A stretch of 64,000 nucleotides of DNA, from NCBI GenBank assembly GCA_037903355.1, contig JBAJFE010000004.1, forward strand, positions 2,914,001 to 2,978,000, given 5' to 3'. Below are positions 1-64,000 of the stretch, piece after piece. This DNA comes from Trichuris trichiura (taxonomy: Eukaryota > Nematoda > Enoplea > Trichinellida > Trichuridae). The first letter of the stretch is position 1; every line of letters starts with the position of its first letter. The notes beneath the pieces were generated by a model that saw only the letters and a list, made by a program, of their open reading frames with translations, did no database searches and had not been told where the DNA came from. The position numbers and the translations under genes were made by a program.

Positions 1-34
1 ACGTCAAAGTGAAATTCTCTCTGCTCATACACTA

Positions 35-1564
35 ATGACGAAGAAATCTATTGCCACGATAGCAATTAATATACTAATTGTTTCAACTTATGTGGAAGAA
101 ATCGTGAAAGCCCACTATATTTTGTTCATGCCGGCTCTGACCGTCCCCAGCCATGTTAAATCAATGCTTCCACTCGCAAGAGCGCTACGGAAGGACGGAC
201 ACTCCATCTCTCTGGCGCAGTACTACTCACAGGAAATGGAGAAACTGTCTGAAAATAATGTGGAATTCATTTACCTTTCTACTTACGGAGAAGACTTCAT
301 GGATGAAAAATTTGATAATTCGGTTTGGCGTGTGAAAACAGCGATCCCATGGGAAAGCTTAATGTCTGGGTGGGCAGCCGGAGAGATCTGCCGTCTTTCA
401 TGGAATGATGACAACAATACCAACTTTTATGCCGACCTCACGGCAGGTAAATGGGATTTGCTGATCATAGACAATTTATTTCAACCTTGCGGAATGGTTC
501 TGTCAACTGCATCCAAAAATTTGACTTGGGTTGATTATTCTACCACACACATGATGAAGTTGCCAAGAGCATTCAGAGGCGTTCAGCTATCACCTTCTGT
601 TGACATAAGTGCGAACGCAGATGTGTATGAACCTAAACGTTTTGGAAGCCGACTAATGAGCCTCCTAAACTGCATAGAAGAGCTGGCCTTTTGGGTTCTT
701 ATAAACACTCTAATGGAGACCCGAGCGGAAGGCATACCGATTGGAAAATGGCGTGTACAAGATTTCTACACAAACGGAGTATATTCCATAGGATCACTGC
801 CGGCTATTCTAGATGTTCCCCTTCCGCAAACAGCTGACACTTTTGTAGTAGATTATGAATGCCCAAAGCCTGCTAAACTTAGCGGGGAGTATCTGCAATT
901 CGTTGAAGACCCCCTATCAAAAGGGACAATTGTTTTGTCATTTGGTCACTTTGCTGATTGGAAAGCAGCGCCAGCAGCAACGATTCAAGCAGTTTCCTCT
1001 GCATTTGAAAATTTACAGCAATATCGCATTATTTGGCAGTTCAATGGAGACCTGAGCGTGGTAACCAACAGATCGCACGTTAAAATCGAAAGCTGGGTTC
1101 CACTAGCGGCAATACTGCAACACCCAAAAACAGCAGTATTCATCACGCATACTGGAATTAAAAGCTTTCTCGAAGCCGTGTGCTTTGCAACACCAGTTGT
1201 TGCTGTGCCTTTGTTTGCTGATCAACCAAGGTATTCCATGCTCGCCTCAATGCATGGCTTTGGTATTAGGCTGGACAAGACGAATTTAGCCAAGGAGGCG
1301 CTCTACAATACGATCGTCACAGTTGCAGAGAATCGCAAATACAAAGAACGAATTACTAAGTTCAGCGGAATGATTTCCGACCGAATTATTGATGCTACCT
1401 CGAATGGAAAGTTTTGGATCAATTTTTATCTACGGCATCCGAGCAGCGTCAATCGCATGAGACTCAAAGGAACCATGCTGAATAGCTTTACTTGCAGCTG
1501 TTATGATGTCTTTACACTTTTATGCATTCTGCTTTTCAGTTTACGCTCAGCAATTGATAGCTAA
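35..1564 (+). CDS. UDP-glucuronosyltransferase 1 of tandem array (UGT1), intronless
   Basis: Predicted 509-residue membrane UGT, which would transfer a sugar from a UDP-sugar to small lipophilic acceptors in the ER lumen. An N-terminal hydrophobic signal segment (about residues 6-26) leads into ILFMPAL..PSHVKSM, where the His is in the place of the catalytic His of the family; DLLIIDNLFQPCG supplies the partner Asp region. The donor-binding signature near residues 350-395 reads W-VPL-AILQHPKT-FITHTG-EAVCFATPVV-PLFADQ. The first Gly of the usual THGG is Thr. The C-terminus ends in one membrane helix with almost no cytosolic tail. The ATG at 35 is the only sensible start: a 2-bp difference from UGT2 upstream puts a stop (TAA at 33-35) in the longer frame. 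There are no introns. Family assignment is secure; substrate unknown. Confidence 0.93.
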   Translation: MTKKSIATIAINILIVSTYVEEIVKAHYILFMPALTVPSHVKSMLPLARALRKDGHSISLAQYYSQEMEKLSENNVEFIYLSTYGEDFMDEKFDNSVWRVKTAIPWESLMSGWAAGEICRLSWNDDNNTNFYADLTAGKWDLLIIDNLFQPCGMVLSTASKNLTWVDYSTTHMMKLPRAFRGVQLSPSVDISANADVYEPKRFGSRLMSLLNCIEELAFWVLINTLMETRAEGIPIGKWRVQDFYTNGVYSIGSLPAILDVPLPQTADTFVVDYECPKPAKLSGEYLQFVEDPLSKGTIVLSFGHFADWKAAPAATIQAVSSAFENLQQYRIIWQFNGDLSVVTNRSHVKIESWVPLAAILQHPKTAVFITHTGIKSFLEAVCFATPVVAVPLFADQPRYSMLASMHGFGIRLDKTNLAKEALYNTIVTVAENRKYKERITKFSGMISDRIIDATSNGKFWINFYLRHPSSVNRMRLKGTMLNSFTCSCYDVFTLLCILLFSLRSAIDS

Positions 1565-1721
1565 CCCCATTTTTAATGAAAAAGTAATAACGCTCTCGTG
1601 CTGGAAGTGAGTACCACTACTTCCTAGGCTATCCATACTTCAGTATACAGACGGAACCGGCTTTTTTGATGGAACAGAGCGTTGCATGCACGGCCCATTG
1701 ATTTATGCATCAGAAATTGTT

Positions 1722-3803
1722 TTGATAATGAACTGTCTTTATTACGGAGTGAACGTCCCGTTAAATATACAATAACCTTAAATCTGCGGATCTTTCAAGT
1801 CAATCGTGACCCGTCTTCAGCGGTCTTAAAATAAATTTAATTTGCGAAGCCAGGTCAACCTTCAATCGCTTTTGACGATTTAAAACGAGTGTTTTAAAGT
1901 TTTCTGTTGGAGGTTTCTTCTCTGTCTGTCAGCTGCTACCTCTCTTGTTCCGTATAGCTTGCAGTTTTTTTTGTGTGTACCTTTTGATTTATTTTTCAAA
2001 TTTCTTCCATCGTTAGTTCACGTTTTCCATCCATTTTTTCATTTATGTTCCATGTTTGTGAATTTGTTTTCTGTTCGTTCCAAGTACTATGTAGTTTTAT
2101 CCATTTCTCGATTGTTTCATATTTGTTAATGACTTGTTTCTTTACTTGTTTCAGGTGCTCCTTGTGTGTCATCCATTTAGTGAACGGCAGTTGTAGCGCG
2201 TGGCAATATTTGTCCATAGTTCACTTATATTCGCCCCTTGTTCGCGGTTTTAAGTCACAGTGTGTCTAACGTAAAAGGCCTCTTTAAGTCTTCGTAAGCG
2301 TAGATTACTTTCATACGACCTCTGGTTGCAAAGGTTAGTCGCAATGTGCCGCGTGTTCCACTACAGTGGAAGCTTGTATCGCTTTTTCCATGGTAACCCT
2401 TGGATTCAACATTCGTCTTCCACGATGAGCTATTGGAACGCCATTATTATGGAGATTGTGTTTTGCGTTGTTGTAACTGTTAAGCTTCTTGATATGTTCG
2501 TTGAATCTGTAAACTCCTGAACAAGTACATTCGATCGCGTAGACTAGGCCTGTTTTTTCGTTTGTTGGAATTTTCGTTTTGTCCGAACGAAAAATCGATT
2601 TCAGATTGGGGAAATTCTTGAAGAAGACTCTGAAACCTAATTTTCTTTCTAACTGGACCTTATTGCCTAGTCCTACCACATAGGGGATAACCAAACATAG
2701 ATTGTGTAAAGTATTTGGTTCAGGAGACACGTTTGCGGAGCTCGTACTTGAACATTTGGTCAATAAAAGAATCAGCATAATCGTTTTTGTAGATCTTTCT
2801 AATATAGTTAAGTTTTGGCAGAAGATATTCGGGATTGCGTAAATTGATAGCTCTATCAATCATTCCAGAAAGGATTCCACGCATTACAAATCGTAGATGA
2901 TGCGATGAGAAGTTGAGGTATTAGTCCGTGTGTGTGGGTTTTCTATAAACTCTGGTTTTAAGCCCTTCGTTTGTGCGAATAATTAAGGCGTCTAGAAAAG
3001 GAAGGGTTTTATTTTCTTCTTTTTCCATTGCGAAGACAATTTGGTTTGGGCGCATGTTGTTGAGGAATTTTTCCAACTTTAATAATTTCAAAGATGGCAT
3101 CTACATACCTTTTAAAAAGGTGCGGGCACTTTGTCTGTCTACAGTTTCGAAAATTTGTCTTTCAAAGCAAAAATTTCTGCTAGGACAGGAGATAAAGAGC
3201 TGCCCATTGGAACTCCGCTGGATTGTTTGTAGAATTTGTTATCAAAAGTGAAATGATTGCCTTCCTAAACGCAGAAAGACACTATCTTGATGATATGAAA
3301 AGGATTTAATTTAGTTCTGCTGAGATTTGCATCCGCATTGAGGAGATTGTATACTATCGAGAATATCTGAAATTGGAATGCTGGGGAATAATTCTTTCAC
3401 GCTGTAACTAACTAGAATCTCATCTAATTCTAAGTAGTAGTTTCGTATTTCGTTGACGAGCGTTTTCATATTTTTGACAAAGGACGGTTTTTTACCAGTT
3501 AGAGGTTTGATGATCTTTTTTAAATATCGACTGAATTCACTTGTGGTACTGTTAATTGTGGAGATTATTGGTCTTAGTGGGACACCTAGTTTCTGTACTT
3601 TTGCAAGACCATAGAGCTCAGAGGGTCTGAAGCTCGATGCAAACTTAAAATGTGTTGCCAATTTGGTGATTTCAGGTTCTTTGGTCTCTGTGGCGTATGT
3701 GATGAGAAGAAATCAAAAAGTTTTTCGGGAAGCCCCTGTAGGGCCAGTGGGTAAATGTGTATAATTGCTGGTGTTTAAGATAGCTGCCATCTTTTCAATG
3801 TTG
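1722..3803 (-). mobile_element. Degenerate, 5'-truncated Penelope-like retroelement
   Basis: On the minus strand, broken frames run RT then GIY-YIG, the order of Penelope-like elements (PLEs). Visible RT pieces are SELYGLAKVQK, VPLRPIIS, IIKPLTGKKPSFVKNM (3661-3311), GVPMGSSLSPVLAE (about 3215-3175), RYVDAIF (about 3110-3090; catalytic YVDD changed to YVDA) and RVYRKPTHTD (about 2960-2930). The C-terminal part (2859-2335) contains IPYVVGLG, KLGFRVFF, GLVYAIECTCSGVY and TVVEHAAH, a GIY-YIG nuclease whose YIG strand is deleted. Several frameshifts and stops show it is dead. The insert is flanked by an 11-bp direct repeat CAGAAATTGTT (1711-1721 and 3804-3814), and the UGT2 flank has the uninterrupted site. 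The left (3') end carries the TTACGGA...CCCGTT motif shared with nearby foldback elements. Confidence 0.88.
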
Positions 3804-4376
3804 CAGAAATTGTTGCATGTTTTTAAATAACATTGCGCAAGTCAGTGTACTTAAAAGTGAAAGACCTTTTAGCACTAAAAGATGCATTCTAAATGCTAGG
3901 TAAACAGCACAGCCTAACAGAAGTGATTATTATGTTTATGTAACATCAACAAATGCTGCCCATTAAATTCTTATTAATTTCCTGCCGCGCAGCTTCTGAG
4001 ACCTATTCTGCCGAGCGAAAACCTACCTTCTTACTGCTATAAGCCATAGTACAGAAAAAATTAGAATCGATTTTCCAGAGCTTAGACGGACCTGCAGTCA
4101 GCTCACTGTTGTGCGCTTTCTCTACTGATAATAGCACTCATCAGCGACTGACATAAAACTAAAAACCGAAACATTGAATGGTCAAAACCTCAACAGTCGT
4201 TCTACCGAATGCACAAAACGACGGATGGTCAAGAAACCGCTGGTCATAAAATCGAACGGTCAAAACGTGGAATAGTCCAAATATTGAAAGCCAAAATACT
4301 TAGTCGAAATTCGGAATACAGTCGACTTTCGTTATTCACAGGGTTCCCTACAGCGCTACTGATCACAGATAAAGAA

Positions 4377-4859
4377 AGGTTTCTTCTAAAGTTTTTCACG
4401 GAATTTTCAACTTGTTGTTTATTTAACGTTTGTTGCAAAAACGTTTATTACGAACCTTTCGCTTCTACCCATGACCCGTCATCAGCGTAATTGCACCGCC
4501 CATCGGGTCGGTCTTTATGGTTGCAAGCCGCTCCATCCGACCAACTTTGGCTGAGACCTCCAGAGTCGCGGAAGGTCGGCTGAACGCACGCTGCACCGTC
4601 CGACTGACTATGCGGCACCGAAACCTCTTGGCTCAAGGCAGGGCTGACGGTGGAGGTCTCCGCCAAAGTTGGTCGGATGGAGCGGCTTGCAACCATAAAG
4701 ACCGACCCGATGGGCGGCGCAGCTACGCTAACGACGGGAAATGAACAGACCCGAAAGCTTCGTAATAAACCTTTTTGCAATAAACGTTAAATAAACAACA
4801 GGTTGAAAATTCCGCGAAAAACAATGGAAGAACAAATGAAAAAACCCGTTATGAAGAAA
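4377..4859. mobile_element. Foldback (inverted-repeat) element A
   Basis: A non-coding element of about 480 bp with long nested inverted repeats. The outer arm from about 4391 (GTTTTTCACGGAATTTTCAA, continuing through TTTATTTAACGTT and TTTATTACGAA) is matched in reverse complement at 4752-4822. An inner arm (TCGGTCTTTATGGTTGCAAG at about 4508, through CCGACCAACTTTGGC) is matched in reverse at 4660-4704. It is absent from the paralogous UGT2 flank (about 8235). A short possible target duplication AAAGAA lies at 4371-4376 and 4860-4865. Both arms contain a CTGATGA/CTAACGA...GAAA(GC) core. Open frames inside are palindromic artefacts. Confidence 0.85.
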
Positions 4860-5184
4860 AAAGAATGGCGTCATTTTTAAAGCAGTACCGGCACATCACT
4901 GCTCGGCAATGACGCGTATTCTAGCGTTCTTGCGTGGCTGTCCAACAGCAATGTTTTAATGTGCGCCAGAAACCGATAAAAGATGGTGCCATTCTTTATC
5001 CCAGTAAACTATGCTATAGGTAATTCGCGTATAAGAAAACCGCGGATAACGGCGGTAGCCTGTATTCAAAATTTCAGCCATTCGAAATTTCTATATTCAG
5101 CATTTTGACTATTCAACTTTTGGTCTTATGACCCAGACCCAGCAGTTATATTCACAGATGCATACATAAGACAATTTTGCGTAT

Positions 5185-5383
5185 CATTAAACTGTCTTTG
5201 TTACGGATCATGTCTCCCATTGGTATGTAAAATGAACGTGAATTCCCCGGAGCTTTCCGGTCGTCACAGATTCGAAAGCTCCGGGGAATTTACGTTCATT
5301 TTACATACCAACGGCACACATGATCCGTAATAAAGACACTTTAATATGAAAACTTACAGCCCCGTACAAAAACATCGCATTTT
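5185..5383. mobile_element. Foldback element B with 13-bp target duplication
   Basis: A 199-bp palindromic element: TTACGGATCATGT...TGAACGTGAATTCCCCGGAGC pairs with GCTCCGGGGAATTTACGTTCA...CATGATCCGTAA. It is flanked by the direct repeat CAATTTTGCGTAT (5172-5184 and 5384-5396), which occurs once (as CAATTTTCCGTAA) in the empty UGT2 flank near 8552. The right end (ATATGAAAACTTACAGCCCC, then GTACAAAAACATC) is nearly identical to the right end of element C at 35432-35675, so they are one family. There is no coding capacity. Confidence 0.88.
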
Positions 5384-5610
5384 CAATTTTGCGTATGGCT
5401 TAAAAAGTAGCCTGATTGCATTAAACTGCGTTCTTTAGACTGCGGCAAGAAACAATACAGTTCGAAAGTTTTAGCTTTCCCTATATGGGAACAGCGCTTC
5501 AGCTATGTTGATTATTCTTTTCTGCCTTTTCCAGCAGAATTTGTTGAAAATATCAATACGAGCTAATAACAAGTTTTAGGTAAGAGAGTTACCAGGACCG
5601 CACGCAGGGC

Positions 5611-6024
5611 GAAATAACTTGGTAGCGACAAAGCGCCTCATGACTGGCTCACTCCGCCGACTCCGCGTGTTTGGGACAAAAGAATAAATAAGAAAAAAAG
5701 CCATCTGCTAGCACGTGACCATTGGGACATTTGGCAGTCACTTAAGCAAACTGAGGAGACCCTGTCCAAAGCAATACAAGCAGAAACTAAATATTTGCTC
5801 AATCGCTTTGCCGTAAAAAATGTGGACAAGCATATTTTTCTTTCCTACACTGAAAAAAGAGAGGCAGAAGTCAACAATAAGGACCAATAACAAATGAACG
5901 AAGTGTCAAAACGTCAAAGAGGTAGGAAATGAGCATCAATTTGCGGTTTAAATGGGTCACCATTCGCTTTTGAACTGTCCCAGCATAGTGATACGTCAAA
6001 GTGAAATTCTCTCTGCTCATACTA
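5611..6024 (+). promoter_or_regulatory. UGT2 5' flank, duplicated upstream of UGT4
   Basis: This 0.4-kb flank is closely similar to 14279-14695. Shared stretches include GCACGTGACCATTGGGACAT, TGCGGTTTAAATGGGTCACC and CAAAGTGAAA just before the ATG. It must hold the proximal promoter and 5' UTR of both genes. A CACGTG E-box lies at about 5713 (and again in the UGT4 copy). No TATA box is convincing. Co-regulation of UGT2 and UGT4 is inferred from the shared sequence. UGT1 keeps only the last 34 bases of this flank inside the window. Confidence 0.6.
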
Positions 6025-7554
6025 ATGACGAAGAAACCTATTGGCACGATAGCAATTAATATATTAATTATTTCAACTTATATGGAAGAAATCGTGAAAG
6101 CCAACAATATTTTGTTCATGCCGGCTATCACCGCCCCTAGCCATGTTAAATCAATGCTTCCACTTGCAAAAGCGCTTCGGAAAGACGGACACTCCATCTC
6201 TCTGGCACAGTACTACTCAGAGCAAAAGGAAAAACTGTCTGACGATAATGTCGAATTCATTTACCTTTCTACGTACGGCGAAAGCCTCGTGGATGAAAAA
6301 TTTGCTAATTCGGTTTGGCGTGCGAAAACGGCGATTCCGTGGGGAAACGTAATGACTGGGTGGGCAGCCGGAGAGGTCTGCCGTCGTTCATGGAACGATA
6401 TCTACAATACCAACTTTTATGACCGACTTACGGCAGGTAAGTGGGATTTGCTGATCGTAGACAATTTATTTCAACCCTGCGGAATGATCCTGTCAAGTGC
6501 ATCTAAAAATTTAACATGGATTGATTATTCCACCACACACATTATGAAATTGCCAAGAACATTCAGAGCCGTTCACCTGTCACCTTCTGTTGACATAAGT
6601 GCGAACGCAGAAGTATATGAACCTAAACGTTTTGGAAATCGACTGACGAACCTCCTGAGTTACATAGAAGAGCTCGCTTTTTGGATCCTTCTAAACATTA
6701 TAATGGAGACCCCAGCAGATGGCATACCGACCGGAAAATGGCGTGCACAAGATTTCTATACAAACGGAGTATATTCCATAGGATCACTGCCGACTATTCT
6801 AGATGTACCCCTTCCACAAACAGTTAACACTTTTACAGTGGATTATGAATGTCCAAAGCCTGCTAAACTTAGCAAGGAGTATCTACAATTCGTTGAAGAC
6901 CCCCTATCAAAAGGAACAATTATTTTGTCATTCGGTCACTTTGCTGATTGGAAAGCAGCGCCAGTAGCAACCATTCAGGCAGTTTCCTCTGCATTTGAGA
7001 ATTTACAGCAATATCGCATTATTTGGCAGTTCAATGGAGACCTGAGCGTGGTAAGCAACACATCGCACGTCAGAATACAAACCTGGGTACCACTGGCGGC
7101 AATACTGCAACACCCCAAGACAGTACTATTCATCACGCATGCTGGAATTAAAAGCTTCCTCGAAGCCGTATGCTTTGCAACACCAGTTGTTTCTGTGCCT
7201 TTGTTTGGTGATCAACCCAGGCATTCTATGCTCGCCTCAATACACGGCTTTGGTATTAGGCTGGACAAGACGACTTTAACCAAGGAAGCGCTTTACAATA
7301 CGATCATCGCTGTTGCAGAGAATCGAAAATACAAAGAACGAATTGCTAAGTTCAGAGGAATGATTTCCGACCGAATTATTGATGCCACCTCAAATGGGAA
7401 ATTTTGGATCAATTTTTATCTAAGACACCCGAGCAGCGCCAATCGCATGAGACTCAAAGGAACCATGCTGAATAACTTTACTTACAGCTGTTATGACGTC
7501 TTTGCACTTTTATGCGTTCTGCTTTTCAGTTTACGCTCAGCAGTTGATATCTAA
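6025..7554 (+). CDS. UDP-glucuronosyltransferase 2 of tandem array (UGT2), intronless
   Basis: A 509-residue UGT and the closest paralogue of UGT1, alignable end to end without gaps. It has a signal segment, then NILFMPAI..PSHVKSM with the presumed catalytic His, DLLIVDNLFQPCG, and the donor motif W-VPLAAILQHPKT-FITHAG-EAVCFATPVVSVPLFGDQ; Ala replaces the first Gly of THGG. It ends in a C-terminal membrane helix (YDVFALLCVLLF) and a very short tail without a dilysine retrieval signal. The ATG at 6025 is chosen because the frame extends upstream only through a GTG (6001). The promoter-proximal flank is shared with UGT4, the 3' flank with UGT1. Confidence 0.93.
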   Translation: MTKKPIGTIAINILIISTYMEEIVKANNILFMPAITAPSHVKSMLPLAKALRKDGHSISLAQYYSEQKEKLSDDNVEFIYLSTYGESLVDEKFANSVWRAKTAIPWGNVMTGWAAGEVCRRSWNDIYNTNFYDRLTAGKWDLLIVDNLFQPCGMILSSASKNLTWIDYSTTHIMKLPRTFRAVHLSPSVDISANAEVYEPKRFGNRLTNLLSYIEELAFWILLNIIMETPADGIPTGKWRAQDFYTNGVYSIGSLPTILDVPLPQTVNTFTVDYECPKPAKLSKEYLQFVEDPLSKGTIILSFGHFADWKAAPVATIQAVSSAFENLQQYRIIWQFNGDLSVVSNTSHVRIQTWVPLAAILQHPKTVLFITHAGIKSFLEAVCFATPVVSVPLFGDQPRHSMLASIHGFGIRLDKTTLTKEALYNTIIAVAENRKYKERIAKFRGMISDRIIDATSNGKFWINFYLRHPSSANRMRLKGTMLNNFTYSCYDVFALLCVLLFSLRSAVDI

Positions 7555-8755
7555 CCCCATTTTTGCCAAGCATAACGTCCTTCTGCTGGAAATGAGTAGC
7601 ACTATTTTCTAGACTACCATATTTTAGTATACAGACGTAAGTGGTTTCCTCGATGGAGCAGGGCACTTCTTGCACCGTCCATTAATTTATGCATCAGAAA
7701 TTGTTGCATGTTTTTAGATAACATTGCGCAAGTCAGTGTACTTAAAAGTGAAAGCGACCTTTTGGCACTCAAGGATGCTTTCTAAACGCTGAGTAAGCAG
7801 CACTGCCTAAAGGATGTGATTATTATTTTTATGCAATATCAACGAATACTGCCCATTAAATTCTTATTACGTTTGTGCTACGCAGCTTCTGGGACATATT
7901 CTGCTGAGCGAACACCTACCTTCTTACTGCTGTGTGTCCAAGTATGGAAAAAATTAGAATCGATTTTTCAGAGCTTAGATGGGTCTGCAGTCAGCTCCCT
8001 GCGTGTGCGCTTTCTCTATTGATAAAGGCACCCATCGGTGATTGCCATAAAACTGAGTATCAAAACAGCGAAAGTCGTTCTAGGGAATGCACAAGATACC
8101 GCTGGTCATGGCAACGAACGGTCAAAACTTCAAGTGGTCGAAATATTGAAAGTTCAAATACCGAGTAATCGAAATTTTGAATACAGTTGGCTTTCGTTAT
8201 CTGCGAGGTCCCTACAGCGCCACTGATCCGAGATAAACAGTGGCGTCATCTTTTAATCAGTACCGGTACGTCACTGCTGCACAATGACGCATACTCTTAC
8301 GTTCTTGCATGGCTGCCCAAGAACGACGCACTGTTCTAATCTGTGGCAGTATCCTATAAAAGATGGTGCCCATTCTTTATCCTAGTCAAACCGCGCTATA
8401 GGGAGTTCGGAAATAAGAAGACCGCGGATAGCGACAGTAGCCTGAATTCGAAATTTCAGTCATTCGAAACATTTATTTTCGGCATTTTGACTATTCGACT
8501 TTTGGTCTTATGACCCAGGCCCAGCAGTTATATCCTCAGATGCAGACAAAGGACAATTTTCCGTAAAGCTTAAAAGCAGCTGATTGCGTTAAACTGCGTT
8601 ATTTAGACTGCGGCAAGAAACAGTACAGTTCGAAAGTTTTAGCTTTCCTTATATGGGAACAGCGCTTTAGCGATGTTGAATTATTCTTTTCTGCCTTTTG
8701 CAGGGGAATTTGTTGAAAATATCAATACGAGTTAACAACAAGTTTTAAGTGAGTG
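7555..8755. repeat. UGT2 3' flank, uninterrupted copy of the duplicated block
   Basis: This is the intact counterpart of the UGT1 downstream block, lacking the Penelope-like insert and foldbacks A and B. It is the reference for pre-insertion sequence: CATCAGAAATTGTTGCATG at about 7692, GAGATAAACAGTGGCGTC at about 8231 and GACAATTTTCCGTAAAGC at about 8550 are the empty sites. No gene is recognisable; short frames here are not conserved between the two copies. Confidence 0.8.
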
Positions 8756-9706
8756 AGAGAGTGCAGCGCACAAGAGTCGAAAAAGAGAGAATGAGTGAGC
8801 GCACCAACCAGTAAACAAATGAGGACACACCAGTCAGTTGACGGATGAACAAGTAGCAGTTAAAGTACGATAACAAAACGGTCAACACCGGTACGTATCA
8901 GCTGCGACAAATGTTACTGAGAAGTGAACACAAACGACATTAGCTACGCGGTGCCTGCTGAAATTCTTTCGTTAACCGGCTTATACGGGGTGCACAGTTC
9001 CAGTACTTCAGTATACATATGTATAAACATTTACTTTCGAAGAAGTGATTATATGCCACAGAGGCCGCTATGCGGAACTCGTCCGAAGCCAAAGATACCA
9101 TACCATCAGACCGGAAAGTCCCTTCAGGAATAAACATTTACAGTTTCGCGAATTGTACACCCATATATAGTGATGAAAAAAATTCAGTCAATATGTTCGT
9201 GGGTCGCTGGACGGTAGACGTTTAAATATGGTCTGTTCAGCGGCAGTCGGCGTTGAAAGGGCAATGAACCCTATAGTTAAACATTTACCTCCCAGTTGAG
9301 TAAGCGCTTTAGGATAGCGTCAACCAGATAAGCGGAACCGACACCGGAACGCGTATGCACCACATCTGGGAGGCGCTCGAGAGGCCCAGGAAATTGCCGG
9401 CGCGAAAAAATAGGAAAACTGTGTACTAGACAATCAGCTGAATCTTTCCTTGTCAGCCATGAAAGACAACTCAACAAACACTTCAAACATAGAATAAACA
9501 TTTTGTTAACTACTTTCGCTTTCAAGTGGACCTAGAGACGGTTAAACAGCAACAGGAGTAAACAATTAACAGAAGCGGACACTCGCAAAGCAAGCGCTAG
9601 GAACTGAGCAATGCCTCTGTTTCCTCCTGTAGCAACTAGTTCACTATTCATTTCACACCCGCTGGGCAAAACGATACTTCAGAGCGAAATTTTCTGCGCT
9701 CACAAA
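8756..9706. other. Unique spacer between UGT2 and UGT3
   Basis: Past the end of the duplicated block the sequence is unique. It holds a GA-rich tract (about 8747-8815) and no frame with family signatures. The last part must contain the UGT3 promoter and 5' UTR. An in-frame ATG at 9611 would add 32 residues to UGT3, but those residues are not signal-peptide-like and are absent from the paralogues, so I treat them as untranslated. Confidence 0.5.
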
Positions 9707-11233
9707 ATGATTAACTATGCTATCCCCATGATAGCCATAGTAACGCTTTCGATTCAAGGGATGAAAACGGCGAAGGCGAAGCATATTTTGTTCATGCCGG
9801 CAATGGCAGCACCCAGTCACGTCAAATCGATGCTACCACTTGCCAAGGAACTGCTGAACGATGGCCACAACGTTTCGTTAGTTCAATACTACAATGAGGG
9901 AGAAAAAATTACATCCGATTCGATTAACTTTATCTACTTGCCTATGTCTGAAGCGTCCCTAATTGACAAAGAGCAGCAAACCACAATCTGGCGCAGAAGA
10001 GGGGTGAATCCATGGACATTCCTCAAAAGCGCATGGAAAATATCAACCGCATCTTTTCGTTCAAGGCATAATGAAGACCAGGTAGAGTTCTATCAAAACC
10101 TGACTGCCCGGAAGTGGGACTTGTTAGTTGTGGATAGTGTCTTTCAGCCAAGCGGTATGCATTACGCTACCAATACAAAAGGTCAGGCGTGGATTGACTA
10201 TAGTACAACACTGATGCTTCAATGTATAAGGCAATTAAGGGCAGCACATGTACCACCTTCTGTTGAATTAACGATGAGCATGGAAACTTATCAGCCTCGT
10301 AATTTCAAAAGTCGGTTGATTGGCGTACTTGACTATTTTGTGCAACAGAACTTTTGGCTGCTTTTTAGCACTGCTACGACTCTACCTTGGCAAACGAAAG
10401 GTACATTACTTAGCAGAGCAGGCATTGATGATTTCTACGCAAATGCAGTGTACTCAATTGGATCAATGTCATCAATGTTGGATATTATTCTTCCGCAAAC
10501 GATGAATACATTTTCGCTGGATTATGCATGCCCGAAGGCGGCGAACCTCTCCCACGAGTATCAAAACTTTGTGGAAGATCCTTCTTCGAAGGGAACAATT
10601 GTTTTTTCGTTCGGACATCTTGCAGATTGGCAAGGAGCTCCAGTCGAAATAATTCAAGCAATTTCCGCGGCATTTGAACAGTTGCCACAGTACCGTATTG
10701 TATGGCAATTCAACGGAAACGTCAGCATGGTAAGCGGCAAGTCCAATTTGAAAATTGACCCTTGGATTCCGCTGCCCGCACTATTGCAACATTCAAAAAC
10801 GGTATTGTTCATAACCCATTCCGGCATTAAGAGTTTCAGAGAAGCCGTATGCTTTGCTGTACCAATGCTATGCATTCCCTTGTTCGGTGATCAAGTACGA
10901 AATACCATACTGACAAAATTTCATGGTTTGGGCGTTAGTTTAGACAAGACGCGGCTCACTGAAGAAACATTTTATAAGGGAATTCTCAGCGTGTTGCATG
11001 ATAGTGGCTACAAGCAGCGTATAACGAAACTGAGCGCAATGCTATCTGACAATTTGATTGATGAAACAAAGAAAGGAAGTTTCTGGATCAGTTTCTACCT
11101 ACGCCATCCTCAAAGCGCTTCTCATATGCGCCTTAAGGGCATCACGATGACGTCTCTCACTTATCACAGTTACGACCTTTTGGCAATCGTCTGTGTTTTT
11201 CTGCTCGCTTTGCATTGCGGAATCCATTTATAA
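9707..11233 (+). CDS. UDP-glucuronosyltransferase 3 of tandem array (UGT3), intronless
   Basis: A 508-residue UGT of a second subgroup. The ATG at 9707 gives a proper signal segment (MINYAIPMIAIVTLSIQGMK); an alternative in-frame ATG at 9611 lengthens the N-terminus. Key blocks: HILFMPAMAAPSHVKSM (catalytic-His region), DLLVVDSVFQPSG, and the donor motif W-IPLPALLQHSKT-FITHSG-EAVCFAVPML-PLFGDQ. Ser replaces the first Gly of THGG. The C-terminal helix (YDLLAIVCVFLLAL) ends six residues before the stop. The mature body is nearly the same as UGT4, but promoter and signal peptide differ. No intron, frameshift or internal stop. Confidence 0.92.
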   Translation: MINYAIPMIAIVTLSIQGMKTAKAKHILFMPAMAAPSHVKSMLPLAKELLNDGHNVSLVQYYNEGEKITSDSINFIYLPMSEASLIDKEQQTTIWRRRGVNPWTFLKSAWKISTASFRSRHNEDQVEFYQNLTARKWDLLVVDSVFQPSGMHYATNTKGQAWIDYSTTLMLQCIRQLRAAHVPPSVELTMSMETYQPRNFKSRLIGVLDYFVQQNFWLLFSTATTLPWQTKGTLLSRAGIDDFYANAVYSIGSMSSMLDIILPQTMNTFSLDYACPKAANLSHEYQNFVEDPSSKGTIVFSFGHLADWQGAPVEIIQAISAAFEQLPQYRIVWQFNGNVSMVSGKSNLKIDPWIPLPALLQHSKTVLFITHSGIKSFREAVCFAVPMLCIPLFGDQVRNTILTKFHGLGVSLDKTRLTEETFYKGILSVLHDSGYKQRITKLSAMLSDNLIDETKKGSFWISFYLRHPQSASHMRLKGITMTSLTYHSYDLLAIVCVFLLALHCGIHL

Positions 11234-11826
11234 CAAGAGTTTGGAAAATATAATGACTTCCTTAAAAGCGACACCTGGAGAGCAAGCGCCATGTCTTTTG
11301 CGTCAACGCCATCCTAATTACCCGCAAAATACTTCTGAAGAGCAGCTCCATTGCCAATTGCATGGTACGGTGAGTTTTTCTTTTACTCAAATTGGATTTA
11401 TCTGTAGCATAGACTTCATTACCCTATTCAATCCTACACAAGACTAATGTGACGTTTAAAGAAGCGGAAGAAAAGCATTGAGGTACTACTTATGAAATGA
11501 AATTCATTGCTCAGTTCTGAGCTTAAAGCGTTTTGTAAACGGTCTGTATTTCTTCACATGAGGGGTTTTATGAACAGCGGAGTAATATGTTCCAGTTGAA
11601 AGGCAGGAATGCTTGAGGGCTTGCTATCACCGCTTCGTATTAATTGTCTACTCATTCGCAGAAAGGATTTTGTCTGATTTGACTACACGCTCTAATAAGA
11701 AACGGATGGATGTAAGCTGTGGGTAGTGATTGTTCAATGGAACAATTTCAATTGAAAACAGAATGTCAACTTGCATCAACTTTCTTGTTGCTTTGAAAAC
11801 ATAGTGTCTCCCAACGGGTGTGTGAA
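11234..11826. other. Spacer downstream of UGT3
   Basis: Presumed UGT3 3' UTR and unique sequence. No frame with recognisable features. It ends at the start of foldback element D. Confidence 0.5.
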
Positions 11827-12068
11827 ACAACATTAAAGTACGGAAAAGCAATCCGTTCAACGTTTTACTAATATTGCGAAGCTTTCAGAGAACTCTTGTC
11901 CTAGTCTTCAGGGCATGAAAGTGAGAGAGAGATGCCAGGTAAATAAGGCCATGCCATGGTTCTCTCTGTCATTTTCATGCGCTGAAAACGGGGACAGGAG
12001 TTCCCCGAAAGCTTCGCAATAGTAGCAAAACGTTGAACGGGTTGCTTTTCCGTACCTTAGTGTTGTAA
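11827..12068. mobile_element. Foldback element D
   Basis: A near-complete 240-bp palindrome. The left arm from ACAACATTAAAGTACGGAAA, through CCGTTCAACGTTTT, ATTGCGAAGCTTTC and on to GGCATGAAAGTGAGAGAG, is matched in reverse complement by the right arm ending CGTACCTTAGTGTTGT; the loop is about 20 bp (near 11935-11955). The layout TACGGAA...CCCGTT...AATA...CGAAAGC matches elements A-C. The right arm holds CTGAAAA followed by a GGGGA/TTCCCC stem and GAAAGC (11982-12012). No target duplication was identified. Confidence 0.75.
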
Positions 12069-13149
12069 CTTTCTTATGTAGGTTCACTGTCGCAATACGA
12101 AGCTCGTGAAGTCGAAAAATATCAATACGTGATTTAACAACAGGAAACTGATAGCTACAGAAACGTCCTCCGTGAGCACAACTGCTGGTAGGAAACAGAA
12201 CTTCATTCTTGAAACAAGTTTTCAAGAACAAAAATCTACAGTGCAGCTGCTCCGCGGCTGCAAAAAAGTCAGATGAATGGTACTTGTGCCCATTGTAGAC
12301 GAGTCCGGAAAATTATTCCAAAGTGCACTGATGCTTCTCACCAACCGTTTCAAGCATCCCCGCTTATTGCGGACGGACAGAAGTTTCCAGTGATCTTCAT
12401 GTTTAAACAATTCGTTCCGTCAAAAATGCCCAGTGAATTCGCTCAGAAAATTTAGCCTCTGCTCTTTCCTTTGGAACTCCGTAGCTGTACTCTTTACCCT
12501 AAAAGCTTCTGAAGCCTCGATACTTCAGTGTATGGGTGCGAAGAACAACTGAAGAGGCGCGTTAAATACTATCGCGAAAAGCAATTGAGCAAACCTTGCT
12601 GCGTTGACGCCGCTAAACATGAACTGACCGTCTGAGTTAAATCGTCCTGCCATTTTATAGGAAGCAGAATTTTGAAAGTTTGAACACTCCCGCGCTCGCT
12701 GACGCAGACTGTCGACCGCCCGCTATGTAACTGATAGGACTGCTATGTACAATTGAAACTCTGCGAATGAAAGAAGCAGCGTTAGCAAAGTTTGAATAAG
12801 CAGGAATGGAAAGGTGATTTAGTTAATACGAAAACCACTATCAAAGTTTGCGGTATTACAGCTTAAACTAGAAGCGATGAGCTCTTATGTCATACTATAA
12901 TAGTTCTTATTTGGCTGTTAACCATTCAAAATATACAATTTTGTTGAAGGTGTGCAGGTTCTTTTCGTGCCTCAGAAAGATCAGACCCATTGTGAACTTA
13001 CGTGTTTTATCCATAAAGGAGTGGAACCGACATTGTTTGGTCTTCAGCGGGCATGCTCAACACAGACATGAGTAGACGCATAATGTCAACTATGCTTTTC
13101 CTAGTAACGTTCAACTAGGCCAGCTGCGTGTAGGCAACCGCTAAGTACT

Positions 13150-13250
13150 TACGCGCTGAGTACGGAGACGGACGTTTGCTGAAAACTTCGCAAACGTAAA
13201 TAAAGTTTGACGGGTTGCACTTCCGTAATTCAATATGAAACACAGTGACA
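13150..13250 (+). repeat. Solo arm related to foldback element D
   Basis: CGCTGAGTACGGAGACGGAC...GAAAACTTCGCAAACG...GACGGGTTGCACTTCCGTAA aligns with the right arm of element D (11980-12060) over about 90 bp with several differences. The opposite arm is missing, so this looks like a half-element or decayed copy. Confidence 0.5.
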
Positions 13251-14278
13251 AGAAATAAAACTATATACTGTAAGACAGGCTTTTCTTGAGCATCAAAAGC
13301 CATTCATTCGTTTTCTAAAAAGTAAACTTATTCCGGTAGCTTGGCCGTGAACTTTTACTTTCCCAGTTACTACAGCTTCTACAGCTACGTCCACGTCAAA
13401 CTTATTATATCCACATTCTTGTACATATACGGACCCCAGCGCCTGCTGTTTCTCCTCTGCCCACGCAAATTGTTATTTTCAAATTCACAGCTTGTGTAAG
13501 AAGTAAGGGCGGTTGCTGATATTTCTGCACTTGCGAATAGTAGTGATCGAAAATGATATTACTGAAAGAGCTATCATGAGTTTCCACACCTTTTTTCCGA
13601 TAATACCTACTTTCTTTGTTCGAACAAACGATATAGCGATGCCGCATGAATAAATGCCTCTTTAGCGATGATTCACAGAGCAGCTGCTGCTGTACACTAA
13701 AAATTCAGTGAATAGTTGCGCAACATTGTGAGCCCCGTTCAAGGATAGCTGTAAAATAGTAACCCAATTCATACGTTTGGATTGATCCCTGACGGTTATA
13801 AGGCAAGAAGACAGACGTAAAACGTTATGGCAGTTGATGAATCAGACCACTTGGTGGATGTCAGCATCTGTTCACCCACATCCCGGGAAGGGCATTGGTT
13901 CGATGGCTCGCTACGTAGGAGGAGCAGAGGTTTGCTGGACGGTCCCGTTGAGGAGCACTGCTCCGATGGCCGGAAACTTTAGAAAATGGACCTCAACGTT
14001 TCTTTCCACAAAAGCAGGCGTATTTTTTCACGGATTTATTAATAATATCCATTCATGTTTAAGTCACACTATGTACGCATACATAAAGCAGCAGCTATTA
14101 CCACTGGCGACTCCTGGAACGTATTCCCTCGGATATGGAAGTTTTGCTATGTATTTTAGCAGGGTCAAACTGGCCTACTGGTCAAAAGATGAGATTCCGC
14201 ACCGTATCATAAGCTTGGAGATCCGCTCAGCTGAATACTGCACTAACGTTCAGCTGAGCGACGAGGAGGTTGGCGACT
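13251..14278. other. Spacer before UGT4
   Basis: No supported gene. A 52-codon frame from an ATG at about 13828 (starting MAVDESDHLVDVSICSPTS, ending SDGRKL) and an overlapping 151-codon frame (13834-14289) are both present; neither shows a family signature, and the longer one runs into the conserved UGT4 5' flank, so neither is annotated. Confidence 0.35.
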
Positions 14279-14695
14279 TAACTTGGTAGCGTCATAGCGC
14301 CCTCTGGCTGGCTCACTCCGCTGACTGCACGTGTCTGGGACGAAAGCATAAATGTGAAGAAACTCATCCACTAGCACGTGACCATTGGGACATTTGGCAG
14401 TCACCTAAGCAAAATGAGGAGTCCCTGAGCAAAACAATAGGAGCAGAAACTGAGTATCTGCCCAATCGCTTTCAAGTTAAAGTGAACAAAATGTGAACAA
14501 GCACATTTTCCTTTCCTACACTGAAAAAAGAAAGGCGCAAGTCAACAGTAATGACCAATAACAAATGAACAAAGTGTCAATACGTCAAAGAAATAGGAAA
14601 CGAGCTTCAACTTGCGGTTTAAATGGGTCACCATTCGATTTTTAACTGTCTCAGCATAGTGGTACGTCAAAGTGAAAGTCTCTCTGCTCATCCTA
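14279..14695 (+). promoter_or_regulatory. UGT4 5' flank, copy of the UGT2 5' flank
   Basis: Closely related to 5611-6024, including GCACGTGACCATTGGGACAT and TGCGGTTTAAATGGGTCACC. Homology continues through the start codon and the first 33 or so codons of UGT4, then stops (see UGT4). Confidence 0.6.
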
Positions 14696-16246
14696 ATGAC
14701 GAAGAAACCTATTGGCACGCTAGCAATTAATATATTAATTATTTCAATTTATGTGGAAGAAATCGTGAAAGCTAACAATATTTTGTTCATGCCGGCTATG
14801 GCAGCACCCAGTCACGTGAAATCGATGCTACCACTTGCCAAGGAACTCCTGAACGATGGCCACAACGTTTCATTAGTCCAGTACTACAGTGAGGGAGAAC
14901 AAATTACATCCGATTCGATTAACTTTATCTACGTGCCTATAACTGACGTGTCCATGATGGACAAAGAGCAGCAAACTACAATCTGGCGCAGAAGAGGGAT
15001 GAATCTATGGACATTCCTCAAAAGCGCGTGGAAATTATCAAGCGCATCTTTTCATTCAAGGCATAATGATGACCAGGTGGAGTTCTATCAAAATCTCACT
15101 GCCCGGAAGTGGGACTTGTTAATTGTGGACAGCATCTTTCAGCCAAGCGGTATGCATTACACTACCAATACAAAAGGTCAAGCGTGGATTGACTATAGTA
15201 CAACACCAATGCTTCAACCTATAAGGATATTAAGGGCGGTAAACCTACCACCTTCTGTTGAATTAACGATGAGCATGGAAACTTATCAGCCTCGTAATTT
15301 CAAAAGTCGGTTGATTGGCGTACTTGACTATTTTGTGCAACAGAACTTTTGGTTGCTTTTTGGTACTTCTTTGACTCTGCCTTGGCAAACGAAAGGTACA
15401 CTGCTTAGCAAGATAGGCGTCGATGATTTCTACACAAATGCAGTGTACTCACTTGGGTCAATGCCAACAATGTTAGATATTATTCTTCCGCAAACGATGA
15501 ATACATTTTCGCTGGATTATGCATGTCCGAAGGTGGGGAACCTCTCCCACGAGTATCAAAATTTTGTGGAAGATCCTTCTTCGAAGGGAACAATTGTTTT
15601 TTCGTTCGGACATCTTGCAGATTGGCAAGGAGCTCCAGTCGAAATAATTCAAGCAATTTCCGCGGCATTTGAACAGCTGCCACAGTACCGTATTGTATGG
15701 CAATTCAACGGAAACGTCAGCATGGTAAGCGGCAAACCAAATTTGAGAATTGATTCTTGGATTCCGCTGCCCGCACTTTTGCAACATTCAAAAACGGTAT
15801 TGTTCATAACCCATTCCGGCATTAAGAGTTTTCGAGAAGCCGTATGCTTTGCTGTACCAATGCTATCCATTCCTTTGTTTGGTGATCAAGTAAGAATTAC
15901 CGCACTTATGGTCATGCACGGTTTGGGTATTAGTTTGGACAAGACGAAGTTAACAAGAGAAACATTTTATAGCGCTATGCAGAAAGTGTTGCAGGATAGA
16001 AGCTACAAGCAGCGTATAACGAAACTGAGCGCAATGCTTTCTGACAATGTGATTGATGAAACAAAGAAGGGAAGTTTTTGGATCAGTTTTTACCTACGTC
16101 ATCCTCAAAGCGGTTCTCATATGCGCCTTAAGGGTATTACAATGGCGTCTCTCACCTACAGGAGTTTTGATGTTTTAGGGTTTATGTGTATTTTGCTGCT
16201 TGCTTTCTACTACATTATCCATTCGCGTAGAGAGTTCGGGCAGTAA
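14696..16246 (+). CDS. UDP-glucuronosyltransferase 4 (UGT4), chimera of UGT2-type 5' end and UGT3-type body
   Basis: A 516-residue UGT. Residues 1 to about 33 (signal segment MTKKPIGTLAINILIISIYV, then EEIVKANNILFMPA) match UGT2; from MAAPSHVKSM onward the protein matches UGT3 (KELLNDGHNVSLVQYY, WRRRG, DLLIVDSIFQPSG, FITHSG, FGDQ). The switch falls in a 19-bp stretch common to both parents (14778-14796). The C-terminus is longer than in the paralogues (HSRREFGQ after the membrane helix). The ATG at 14696 is chosen; the frame extends further upstream only through a GTG at 14672. Intact and intronless, and presumably expressed from the UGT2-type promoter. Confidence 0.92.
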   Translation: MTKKPIGTLAINILIISIYVEEIVKANNILFMPAMAAPSHVKSMLPLAKELLNDGHNVSLVQYYSEGEQITSDSINFIYVPITDVSMMDKEQQTTIWRRRGMNLWTFLKSAWKLSSASFHSRHNDDQVEFYQNLTARKWDLLIVDSIFQPSGMHYTTNTKGQAWIDYSTTPMLQPIRILRAVNLPPSVELTMSMETYQPRNFKSRLIGVLDYFVQQNFWLLFGTSLTLPWQTKGTLLSKIGVDDFYTNAVYSLGSMPTMLDIILPQTMNTFSLDYACPKVGNLSHEYQNFVEDPSSKGTIVFSFGHLADWQGAPVEIIQAISAAFEQLPQYRIVWQFNGNVSMVSGKPNLRIDSWIPLPALLQHSKTVLFITHSGIKSFREAVCFAVPMLSIPLFGDQVRITALMVMHGLGISLDKTKLTRETFYSAMQKVLQDRSYKQRITKLSAMLSDNVIDETKKGSFWISFYLRHPQSGSHMRLKGITMASLTYRSFDVLGFMCILLLAFYYIIHSRREFGQ

Positions 16247-18725
16247 AGAGATTTCTTTGATAGTGAATATGTCGACGAGTGCGTGTTTATTTGACTACAA
16301 CATTCTTCTGTTTAACAGGTAGGCATTTTTGACGTAGACTAGAAAAGCGACTACTTGAGTTGCTGTTACGTATAAACCTGCATTCTTAGCGGAAGGCTTA
16401 AAAAACTTGTGCGTAAACCGGCGCTATCCATTAAGCTCTTATTAAGTTCTAGAGCGCAGCTTTCGGGATCGAGTTTTCACTCGCCAACGACGCATAATGA
16501 GAACGCTCACGAAAGCAACGTAAAACTCAAAACGAAATTAAAACTTTAAAGGCGGGAACGCAATGGAAAGGTTCACCCTTTAGAAAATTATAATAAGCAA
16601 AAACGGAATTAACAAGTCAGACAACAAGTCAAGCAATGCAGCAAGCTACAGACCTACAGAATTGCAAGTCAGCAGCACCATCAGTATGTGAGTATAATTG
16701 ACATCGTCATAAATTTAACATCCTGCAGATCAAAGACGCTAACAAAAAATAAATATATTACTACGGGCTGACAAAGTCATTGTTTAATAAAAAAAGATAT
16801 GTAGCAGTACATGTCTTCAGCGTGCAAGAAAATATTGTTTCCCTTTTCTTTGCTAAACTAAACTATGACGTATGCTAATGGAATTTTAATGCGCTTGCCT
16901 GCTACCGAAGCTTTCTGAATGCTTTTGACGTAAAATTGTTACTTTTGAACAAATTCATGTTTAGGTTATGCAGAACAATGCTGATGCGAGCGTATACGTC
17001 GAAATAACAAGATGAGCATAGAATTTTTAGTGTCCTATCGTGGAAGTTGTACCTTCCAATGTTTCGTACACCTAGCACAGCGCTTTTTTTACCAGTTATG
17101 GCAAACCACTCGTCAGATAGCGTATCAAATATTCTTTGGTGCAAGTGTAGGGCTACACCATATTTTTAACATCAGCAAAAAGCTATTACTGTAAAGGCAC
17201 TGTTTAGAAATAGCCCCAGTTACGACGTAGACCTAACCGTGGAGCATTGACAAAGCTCACTTACCGTCAATGGCGAAGACGGATGAGTTGATGAGCACGG
17301 TTGCTTGTAAGGAAGCAGAAACCAATTCAAAGAGGAAACTAAAATGTCTCCCGCATTTACAAAACGTGACGAGACTTCAGTCGAAACAACAAAGCGCCAA
17401 ACAGCTTCCGTCTACTTCTACCGTCCTTTTAAGTATAAGTAGGCTCGAAGCAGGCAATGTGCAATCTGTCTTGTACGGGTTCAAGTTTCCATAAGGCTTA
17501 ACTTTACGCTGCTGTTTATAAATTCAGGACTGCGTGTCTTAAGGCAACATGGCAAGCACTGTTTTTCTGACTGGTTTGGTTAGGCACAAGCGTCACGACA
17601 TCTAAATTAACTAAGATTGATTGTCAGTACCTTTTGTTATGTTCATGCGAGGAGGAGTCTTGCAACAGAGCCGCATTCAGCGAATGCGTTTCTACTTGAA
17701 TCGCCTAGCAGTAGTTATCTGCAAAACGAAAAGGTTGTGAAAGCATTAATCCTTCCGTTCTGTCCGACGAAGTCTTCCACTATAGTTAACTTTGCTTTTT
17801 GTTAGTTGGCTGCTAAATAAACTGGCCAAGTTCTAAGGAAAACTCGCGCCGGGACAGAGCAGTTCAGGTGGTCACTACAGGTGACCATAAGGAACTAACA
17901 ATAATCGAACTGGTGAAACAGAAGCTTTTGCTGTTATTCTACGGTCGTGCACTCCTTCTATAGATCACAGCTGTCCACAATAACTGGTGACACAATATAT
18001 ATGCGACTCTTGTCGACTGTGTGAACTAGCCGCTCTTACTGAAACTTTGCCGGCCTAAGCTCAAACATAAGGTTTATATTCTGACTTAGGCTTAGGGTAA
18101 GAGCAAAACAGGATAGGCCGGCATAACCGCCGGTAGGAGCAGAACAGGATGGCCACATGTCCAACAGAAAGGAACCTATATTTTTTAAATGATGGGTAGC
18201 ATAAGCGAGAAGACGCAATATTATATACGTTCCCGTGAAAGTCACTGTCACTTGTATACACATTTACTTTTCTCAAAGCAAAGCGATGGGGAAAGCTCTG
18301 CGCATAGTTCTTCTTTTTTCGCAGTGAATTTCTAGTTCAAGAAGCAGGAAAAACTACGCGCCTTAACATGCTTTTATAGTAAGTAAACATAAGTGATGTG
18401 TCAAGAGACGAGCATAAAGGTGACAGCATTTTTCCCAGAAATTAAACGAGTGATAAACTTCACGTGACATTAGTCGATACTGTGGCTAAATAAGTATTCA
18501 AGTACTTTTACATCTCACTATTCTGTCTCTTACGCTTTCATCAGCAGAACATGATAGGCAGCGTCAGGAATCAGCAGTGAAAAAAATGAAACGTTCAAAT
18601 GACAATGGAGTAGGGCAGTTCGCTCTACTTTGACTTTCTGGTTTGGAGAACTAGCTTAGTCTTTGTTCAACAGCTGCTCAGAGAACATACCTGTTAAGAT
18701 AAAATAGTCGCACCTGGCATCGGTT
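16247..18725. other. Spacer between UGT4 and UGT5
   Basis: About 2.5 kb without a recognisable gene. It contains a short imperfect palindrome with two telomere-like units (TTAGGC/TTAGGG) at about 18056-18100. The 3' part must hold the UGT5 promoter; it does not resemble the UGT2/UGT4 flank. Confidence 0.5.
18056..18100. repeat. Short palindromic repeat with telomere-like units
   Basis: AAGCTCAAACATAAGGTTTA...TTCTGACTT is an imperfect palindrome followed by AGGCTTAGGGTAAGAGCA. A similar unit lies at 49728-49775 (CCAAGCC...AAGCTTTATATTCTGGCTTA, then GGCTTTGGGAAGGGCA). Two diverged copies about 30 kb apart suggest a small dispersed hairpin repeat. TTAGGC is the nematode telomere unit, but two units may be chance. 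Confidence 0.4.
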
Positions 18726-20234
18726 ATGGACTGCATCATCACTATAGCAACAGCATTACTTATTTTACAAATAGTGGAAGCGAAGAAAATTCTGTTCATG
18801 CCTGCAATGGCAGCACCCAGTCATATCAAGTCTATACTCCCGCTTGCAAGGGCTCTTCGGAAAGATGGACACAACATCTCCGTGGTACAGTACTATGCCG
18901 AGGAAAGCGAAAAAATGTTCGACTATGATATTGACTTCATTTACGTGTTCACTTACGGTGAAAATGCGGTCAACCAAAAAATGGAAGACCTAATTTGGCG
19001 TCAGAAGATGGCCAACCCATGGGAACTTCTACAGAGTGGATCAACGGCGGGAATAGCCTGCCATCGCTCCAGGCAGGATAGGCGCAACGCGGACTTCTAC
19101 GGCAAAGTAGCGGATCTCAACTGGGATTTGCTAATTGTGGACAACGTATTTCAACCATGCGGAATGGTCTTATCTACGATAACGAAAAATCAAGCATGGA
19201 TTGATTATGCTACCACACCAATGTTTAAATGGACAAGAAGATTCAGAGCCACAAGTTTTCCACTTTCTGTTGACGTAACTGCAAATGCCGAAAAGTATGA
19301 ACCAAAGCGTTTTGGAGATCGATTGATGCGCCTGTTGGATGGTGTTGAGGAAATAACATTTTGGTTCTTTCTTAGTATTGCGGTGGAAAAGCAAGCGGAA
19401 GGCATAAAGTTTGGGAAATGGCTGGTGGGCGACTTCCACGCCAACGGGGTTTACTCCATAGGATCATTGCCGACAATGCTGGATATCGCCCTTCCGCAAG
19501 CAGTTAACACATTCATGGTCGACTATGCATGTCCAAAGGCATCTAAACTCAGTAATGATTATTTGCAATTCATTGAAGATAACTCTTCAAAAGGAACAGT
19601 TGTTTTCTCATTTGGTCACTTTGGTAATTGGAAAACAGCACCAACAGAAGTTGTTGAAGCATTCTCCTCTGCATTTCAAGACTTACCGCAATACCGTATT
19701 ATCTGGCAGTTCAATGGAGATTTGAACATGGTGACCAACAAGTCGCACATCAAAATTGAAGCTTGGGTTCCCTTGCCGGCAATACTACAACATCCGAAGA
19801 CAGTGCTATTCATCACACATTCCGGAATAAAAAGTTTCCGTGAAGCCGTCTGCTTCGCAGTTCCGGTCGTTACGGTGCCTTTGTTTGTTGATCAGCTGAG
19901 GCATGCGATCCTTTCAGTAATACACGGCTTCGGAGTCAGACTGGACAAAACAAAATTAAGCAAACAAACAGTTCACAACGCGATTACAACTGTCGCGGAG
20001 AATAATAAATACAAACAACGAATAACTAAATTTAGCGCAATGGTTTCAGACAATATCATTGACGATACCGAGAAGGGAAGGTTTTGGATCAACTTTCATC
20101 TGCGGCATCCAAACAGCGTAGAACACATGCGACTGAAAGGCCTAAAGCTGAACTGCTTTTCTTTTAACTGCTACGATGCACTGACACTACTATGCGCTCT
20201 CTTCTTTGTTTCTCATTACGTGCTTGACTGTTAA
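18726..20234 (+). CDS. UDP-glucuronosyltransferase 5 of tandem array (UGT5), intronless
   Basis: A 502-residue UGT and the most divergent member of the array. Signal segment MDCIITIATALLILQIVEAK, then ILFMPAMAAPSHIKSIL with the catalytic-His region, DLLIVDNVFQPCG, and the donor motif W-VPLPAILQHPKT-FITHSG-EAVCFAVPVVTVPLFVDQ. C-terminal helix YDALTLLCALFFVSHYVL, tail of two residues. As in the other four, the first Gly of THGG is replaced (Ser). The ATG at 18726 gives a typical signal peptide with nothing extra upstream. It shares no flank with the others, consistent with an older duplication. Confidence 0.93.
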   Translation: MDCIITIATALLILQIVEAKKILFMPAMAAPSHIKSILPLARALRKDGHNISVVQYYAEESEKMFDYDIDFIYVFTYGENAVNQKMEDLIWRQKMANPWELLQSGSTAGIACHRSRQDRRNADFYGKVADLNWDLLIVDNVFQPCGMVLSTITKNQAWIDYATTPMFKWTRRFRATSFPLSVDVTANAEKYEPKRFGDRLMRLLDGVEEITFWFFLSIAVEKQAEGIKFGKWLVGDFHANGVYSIGSLPTMLDIALPQAVNTFMVDYACPKASKLSNDYLQFIEDNSSKGTVVFSFGHFGNWKTAPTEVVEAFSSAFQDLPQYRIIWQFNGDLNMVTNKSHIKIEAWVPLPAILQHPKTVLFITHSGIKSFREAVCFAVPVVTVPLFVDQLRHAILSVIHGFGVRLDKTKLSKQTVHNAITTVAENNKYKQRITKFSAMVSDNIIDDTEKGRFWINFHLRHPNSVEHMRLKGLKLNCFSFNCYDALTLLCALFFVSHYVLDC

Positions 20235-20711
20235 GTAAACGTATGATAATGAACGCTACAGCCACTTAAACTGTAAACGATGAGTAAGTCTTCAGAAAGC
20301 ATTAAGACCACTGCGCACGTATTCCATTGTATGGCCCTCAGTCACGAGCTACTAAAAACAACTGAAAAACTTAACGAAAACGAAATTGAAAACGCAATCA
20401 AGACTGGGGTTAGACAATACAATGATGGTATCACTCATCATGCTTGCAAACTACAATCTTTCCTGACATTTAGGCACTATGTGTTCTGAATTTCGCATTC
20501 CATACGATAGTGCATCAAAACCACATTTGTGGAAGGGATTTGCCCTCTGAACACCGAGTCGATTCGTGACGTCATGAAAGCTGCCCGCAGCAGTACTGCG
20601 TGACTCAGACCGGCAATGATTTCACGTGGACGAATAAAAGGCAGCAGGTGATAAACAAAAGCGAGAATGACTAGCAACCAAGCAACAAGTGAAGTGACGA
20701 CACAAGAATCG
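20235..20711. other. Convergent spacer, UGT5 / WDR11
   Basis: Holds the 3' ends of two convergently transcribed genes. A 69-codon plus-strand frame (20280-20489) has no recognisable features and is not called. Confidence 0.5.
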
Positions 20712-23700
20712 TTATGAAAAATCAATAAGAGAAGTTTCGGGCTTAAGTGAATCGCAGAGGTTATAGTAGAATAACTTTTCGGAGTCAACAGCGGCAATCA
20801 ACGCCGATGGAATGGACTTGAACAAAGTTTCGTCTTGAGCGGCCTTCAAGGCTTCCACAAAAGCGGCGGCAGTTGGTATCTGTTTCATGGCAAGCAGAAT
20901 TTCAAGAACTTTCGACCACTGGGCCAGGGACAATAGTACAAGCAAGGCAAGCGTCTTTTGGCACGCCTCCGTACTGCCCAAGTGCTCTGCCCATTTAAGC
21001 ATCACAGCCGTACAGGCTTCCGTGTCCAAAGCTACCTAAAAATCAGTTACTGTAACCGACGGGAAGGGAATTTCAAAAAAAACTTTTAAGCATGCCTTGG
21101 CGAGCCAGACGGACTCCTCCCAAAACCCAAACGACTGTAGGTACCGGCAAGCGTCCGGAGATTTGTCGATGCTTCGAAGCAGCTCTATTCCGTCAGTCAA
21201 CTTGCCGCCGGCAATCAAATTTGTTGCCACCAACTTGATTGTACTCTGACACTCCGGCGAAGACCTACCGGAGGCAAGCAAACAAGCTTTCAGCGAATCG
21301 CTGAAGTAGGATGGTCTGGAACTGTCCGACTCTATTAGCATTTGAATCACCGTTTCGTACTCTCCCAGTAAAGTCAATGTAGTGACGTGGTGCTGCAACT
21401 GATCCGCGGAGCACTGCTTAAAATCGACAGTAACGCATTGGAGGCGCTCGGATATACGAAACAACTCGTTGGGTAAAAGGAAGTCAAAGAAATTGGGAAA
21501 ACCAACGGGATCGCAGCCTTGTCGGTCGTTCATTACTCCCCTAAATACAGACCAAAAGCAGGAAGCCCAATCGTCCCCAAAAAGGGATGCAACAAGAAGA
21601 TTTCGCTCAACAACACTGGAACAGTTGGCTATTGCGACCAGCCTCGACTCGCCAATGCAGTGCAACTGCTTTACCACGTGAACACGCTCGTGCTCGTCCA
21701 AAGAAGACAACCGTACTGCATCAACGAGACTATCCAAAAGATGCTCGTAAAGCCGAGTTTCTTCGTTAAGGTGGGCGAAGCGATACAGATTGAGCAAAAG
21801 TAGACGAATCAACATAGCTCCCGGCCTTGAGCATAGCACTGGGCAAAACAGCGTACTCATCAAGTGATCCTCCACGCTGCTTGTTACGGTCAAAAATTCT
21901 GCGTCGAACAGTCGTACACAACCGTCGGACGTAAGAACCACCGGGCACGCGTCTTCGGACAAGTCTGCGTCCAAACACCGTACACACACTTCCGGAAAGC
22001 AGCAATGCGATAGTCGCACCAAAGTTTGGACATTCCACAACGATATGCCATCCACGTGAAGTGCAATGGCGGTAAAGTCTTCGGGAAAAGTGCAGAAACG
22101 AAGACGCTTCACCGAGCCAAGTTTTGTTAGGGTTGACTTTGAGCTTTTAGACTCCAAGTCCCAGGACGATACGCGCCCATCGCTGTCACCAAAAACAAGA
22201 ATGTCTTGCTTCCAAGCCATTGACGTGACCGAGCCTCCAGTGGTCCACTGCGTTTTAACTTCTCGACCATCCCGTACATGCATGCCTTTAACCACGATGT
22301 GCCAAAGGTGGTTTTCAAAGTCCAAAATAACCAAATTCTCACGGTACAACTCTCTACCACCAGTCGACCCCGTTTTCGGGCTTATACTGTCCTCCGAGGC
22401 AGCCTTCTCCGGCTCCTTTTCCGTTTTGACGTCAGGCATTAGCTTCTCTACCTAAAATTGACTTATTGATGGAAACTTATATCATAAAACCGCGCATGTG
22501 GTCTAGAAACAACTATTGAAAGCGATGGGACATATGTAGGGATAGTAATGGACTTAACATATTCTGTTTTCAAGGGACAACCCCGCTGAAAACATTATCT
22601 CTGTAACGCCTCAGGCCAAGTTGAACTTGGCGCTATCCTTCCATTTTTTCGAGCTTGAAAATACGCGACGCATATGGCCGAGAATTGAAATGCAAATTTT
22701 TATTGATCGCTCGAATGGTGAACGCCTATCCTTTTGGCCAGACGCATCCGGCTTAAGGCCGGCTTTGAAACTACTGTGGCACAACAGTGAGCTCTGAACA
22801 GCTAAACGAACCGGACATGATATATGCCCTTACACAACCTCCAGAAAGTGCATTCTATTGCAGTTAATGAGCTGCTGCTCATCTTCACGCTATGTTACTT
22901 TGTCCCTCCCCGTCAACAACATTTTAAATAATTTTCAGATAATACCCAACTTCAAGAAGAGCAGATAATTTCCTTGCCACTACGGAAACGCATAGCAAAC
23001 AAAAATCGCTACCCTGCTCGTTACGCATTTATCAGTCATACTGTACTGGATTGAAAAAATTCAGGTTCCTTTCTGACAAGCACGCCAGCCTTACCATACT
23101 GCCCTTGAGACAAAGTGTAGTTTTAAACGTGAGGCTTACGCTTGGGCCCAGGCTTAGATATGAGAGCAGGATCTGAAGGCAATAGTACTACTTGTGGAGC
23201 CATAATAAGATGCAAAAATCTTACTGTTTCTTATGTTAAGAGAAAATCTTGTTTTTCGGAAAGAAAATTCAACCAGTTAAACACAAAATGCGACAAAGCT
23301 GACATCGCGCTGTTAGGGCTCATCAACTAAGAAAACGTTGCCAACCTGATGGTGTTTAGTTGACCAGCTCATATCCACAACAATGGGACAACGCCGCGAC
23401 ATTTTCCTAAGCAGTCGGAAAGACCTAAGATCCCACACTTCCAACGGTTGTCGACGAAAAGCTATTGCCAAGTAACAGCAGAAATGGGATACACGCAACA
23501 TTTCGATAGGTGACTCGTCTTGCTCTGGTCGAAGGACTTTGATGTAACCGCTACGCAAGTCAGTGAACAGCAATTCATTACGAACAACGGTCGACGAGCT
23601 GAAGCTTTGCGAACAGCCACTGGAGACTATATGGTCTGAACCGGACCATTCCAAACAACGAACTGGACATGAATGGATGGAAAATTCACGGCGAATCTCG

Positions 23701-26128
23701 CAGGAGCGAAGATCCACCAATTGAATAAGACCATCAAGGTGACCAACAGCCACTAATTGGTGTTTTGTGCCGTCGAAGGCGGGACACATACGAAGAATGC
23801 TTACTGAGCCGCCTATACCCGACGCCGTACCTTCCAAAGAAAACCTAAGTGGTAAAGGAACCGTTTGACGCATATCACGATTCAATAAGACAAAGTCAAC
23901 AAGCCTCAGCAACGAAGGCTCATCGTTCGACATCTCGTACTGCAATGAGTAGCTGGAAAAATAAATATTAACGACTAAACAACAAAAACAAACAATCTAA
24001 CCGGGATATCCGCCCGTTGGTTCCAACAACAACAACGCTGGACTCCGTATGCGGTTCCACGGAAGCGCAGCATACTTTTGAAGATTTGGCTGCAGGCCTT
24101 GGCTGATCAATATGGCAAATAGTCTCATAGCCAACAGTCAGCGGATTGCGAAAGTCGACCTTTACTGATTGATACTTTTTGATTCTCAATGAAATCATTC
24201 CATTTTCTTGGAACAAATAAAAAGCGTCTCTACTTCGACACGGCAACAACGTCGCAATAGGCGAGGCGGAACGATCAAAGACCAAACAGACAACAGTCTG
24301 CATTGGAACAACATTAACAAGCACAATGCCCCGAGGATAAACAAGAAACAGATGGTTCCTTGTCGACGAATGGAAGACAATCTGCCTGCATGAGTCGTCG
24401 CTTTTTCGCTCTTCAAAAGAGCCGTCGTCACCGTAGCCATATTTGGAAGCTGACGTTGAAGAGACTCCCCCGGCAACGGAAAACGCCTTAGCAAGTTGAT
24501 TCTTTATTGACAACGTCATATTGGATTTTCGCGTGGTCACGTCGGCGCCGTCCGTTTGAGACTGAGCCATATCGCTGGGCAAAATCTTGTACTGTTTACC
24601 AAAGGCGGTTGGCACGGTTGAAACGGAGAAGTCGTTCCAACAAAATCAAATTGCCAAAGCTGTTCAAGAACGCAACACGCTGATAGTGAAATGGATCAAG
24701 TGCCATAGCCATCAATGGATCGCAATGCGACGTCTTCCACAGCTTCGTGCCTTGGTCAGCATTCCAGAGAGTCAGTACGGCCGGCTGATGGAGGACTACT
24801 AGCAAATCGCTTGAAGCATCTTGCCACCGCAACCACTGCATGTCTATGACGGGTGCGGATGGTTCGCCAAAAGTGCACTTGCACATTCCACGCAAAACAT
24901 CCCATACAATTATTCTACCGACAGAATCTGCAGATGCCATGCGCAAGTACCAGTCGTAGGAGTCGACAAGGGAGCTGTCCCTTGGAGTATTTTCCTTGTA
25001 CCAACGGACCTACGAGAATGTATTTCATGATACGGAACTTTAGCAAAAAGAATTATGTTAATCAGTATACAAGCTAAAACGCTGCTGTACATCATAATGG
25101 GCCTTACAGCACGGCGAATTCTACTTCTTCGTAAAAATCAATAATAGAAACAAAAAGTCAATAGCATTGGAGCAAACACTATCTTATAAACTTGCTCTGA
25201 CTTATTGCGCAAGAGCGTAGATATAGAACAACTGTATATATTATTCCTTTTTTCATTCTTATTTGGTCAGTTTTCTCAGCATCTGAAAAGTACGAGTATA
25301 CCCATTGAAACATTTAATATCTTATCACATTTAGTAACGTAAGAACGCAAGCTTGCTTGAGTAATGAAACGCTAAGGTTTACATAGAAAGCCACACATCA
25401 AGACCGTAGTGCCATTCCTTCCTTTCCTAACTACTTTAAAACTGTTGCTTCAAAAATATACTTTTGCCATAGCCCAACAAATTTTACTGCAATTTTTAAG
25501 GCGATGACCCTATTGCTATTTCGCAGGTCTGAAAGCGCAGCATGAAAAAACATTTATAATATTCCGCCCTAACTAAAAGAAAGCGAAAAGTGGATACAGT
25601 ATAAGCAACATAAAACATGCAATATTCAATAAAGCAACAAGGCAAAGCGCTCTTCGGCTGCGACGCAGCTGAAAGCCTCAAGAATGGATAAAAAGTGTTT
25701 AAAATAAAACTGTAACTGATGTTCAACAACATTAAAAGTTTGTTTAAAAAATTAGAAGAACAAAAGCCTATAACGCTCTGACTGCGCTACTCTTCCGTAC
25801 GGTTAGTAGAAACTGCGACAAGAAGCTCTGCTTTCAAAATAGGCTCAAGCTGCTGACTGTGCAAAAAAGATAAAATGGACAACACTTCTTTGCCCCTAAT
25901 ATAAGTTTAGCTTGATTTCTCTGGCAAGCGAACACGGAAACAAAAATAAAAAAGGCTTACCTTGACAACATATCCATTGTGACCTGCCAATGTTTGCACA
26001 AGGTTCATAGTTTCTGCGTGGTAGACTACGACAAGGGAATGACAACCGAACGCAAGAAAACCGTTCCATCCCCATTCTAGGCTTCCGCTATTAAGGTTGC
26101 TTAAAAACCCACCAATTGCTTTCGGCAT
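20712..26128 (-). CDS. WDR11: WDR11 (WD repeat-containing protein 11), 5 exons
   Basis: Large two-beta-propeller scaffold; known family roles include endosome-to-Golgi trafficking (WDR11-FAM91A complex) and Hedgehog signalling. Exons on the minus strand: 26128-25961, 25009-24002, 23952-23346, 22451-21084, 21035-20712; introns 2 and 4 are 49 and 48 bp. The translation, about 1157 residues, follows animal WDR11 from start (WGWNGFLAFGCHSLVVV) through LRMASADSVGRIIVWDV, WNADQGTKLWK, LSIKNQLAKAF, AIEML-type IEMLRVSH and LEVWDLRSFRLLRKMS to the diagnostic C-terminal part (SDSLKACL, STIKLVATNLIAGGKL, DACRYLQSFGFWEESVWLAK). The start ATG at 26128 aligns with the animal N-terminus. Exon 2 carries one base too many near 24637-24638: the frame moves from FGNLILL to NDFSVSTVPTAFGKQYK, so the gene is broken there or the base is an assembly error. 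Confidence 0.93.
24637..24638 (-). other. WDR11: Single-base frameshift inside WDR11 exon 2
   Basis: Reading exon 2 in the upstream frame reaches a stop at 24596 after LLERLLRFNRANRLW. Dropping one G of the GG pair restores NDFSVSTVPT, which lines up with the FISDFS region of animal WDR11, and makes exon 2 (1008 nt, 1007 needed) fit its donor phase. No intron with GT...AG ends explains it. Confidence 0.75.
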
Positions 26129-27378
26129 GAAGTGCACAGTTTCCGCGTCAAACGCAACAAAACTTTTCCAATGCCCACTTACATACCGCAAAGCAGAAAA
26201 TGCGCAGAACGGTATTTCTCCGAACCGTTCAGTACAGTATTAGAGATGAGTAGGAGCGCATGCCGTATGGGGTGTCTAGCTGAAATTAGATCTGTAAAAT
26301 AAGACAATAACCTCGCTTAGCTCTTAGGCCAGATTTTGTTGCCTTAAATATACGCTATATAGCCTCAGACAATTAATCCAAAGATCCAAGGCGCATGAAT
26401 TTTGAAAAACCGCCGGCTTACGCCTGTTTCGAAAGTTAGATGAGATAATTACGCTTATTAATACCTTAGCTTCGTTCTTGCTTTTGTTTTTGAACCCCGC
26501 CGAGATTGGTTTAAGAATATTGCTTGCTTTATACGAACTGGCATTGCTAAGCAATGCTCAGGTCGTCGTTGTACTTGCCGCAATAAAATAAGGCAAAAGT
26601 TAGCTTCTTCGATGAAGCTGCTCCTCTAAAAGGCTTTCTGCTATTATTTTTCACTACGCAACATTTTCCCTGCTAACGGGACACTTAGTTTCTGCTTTTC
26701 TTCTTTCTGTCTTAACGCATTGTCGACGTTGGCTTCTTTACGCGCGCTTTCAAGTTTCTTATCCAGGATTAGCCATCTGTGACGCAAAAAGTCTTGGCTG
26801 TGACTGCAGCAGTTCACTTCAACGCAAAAGCATGCATATTATTGTCTGTTTGGCAATTGCGTAGTGAAACGTAAAATTTAAGTGCAATGCAAAGCGGTGG
26901 TCTGATCTGGTAAAATGAACTAATAGATCAGACAATTGTAGGAACAAGGACCTTATGCAACCCTTTCCAGCTCATGATACGCTTAGTTCTTAAGCCAGAA
27001 TGATTACTAAAAATGTTAGAATTTCTTATGCCGCTATTTCAAATTATAAACCAGCTTTATGGCTTTAAACAGAAGCAGATATAATTGGTACTACACCTTA
27101 CTGCTTCTTATTAAAAGCATTATCGCCTAAAACAGCAAGTGTACTGTATGTATTGATAATAGGCAGGTTCTTTTGGCGTACTATCCAAAGCGGTTGGTGC
27201 GACTGTTTTGTTATTGCCTGTCTTTTGCGTTTTACGTACCTCCGTGTTGAATTAACTTTTCCGAAGGCATTTCAAGAGGTTGGTATCCTTTTATACCTGA
27301 CATTCACCTGTCTCCAATCGCGCGAAAGTAAGCATTCAAAGTAGCTACCGTTTTCTAACACGTCGTTCTGCGTTGAAG
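26129..27378. promoter_or_regulatory. Divergent intergenic region, WDR11 / geminin
   Basis: A 1.25-kb stretch between two divergently oriented start codons, so it should hold both promoters. No repeat, RNA gene or further coding exon is seen. Confidence 0.5.
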
Positions 27379-27945
27379 ATGGCTCTTCGTCACGTACAGA
27401 CGTCCCCGAAAGGTAGAAACTTGGTTGGAATACAACACCAGTCAAAGGAGAACCCTAAAGGAAGCACCGTTGGCGTGGAGCAAAAGAACCGCGTTCGCTC
27501 TTTGGTCCAGTGTGGCTTTTTGTCAGAAGATGAGCTTGAAAATCGCAAAGCGCCTGTTTACAAAGACACGGCTTCGCAGACCAAAGCTGACTGGTTACTG
27601 GAACGCCTTAGTTTCAAAGATGTAGCCGTTCAGACGGAATCTAATGTAACAAATTGCTCCGTGAATACTGTGCTGACTCTGAGCGATCTTCAAGAAGTTC
27701 TGGACGAAGGGGGTGAAGCAACACCTTCAAGCACTACTCCTATTTTACTCCATTGGAAACAAATAGCCAAAGAGAACGAGGAGCGCTTGAAGCTGGTTTG
27801 CAAAGATAACGCTCAGTTATTACGTGAAATAGTCAACATGAGAGAACAAATGGATGAGCTTCAAAAAATGGCCGATGAAGGTCAGGTATTACGTGACCTT
27901 TTGGAAGAAGCAATTGCGAACCATGAAGAAACGGCAGAAAATTAG
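27379..27945 (+). CDS. GMNN: Geminin-like DNA replication licensing inhibitor, single exon
   Basis: A 188-residue nuclear protein. The C-terminal half matches the geminin coiled coil: LLHWKQIAKENEERLKLVC, then DNAQLLREI, MREQMDEL and VLRDLLEEAI. In geminin this coil dimerises and, with the segment before it, binds Cdt1 and blocks MCM loading. The N-terminal half is basic and polar, with no clear destruction box (RxxL) at the very N-terminus; RSLV at about 50 is the nearest resemblance. The ATG at 27379 follows GAAG, a good context; no upstream in-frame ATG is used. An AATAAA at 28092-28097 is the likely poly(A) signal. The assignment rests on the coil; geminin relatives (GEMC1, multicilin) are much larger, so geminin is preferred. 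Confidence 0.82.
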   Translation: MALRHVQTSPKGRNLVGIQHQSKENPKGSTVGVEQKNRVRSLVQCGFLSEDELENRKAPVYKDTASQTKADWLLERLSFKDVAVQTESNVTNCSVNTVLTLSDLQEVLDEGGEATPSSTTPILLHWKQIAKENEERLKLVCKDNAQLLREIVNMREQMDELQKMADEGQVLRDLLEEAIANHEETAEN

Positions 27946-28354
27946 ATGACATGACATTTTACGTTTGTCCTGTAGAAAAGCATACGTCCCTGTTCCGTTA
28001 GTGCACGTTACTTACCCATTAGATCATTAGAATACTCTCAACCTTTTTCTGGACTCAATACTCACCGAATTGAATCCCGAAACAGATTACTAATAAACTA
28101 TCCTAAATATTTTTAAAAATTGCGCATTGAACATGCAGCGAGGAATTCTGAATGTTGCTGTGTCAATTTCGAATTGCTGACGCTGCAATGTTATATTATG
28201 TTTATGCAATACTGCTATAAATTGCTGCTGTATTTAGCTGCTTTAAGATTAAAGTATCGCACGCAACTCTCCTTAGACTACCTTGCATTCAGTTGTACCT
28301 GAGTACCTACAATGTACTGTAACAAAAAGTTGTTTACTCGTCGGAAACCTCAGA
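27946..28354. other. Spacer geminin / CXXC1
   Basis: 409 bp on the same strand between the geminin stop and the CXXC1 start, containing AATAAA at 28092-28097. It is short enough that the two could share transcription, but nothing in the sequence proves an operon. Confidence 0.5.
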
Positions 28355-31300
28355 ATGGATGATGGGACACCAAAGAGTGATGCCGAGGGTCCATATTGCA
28401 TATGTCAGTCATATGATGATGATCGGTTTATGATGTATGTGTTATCTTATACATATTGTTCTTCTATTGGTACGTTTTTCGAGTGCGAAGCGTAAACGCG
28501 CACTATAACTTTAGTATGTTGTTTAAGATATGAGTGAAACGGTATAAGCTAAACTGTTTGCGATTTATTCCAAAAAAATTAGGTGGAAAAATTCGACGAG
28601 CAGATATTGCTTCGTCCTCCGTCCGTGCTGCTTTTCGAGCTCAGGTCTTGTCCGTAGTGCATAAATAGCTTAAAAGTTACTTGAAATCCTTATTGTCGTT
28701 TTGTCATTATTTCTTATTCTTTGGATAGGTGATAATATCTGTTCTTTATGCTTAGATCTTGCGACAATTGCGACAACTGGTTTCATGGCGATTGCGTTAA
28801 CATTACCCAGCGCCAGGCCAAGAAAGTGCTTAAGTTTTATTGCCCGCCTTGCCGAGATTCGCAACCCTCGTTAAAAATTGTGTATAGAACCCCAAAGCAG
28901 CCCTCGACAGAACTGGTACGTTTTACGTTGAATTATTATGAATGCTTTACTTTCCGTGTGCACTATTAAAGCTGCTTTGTTTTATCAGACTTTTCTGTGT
29001 GTTTTAGCTTTCCAAACAAGTTAAAGGATGCACGCAGTGCATTGGTTGTTTTCGAACCGAAGATTGTGGTCGCTGTGATATGTGCACTGCTGTTCCAAGA
29101 ACGCACGTTTGTCGTTTGCGAGTTTGCGTCAACTCGATAAAAGGACCTTCCGACCAGGAGCAACAAAGAGATGAAGCGGAATCATCAACCGTCTGTGATG
29201 AAGTGAGCAAATCCTCTTTCCGTTAGCTGAACGTTGCAATCAATTTCATGCCTTTCTTATTGTTTAGAAAACTACCGGCGAAGCCGAACGTTGCAACGAA
29301 TGCATAGGCTGCTTCCAGTCGAAGGATTGTGGTCGTTGCGATATATGCACTGCAGTACCCAAGGTTGGTCTGTGCCGACGGCGAGTTTGTGTCAAACAAG
29401 GCCATTCTTCATCTGGAAAAGTCAAGCGCGATAACAGATCGATTTCTAACTCTCGCAGCGAAAAGGCAAGGATTTTGGCATGAAGTAGCAAAAAACGTTT
29501 GAACACTTATTAATGTTCGCTCTAGTGAGTGTGTAAGTTTGTTGTCGCGTCTCATTAACGCGTTTGTACCTGCAAACCTTTTGTACTTTTGTACGTACAA
29601 TAATCGAGGTGTGAGTTCACGCCAATTCATTTATTACAAACTTTCTGTTGTTCTAGTCTGTACACGCATTTTTATGATGCCGTAAACGCACCAACCTGTG
29701 ACCATTGTTCCATTGCATCTGAGACTATAAAGTTGCGTGGTTAAGTTGTAAAGGTTTTTTGCACATTGTTTTGCAACAGCCTAAACCATCAATGGTTGTT
29801 TAATTCTACATCTTTCACCGCCTTTGACTAGCATCTCTAATTCTTCTTAACTTTGAACCTCTCCTTTGCTTTACACCGCAAAAATTAGCTAATGGTCTGC
29901 TTTGATTAAATAGATAATTTGGAGAATGAACTGTTAGTGCAGCGAGTTGTTCAATTCAGTGCGAATAAATAGAAAAGTGTTGAAATTTACCGAATTAGCT
30001 AGTAGGCAGTTGCGGGTTTTTGAGTTTAAGGCCATAAGAACTGCATGAGTTTTAAGAAGGAAAAAAGAATGGCGAGCGCCTCACAGCATCCAGTTGTTGA
30101 CTGCTTGTCATCCTGTCAGAAAAGTGTATGACAGAGGAGAATAGCAGGGCATTGTTTACGCTTTTCAGCTTAAAGGTGTAGTGATTTGCAGGTAGGATTG
30201 GAATGTTTATTTCCGCACCGTGAAGTTTCGGCTGTTGAATAGATAAGCATGAAAGTCTAGAGATGAAACGAAGGCGAACAAGCAAAACCTCGAGTTTTCG
30301 TTCTTTACCGGCATGCATGAATGCTTAGGCGATTCAAAGGACATTTTTCCGGAATAGATTCTTTTGAACAATCTTTGCTAGACTTACCAGGTCGCCTTGC
30401 AAAGCAGGATTTGTAATAGTGAGCTCTGAGCTTTCCCACGTGTATCTGGACGTCGGCTTACTGTCATTCTATCTTGATTACAGGTTTATTCAAAGGAAGC
30501 ACACAAATTTATAGTATTCAGGTTTGTTTAATACAGAATGCTTCATAATACAACGACGACGTTTAACAAAGCGAGCGTTTCGTCATTTAAGATATTTTTG
30601 CGCGGTGTTCCTTGTCGTCTTGGTTTATTTGAGTAAATTTCTGTTTGCGTAAAATCAAAATTTCACTAACGACAGTGTTTGCTTCAAACACTACGAACCC
30701 TGAAGTTTCGTAAGAAAAATTAACAGGCAGTAATCTATTTCCTTTCTTAATATCCCGAAATGCCAAATGCTAAAATTCTTAGCGTACCAAGCTGTTGTTT
30801 TTTTGGGTAGATACCGTACCTCGCGTCTATGGGACAACGTGCAAGTTTCAGAGCAGAAACTCGCTGGTAGTCTCTACTTGAGAATAAGTGGCTGCATGTA
30901 TTATTGAGTATTCATTTGAAATTGGTAGAGCGAATATTTTTTTGAAAGCGGACTAAACCTGTACGTATGTTCCTTAGGCTTCGCTTGCAGTCGTTTGCGT
31001 GATTCTGTTTGTTGACGTTGTATTTCTTTTGAAGCCTTCTTCCCAAGAAAATGCGCAAGCACGGCCAAAGGAGCATAGAATTGCCAGAAAAAGAAAACGC
31101 GATGAACAGAGGATGGCGAGGAGTTTGTTGAGAGAAAGTGAAGACGTTATTTCGTCAGATCCTGCCTTGCCAACATCGTTCGCTACGCGAGCCGGTTCGA
31201 GGAAATACATTGAATTCATGAAGGAAGCTGGTGTGATTCAGAACGTACCTTTTGAAAATTCTTCTCTGTCCAAACCGTTGAGGCAATGCTTAGGACTACA

Positions 31301-32722
31301 ATGCACCAACGCAGCGAGACGTGATTCGATGTATTGCTCCAACGAGTGTGGCGTAAGACTAGCAATGGAGTACGGTGTTTTCTTCTGCCTTTTGACTAAA
31401 TTGCCAATCGCCATTTTAGGAGGTTGCACACTATTCTCCCGGCTCGAATTAGCGTTATACTAAAGCATCGCCAGACGGTCGTCCATAAGGCTGAAATGAA
31501 ATTGCAGGAACTGGCGAGAACAAGGCACGAAACTGAGCGACGTTTAGAGGAATTGGACTTTCAGGAAAAGAGAATGCAAGAATGGTTGCGTAAAGCCAGC
31601 GGGCTTGCATGCGCTTCGCCTGAAAAGGAGAGCCGCGAAACGGAGACCGACGAAGGCGAAGTTACCATTTTTTGTCCCGTCTGCGGCTTGGAGGTTTCAG
31701 ATAGGGTTCTTCAAAAGCATATGTTCAAGTGCTCTTCAAAAGTGAGTAACAGCCTTTACGACATTTTTAATCCAAATGTCACGTCTTCGTGTATGCTTTG
31801 CCACTTTTCAATTTTTTCGTTTTTTTGCCTTAAGCCTATTCGAAAAGTTCTCTTATTTCGTCTCAGGTTGAATTCTATGGACGAATATACGCTTTTCGTT
31901 CTAAGCTGACACATTGACTTGCTATTGGTCGTTTTAAAGACCAGCATGTTCGATGTATTTTCGTTATAGGTGAAGAAGGCATTACTTTGAAAATTTACTC
32001 TAGTAAAGAATGGGTTGTCGAATCCTTTGGAACTCTTCTGGTTCCGTTGTCACGGAAACGGATCCATAAGCGTTACGGAAGCTTCGACAACCACCCATTG
32101 CCCATACAGACGAAAAAATAAACAGTTTCTTGACTCGTATAAGCTACGCTTTGAAAACTTGTAGAGTTCGATAGAAATACCTGACCTACGATATATACAT
32201 TGCTTTGCTTCGGTTGTGAAAATTTATTTCTAAAAATTTTTCACTAGCTATGCCTGTATTTTTGCTTAAGACGCTCCAAAGATCAGCTTTTTCGTTTTGC
32301 AGATCGAAAGTCGCGTATCCTACGGCACCACGAGCCCGTCGCATAATTCAAAGTATAATATTCTTTGCGACAGTTTCAACAAGTATAACAAGACGTATTG
32401 CAAACGTCTTCGGTTGATTTGCCCGGAGCATTCGAAGAGTGAGAAGATAGCTGACGGCGTTGTATGCGGATGGCCGCTGGACTTGGACTTCGCCTTTACT
32501 TCATTCTCGGATTCGAGCGTCTGTCTGGTAGCGAAGAAAAAGTGCTTAAAGCATTGGCAGTGGGACCGATACCAATTTGCCATGATTGACATGGAACGTT
32601 TGTCCTTGCTACTTCGTCTTGACGAGATAAATGACATGGAAAGGCGCATAAATGTGCGCCTGCTTAGCGGAGGTAATATCATGGATCTGATGCTGAATGA
32701 AACTAAAGTTCACGAAGAGTAA
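28355..32722 (+). CDS. CXXC1: CXXC1/CFP1-type subunit of the SET1 H3K4 methyltransferase complex, with two CXXC fingers
   Basis: Chromatin reader that targets SET1/COMPASS. Exons: 28355-28434, 28756-28915, 29008-29202, 29268-29465, 31035-31369, 31420-31741, 32303-32722; about 569 residues. Order: PHD finger (PYCICQ...FMISCDNCDNWFHGDC...YCPPC), two CXXC fingers on successive exons, then the CFP1-specific region (RQCLGLQCTNAARRDSMYC, ECGVRLA), a coiled coil (KAEMKLQELARTRHETERR), a CxxC...HxxxC zinc motif (IFCPVCGLEV...HMFKC) and the SET1-binding C-terminus (NKTYCKRLRLICPEHS, LKHWQWDRYQFAMIDMER). Animal CFP1 has one CXXC. The exon 4 donor is uncertain: GC (AAG|GCAAGG at 29466) or GT at 29421, both phase 0. 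The other junctions are GT-AG and in phase. Confidence 0.92.
29008..29465 (+). other. CXXC1: Tandem CXXC zinc-finger exons
   Basis: Exon 3 encodes CTQCIGCFRTEDCGRCDMC...CRLRVC and exon 4 CNECIGCFQSKDCGRCDIC...CRRRVC. Each has all eight cysteines in the spacing C-x2-C-x2-C-x5-C-x2-C-x2-C-x8-C-x4-C. The linker before the last two Cys is only eight residues (TAVPRTHV, TAVPKVGL) and lacks the KFGG segment of canonical CpG-binding CXXC fingers. The two exons are clearly duplicates. Confidence 0.88.
29466..31034 (+). other. Long intron 4 of CXXC1
   Basis: About 1.57 kb, much longer than most introns here. I see no further coding exon, but CFP1 proteins vary in this linker and a small exon could be missed. 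Confidence 0.5.
32009..32099. repeat. Small hairpin in CXXC1 intron 6
   Basis: AATGGGTTGTCGAA (32009-32022) is matched in reverse complement by TTCGACAACCACCCATT (32083-32099). The right arm is preceded by TTACGGAAGC, reminiscent of the foldback family, but the element is too short to assign. Confidence 0.45.
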
Positions 32723-35431
32723 AACTAAGCTTTGGTGCAACCGCTTTTCGTTTCGTCCGTGTTCTGGCAAAGTTAAGCTTTTGTTGTGCTAACAGCCTAA
32801 TAGCTTAGCTTGTCGAACAAATTGCTTCGCATTTCACTAAGAATTGAAAGGGTAAAACGTAAAGCTGAGTTTTATCTTTGCGCAGAAGTTCGGTTCGACA
32901 TACTCACTTATTTAACTGTTCCACTATTGTTGTTATGTACAGCATGAAAGTGTAAGAGTATCAATGTTGATACACTGAAAGTTTTGCTTTCTTTGGCCAG
33001 ATTAGTTAAGCTTCGTTTCAGATAAAAATTTGTTTTATTGCAATGTACAGATATTGCATCACAGTGGTACTTATCCTCACGAGAAATGCACATCAGTTTG
33101 GCATGATGTTGACATAGTCTTTTTTCTACATTATATTTTGGCTAGCCAGTTCAACTGGCTTACCTGTTCAACTTCATTTAATATTTATTAGCATTTCTTT
33201 TTAACTGAACTGATAGAATGTCACGCTGGCATGGCTTTTGGTTCTTCGTTTGCCGTCTTACTTTCAAAATGCGGCTGCGTATGTTCGCTTCATCATTCTA
33301 TTTCAGCACGTGTCCTAAAATACGTGTGCATGTGCTCATACGGCCTTTAAAATTAAGCTGCTTTATTCAATAATAATTTGGAAATTTAAATAACGTTTTT
33401 GAGAATGTAAAATCTTTAGCCATGAAAGCCCCAGAGGCGGAGGGTTGTTTCCAAACGCAGTTGTATTGCAATAAGCTTATCTTGTTCAATAGTTGCAGAA
33501 CAATTTTCCCGCTTTTCCTGCGTTGGCAAAAAACATTTAATTTGTGTGCCTTGTAGAAACTGCCACGAAAACGGTTTCTGCGCGTTATTCCTACGCAAGT
33601 CGGCTGTATCTACCAAGTGTAAATATAAACTTGTTTTCCAGTTGGCATATGTTCGTGTCTACAAAACAGGTCTTATAGCAGAATTATTTTTGAGAATTAT
33701 AGCCCTTTAGCGGCAAGTGGGATTGTGTTTTCATAAGAAGGCATTTTACTTATTGTACATTTTGGGAATTGCCCCATTTCGCCTTCAGCAAAGTCGAGTA
33801 GGCTGCTTTCATAGTTTAAAAGATTATTTGCGTACGGGCAATGAAAATAAGGTTCATATTTTTAATGAAGAACTTGTTTCGTTTCATGATTCCAAGTATG
33901 TTCACTTTTGTTACAATAGGTCTACATAAATTTTTCTCTGATTTCTTGCCCTCACCTACGTGCAATATTAATGATTTTTTGCATTATTAACACTAAAGGT
34001 GAAGGAAAAGCAGTATCTGCATATTTTAGAAAGAAAATTGCTTCAGGAAGTGCATTTAATTTAAAGTACGGCTTTTGACATACGTAGCAGACTATCTAGT
34101 ACACCTGTTTGGCTGCCCAAAGTAAGTTTCTGTTTTGTTTGCTTCATCTCAGAACGAGTTAACATATTTTCTTCTAACTGTGCGTTAGTGCAGTGGTGAA
34201 TTAATAGGCTGCAATCAGCGGCTTTAGCCTTCTACAAGCGATTTCAACTTTACGAAATGGCTCAAAGCATATTTACATAATTTATTCCAATCATTTCCAG
34301 TGTGTTGCCTGTTTGACCTAATGATTATAAAGTTGCAGTGTTCTGCAAGACAGTAGCTTGCACGAGCTGTTTTAACGAAGTATACGAATTCTGGTCAAGC
34401 CTGCGTTCTTAACAGTCAAGAATGCCGTAAGAACATGCAAATTTTGGAATTATTCTTTGCTTCACGCGGTTGCAACCTTCGCCTCTTTTAAATATCATGG
34501 AGCTTGTTAATGTCGTTTATTCATTTCTGAGTAAGCAAAAATATTTCCACACATTCGTTTCCAGACTTTTCAGCTCTAATTTTTTTGGGTATTTATTATG
34601 CTCACATGCCTAACATTCCAGTAATAACAGTGCCTTCAAATTGCTTCATTACCGAAGCGGATTTCTAAGTTTTATTACGGCAGATCGACCAGCCTAAACC
34701 AGATTAGTCTTATTCAGATGCTGTAGTTTGTGCTCAGAAAAAAATACATAATTCCTAACGCGCTTCAAGGACGGGAAGAGCGTTGGCAATGAAGTATTTT
34801 CCAATAATTTGTCATAGACAAGCAACAAAGACCTAATTAAGTGCAGAAGAGCTTACAGGCGAGCAACCTTGTTTAGCCTATTATGGCAAAGCAAACATTT
34901 CATGAAACTTTTATGGCTCATCAATAAGTCAACAGGCGAACCTATAATTCATCCGTTAGTCTGGATGACTAAAAAGTCAATACTTTTGCGAACATAATCT
35001 ATCACTTACTTTCATCCATTCTTTGGTTGTATGCTCACCTGCCTACCTGTAACCGCCAATGAATGCTTACGTTGGCCATGGATGCGTTCAAAGGCTTCCA
35101 AGCGGCAAGTGCTTACTATGGGTGGCAGCGAGGCTTCAAAAACCGACACGGTTGCGTAGAAACGGCAGCGCGCGCACGTCATTCAAGCAACAGCGTATAA
35201 ATATTTTATAAGTGTTAGGAAATAAATGCGTCTATCCAATCAATATCTACGGTAACATTAATTGCCTTTATATGATTTCACGGCACAAGAAATAGGTTTT
35301 ATGCCAGCTGTAACACGATCTAGCGTGCACTTTACAGTACGCGTATCCGAACGAGTGTTCGCTGTTCGTAACTTGTCTTTTTGGCTTTAACGGATTGGAC
35401 GAATTTTCATTTGACAAGCGAGTCCACTTTT

Positions 35432-35675
35432 AAATATCTTTATTACGGATCCAATGTCCCGTTGATATGTACAATAAACGAAAAGTTTTTCTCTCCGGAG
35501 TTTTCGGGTCAAATGATGTGTGTCCACACATCATTTGACCGCTGAAGACGGGTCGCGACAGACCTGAAAGCTTCGGAGAGAAAAACTTTTCGTTTATTGT
35601 ACATATCAACGGGACATTGGATCCGTAATAAAGATATTCAAATATGAAAACTTATAGTCCCGTACAAAAACATCA
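35432..35675. mobile_element. Foldback element C with 17-bp target duplication
   Basis: A 244-bp palindrome: CTTTATTACGGATCCAATGT, then CCCGTTGATATGTACAATAA at left, with the exact mirror (TTATTGTACATATCAACGGG, then ACATTGGATCCGTAATAAAG) at right. Direct repeats CAAGCGAGTCCACTTTT (35415-35431) and CAAGCGAGTCTACTTTT (35676-35692) differ at one base. The right tail ATATGAAAACTTATAGTCCC, then GTACAAAAACATC, matches element B. Inside the right arm: CTGAAGA (35542-35548), a GGGTC/GACCT stem and GAAAGC. Confidence 0.9.
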
Positions 35676-36613
35676 CAAGCGAGTCTACTTTTCGAAATTC
35701 AGTCAAAGAAGAGCCCAGTACTTCAGCATGCAGTTGACAGCTACTGCAGTTTTTTGCGCACATAATTTATGAAATACTTAAGAATTCATTCAGTAGCTCT
35801 TGTAGCTTGTTAATTCATTGAAATATAACGCATACGAATGCTTATCCTTTCAAATTTGACTTGCTCTCATATTCTTATGCGTCGTTAGATTCGTGTCAGC
35901 ATCTTTGCTTGCTTAAAAGCGTCAAGTTCTTCACGCTAACCGCAATTGAAGCCGCAGATGCTCAACTGTTGCTATTAAGTTCATTTAAAGCGAATGTCCA
36001 ATGGCAGGACGTTTTTCAACGGCTAAGAACGATCCTATAGCTTTTCATCGTCCTATTCTTTCGAACTTTAACGCTGAAAAACAACAGTTCTTTTGTGAGC
36101 CCAATTGAGCAAGAATACGTTCTTACGATACCGCGACTGCTGAAGTCAATTTCTTATTAATAGCTTTAACTAACCTTCTGGACTTTTTAATGCCAAGAAA
36201 TTTTCTCAGCCAATTATGCTCACGAGTGTAACTGTTGCTGGTTTTATTAATAATTGAGTAACAGAGTTAAGCTTGCCTTTTTTTTATTCTCATTAGCTGA
36301 CTCCCATTACCGACGCAGCGAGAATGGATTGCACGTGGAAGCAGGCATTTCATACGCCTACGGGAGAAATGCCAACCATGATTCTCGTGAGCAGAATATG
36401 CGTCACAAAAACGTATCAATTTGGAAACGATCTGTTCCATCCGCTCAAACTTATCTGACAAAAAGACTGATAATATCAACTTCACCCGCGCGGGATTGTC
36501 GTAATGGATAGCCTTTTGGTATGCAATTAATCTGCTCAATTAAATGGTCAGTTAGCTTTTTTCTTCATGCATCTGCCTTTTGATAAGCCATCCATTCATG
36601 TTCGTAATAAAAA

Positions 36614-37013
36614 AAACCGCAGGGTGACGTAAGACAAGATTATTTTGAGCGTATGAAAAGACAGCGTGCAATGATAAGAAGTGTGGAAAAGTTTGAGAAA
36701 GTTTGAGCAAGATTTTATTTGTCAGATTCAGCTTTCAAGTGATTGCCTGCCATATTCGCCTCAGTAGTGTCTCACGTGCCAATTCATAGCCGCTATCTTT
36801 TTTATGACCGCAGCAGATGACAAAGAAAGTATCGGCTCTGAATTGACACATAGAGATACTACCGAGGCGAATATGGCAGGCAATCACCTGAAAGTTGAAT
36901 CTAACAAACAAAATCTTGCTCAAATTTTCCCAAACTTTGCCACACTTCTTATCATTGCATGTTGCCTTTTCATATGCTCAAAATAATCTTATCTGACGTC
37001 ACCCGGCGGTTTC
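36614..37013. mobile_element. Foldback element E, a different MITE-like family
   Basis: A 400-bp element with arms of about 190 bp. Ends AAACCGCAGGGTGACGT (36614) and ACGTCACCCGGCGGTTT (to 37013) are inverted, as are GCAAGATTTTATTTGTCAGA / AATCTAACAAACAAAATC and TGCCTGCCATATTCGCCTC / GAGGCGAATATGGCAGGCA. No target duplication is clear. It lacks the TTACGGA...CCCGTT ends of elements A-D, so it is a separate family. Frames on both strands are mirror images, not genes. Confidence 0.85.
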
Positions 37014-37099
37014 ATTTCTCAAAAGGGCTTATCTATATGGGCAGTTGATGCAGTATTTTTGCCGGTATTCCTTGTGGCCATGTAACGAAGTTAACGGCT

Positions 37100-37165
37100 G
37101 CGAAATAGCACATAGCGACATTTGTGAGGAGACATGATCACCTGAACGCTGAATCTAATGAAACC
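37100..37165 (+). repeat. Partial arm of element E family
   Basis: GAAATAGCACATAGCGACAT...ATGATCACCTGAACGCTGAATCTAA aligns with part of the right arm of element E (about 36842-36903). It is a decayed fragment about 90 bp downstream. Confidence 0.5.
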
Positions 37166-40100
37166 AGAAACGGTGCTGTTGCAGAACCATACAAAGAACA
37201 TGAAAGCGCCATGGCACATCAGTTTGGGCAAGATGTCTGAAATGGCTTTATCCTTTGAAGTTAGTTCATTTTCGTTGACTGATGAACTTGAACACGAAGT
37301 GCGAATGTGGAGCATTGTGCAGTTTGAGTTCTGGAGTCTTGATATGCTTTATCATTTAGCGCGCTAAATAAATTACCAGCTTTTCAAGTCTTAATTATAC
37401 TAGCAGACAGGTGACCATCCGCCTATTGCTTTCGCGCAGTGTCAGCTAATCTCGGAACGCCTACCGCTCATTTATTAAATATTAGAATGATACGGTCACT
37501 TCTTTTACCATATCATTTTTCTCATATTTTAAAGTGCAGTGCAGGCGACGCTTTAAATTCTGTGAAAACGACAAAGTTCAGTTTTTACCATCCTTAATGC
37601 ATCGAGAATTCTACACGTTCGTTTTCGCATTGTCCTCAACCTTTCTCCTCTCCTTCTTGATGTCTTATAACCCACAAGCATAAAAAATTCATAACTACCG
37701 GTTGCCTCACATTCGTTTGTATGGTATTACTTTTGCTAAAACAGATTCATAGGAGCGCGCAAGTTCGTACACAAGTTTCGCAGCGTCTGCTCTGCCACCT
37801 CACAAGCGTAAGATGGTACAGGAATCAGAAAAACAGAGTAGGCAACCGCTTAGCAAAAGTAATACCAGTGCCCGCATCTGCCAATGCTTTTAGCTCTGAG
37901 CTCTATAATCATTTGCATAACATTATCAGCAGAAAAAAGGCTTTTCATTTAGGCCACGTTTGCGCTGTATTCGAATAGGGGTAGGTACGTTTTAGGATTG
38001 CAAAAACTATTCAGTAACTGTTGTAGCGGTAAGAAGAAATGGTCCATCTACAACAGTAATGCATAAAAATAATAAAGCAGAGACACTTACCGGTCTGCAC
38101 TCAATGTCTGAAAGGTCAACAGGTTGGTTGCCTTACTTACCAATGGCATATAGTTTAGCTGATGCATTAGGATAATGAATTAGCTATGACAAGCTGTCAA
38201 CTTTCTATCCCATTGCCTGGAATTTCAATTAATACGGAAGCTGTTGTAGCATCTGTTAATGTCACGTGACGGATATGTACTGTATGTCAATTTCAAATCA
38301 CGTAAACAAATCGTCGGGATTTCCAAGAAGTTTTGAAACAGCGTTTGCTGAACCCGGGTTCTCACTTCATTAGTATGTGTTTCTGCTATTGAATGCTTGG
38401 CGCTAAAAGACTCTCTGATTACCTTTCCCATAGGAGGTTCATCATTCTTTCATCTGTTCGAATACTGAAACATCAGAGCTCGTATGAATAGTTTATGACG
38501 CTAAAATGCTTTAAATGGTGAAAAGTTCTCTGAACAATCGACCGTCCACTACGGTAAAAATAATTTAACAAGGCTGCAGCGCCCCGGTTAGGGAGACATC
38601 ATGTATGCATCATCAGTCAACTGACAGAGTCGTATTGGCAACTTTATAAGAACCGTATATGTGAAAATTAGAAAATCAGGCATTGCGAAATACATAATTG
38701 ATTCATTATTAAAGGTCTGAAAATGCTCACTTAATAAATAGTGCTACCACCTGTTGAAGCAGCATAAATATGCAATGAATAATGATATGTTTTATTGAGC
38801 GCGTATTAAGCATTCTCTTCATTCCTTGTTACTTTCCAAGTGGCTACATCCCATCTTTTCATTGAGCCTTTGAAATGGCGTTATAAGCGGTTATTCAAAT
38901 GGAAAATATGATTCAACCCTTACCTGCATATTTATAGCTTCAAACCTGAGGCATAACAACAAATATATTGATTGGCGGAACTAGCAGCTTTAAAATTTTT
39001 GAACTACACAAATTAAAAAAGAGATGTCGCCATAAGCCTTCGTGTTAGCAACAATAATTTTATGCTTACGTTGATTCTAATTCTTATTCGCTCCATTTCA
39101 TGACATTGTGCATCTCGCTTAACAAAAACTACCATTTTCCTTGAAATAAGTTTGCTTTGCATCTTTGGAGGTTCATTTTTGCACTTTCCAGAGTATACTA
39201 TACTGGAAAGTTGGAAAGTTTTGCTATCAATTAGCCAGAATGAAATGGACCTGATTTTTCTGGAAATCATAAAGCCAAGCTTTTCCTGGCGCAGACTTTT
39301 AGGAATTGGCTGCATCGGTATTCTCATCGCATGAATCCAGCAGGAAGCTTGAACTTAAATTCAATGTTTTTCAGACTGTATCAGTCTCATGGATTTGAAA
39401 TGGGCAGAAAAACGAAGCATAGCAAATAGCTTTTGCAGTGGTTGTATCATCATGAGGAAGCAGCGCCATCAGGAAGAGAAGCAGCATAAATCAGTCATCA
39501 CCTTTCAAACTGATTAAAAAAGGAATACTTACAGCTTATCACATGGCTAATGATTAATCTTTCAATTTGTGCACAAGCGCTAACCATTAGGGCGTATCCG
39601 ATGGACATGACGACTATGCTAAAGGTTGCCACATCAGATAGTCAGTTGTGTTAAATAAATTAAATCAAAATGGGATGCTGCTCTAAGCGCCTTATTTACG
39701 CTAATTTGCTCGGAAAGCAAGTTGTCCTTCGCTGAAAGATACACTCCATCAATGAGCATTCGTACACAATAGCCTTTGGTCATTTCCGGCCATCCGTGGT
39801 AAGCATGGGAACAGGTCATCAGGTCGCAAGGGAAGGAAGCGGCGACGCAGCCCGTTTGACCTTTGCTTGATCGAATCATAAAGTAAGCGGTTAAAACCAT
39901 GCTTTATAGCTGGATGTTAATGGCCTATCGTTGGAGGGTCCATTTTTTGGCATACTTTTTTGCGTAAAATTTCTCTGCTTGTTAATTTCTTTTAGTGAGC
40001 CTCTACTTAAGAAGTCAATAGGAAGATTTGCTCACGTTGCCTCTACTTGTAACAGGAAAACGTTTAGAACCATTGGCCATTCTTTTCACTCGATCGACTG

Positions 40101-40359
40101 GCAATTGTGAGCTGGCACAATGCAATAGCCGCGCGCTGTACGGCCAATGAATTGAGAGCGAATGCGAAGGCTGTAGTCATTACTGCCTTCTACAGTAGGA
40201 TGATTTAAAACAGGTGCATAATGAAGAACGTCCCGTAATTAGTTGGCACGGTGGACCGTTATAAAGCGGTCTGTTAATGCCCACGAAGCCTACCGATCGC
40301 CAGTCGCTGCTGTCACCTGCTTTGCATAGTCGAAAGGAAAAAGAACTCTGCTGAGCAGT

Positions 40360-41462
40360 ATGCAAACGCAGAGATTCTACTCACCCTTTCCCACTGGTAC
40401 GATTCCTATGGGACGTTATTCCCCTTCTCAGTACGCTCGCTCTGCCGCGGAACAGATGCGAAGACAGTGCATTGGTAACGGAGCGATGCCGGTAAGACTT
40501 TGCGTACATATGTAACTAACTAAAGAATTGACAAGCCATTTCAGCCAAACTTCTTCAGTGGAATCGACGAAAGCTTGTTTTCCGTTCGGGCTGAGGCTGC
40601 GTTCGTAGCTAGCATAGATCGAGCAGCCGTTGGAGCTCAGAATTCTATGCTTAAGACGGATATGATGCCGACATACACTCACCTGACCACCGGAGGCCAG
40701 CATCCTCAAGTTGGTATGACTTCACCGATGGACTTTCATTTGGAAAATGCACCCATGTCCTCCATGTCTTCCATGATTGATCCTCATCAAATGGCAATGG
40801 CTGCCAGTATGGGTCATCATCAGCTAGTCCAATATCCGCATGGCCCAATAGGCAATATGGGTCCAGCTGCCTTGCCAACCCATCATCATCCGTCGTTTGC
40901 GCCTGGCAATGTTATGCCGGCAGTTAGCCGCCCTTTGGTGTCCGAACCGGAAACGGATCCCAGGGAACTGGAATCCTTTGCTGACCACTTTAAACAGCGT
41001 CGAATCAAGCTGGGTGTTACTCAGGCAGATGTAGGCAAGGCGTTGGCCAATCTGAAGTTGCCAGGCGTTGGCTCTCTCAGCCAGTCAACCATATGCCGGT
41101 TTGAGTCATTGACTTTATCTCATAACAACATGATCGCCCTAAGGCCGATCCTGTCAGCTTGGCTAGAGCAAGCGGAAGCGGCCGCCAGGGGAAAAATAAA
41201 GGAAAGCAATGGAATATTGCCTGGCTCGGAGAAGAAGCGTAAGCGTACCTCCATTGCTGCCACGGAAAAGCGATCATTGGAAGCCTACTTCACCATGCAT
41301 CCCAGACCGTCCGGTGAAAAGATTGCAGCCATTGCTGAAAAGTTGGAATTGAAGAAAAACGTCGTACGAGTGTGGTTTTGCAATCAACGCCAAAAGCAGA
41401 AAAGGTACTCCTACCTTAACGCTTGGTTGTACACCCCCCTTTCTGCTTTTGAGACAGCTTAA
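40360..41462 (+). CDS. POU class IV homeodomain transcription factor (Brn3/UNC-86 type), 2 exons
   Basis: Neural identity regulator family. Exons 40360-40491 and 40545-41462 (53-bp intron, CCG|GTAAGA ... TTTCAG|CCA); 349 residues. The N-terminus has the POU-IV box spanning the junction (EQMRRQC...FSGIDESLFSVRAEAAF), then a His/Met-rich linker. The POU-specific domain runs from DPRELESFADHFKQRRIKLG to IRPILSAWLEQAE-type LRPILSAWLEQAE. The homeodomain is KKRKRTSIAATEKRSLEAYF ... VVRVWFCNQRQKQKR, with the POU-typical WFCN. The ATG at 40360 is the first after an in-frame stop at 40327. The tail after KQKR (YSYLNAWLYTPLSAFETA) may be read-through of a donor AAAAG|GTACTC at 41404; splicing to an acceptor at about 41548 (TTCTTAG) would give FLKSLQTWDSTS instead. 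Confidence 0.95.
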
Positions 41463-44400
41463 GGTTTGGCAAGCAAGACATTACTGCAGCATTCATTTCC
41501 AACTCTTTTACCATTTTCTCATGGAGCTCCCTACCTATTTTCTTAGGTTTTTGAAAAGTTTACAAACCTGGGATTCGACCAGCTAGACCAGAGCGGTCTA
41601 GTTGAACGGTATCCTTCAGCGACTTGTAGCATACTGCCAAACGGCTGCCTGAATGCTGAAACAGAGTTAGTAAACAAGTCGTATGGTCGGATCGTGTTCC
41701 GTCTACCCCTGCCGCGACAACTCTCCATCGAATCTCTGAGTTTCGCTATTTACCGGTATCAGTTCACGTCCGCCGTCTCAATTCATTCGTTCCTGTCATT
41801 TAGGTGTCGCAATCAAGCACCGCCGCGGTGTTGACAATTCTCCAGTGGCCTCATGTTCGCCAACCACTTTACCAATGCGTCGTTTTCGCCATTTTCCTTT
41901 GGAGGACCAAAAAAAGAGAGCACTGCTTCTGGGCCCAGAATTGACTTCCTTCCGGTGTTACTTTTTCGCAATATCCGGCCTCCCCTGGGCATACAAACAC
42001 GGTGCTTGAGCAATCAATATCGTGTATTTTCTTTTGTCAAATCATTCTATGTCAGCAACGCGTTGCATGTCAGACAGTTTCGACAACTGCGAGCAGCTCT
42101 AATAAACATGCGTTACTGTTTCCCTAAGAAGAAGAAAAAATATATCCAAGCATTGGCTGCAGCGTTTTTTACGTTTCCATGAACCTCAGCAGCCAAAGAT
42201 GGGCAGCTGCAAGTAGGTGTTAGTAACTTTGTAAAAGCAAGCTTCCTTTTTCCCGTAGAGGGTCTTCATTCAAAATTCTGAGGTCAGTAAACGCTATCAC
42301 CTACGTCATCACGCTCCGGTTAGTGCGGGCGTCCCAGTTAGCATTTGTTTAATTAACTTTGTTAACTTGCAAATGACAGGGCGCTTTACTGTAGCCCAGA
42401 AAAAAGTAGACAGTTTTAAGTTGGAATTTAATTTATTTTCTATGGTCCGACTTGACGATATCTAACCATCGCATATACTGAGCAGAGTTCGCCCGATGAG
42501 TCATATATGCCGGTCAGCTAATCTATGAGGCGGTGTAAGACCATATGAGCTTCCCAGTGGGATGTAAATCAAGTCTGTTCAGAAATTCTACTCTAAGTTC
42601 AATTTAAGACCAAACCCGCTTCCTTGTAAGTAGGGTCTAAAATGCTTAGTTTAAGTGACAGCTTATTTAGAATCGAATTATAAAAAGGATGAAGGAATAA
42701 AATAAATGTTTTCGTTGAACCCTTTTGAAGCAATCTCCTTAAAAGGCATCATAGGTAGTGAAATGATTTTTCAATGATACAGTATTCATAGTGAAAGTGC
42801 TGCTCATTTAAGTTTAAAAGCATTTCGCCTTGAAACTGCCTTCGAAGGAGCGTAATGTCTAACAGAGTTTGGCAAGAAAGCTTAACTAGACGTTTGTTAG
42901 GCTGAGTTATTTGCATCGGTGATATATTGTCATTAAGTCGTGACTTGACAAACTAATTCTACAAAATGAAAACTTCACCCGGTATCACTGAATGCCTAGT
43001 CAAAATCATTAACTGGCGAACGACATTTTCGTGGGACAAAGAACTTTCATAAACCAGCCGTCCCATACGGCTAAGAAAATAGTAAATTTTCCATTTTTAG
43101 CCTTGCCTAGCTTCAAGTCTATTTCAACCTGCAGTATACGGGTCAGAAAGAATGCATTAATAACTAAACAGACGCTATTCCAATCGGAAAATTTTGCTTG
43201 TTGAAAGATGTCTTATATTGGGCAGACTTAAGCAATGCCCTGCATTGACTAAGCCTGTGCTTTAATTTTAATTTAAAGTTAACCTTGTGGCACTTCTTCT
43301 CGCACGGTCACCAATAAATTTGCATATGCTTGACCTGCTAGCACAAGCAGCATTAGGCAATGGAAATTAACTGTAAATGTAGGCAGCTGAAATATTTATG
43401 CAAGTACTACCTTACACTTAATGCATAATTCAGAAGAGCTATTGGTTTTGATGAGCTATATGTTTTCAGTTGTGCCTTTGAAGGTATATCATGGAAAAAA
43501 TGACAACAGGTAAATTGACCCGCATACAGTGTTTGAGAAATAGCTCTTATGCTCTCTTCAAGTTCGCCCGTGAGAATAAATAACGACTGCCTTTACATTT
43601 AAACCTTGCGACGCATGCTCGCTTGTACAATAAAGGAAAAATAAAAGTAAGGCATATATGCCATTGCTGACAAAGTAGGAGCTGCCCTGACAGACATGCT
43701 GGCCAAATTAGGCTACAGAATACGCATGCGTTCAGTTATTGCGAATTAATTATGCATTTCTATTCGTGGATCTTCTCTGTCGTTGCAGCTCTTCAGCTCG
43801 TCTATGGCCGTAAGCATTTCACAACTTGCTTCACTTTCTTGCTTTTTTCTGTCGCTTAATTATGCAAATAACGTAAATAATTCATAATGGTATGCGAACC
43901 GACCACACGCGCCCGCGCGCGACGACACGCGAGCGTCCAATGGTTCCACATGTTCAACCACGGAAATTTTTCAACTGCCAAACGAAAGGAAAGTTATAAA
44001 GGTGTGACTAAAAAGGGATTACGGTAAGTTGATTAAACTCTCAACGCTATGATGCGAGCAAAAGATGACAAAAGGATGATTAAGCGCACATGGTAAGCTG
44101 AGAATTGGGTCAGAATAATCATGGAAATCCCCAGGGTTGACATGTGGTCTTTCGTTGTTCAGCTCGCTGTGGTGCTGACCACCATGCGTAACGAAACACC
44201 ATTGAACATGTCACCTCGTTGTCATTGGCAAGGGTCATATCCAGGTTAATCATCATTGCCGTCTGCGAGGGTGCTTTCCAATCGATCAATGAATGTCTGA
44301 AAGTAGCGTGACATTTTCATCGACTTGCACTAGTGGAGTAATAGTCAAAGAAGAAGACGCCTTTATTGGCAACAATGTTGGCCACCACGGTTTGATCGAA

Positions 44401-47400
44401 TGTCTTCGATCGATTGGCTATTTTGCGAAGGTGAGGATGGTTCACGAGCGTGTGCGAATAATACCTACTTCAGGAAACACTTAGCAAGCCGCCATGAGAA
44501 AACTGACAGCTATCGCAATTACTGTTTAGTTTGCACTGTATTTGAATCAATGATCTATCAGCTGTTCACAGGGAAATTCCACAGATGGGGACTGATCAGG
44601 AAAGCAGTTTTCTAACAGGGCAACCATTGTATTCTGTTCCTGACATAGCCCTCAGTTGCATTGATTAATATGCTGTCTGTTAGGTGATCCAATCGAACTG
44701 AACCATTCCAGATCAAACTGTCGTCATCATGTGAGCTTCGGCAAGTTCAGTGATTCACGTTGCTTATCTGACACGCATAAACCGGCGGCAATCAGATTTT
44801 GTTGATCAGACATTAATAAATAATAGCTTAATGCTGTAAATGTAGCTCAAGATGATGAAGACCTTTGTGAAAGTTAAATAAAGCGGATTGATAATCAGCT
44901 TTTGTTCGTTGCAGGAAAAATGAGCACTTTCTCAGCATTTACAATTAAAAGGACAAAGCAACAATTAGCCATGAAATTGTCTTGTAGAAATGATACGCGG
45001 TTTCAGCAAGAAAAGCGTATATTACCCTTGTTAGGTAACCGTTTTGCCGCTGCTGAAACCAGCTGCAATAAAACTCTGGAAGAAAAGCCATTTTTAAAAC
45101 GCAAAAACGTATAACAGTGATGATTTGATCGTTTTTAAAGTTTGCAGATGTGGAAACTTCCGCAATGAACTTAACCTAGGCAGAATACCGCTGAGAGGAA
45201 CAGCGCCACAGCTTTAAGCAGCAATGTAACTTGAAGTTTTATTTCAATCCTATTGGTGAAAAGACCCACTACAATTTTACATAAAGAAGCAAGCTTGCGC
45301 AAAAATTTTCAGTTGGTCACCTGTCGAAAAAACCTATAAAGAATTCGAGCCATTCCGTTAGGGTTTTATGCACTTTTATCGCCGTTCCGTTGAAAACTTC
45401 TTAGAATGACTTTTGCCATTTTATCTTCGTAAATCATTAACAGCAAGCATAAACAAGTAGACTTAATTATTAATAGCTACATAAGAGCGCATACTAACTA
45501 ATAACTTGCCCTGTTTCGAAGCCACATTGTTTGACGCAGTGCTTTGGTAACATGTTGCTACATGCATTTTTGCGGCACAGCTTCCTTGCCAGACTTGGGC
45601 AATAATGCTTCTACAACTACAAGATTGTACTCGGAATAAGGAGCAATGATCTACCCCATAATGCAATGAAAATTTCAGTCTTCAAATTCTGACCACTACA
45701 ACAGTAATACTAATTTTTAAGATTTAATGAAGTCGGGCGGATTGAAAAGCTGTTTCGGAAATAATTCAGTTTGTGCTGCTATTCCATGATGGAAAAGTGA
45801 CAACAAACAAGGACAGGTTTTCTTGTCATTAATCTTAACCTGAAACTTGAGCAAGTAGTATCTATAACTCGTACTTCGCTGCTGCGCTGCACTTTACCCA
45901 CTTTTTTAAGTCCTGAATAAAAAATAAAAATTTCAAGGAATCATTACTCGTTGTAATTGTTCAGAGAGTCTGCAGTCTACAATCGCTAGAACAAATCAGT
46001 AACCATTGGAAAGTGCAAAACTCTTTACTACACAGTGAACTTGAAAAAATGAACAAAAATGGCAAAATTATCAACTCTACAAGATGCGGAATTAAACTGT
46101 ACTATGTTCTTAAATTATTAATAAATAAATTAGGCATTTAAGAAGTGAAAGTATACGTCATGTGGCAGCGAGACTATGGGCACCACTTTTTTCATCTTTA
46201 TGCGTAGCGGAAAGGAGAATATTTTGTAAATTATTAATAACTTTATTATTATTAATACTTCCCTCTATGCATGAAAGCCTGACGTACCAGGGAACTGGCT
46301 GGACGTCATTTGAACAAGCTGAGTTAAGCGTTCGCGGTTGGCTGAGCGCAAGCCTCAATTACGCTAATGCTTCCCTGTCAATGGCAATTAATATTTTTTC
46401 CAATGCACCGTTTGTTTTTTATTCGAACAAGACATCAATGAACCGGATTCCTTCCTGCTAAGCGTTATGATGCAACTAAACATCAAATTCGCGCAATAGA
46501 TCTGGCCCACGCGACTTTCATGAAATTTGGGATATACATTAATTCGGAATAAAAGAAAGGAGAAAAAGAAAAAAGAAGAATCAATATACATTAATTTTTA
46601 AAATTCTTGAAAATGTTATAATTCATTGTAAGGGAGATACAATATGCAGATATGCAGCGAAACTTCCATTACAATAACTTGACCAAAAACAGTATACCAT
46701 TAAAGATGATCAGGCTATTATTCTCCAACCTATTCAAAGAAATCCGCTTTTTTGTCGTTTTTTCATAAGAGAGTGCCTCGTTTGCTTAATTTAAAATGTT
46801 ATTTTTTGTAAAACCATAACTTAGTGACAGTTAGACCACAGATAGCTGGTATATTTCCACTGTTGCATCGCTGCGGTCTGATAGTTATGAGTTTTTATGT
46901 CTGCAATACTATTTTAGTTGCCCTTCAAGTACTCCCTGTTGTTTTGAGCCACTTCTAAACGATTTTTAAAAATCAAGCTTTCTCTCAAGAGCAGGCGCTG
47001 CTTAAAGAGAACAACGAGGGGATATCTGCTATTCACTTCAGTGAACAATAGTCCAAAACATGTTGAACACCGCGTGCTTGTTAACTGCCTTAATCAGCAC
47101 GCAGTTCTTCTTTTTGTAAGGCTGTAGCACTGCGAAAGCAGTAGCTCCATGTCTGGAGCTTTCAAAACAAATCTTGTCTCACCTTCAGCCTAGCTCGAGT
47201 CAACGTAAAGCTACAAAAGCGCAAAACATATGGTAAAAATTTTAATAAAGTATCAGCTCAATTTTTTGAAAAAACAGAAGCAGTTTACAGTATCCATTCC
47301 CTGAAAATCAAATTGTTTCAACTCCTTTTGTTTAAATGCCTATTTCACTAACTAGTTAAACAATAAAGCTATCAGGACAATTAATGTATTAGTACTTTTC

Positions 47401-47654
47401 AATTTTATTAATACATAACCGACAACTGCGCCCTGTGAGCATGTAAAATGTTAATAACTGTAACGCAAGAGCTATGCACGCCATAGCTTTGACTACAAAG
47501 ATTATGAAGACTTTTTAATAATGACCACTGAGCTACGATGGCTGAAGAATTCCAGTATTTGTTGTGAAGCATTTTACATAGCAGCAGATTTCATTTCAAA
47601 CCTCTCTTCAGCCTGAAAATCATAGCGCTTCACTAAATGCAGATGTCTTCAACC
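41463..47654. other. 6.2-kb region between POU-IV and glutamate receptor genes
   Basis: No supported gene. A 21-nt cassette with perfect splice borders (TTGCAG|...|GTAAGC) sits at 43789-43809. An alternating GC tract (CGCGCCCGCGCGCG region, about 43905-43935) is locally unusual. Minus-strand AATAAA (TTTATT at 47404-47409) may end the receptor transcript. Otherwise unique AT-rich DNA. Confidence 0.45.
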
Positions 47655-52121
<4,467 letters not shown>

Positions 52122-54074
52122 GCTGCCAGTCACATCGAATAGGCAGAGAGGTTGTACATGCTAACTGCGAGATTGCACTGCGCAAGTAAAAGCAGTCGAA
52201 ACTGGATAATGAAATTTTGGACTTTCCAACGACAATCGGCTGAAGCCTATTACTACTTCAATTGGAGTAATGACCACTTCGGAGTGTCATGAACGCAAGC
52301 AAGGAAAACCAATTCTGAACATCATTACTGAAACTCCTTATTGACCATCTTGTTTAATGAAGTCAAAAAGAGTTTACCACTCTTGAAGAGCTCGTTCAGC
52401 AAAATAGCGTGGAGAACTTTCGCTAATTACCATTAAAGGGTTTGTAAGGAAACTATGCTAACCGCGTAACCCTTCCTGGAGGCGCATTCAGACTTTTGCT
52501 TCTTTTTAAAACAAATGCATTCTCTCTGACGCCTGGACAGTAGGCAGTTTCTATCCAGACAACATCAAAAATCAGCACGAGACTATTAAAGTATTCCTTT
52601 TCTGAAGGAGGTTTTTAAGGGAGTTAACGATTTTCCAATGCGACCATTGACAGAAAAGGCTTGTTACCATAACTGCGAGATGGAAAAATTCGTAAACACG
52701 CCGCGAAAAAAATGAAAATCCAGGTACAGCTACCCGAAAACTTTTAAGGTTGCGAAAGTAGTTAATTTCTAAAATACTCACAGCGGGTGCGATGTTTAAT
52801 TACATGAAAGCAAAGCAAAATTATGACGTGAAAATGCTCCCGCTAAAGCTTCACCTGCTCATCATTTACTATTACAATGAAATTCCATTTATAAACTGAT
52901 TTTCAGGATACGTTTTGGTAGACTCCAACATTTCGGGCATTAAAAAAAATTATACTACTTCACCTGTCTTAACTTCTAACTTCATGTTTAGAATGCCGGG
53001 TAAATCTGGAAAATGCGTACTAATTACTGGTCAATAGCTAGCTGGCGTCTGTTCAGGACGTTCAGAAAAAATAATCTCGCAATTTTTCGCGATGGGTATA
53101 ATTTATGATGTAATAAAATCTGTCCCGCTAATTTATAGTATTTATCGTTTAATGCGAAGTATTGACGCCAACTTGTTGCCGTCATTGACGACCCCTTCTG
53201 CGTGGACAAACACGTACACTTTGTCCTTGGAATGAGACAACCGTTTGACAGAGATGGATCACCGTAGCAGTCTAAAACGGGTGGTCGCCGACAGGATGTT
53301 GCCACTGACTTTCGCGACCTCTGATTTTCGAACGCCAGCAAACAAGAGCGACTACAGTGTTCGCCAATTATGAGCGGGTTTCAAGAAAAGTACGGCAAAG
53401 TTTCCTGCCAATTATAGCACTAAAAACAAGCTGCCAATAGCCTTTCAATTTTGAAGGAATAATGGGATCATCATTATTCTTTCTCCTCATGGAATTCACT
53501 TTTCTCTTGTCATGTTCAAAGATAACCGGGTAACTATTTAGAGACAATCATTATTGCCTGCACATGGTTTAACTAATCTTTGTTCCGCGGGTATCGCATT
53601 GCAAGTTCCATTCACCGATGAAATATTAAAATTTATCGCGGCAGCTACGTTATTAAGAGCTCAGACAGAAAGCGTAAGCTATTTGAGAACTTTTCCAAAA
53701 TTCTCTTGGTATACAGCTTAATTACGATATAACCCGCTAGAATATTCGTCCGGAACTTTCCGGCCTAACCTTAATCAGTCCCCAGCGAAAAGTGGAATGC
53801 GCATAGGTGCAGCAAGTAGTAACTGCATCAGCCTGAAAACAATGAAGTAACACATCCGTGTAGTTGCGCGATTAAATGTACCCATTTCATAGGATCCCAA
53901 AAGCTCAGTTACTTGTTAGTGCGTCTACGTACAAAAAATTTCCTTACGGCGATGTCTTGCCTTTCCAAACCATGAGCAAACCAGTGGGAAAAAGGAGTGC
54001 ACTCTATAGCACTGTACGCTCAAGCTGATAAAGTATGTCAAATCGCTAACAGACGTCAGTTTGGAAAAATATTT

Positions 54075-54139
<65 letters not shown>

Positions 54140-54268
54140 GCATCAGTTAAAACCAGTATCAATACAGTAGGGCACTGCTGAAACTGAAAGATGGAATTTA
54201 TTCGAATTATAAGACAGGACAGTGTAGAAGTGCAAGAAAAGGTGAAGCACAACAGGAACAGCAAAAGA
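52122..54268. other. Spacer, receptor 5' flank and microsatellite
   Basis: 2.1 kb between the receptor start and the 3' end of the Shroom-like gene. It holds the presumed receptor promoter and the AAT tract. Minus-strand frames at 52572-52781 and 53024-53341 have no recognisable features and no useful splice link to the receptor, whose signal-peptide exon is already accounted for. Confidence 0.5.
54077..54139. repeat. (AAT)n microsatellite
   Basis: About 20 uninterrupted TAA/AAT units, immediately downstream (130 bp) of the stop codon of the Shroom-like gene on the other strand. Poly-Ile and poly-Tyr frames across it are artefacts. Confidence 0.97.
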
Positions 54269-57200
54269 TCAACTGTGCTCAAGAAATTCTTTTTGTTCCT
54301 CACCGTGAGCAATTTTGTCGTCAATCTCTTGGGCCTCGACCAGCAGTTTGCTTTTCATTTGAACAAAATACTGGTAGTCAATCATCTGATCGGCACCAAA
54401 TATTTGTGGCAGCAATTTCGCCAGCTGAGCGCCTCGAACGTAAATACCATCCTTAAGTTCTTTTGCGTCCTCCAACTGCGACATCAATTGCGCACGACGA
54501 TCTTTCAGCGATTGCTTAAAGAGAACGTCATTTTCTCACGGAGTTGTCAAGACGTAAAATGTTCCGAAATGAACTTACCACGTCAACCAACTGTTCATCC
54601 GCGGTACGATTCAACTGACGAACGATGCGCTTCAACTGAGCTGACAGCTTTAAGAACAGTTTCGTAATGCGCTCTACGTCTTGCACGTAAGTCCGCAGTT
54701 TTTGCTTCACAGCGGCGTTGGCTTGCGAGTTTTCGACAAAAGAAAGCAGGTCGTTTCCTATTACTTCATTAGACTTTATTTCTTTTTCGATTTCTCTTTT
54801 TTCTTCCTTCAGCACTTTCAGCTTCCGGCTTAGCCGTGAGATAAGATCGAGCTAAAAAAAAATAAATAGGTACTCATCAAATCTTTTCTGAACAACGCCA
54901 GCGGCGTTTATCGGCTAGGTCAAGATGATAGACGTTTTTACATCCTTAAATGGCCCAAACGAAGGACACTACTAACAACAAAACAAGTTTTGTGGGGCAC
55001 TACAATAGGCATGCACTGTGCAGCTCTTACAGTGGTTAAAGGATGAGACTGATTATTACTATTGTCAGCAAGTGGCAACAATCGCGGCTGAACGTCTTAA
55101 GATGATGAAAACTTGAAAAACACAAACCTTTTCTTTTTCTAGGTCGCTGCTGTTGCTTGAGAGCATTTTTTCGTCTGCGGAAGAAGAGAAGGCAGGAAAT
55201 AATGCGGCTCTAAATCAAATGCAAGAAGAGCAGTGAACGAGGTGTCAATGCAGAGAAACGTGCTACCCTACCCGTCTTCCGCCTTTGGGATTCCATAAGA
55301 GGCGGTCTTCTCGCCAAACGAATGCGCGCCAGCCATAATATTGCTGATTAAGTTGGTTAAAACCGCGTCCAACGGTTTGCTCAAACAATCCTCGTCACTT
55401 TTATCCACCAAGCACGATTGGATCGCATGTTCGCTCGATTCAGTCGGAACGTTAAGATATTTAACAACCTCGCTATCCGTAGAAACAACTTTGGACTGCT
55501 CGGGTACGCGCGGTTCAGTCGGCCCATTTTCGCAATGCTTCATAATTGTCAGGACTGGTTCGACCATAGGCGAATGCGCTTGAAAAGGATATACTGGAAC
55601 CACCATTCTCTTTCGAACAGACTGCGGCGAAGGTTGAATCATCCGGTCGATAGGAGTTACACGGTTAGATTCAACGCCGGGTAATGTAGACTGAACACCT
55701 TAAAAGTAGGCAAAAACTGTTTGGGAGCAACAACTTCATCAATTCAGTACTACTCTCGTATTGACCGGAAAAGCCGTTCAAACTGATCATTTCTGATGCT
55801 TCGTTGCGCGGCGAGGGAGCGAGGTGAACGACTTCAAAATCTCTGAAAGAAAGTCGTCATATCAGGACACAGCGTTCATTTTCTATTCGAGACTGCACTA
55901 TGGCCTTGCTGTTTGAAAAGTTGGCGAAACGGTCCATCTGCCCAACATAACCCCGCCGTGACGAATCCATGAGCATATATTTCAAATTGGACAGCAAAAT
56001 TGGGGATCTCGACAGTGACTCACTTTGAATTGCGCTCCGACCTTGGCCAGGCGGACGAAGGCGACGCGCAGCGCGTATTTTGACTAGGAGGCACTCGAGG
56101 CGAATCGTACGAAGGTTTCACTGGAATCGCGTAGACCAGGTTCGAAGAGCTAAAAAATAAACGCACGTATACAATATTTTCGTCGGAACCGCTGTAGCGC
56201 GCTACCTCATGTTATCCGATCGGGCTAAGGAATCGACCTGCAAAAGATGAAAATGAATTACAATAAATGATGACGAAAACCGCTTTGTGGCTTGACGAGT
56301 GAATGCGCGCAAACGGCGTCGACTTTGGACATTGCAACAGAGAAATAACGATGACGCAGCAGGGAGGCACCCGACGAGCTACTGTGATAGTTCGGACGGC
56401 GATTAGCGACAAATGTGGACTGTGAGAGAAATCCTGTTTTGGCGACACCCTGGCGACAGCCCTTATGCGCGCGCGTCTTGCCAGCCATACTTGACAACGT
56501 TGAGAAACCAGTTCATTCCGCTACTTTGCGCATTTTCGGCATTCCACAGCCCACCCAGGCAACAAGGAGCAAAGTAGCCAATGGCCGGCCTGACCAGCGC
56601 GTTGGATTGTACAATTTCTGACCTTATTGTCGCCCCAAGAATTTAACTCGACTCTGTTTACGCTTTCGCAAAGAAAAGGTCCGACATTTTGGGCTGATCA
56701 AGAATGGTTTGGTTGCCCACATTTCCGAAGGCAATGTGAATGGTAGAGGTAGCAATCAATAGGCGCTAACCGTTTAAGGAATATCTAACAACGCGCGCGC
56801 GGATAGAAGAAGCAGGTAATGTAGGTCTTGACTGTCAATTAGTCGTTGGGAAATTGGTTACGGCCGAACGACGAAACTGAAACATGGAATGCGAAGAATG
56901 AAAGGACCGTACCTGAATTGAGCAGTAGCCATCGTCGTCTTCGACCCCAACGTCGACGCCTGTGGCGGAACGGAGGTCGACAAAGCATGACGTAACGGTT
57001 TCTTGATCGGACACTTCGGGACGACACCCGTTAGTGCAGTTTGACTGGACGACGGCGGCCGACTTTGCGGGATCGTTGTCGTCCAATAGATCGGTCTCCA
57101 GAAAGACTGTGGTGCAAACTTCAACCATATTTTCCAAGCCTGCACCGCTACCGCTACCCACATAGCTGCTATTGCTGCTCAGGTCGGTGGCAATGCTGGA

Positions 57201-60200
57201 ACTTTCGGAGTAACAACTGGTCATAGGCGATTTTAGTAAACGAGTGGTCGCTTTGGGACTCTGCGAACCGCTGCTGTCCTTGGACAACGTTCGTTCGTGC
57301 ATGGCAATGCCGCTGTCGCGCTGACATCTATGCATTTTCGGCAACAGCTTGGCTGCCGTAATTCTATGCCGCTGTGCCCATCGACGCAAAGTCTCCATGT
57401 CCTCACTGCCGTCGGCAATGGGAGCTGAAAGAACTCCATTGCACAATAATCGAACAGATGAGCTGGTCAAGGTCAGAGTAACTACTAATAATAATATGCG
57501 TAGGCGAATTAAGAGACATTGCCCAACCCGGCACTCACGAAACTATCGACGCTGCTTTAGCCATGTCCAAACTATATATAGCTGTCACTCGCTTGTCTCC
57601 TGGAAAGCTTTTAACGAACCGAACATAAAAAAAAGAAAGAGCGGAAGGGAATGCTGACTTTGCGGCAAAAATTTTTCGGATTGATTAACACGCAGTGGGC
57701 TCCCTATTGCCTAATCGACCTAAGTCAAGCTGAGCTGATTTTAACGGAATGAAGAGAAGCTGAGACTAGACTTTAATTCCTTCGCGGCCAAGAGCTTTGA
57801 AAGTTTCCTGGCAGGATAACAAAAACTTCCCGTAAAGAGGAGGATACTGCAAAGGGGGGATAGTCAAAAACGAAATGCAATTTTTAACTTCTTACTAATT
57901 TCAGCAACTAACGTATCCTCCAAAAGGGGCTCTAAAGTCTTTTTCCTTCTCTCCTAGAAGCCGGCATACGTTATCCGCAGTCTGTACGAACTTGAAGGAA
58001 CAAATACAGATATAAGTTTTAACTTCACCGGCAGTAAGGCTAACCGGACGCCGTTAGCCATTTCGCGCCCAAGTAATATCAGTCATATCAACAATGAGGC
58101 GGATAACAAATTGTCGTTTCGCCATCAAAGTTGAAAGATACTACTACTGATTCGTCTAAGAAGCTTACCAAAGGGGATATATTGTCTTTTTCAGAACAAA
58201 AGCAAAACACTGGCTTAAATCGTACGTAACACTGCCAGCTGGCACCTTAGAGCCTAGTATGCGGAATGATTTTAGGGTTGAACATGTCTCAAAATTTTTT
58301 TAGCATCTACACGACGTCAGAAGTGGGAAAATTCCACGAGTGACCTCATGTGACATTTGGCGGCATAACGCCAGCTTACAAATTCAAAGATAGATAGCGT
58401 CGTCAATGAAAAAGACAACGAAGTGGAAGAATGCACCTTCTTCTTTACAGGGACACACTTTTCAATTAAGTATAGCGAAAAATGACTAAAAGGCATTTTA
58501 CGAAATTGGCAATGTTGCGTAAGACCCGTATAAAACATCACCGAGTTTCGTGGTTCGGCTTAGGGCTGAACTCCAACACCCCGAGATTTTAGACGCCACG
58601 AAATTCTTAAAACCCCTGCGCCCAAGGGTTACCCAGAAGTAACCGCTTTAGAGATGACCTTGTCAAGTAAATTTTTGAAAATATTAATGTTAAACAATAT
58701 AAGTGAACTTTGCCTGTAACGCGACTGGAATTCAGTCGCGGTATCACCTTGGTTAAGGGTCTGCTCTACATCACAAGCAATGGAGGTTTCCCGATCACTC
58801 GATCTAATCTGCATCATGTTGAATTACGCATGTCATTCTGGCCTGACAGCAAGAGAAGAAAACTATATTCCACACAATGCCGCTTGAGAAATCAAAGTTT
58901 GAATTTGAATAAAATTTGCATAGGTCAAGTGTGTGAACTATACGCAAGCTGATAAGCAAGAAAGCATTTCCCCGTCTAATCAATGCGATATGTTAATATT
59001 TCACGCATTCCCGAAGGAATAGTGCGCCATATAGATAAGCGATCGACCAAACATCATCTGTTCATCGGCATGCAACAGCTGAAGAGAACTTCAGTTAAAC
59101 GACGCGACCCTTTTCCCAAATCAATCAAACAGCCCGACTGAACCGTCACTGATTAAGGAGAAAGATTGCACGCTTGTCTGGCTCGTTGTTGCCCATCGAA
59201 TGAGGTCTGTGACCGGCACAAGAAACATTCAGCTGTCGTCGCGACAGTCTGGTGAAAATATTTGCCCCTTCACAGCGGGAAGGATTAGAACCCAATCGTC
59301 TTAGCTATCTATCTTCCCTCATGAAAAGTCTCCAACCGACGTGAAATAGGAGCAAAGAAAACAACTTCTCCAGGGTGGCACGGCACTATCCCCAATCGGC
59401 GGATGATCAGTCTAATAGAAGAGACTCGAAAATTCAATTGGCTCCAAGGATGTTGCGATTTAATAAGATGTATGCACAACAAACCTCTAGACCGGATGCG
59501 GGAAGCAAAAGCGCAAGCAAATTCCTACACTCTTCTGAAAGTCACGCGTATTCTGCACAGGTGCTTTCAAATGTCGGCGATGGTCGATCTTACGGGGTCG
59601 TTGGCAAATTTTGTGTTCTTCAGTAGAACACTTGTTTGCGCAGAAAGAAGCAGCATCTTTCCCAAACGAATCGATTGCCCTTATAAGGCATCTATTTTCA
59701 AAAAGGCCACATGCTGCCGAGGTCGCCGCACAACGACGTGTCATACCAGTTCTACACCTGTTATTCGGCGGAGAGGACAATAATGAGACGGAGACCCGAA
59801 TCTTACGCGGTATACTTTGGCTCGACAATGCAACGCGGTGAATAATTAGCACTGATCGTTCAACTCTCGAGCACAACCTTAACAAAGGACCCTTTCATCC
59901 CATAGGCAACCCCAAGGGAGAACGCAAAGTCTCGAAACCGGGAAACAATAAGTGCCAAAACGTACCGTTGTAAAAGTCCGAGCTCGGCGGATGCCACACA
60001 TTGGAAGACAGATTGCTTTCCGAGCGACATTTCGTGCCACCGCAGATAGGTGACGTTTGGGGTTCATCTCCTTCCTGGCACATGTTGCCCCGCAAAGTGG
60101 ACGAATTCAAGCTGTTTTCACTATCGTCCGTCCGAATGGAATAGTTGGAATATTCGGAAGAGTCGAGATCGGAATCACCACCCGATTTGTCCTTGCTTTG

Positions 60201-60491
60201 AAGCTTTGCAGCGTTTTCGGTCCTTTGGCGCCACGCCTTCGAGAAGCGCTTGTAAAGGCGTTTCTGGAGCGCCAAATTCGACTGGGTCGCTTCGCAACTC
60301 TTCTTGTAAAGTCGACCACCTGCGCAGGGCGTTGAAAAGGAGCCAGGCTCGCCAACTGAGCAAACGCTGGCGAACGACCTCGAATAGTTGAGGGCGACCA
60401 CTGGCTCACGAACGCGCCCCACCCTGAAGTTACCCGATCCGGTATCCGCCGACTTGAACTCGCTGACGAGGTCCGCTTCGGTATCGATCAT
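54269..60491 (-). CDS. Shroom-like actin-binding/Rho-kinase-binding protein with C-terminal ASD2 domain, about 9 exons
   Basis: Shroom proteins recruit Rho kinase to apical actin and drive cell constriction. Exons inferred: 60491-59966, 57481-56913, 56237-56206 (32 nt), 56149-56024, 55842-55754, 55698-55272, 55174-55128, 54851-54579, 54514-54269; roughly 775 residues. The last three encode a long coiled coil ending in the ASD2 signature: DLEKEK|LDLISRLSRKLK, KLFLKLSAQLKRIVRQLNR, then QLEDAKELKDGIYVRG and DYQYFVQMKSKLLVEAQE-IDDKIAHGEEQ. The upstream exons are Ser/Asp/Pro-rich and unrecognised, but each junction from 59966 to 55754 keeps phase, which supports one gene. The 55272 to 55174 junction does not keep phase with any canonical donor I can find. 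No PDZ domain is visible. The start ATG at 60491 follows a possible acceptor (60501-60502), so more 5' exons may exist. Confidence 0.72.
57482..59965 (-). other. Large intron of the Shroom-like gene
   Basis: About 2.5 kb between the exons ending at 59966 (TACAACG|GTACGT) and starting at 57481 (TAGTAG|TTACTC). No coding exon recognised on either strand; the frames at 59375-59885 lie on both strands without features. Confidence 0.4.
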
Positions 60492-60500
60492 TGAGAAGCT

Positions 60501-63500
60501 CTAAATGGTTGCAAATGTAGATGAAACAAGGCGACAAGGCACACATAAGGCTGACTGCCCAACAGGAAGTGACCGTAAACGTCCCCTATCCCTCAAAATG
60601 GCTACGTGACCCTATTGAGCATACAGACCATAAATAAACAAGGTCAACGAAGCGCCCAGAGTTCGGCAAAGAGAGTTGGAATGAAATTGACGCGCGACAA
60701 CAACGAAGCAAATTCCTTCAGGTCAATCAAAGGTCGATAGGCACCCTTGCGACTGTAAAGCCTAAGCGTCGCTAGTGCGTATGTCTTTCCTTTCTCAGTC
60801 CACTTCCGTTTGCCTCAACAAGGGTTATTGAAGTCTTCGAAGAAGCAGCAACTAGCTAGAGAAGGGCACTTCCCGAATGGATAGACAAAACTGCTTAAGG
60901 GTCAGCAAACACGCTCGGCCGCACAGGTGTTGGCAGATTCAGACGTCTACGTAAACATTGAAGGGAAACAATGGCATAGAAGCAACGAAGATCTCCTAAG
61001 CAAATTAGGTGAAGAAGAGAAGAAGATGACGGCCAGCCATGTAAGGCAAAAGTGTCGCTCTCGCCAACCCTGCTTAACGCTGATACGAATTCGTTGAATT
61101 TTCGAGCTTTCCCTCTATCGGCGGATGGATGAGTCAGTCAGCAAACGGAAATAAGTATTGAAATAACAAATGGTGGTGGCTTGGAAAAGAGGCAAACTAG
61201 TCCTGTTTGCGGAGAGGAAGGGGAAGACTTTAAAAAAAACACGGCTAACCCCACGCTTCTTGAACAGCTTCATAATGACTCCAAGTGAGCAGGATTCCTT
61301 CAGGTGACCGAGCGTGCGATCGAATATCACTTCCAAAGTTGAACAGACGCTGTGGTGTCGTTCTGTCTTTCTCTATGGGCGCTCTTGTCCCTGCGCAGCT
61401 CGGCCGTTTAGGTGAGCCTGTTTTCGTCAACTGAGAGAGAGACAGAGATCGTAGTTCTTAGCTGACAACTGTTGACTTCGTTAGTATGGCAGAGACGAAC
61501 AGTAGCAGCTGGTTAAACGAAACCATTGCCGATCATTGAGTGGCACTGCATGGCTCCTTCATTCCTTTTGCGGCAACCAAAGGTATACAAGGCGCACCCT
61601 AACCAAGGGCACAGAGCAATCGAAGGCGAGTCTAACTCTCTCAGCCGCTTGCCGCTGTTCGAACGAAAAAGAGGCGTTGACCGGCAACAAAGGCCGCGAT
61701 GAAAGGTGGCCGTCGATCCGGAATGCGGCCACCCCCGTACACAACTAACCTCGTCGAACTCGTTGGTCAGTGAAGAGTCAAAAGCCGTTCGCAAAAGTCC
61801 GATCGAACTGGAGTGGCTTTTTCCTTTCTTACCAATCGACCCTGCCCGGAGGAGGTGCTCAACGGTTATAAGCAAAGCCAAACAATCGGGGTAAGTTGGG
61901 ATTCGTTGGCCAGATCAATTCGCATAGTTTTGCCATTCTTCACCAGTGGCCACTTATTTAAACATGTCGTTAGAGCAAAGTCGGTCGTGCGAAGAAACAA
62001 ACGCACCGCCTGTATACCTCGGGAGCACTCGCCAAGAGCGGCTTTCAATAAAGGAAGTTATTTACTGTTCAACGAGACTCCGTACGCCAAGTGGTCCACG
62101 TCAGCGTTAACTCAATAAGAAGGGACAACACTTTGGCGATTGAGCAGCCTTTACTGGTAAAACTCAACTCGTCAATGCGTGGCACCTCTACTCACGTCCA
62201 CGTGCAATCAACATTCTGCGCCCAGGAAGGACACTGAGCGCCAGTGCCAATCACCGCCTAGCGATTTTTGTTCCAAAGCTCAATCGAGCTCACTGCCGCC
62301 ACGAGGAAGAGTGAAAGGCTCATTTCTCACCATCTTAGCCCAGCCGAGCGAAAGTCTGACCCCAGATGCGGTCAAGGAACTCATTAGCACCCTCAGCGGG
62401 ACGACCTTTCCTTTTTTGAACATTCTTTTCCATTCTCTTTCAATTTCGCAACGACTTTGGCGTCTCGTTTTTTTAAAAAAGGCAAGAAAACAAAACTTCT
62501 GCGGCGACCATCTGTGTTCCCACGGAATGCGAACATTGAAATGACCTTTCCAACATGAATACTGACAAGTTATTTTCCTTTCAGTTTCTAAGGCAAAACG
62601 TCAATCGCCTATCGTGAAAATATGTTCGCCTCATTAGCATAGGTGTAGATAGCGGTCCCTTGGAGCAACAAAACCTTGGAAGATTTAACTAGCACACCTC
62701 TTGCCGAGACGAGTTGCTGCTAGCCAAAAACTCGACGTAATAACGGAATGACAGCGTGATGTGCACGCAGGCATATCTTTTAACCTATATATACATGCAG
62801 CGAAATGGGAAGCTCAACAGTCAAATAAAATTAGAATGAAAATGACGTAACCGCCTTTTCTTCGTCCCAGCTTAACTCAGCGAGTACTAAGAAGGCCTTT
62901 TAAATCAAGCTTTGGCAAATAAAGCTCTTACAACAGGGCACAGCTGGTAAAATGCTGAAGTCGCTAATATTTTAGTCTGCCTCTTAGACGAAAAGAATGC
63001 GGGATGCCATACGGCTAAACGGCTATTATGTAACGTGCTGAGCAGGGTTTACTGTTATGCAAATGAGTTATCAGAAAAGCAGCTAAAGGACTAGAATTTG
63101 CTACTGGCCCAGATGCCGAAGGCTCTCAGTGAACAGCGGGACGCCAATGGACCTTAGGGGGAATTTAAATTTGCCATTAACCGTTGCATTGCAATCACTG
63201 CTGTCGGCAAACATTGCAAGTGCAGAAGGGATGGTAACTTATTTGTACGAACAAATTAACATAGCAAACGTGAGTGCACGTCGTCAAATGGTAGTTTAAA
63301 AGACCCTTTTAAAAAATTTATAGTACAAATGAGACGATGACTTTTTTCTGTTTGATTTATGAAAATAGTCCGAGTTAGCAGTTTCTATGGCCGCCAGCGA
63401 CGGTGTCTCAACGGGGAAATAAATATCTTCAGCTGGCTGCTGAAAATAACATGCATCCAATCGGTAAAAGACCAACGGCAACCATTAGTCAGCGCTCGAT

Positions 63501-64000
63501 TGGCGGCAGCCTATGCACTCTACTCTGGAAGTAACAAAACTTCCGTATGCCCAATTTGGCCCGTAAATGGAAAGTTAAAACGAACGCTGAATCAGTGCGT
63601 GCAAAAGAGTATTGTTTGAAAAAAAGGGACCAACAAAAACGACCATTGGACGCCGCTACAGGCGATGATTTATCAGTTTGTGCCTGCAGAAAGGAAGGCG
63701 ACAATCTTCGGACAATTTTGCCAACCATTGCCTTGTCTAGCACCTCGTTCGAAATTAATGCCAGCCACTTAGCTTGCGGCAACCAGTTTGACGTCCCAAA
63801 AAAAGGCAATGAGAAATTGATGAAAATTGAATTGATTACTTGATCGATGTTCCGTGCGGTTATTTATTGAAATTTCACAACGAATAAAATCTCTAAGGTG
63901 AATGGCACCCCCAGATCAGCGAACGTGCCTTAGCGCGTGTTATGCCGCCAGAAAGGGCAGCAAGAATGCTTTTCTAGCCCAACTCGGCGGGCGCCACATT
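60501..64000. other. Right-hand end: no gene firmly assigned
   Basis: On the minus strand, a stretch ending FDSSLTNEFDE|GTTAGT (about 61881-61754) looks exon-like and its phase-0 donor could join the acceptor at 60501-60502, so it may be an upstream exon of the Shroom-like gene; weak. A 98-codon plus-strand frame at 63547-63843 (MPNLARKWKVKTNAESVRAK start) has no recognisable domain. Nothing else is supported. Confidence 0.35.

Follow-up and report, generated by a model that had tools for sequence, protein, structure and literature searches.

Among the closest described counterparts of the insertions reported here are the Penelope elements of Adineta vaga, in which, according to the part of the published account on which we draw, an inverted and a direct pLTR are arranged head to head, a tail of ~31 bp on one inverted pLTR reaches into the reading frame, target duplications are short (8–10 bp), palindromes mark the inverted junctions and solo pLTRs occur (PMC3846280). 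That same part of the account proposes self-priming, with an antisense template, as the cause of pLTR inversion (PMC3846280). The relevant section of a further report likewise describes inverted pLTRs, together with 3' extensions (PMC8969392). PAc, a Poseidon-clade Penelope-like element (PLE) protein from Anolis, was characterized in vitro and is described as cleaving and extending both strands of AT-rich targets and starting reverse transcription internally, at the beginning of the reading frame, in agreement with the genomic tail; its hammerhead overlaps the start codon. The portion of that article used here describes tandem copies, makes no mention of foldbacks, and calls steps of PLE integration 'yet to be validated' (PMC11167929). 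Minimal hammerheads in PLEs have likewise been published, as cited in the consulted part of a report on animal non-LTR retrozymes, which are small non-autonomous elements with type I hammerheads, tandem repeats and circular RNA (PMC7229834).

We analysed a window of 64,000 nucleotides from the genome of Trichuris trichiura (contig JBAJFE010000004.1, positions 2,914,001 to 2,978,000), in which foldback-shaped insertions lie close to a PLE. A foldback shape is also typical of DNA foldback transposons such as Tetris or Galileo, and a target-site duplication of fixed length is a criterion for MITEs and DNA foldback transposons. Compared with Tetris and Galileo, the insertions studied here lack a fixed duplication, have ends of PLE sequence and carry a tail on one side only. 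They share with the Adineta elements all the features listed above, but differ in that head-to-head pieces of 100–550 bp lacking an ORF are common in our sample, and in that their duplications centre on 13 bp. Their tail corresponds to the internal start described for PAc, whereas their hammerhead-like core lies ~70–110 nt upstream of the start codon, as counted on the letters. Like retrozymes they are small and non-autonomous; unlike them, they consist of inverted pieces with mostly private junctions, and direct tandem repeats were not found.

Results

Foldbacks, a PLE and natural empty sites in the window

The features of the window are collected in Table 1. The arms of foldback B (5186–5257 and 5274–5345) are 92% complementary, and in foldback C the left arm runs to −83 and the right arm begins at −117, relative to the ATG. 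Over 32 nt, the tails of B and C differ at two positions, in agreement with the near-identical tails noted in the preliminary description, which had also given B a 13-bp duplication, an exact repeat as counted here, and C a duplication of 17 bp with one mismatch; the mismatch stands, and the length is corrected to 18 bp. The left-end motif of the foldbacks, said to recur at the 3' end of the window PLE, was located there on the minus strand, and the arms of both B and C match this end. The 3' end of the PLE itself (1722) stops at the position of the start codon, where it reads ATC, and is without a tail; a pLTR reference aligns to 1719–2048 at 71%.

Positions 7390–8757 form a diverged paralogue of 1400–5588, a stretch which we take to derive, probably, from a UDP-glycosyltransferase-like gene. 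This paralogue is without the PLE, element A and foldback B, and is thus a natural empty-site control for three insertions. Since it holds single-copy sites, B and the PLE are insertions flanked by duplications of 13 and 11 bp, respectively.

Table 1. Coordinates of insertions, duplications and empty sites in the window
Feature	Position	Strand	Basis or remark
5'-truncated PLE	1722–3803	−	RT-like frames, pLTR match, 11-bp duplication
PLE duplication CAGAAATTGTT	1711–1721; second copy 3804–3814	.	11 bp
Left target-site duplication of foldback B (CAATTTTGCGTAT)	5172–5184	.	13 bp, exact repeat of 5384–5396
Foldback B: inverted pLTR piece, pLTR piece, tail	5185–5383	+	pLTR matches on both strands
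Tail of B, 38 nt: PLE start codon and nucleotides after it	5346–5383	+	Tail pattern
Right target-site duplication of foldback B	5384–5396	.	13 bp, copy of CAATTTTGCGTAT
Empty site of PLE in paralogue	7695–7705	.	CAGAAATTGTT present once
Empty site of foldback B in paralogue	near 8554–8565	.	Single copy, few bases diverged
Foldback taken as element D	11787–12066	+	Palindrome, arms 87%; putative PLE relation
Left target-site duplication of foldback C	35414–35431	.	18 bp, 1 mismatch
Foldback C (sampled as L010)	35432–35674	+	Arms 95% complementary
Hammerhead-like core, right arm of C	35539–35576	+	Place read from letters; covariation across genomic copies
Tail of C, 31 nt	35644–35674	+	
Right target-site duplication of foldback C	35675–35692	.	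18 bp, 1 mismatch to left copy

Tail sites across the genome

The tail pattern of B and C, with up to three mismatches, occurs at 246 sites in the 72.7-Mb genome, and the reversed pattern at none. Seventy sites (designated by L numbers) were fetched from the 100 listed, and collapsing two groups with common flanks (six and two loci) left 64 independent sites. A duplication score of at least 10.5 was reached by 41 of these, versus 2 of 384 controls with swapped right flanks. Exclusion of L028 and L088, whose duplications are simple repeats, gave the analysed set of 39 closed copies.

The duplications in this set measure 11–18 bp, with a mode of 13. Tabulating them over the tail copies, as had been advised at the outset, thus bears out the long, variable duplications claimed earlier (11–17 bp) and reveals no fixed short duplication of the kind expected of MITEs. 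Tails are 31–43 nt long, with 38–40 nt in 26/39 copies. An inverted left arm is present in 36 of the 39 copies, all but L087, L102 and L103, and these 36 consist of an antisense pLTR piece, a sense pLTR piece and 31–43 nt of the start of the reading frame, enclosed by the duplications; their outer boundary opposite the tail is at the start codon (−14 to +5). L102 is a plain 5'-truncated PLE end, 163 nt of which are 93% identical to the end of the reading frame of the coding element L071. We note that some of the 23 non-closing tail sites also have inverted arms. The sample was chosen by the tail, which is present in every copy by selection, and it is therefore uninformative on tailless insertions such as the window's own PLE.

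L103 is a closed insertion of 359 bp whose left ~200 bp match neither the pLTR references nor six PLE loci; this left part is possibly captured foreign sequence.

Coding PLEs end as the foldbacks do

The reverse transcriptase fragment of the window PLE has at least 150 relatives in the same genome (720 first-look candidates, of which 150 were scored), with open frames of up to 901 aa. In L071, the tail ATG opens a frame of 901 aa from stop to stop, or 850 aa from the ATG; the element has two direct pLTRs (1839–2054 and 4737–4952, 97%), a 49-nt inverted stub at its 5' end and the duplication GAGTCGAGCATT, and its pLTR extends ~185 nt upstream of the start codon. Because the ATG in the tail of B is the first ATG of the frame in L071, the tail corresponds to the initial ~38 nt of the PLE frame, and the arms consist of pLTR sequence. 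Three of three PLE proteins carry the Pfam domain RVT_1, and one (L070) has GIY-YIG over the cut-off. Relatives bear PF00078, PF28514 and PF26215, and some PF01541; the nearest named ones belong to Trichuris muris and T. suis (45–65% identity).

Duplications flank L071 (12 bp), L073 (14 bp), L074 (14 bp) and L069 (10 bp), that of L069 being the weakest of the four (score 10, reached by 3/200 random window pairs). A fifth coding PLE, L072, looks like L069, with a duplication score of 8 that is reached by 21/200 random window pairs. L071 and L073 have the tail at the 3' end, L069 and L074 have it at the inverted 5' side, and in all four the end opposite the tail coincides with the start codon or lies no more than ~7 nt from it. 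Whether coding PLEs bear the foldback ends was a check proposed with the original observation, and these four do: the ends are the same in kind, either pLTR with tail or ends at the start codon. The foldbacks in turn have the pLTRs, inverted pLTR and one-sided tail of a truncated PLE insertion. Since coding PLEs end alike, with similar duplications, the foldbacks are made by the PLE machinery, and the view that they are non-autonomous elements mobilised by it is upheld.

A hammerhead-like core in the pLTR

Ahead of the start codon, the pLTR contains the core CCG-CTGANGA-Y-GGGTC..GACCC-GAAA-GCT(C/T)-CGG. With stem II left free, this pattern matches 657 genomic sites, and its reverse none. In the 75 distinct strings among the matches listed (100 of 657), stem II pairs best when one nucleotide after CTGANGA is omitted (317/375 cells; shuffles ≤262), as compared with none (211; shuffles ≤205) or two (182; shuffles ≤206). 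All five stem II pairs are present in 40/75 strings, and the additional nucleotide is a C or a T in 71/75. The three positions of stem I, examined in 91 distinct copies found by a pattern with fixed core letters, pair in 76, compared with a mean of 43 and a maximum of 54 in shuffles, and occur as CCG/CGG, GCG/CGC and ACG/CGT; stem III would be a single pair.

A search of the window against Rfam gave no gathering-level match. At E ≤ 10, three PLE loci gave 6 matches and 12 foldback loci gave 68, with no hammerhead among either; the 68 are mostly miRNA models fitting the palindromes, all below the gathering score. The base-pairing statistics suggest that the pLTR core is a covarying hammerhead-like motif with one extra nucleotide, mostly a pyrimidine, that Rfam misses. 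Of 15 cases in which neighbouring cores are no more than 1 kb apart (one contig, among the matches listed), 13 have a head-to-head arrangement. The core is also present in the window at 1814–1820, on the minus strand.

Other inverted repeats of the window

Element D had been said to have the layout of B and C. Its palindrome and a candidate 9-bp duplication (11778–11786 and 12067–12075) agree with this, but blastn at E ≤ 1e-3 found no match between D and the pLTR references. A core-like hairpin near 11982 (+), with CTGAAAA replacing CTGANGA, is its putative link to PLEs. Element D has 45 genomic matches. Foldback A (4374–4859) has arms of 187 nt and is missing from the paralogue; a single stretch of 37 nt matches a pLTR reference at 78%, and duplication scores of its flanks never exceed 6. 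An inverted repeat at 36609–37017 (arms of 165 nt, 89%) was dropped as a candidate PLE foldback, as the pLTR references give no match to it.

Most junctions are private

In 34 of the 36 inverted copies, the junction position is exactly common to no other sampled copy; one pair, L013 and L037, has an identical position, and in seven further pairs the positions agree to within 3 nt at either side of the junction, five of these seven pairs having been placed with different references. Full-length identity of 85% or more is limited to three of the pairs compared (those with a length ratio of ≥0.75), and the closest, L084 and L098 (94%), have different centres. L025 and L092 hold two inverted pieces in succession, the centre of L091 contains a 77-nt sense piece of the PLE frame (95% to L071 2228–2304), and in L019 a 3' coding end (76%) lies between the inverted and the direct pLTR. 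We note that six loci (L019, L020, L029, L031, L032 and L109) have common right flanks, the insertion being carried in a larger duplicated unit; the shared flanks of L089 and L090 likewise reflect a larger duplication.

Junctions are private in 34/36 copies, some copies hold PLE coding pieces, and the literature already describes PLEs with inverted pLTRs and a tail on one side. The foldbacks therefore appear to be the smallest members of a continuum of PLE insertions that leads from foldbacks of 100 bp to full PLEs, and not a self-propagating family. Each is apparently a separate, stunted PLE insertion.

Discussion

We propose that the foldbacks arise by priming at both ends of the target. The PLE endonuclease would cut the target with a stagger, and each free 3' end would prime reverse transcription on PLE RNA, one starting inside the beginning of the reading frame (about +38–40) and the other at the start codon. 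The resulting pair of antisense cDNAs would then extend toward each other and join head to head, often early, to leave a foldback; a long run of one cDNA would give a full PLE with an inverted pLTR at its other end. Every copy would thus be a new product of PLE protein acting on PLE RNA, and not the descendant of an earlier foldback. On the strength of sequence comparisons in one genome, we consider it probable that the foldbacks are very short PLE insertions made by two-ended target-primed reverse transcription. A wider reading, to which we give a little less than an even chance, is that inverted pLTRs are the signature of the normal PLE reaction, in which both staggered 3' ends would prime on two PLE RNAs (at +38–40 and at the start codon), and that foldbacks result when both cDNAs stop early and are joined. 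Cleavage and extension of both strands, together with an internal start, are the activities described for PAc in the part of the report cited (PMC11167929).

The main competitor is one-ended target priming, after which the 3' end of the cDNA snaps back and copies itself into the inverted arm. This is close to what was proposed for Adineta, the pLTR does contain palindromes and hairpins, and the near-equal arms (within 7 nt) seen in 15/36 copies would be expected from self-priming as well. A left arm copied from its own cDNA, however, could not exceed the right arm, and yet the left arm is longer by at least 8 nt in 11 copies (and shorter in 10). Mocks built under this limit, left arm no longer than right, produced a 'left longer' call in 1/152 cases, in a length test that is itself imperfect (14 near-equal mocks were miscalled unequal and 31/400 mocks were unscorable). 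In L025, moreover, the left arm reaches −288 while the right begins only at −35, and L069 and L074 have their 3' end at the start codon and the tail on the inverted arm. Such switching of the tail between sides, seen among four coding PLEs, points to two primed ends, and a single primed end does not readily explain it. Arms unequal in both directions, together with the side-changing tail, fit two-ended priming better than self-priming, which we regard as unlikely, though with some residual weight. Junction microhomology of at least 4 nt (8/36 copies versus 37/369 mocks) is mildly enriched only. Sequence lost since insertion is another potential source of unequal arms. A further model holds that all copies are first made as full-length head-to-head pLTR dimers of ~550 bp and then lose sequence at their unstable palindromic centres. 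Dimers of full size do exist (L083, 550 bp; L108, 553 bp), and centre deletions would yield private, unequal junctions; against this, the short copies are not older, arm identity showing no fall with shortness (Spearman −0.04, length versus identity; 98.3% in 8 copies of ≤150 bp, 96.8% in 20 copies of >240 bp), 13/36 copies keep spacers of ≤10 nt rather than the asymmetry expected of stabilising deletions, and several events would be needed for L091, L092 and L025. We therefore hold the shortening of dimers to be improbable.

Two-ended priming by PLEs also has to be weighed against three further explanations. The preliminary description inferred a palindromic family mobilised by PLE machinery, and such a non-autonomous family, propagating as a unit and mobilised in trans, would account for the many copies, for their PLE ends and for the junction common to L013 and L037. 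The unshared junctions of the other 34 copies, the PLE coding pieces held in some centres, the scarcity of similar pairs and the different centres of L084 and L098 nevertheless make it a very remote prospect, and the copies that do share flanks belong to larger duplications. Full PLEs could also lose sequence by homologous recombination of their direct pLTRs, in the manner of solo LTRs, and the inverted arm, tail and duplication would all be retained; however, the sense arm starts no more than 150 nt from the start codon in 33/36 copies, so that part of the pLTR is missing, and since a crossover between full pLTRs cannot remove part of one, this origin is scarcely credible. Finally, a DNA-transposon MITE or foldback with terminal inverted repeats would have the palindromic look of these insertions, but with duplications that vary from 11 to 18 bp and a one-sided tail of PLE coding sequence its probability is next to nil.

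How far is the class new? The statement that it is not a described one was too strong, as the part of the Adineta account used here already reports, for Penelope, pLTRs in inverted orientation, a tail on one side, palindromes at the junctions and solo pLTRs (PMC3846280). A literature search on foldback or miniature PLEs, inverted pLTRs with duplications, two-strand priming and nematode PLE hammerheads returned no such class in titles and the opening lines of abstracts. As far as these searches show, what is new is the frequency and smallness, in our sample, of inverted products lacking an ORF, and the end statistics that favour two-ended priming.

These insertions bear on a question of PLE biology, namely how integration is completed and why the pLTR is so frequently inverted. 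With at least 246 tail sites, the genome of T. trichiura offers many minimal insertions with readable ends, a natural data set for separating one-ended from two-ended priming. They also carry a warning for annotation, since repeats of this kind may wrongly be classified as MITEs or as foldback DNA transposons.
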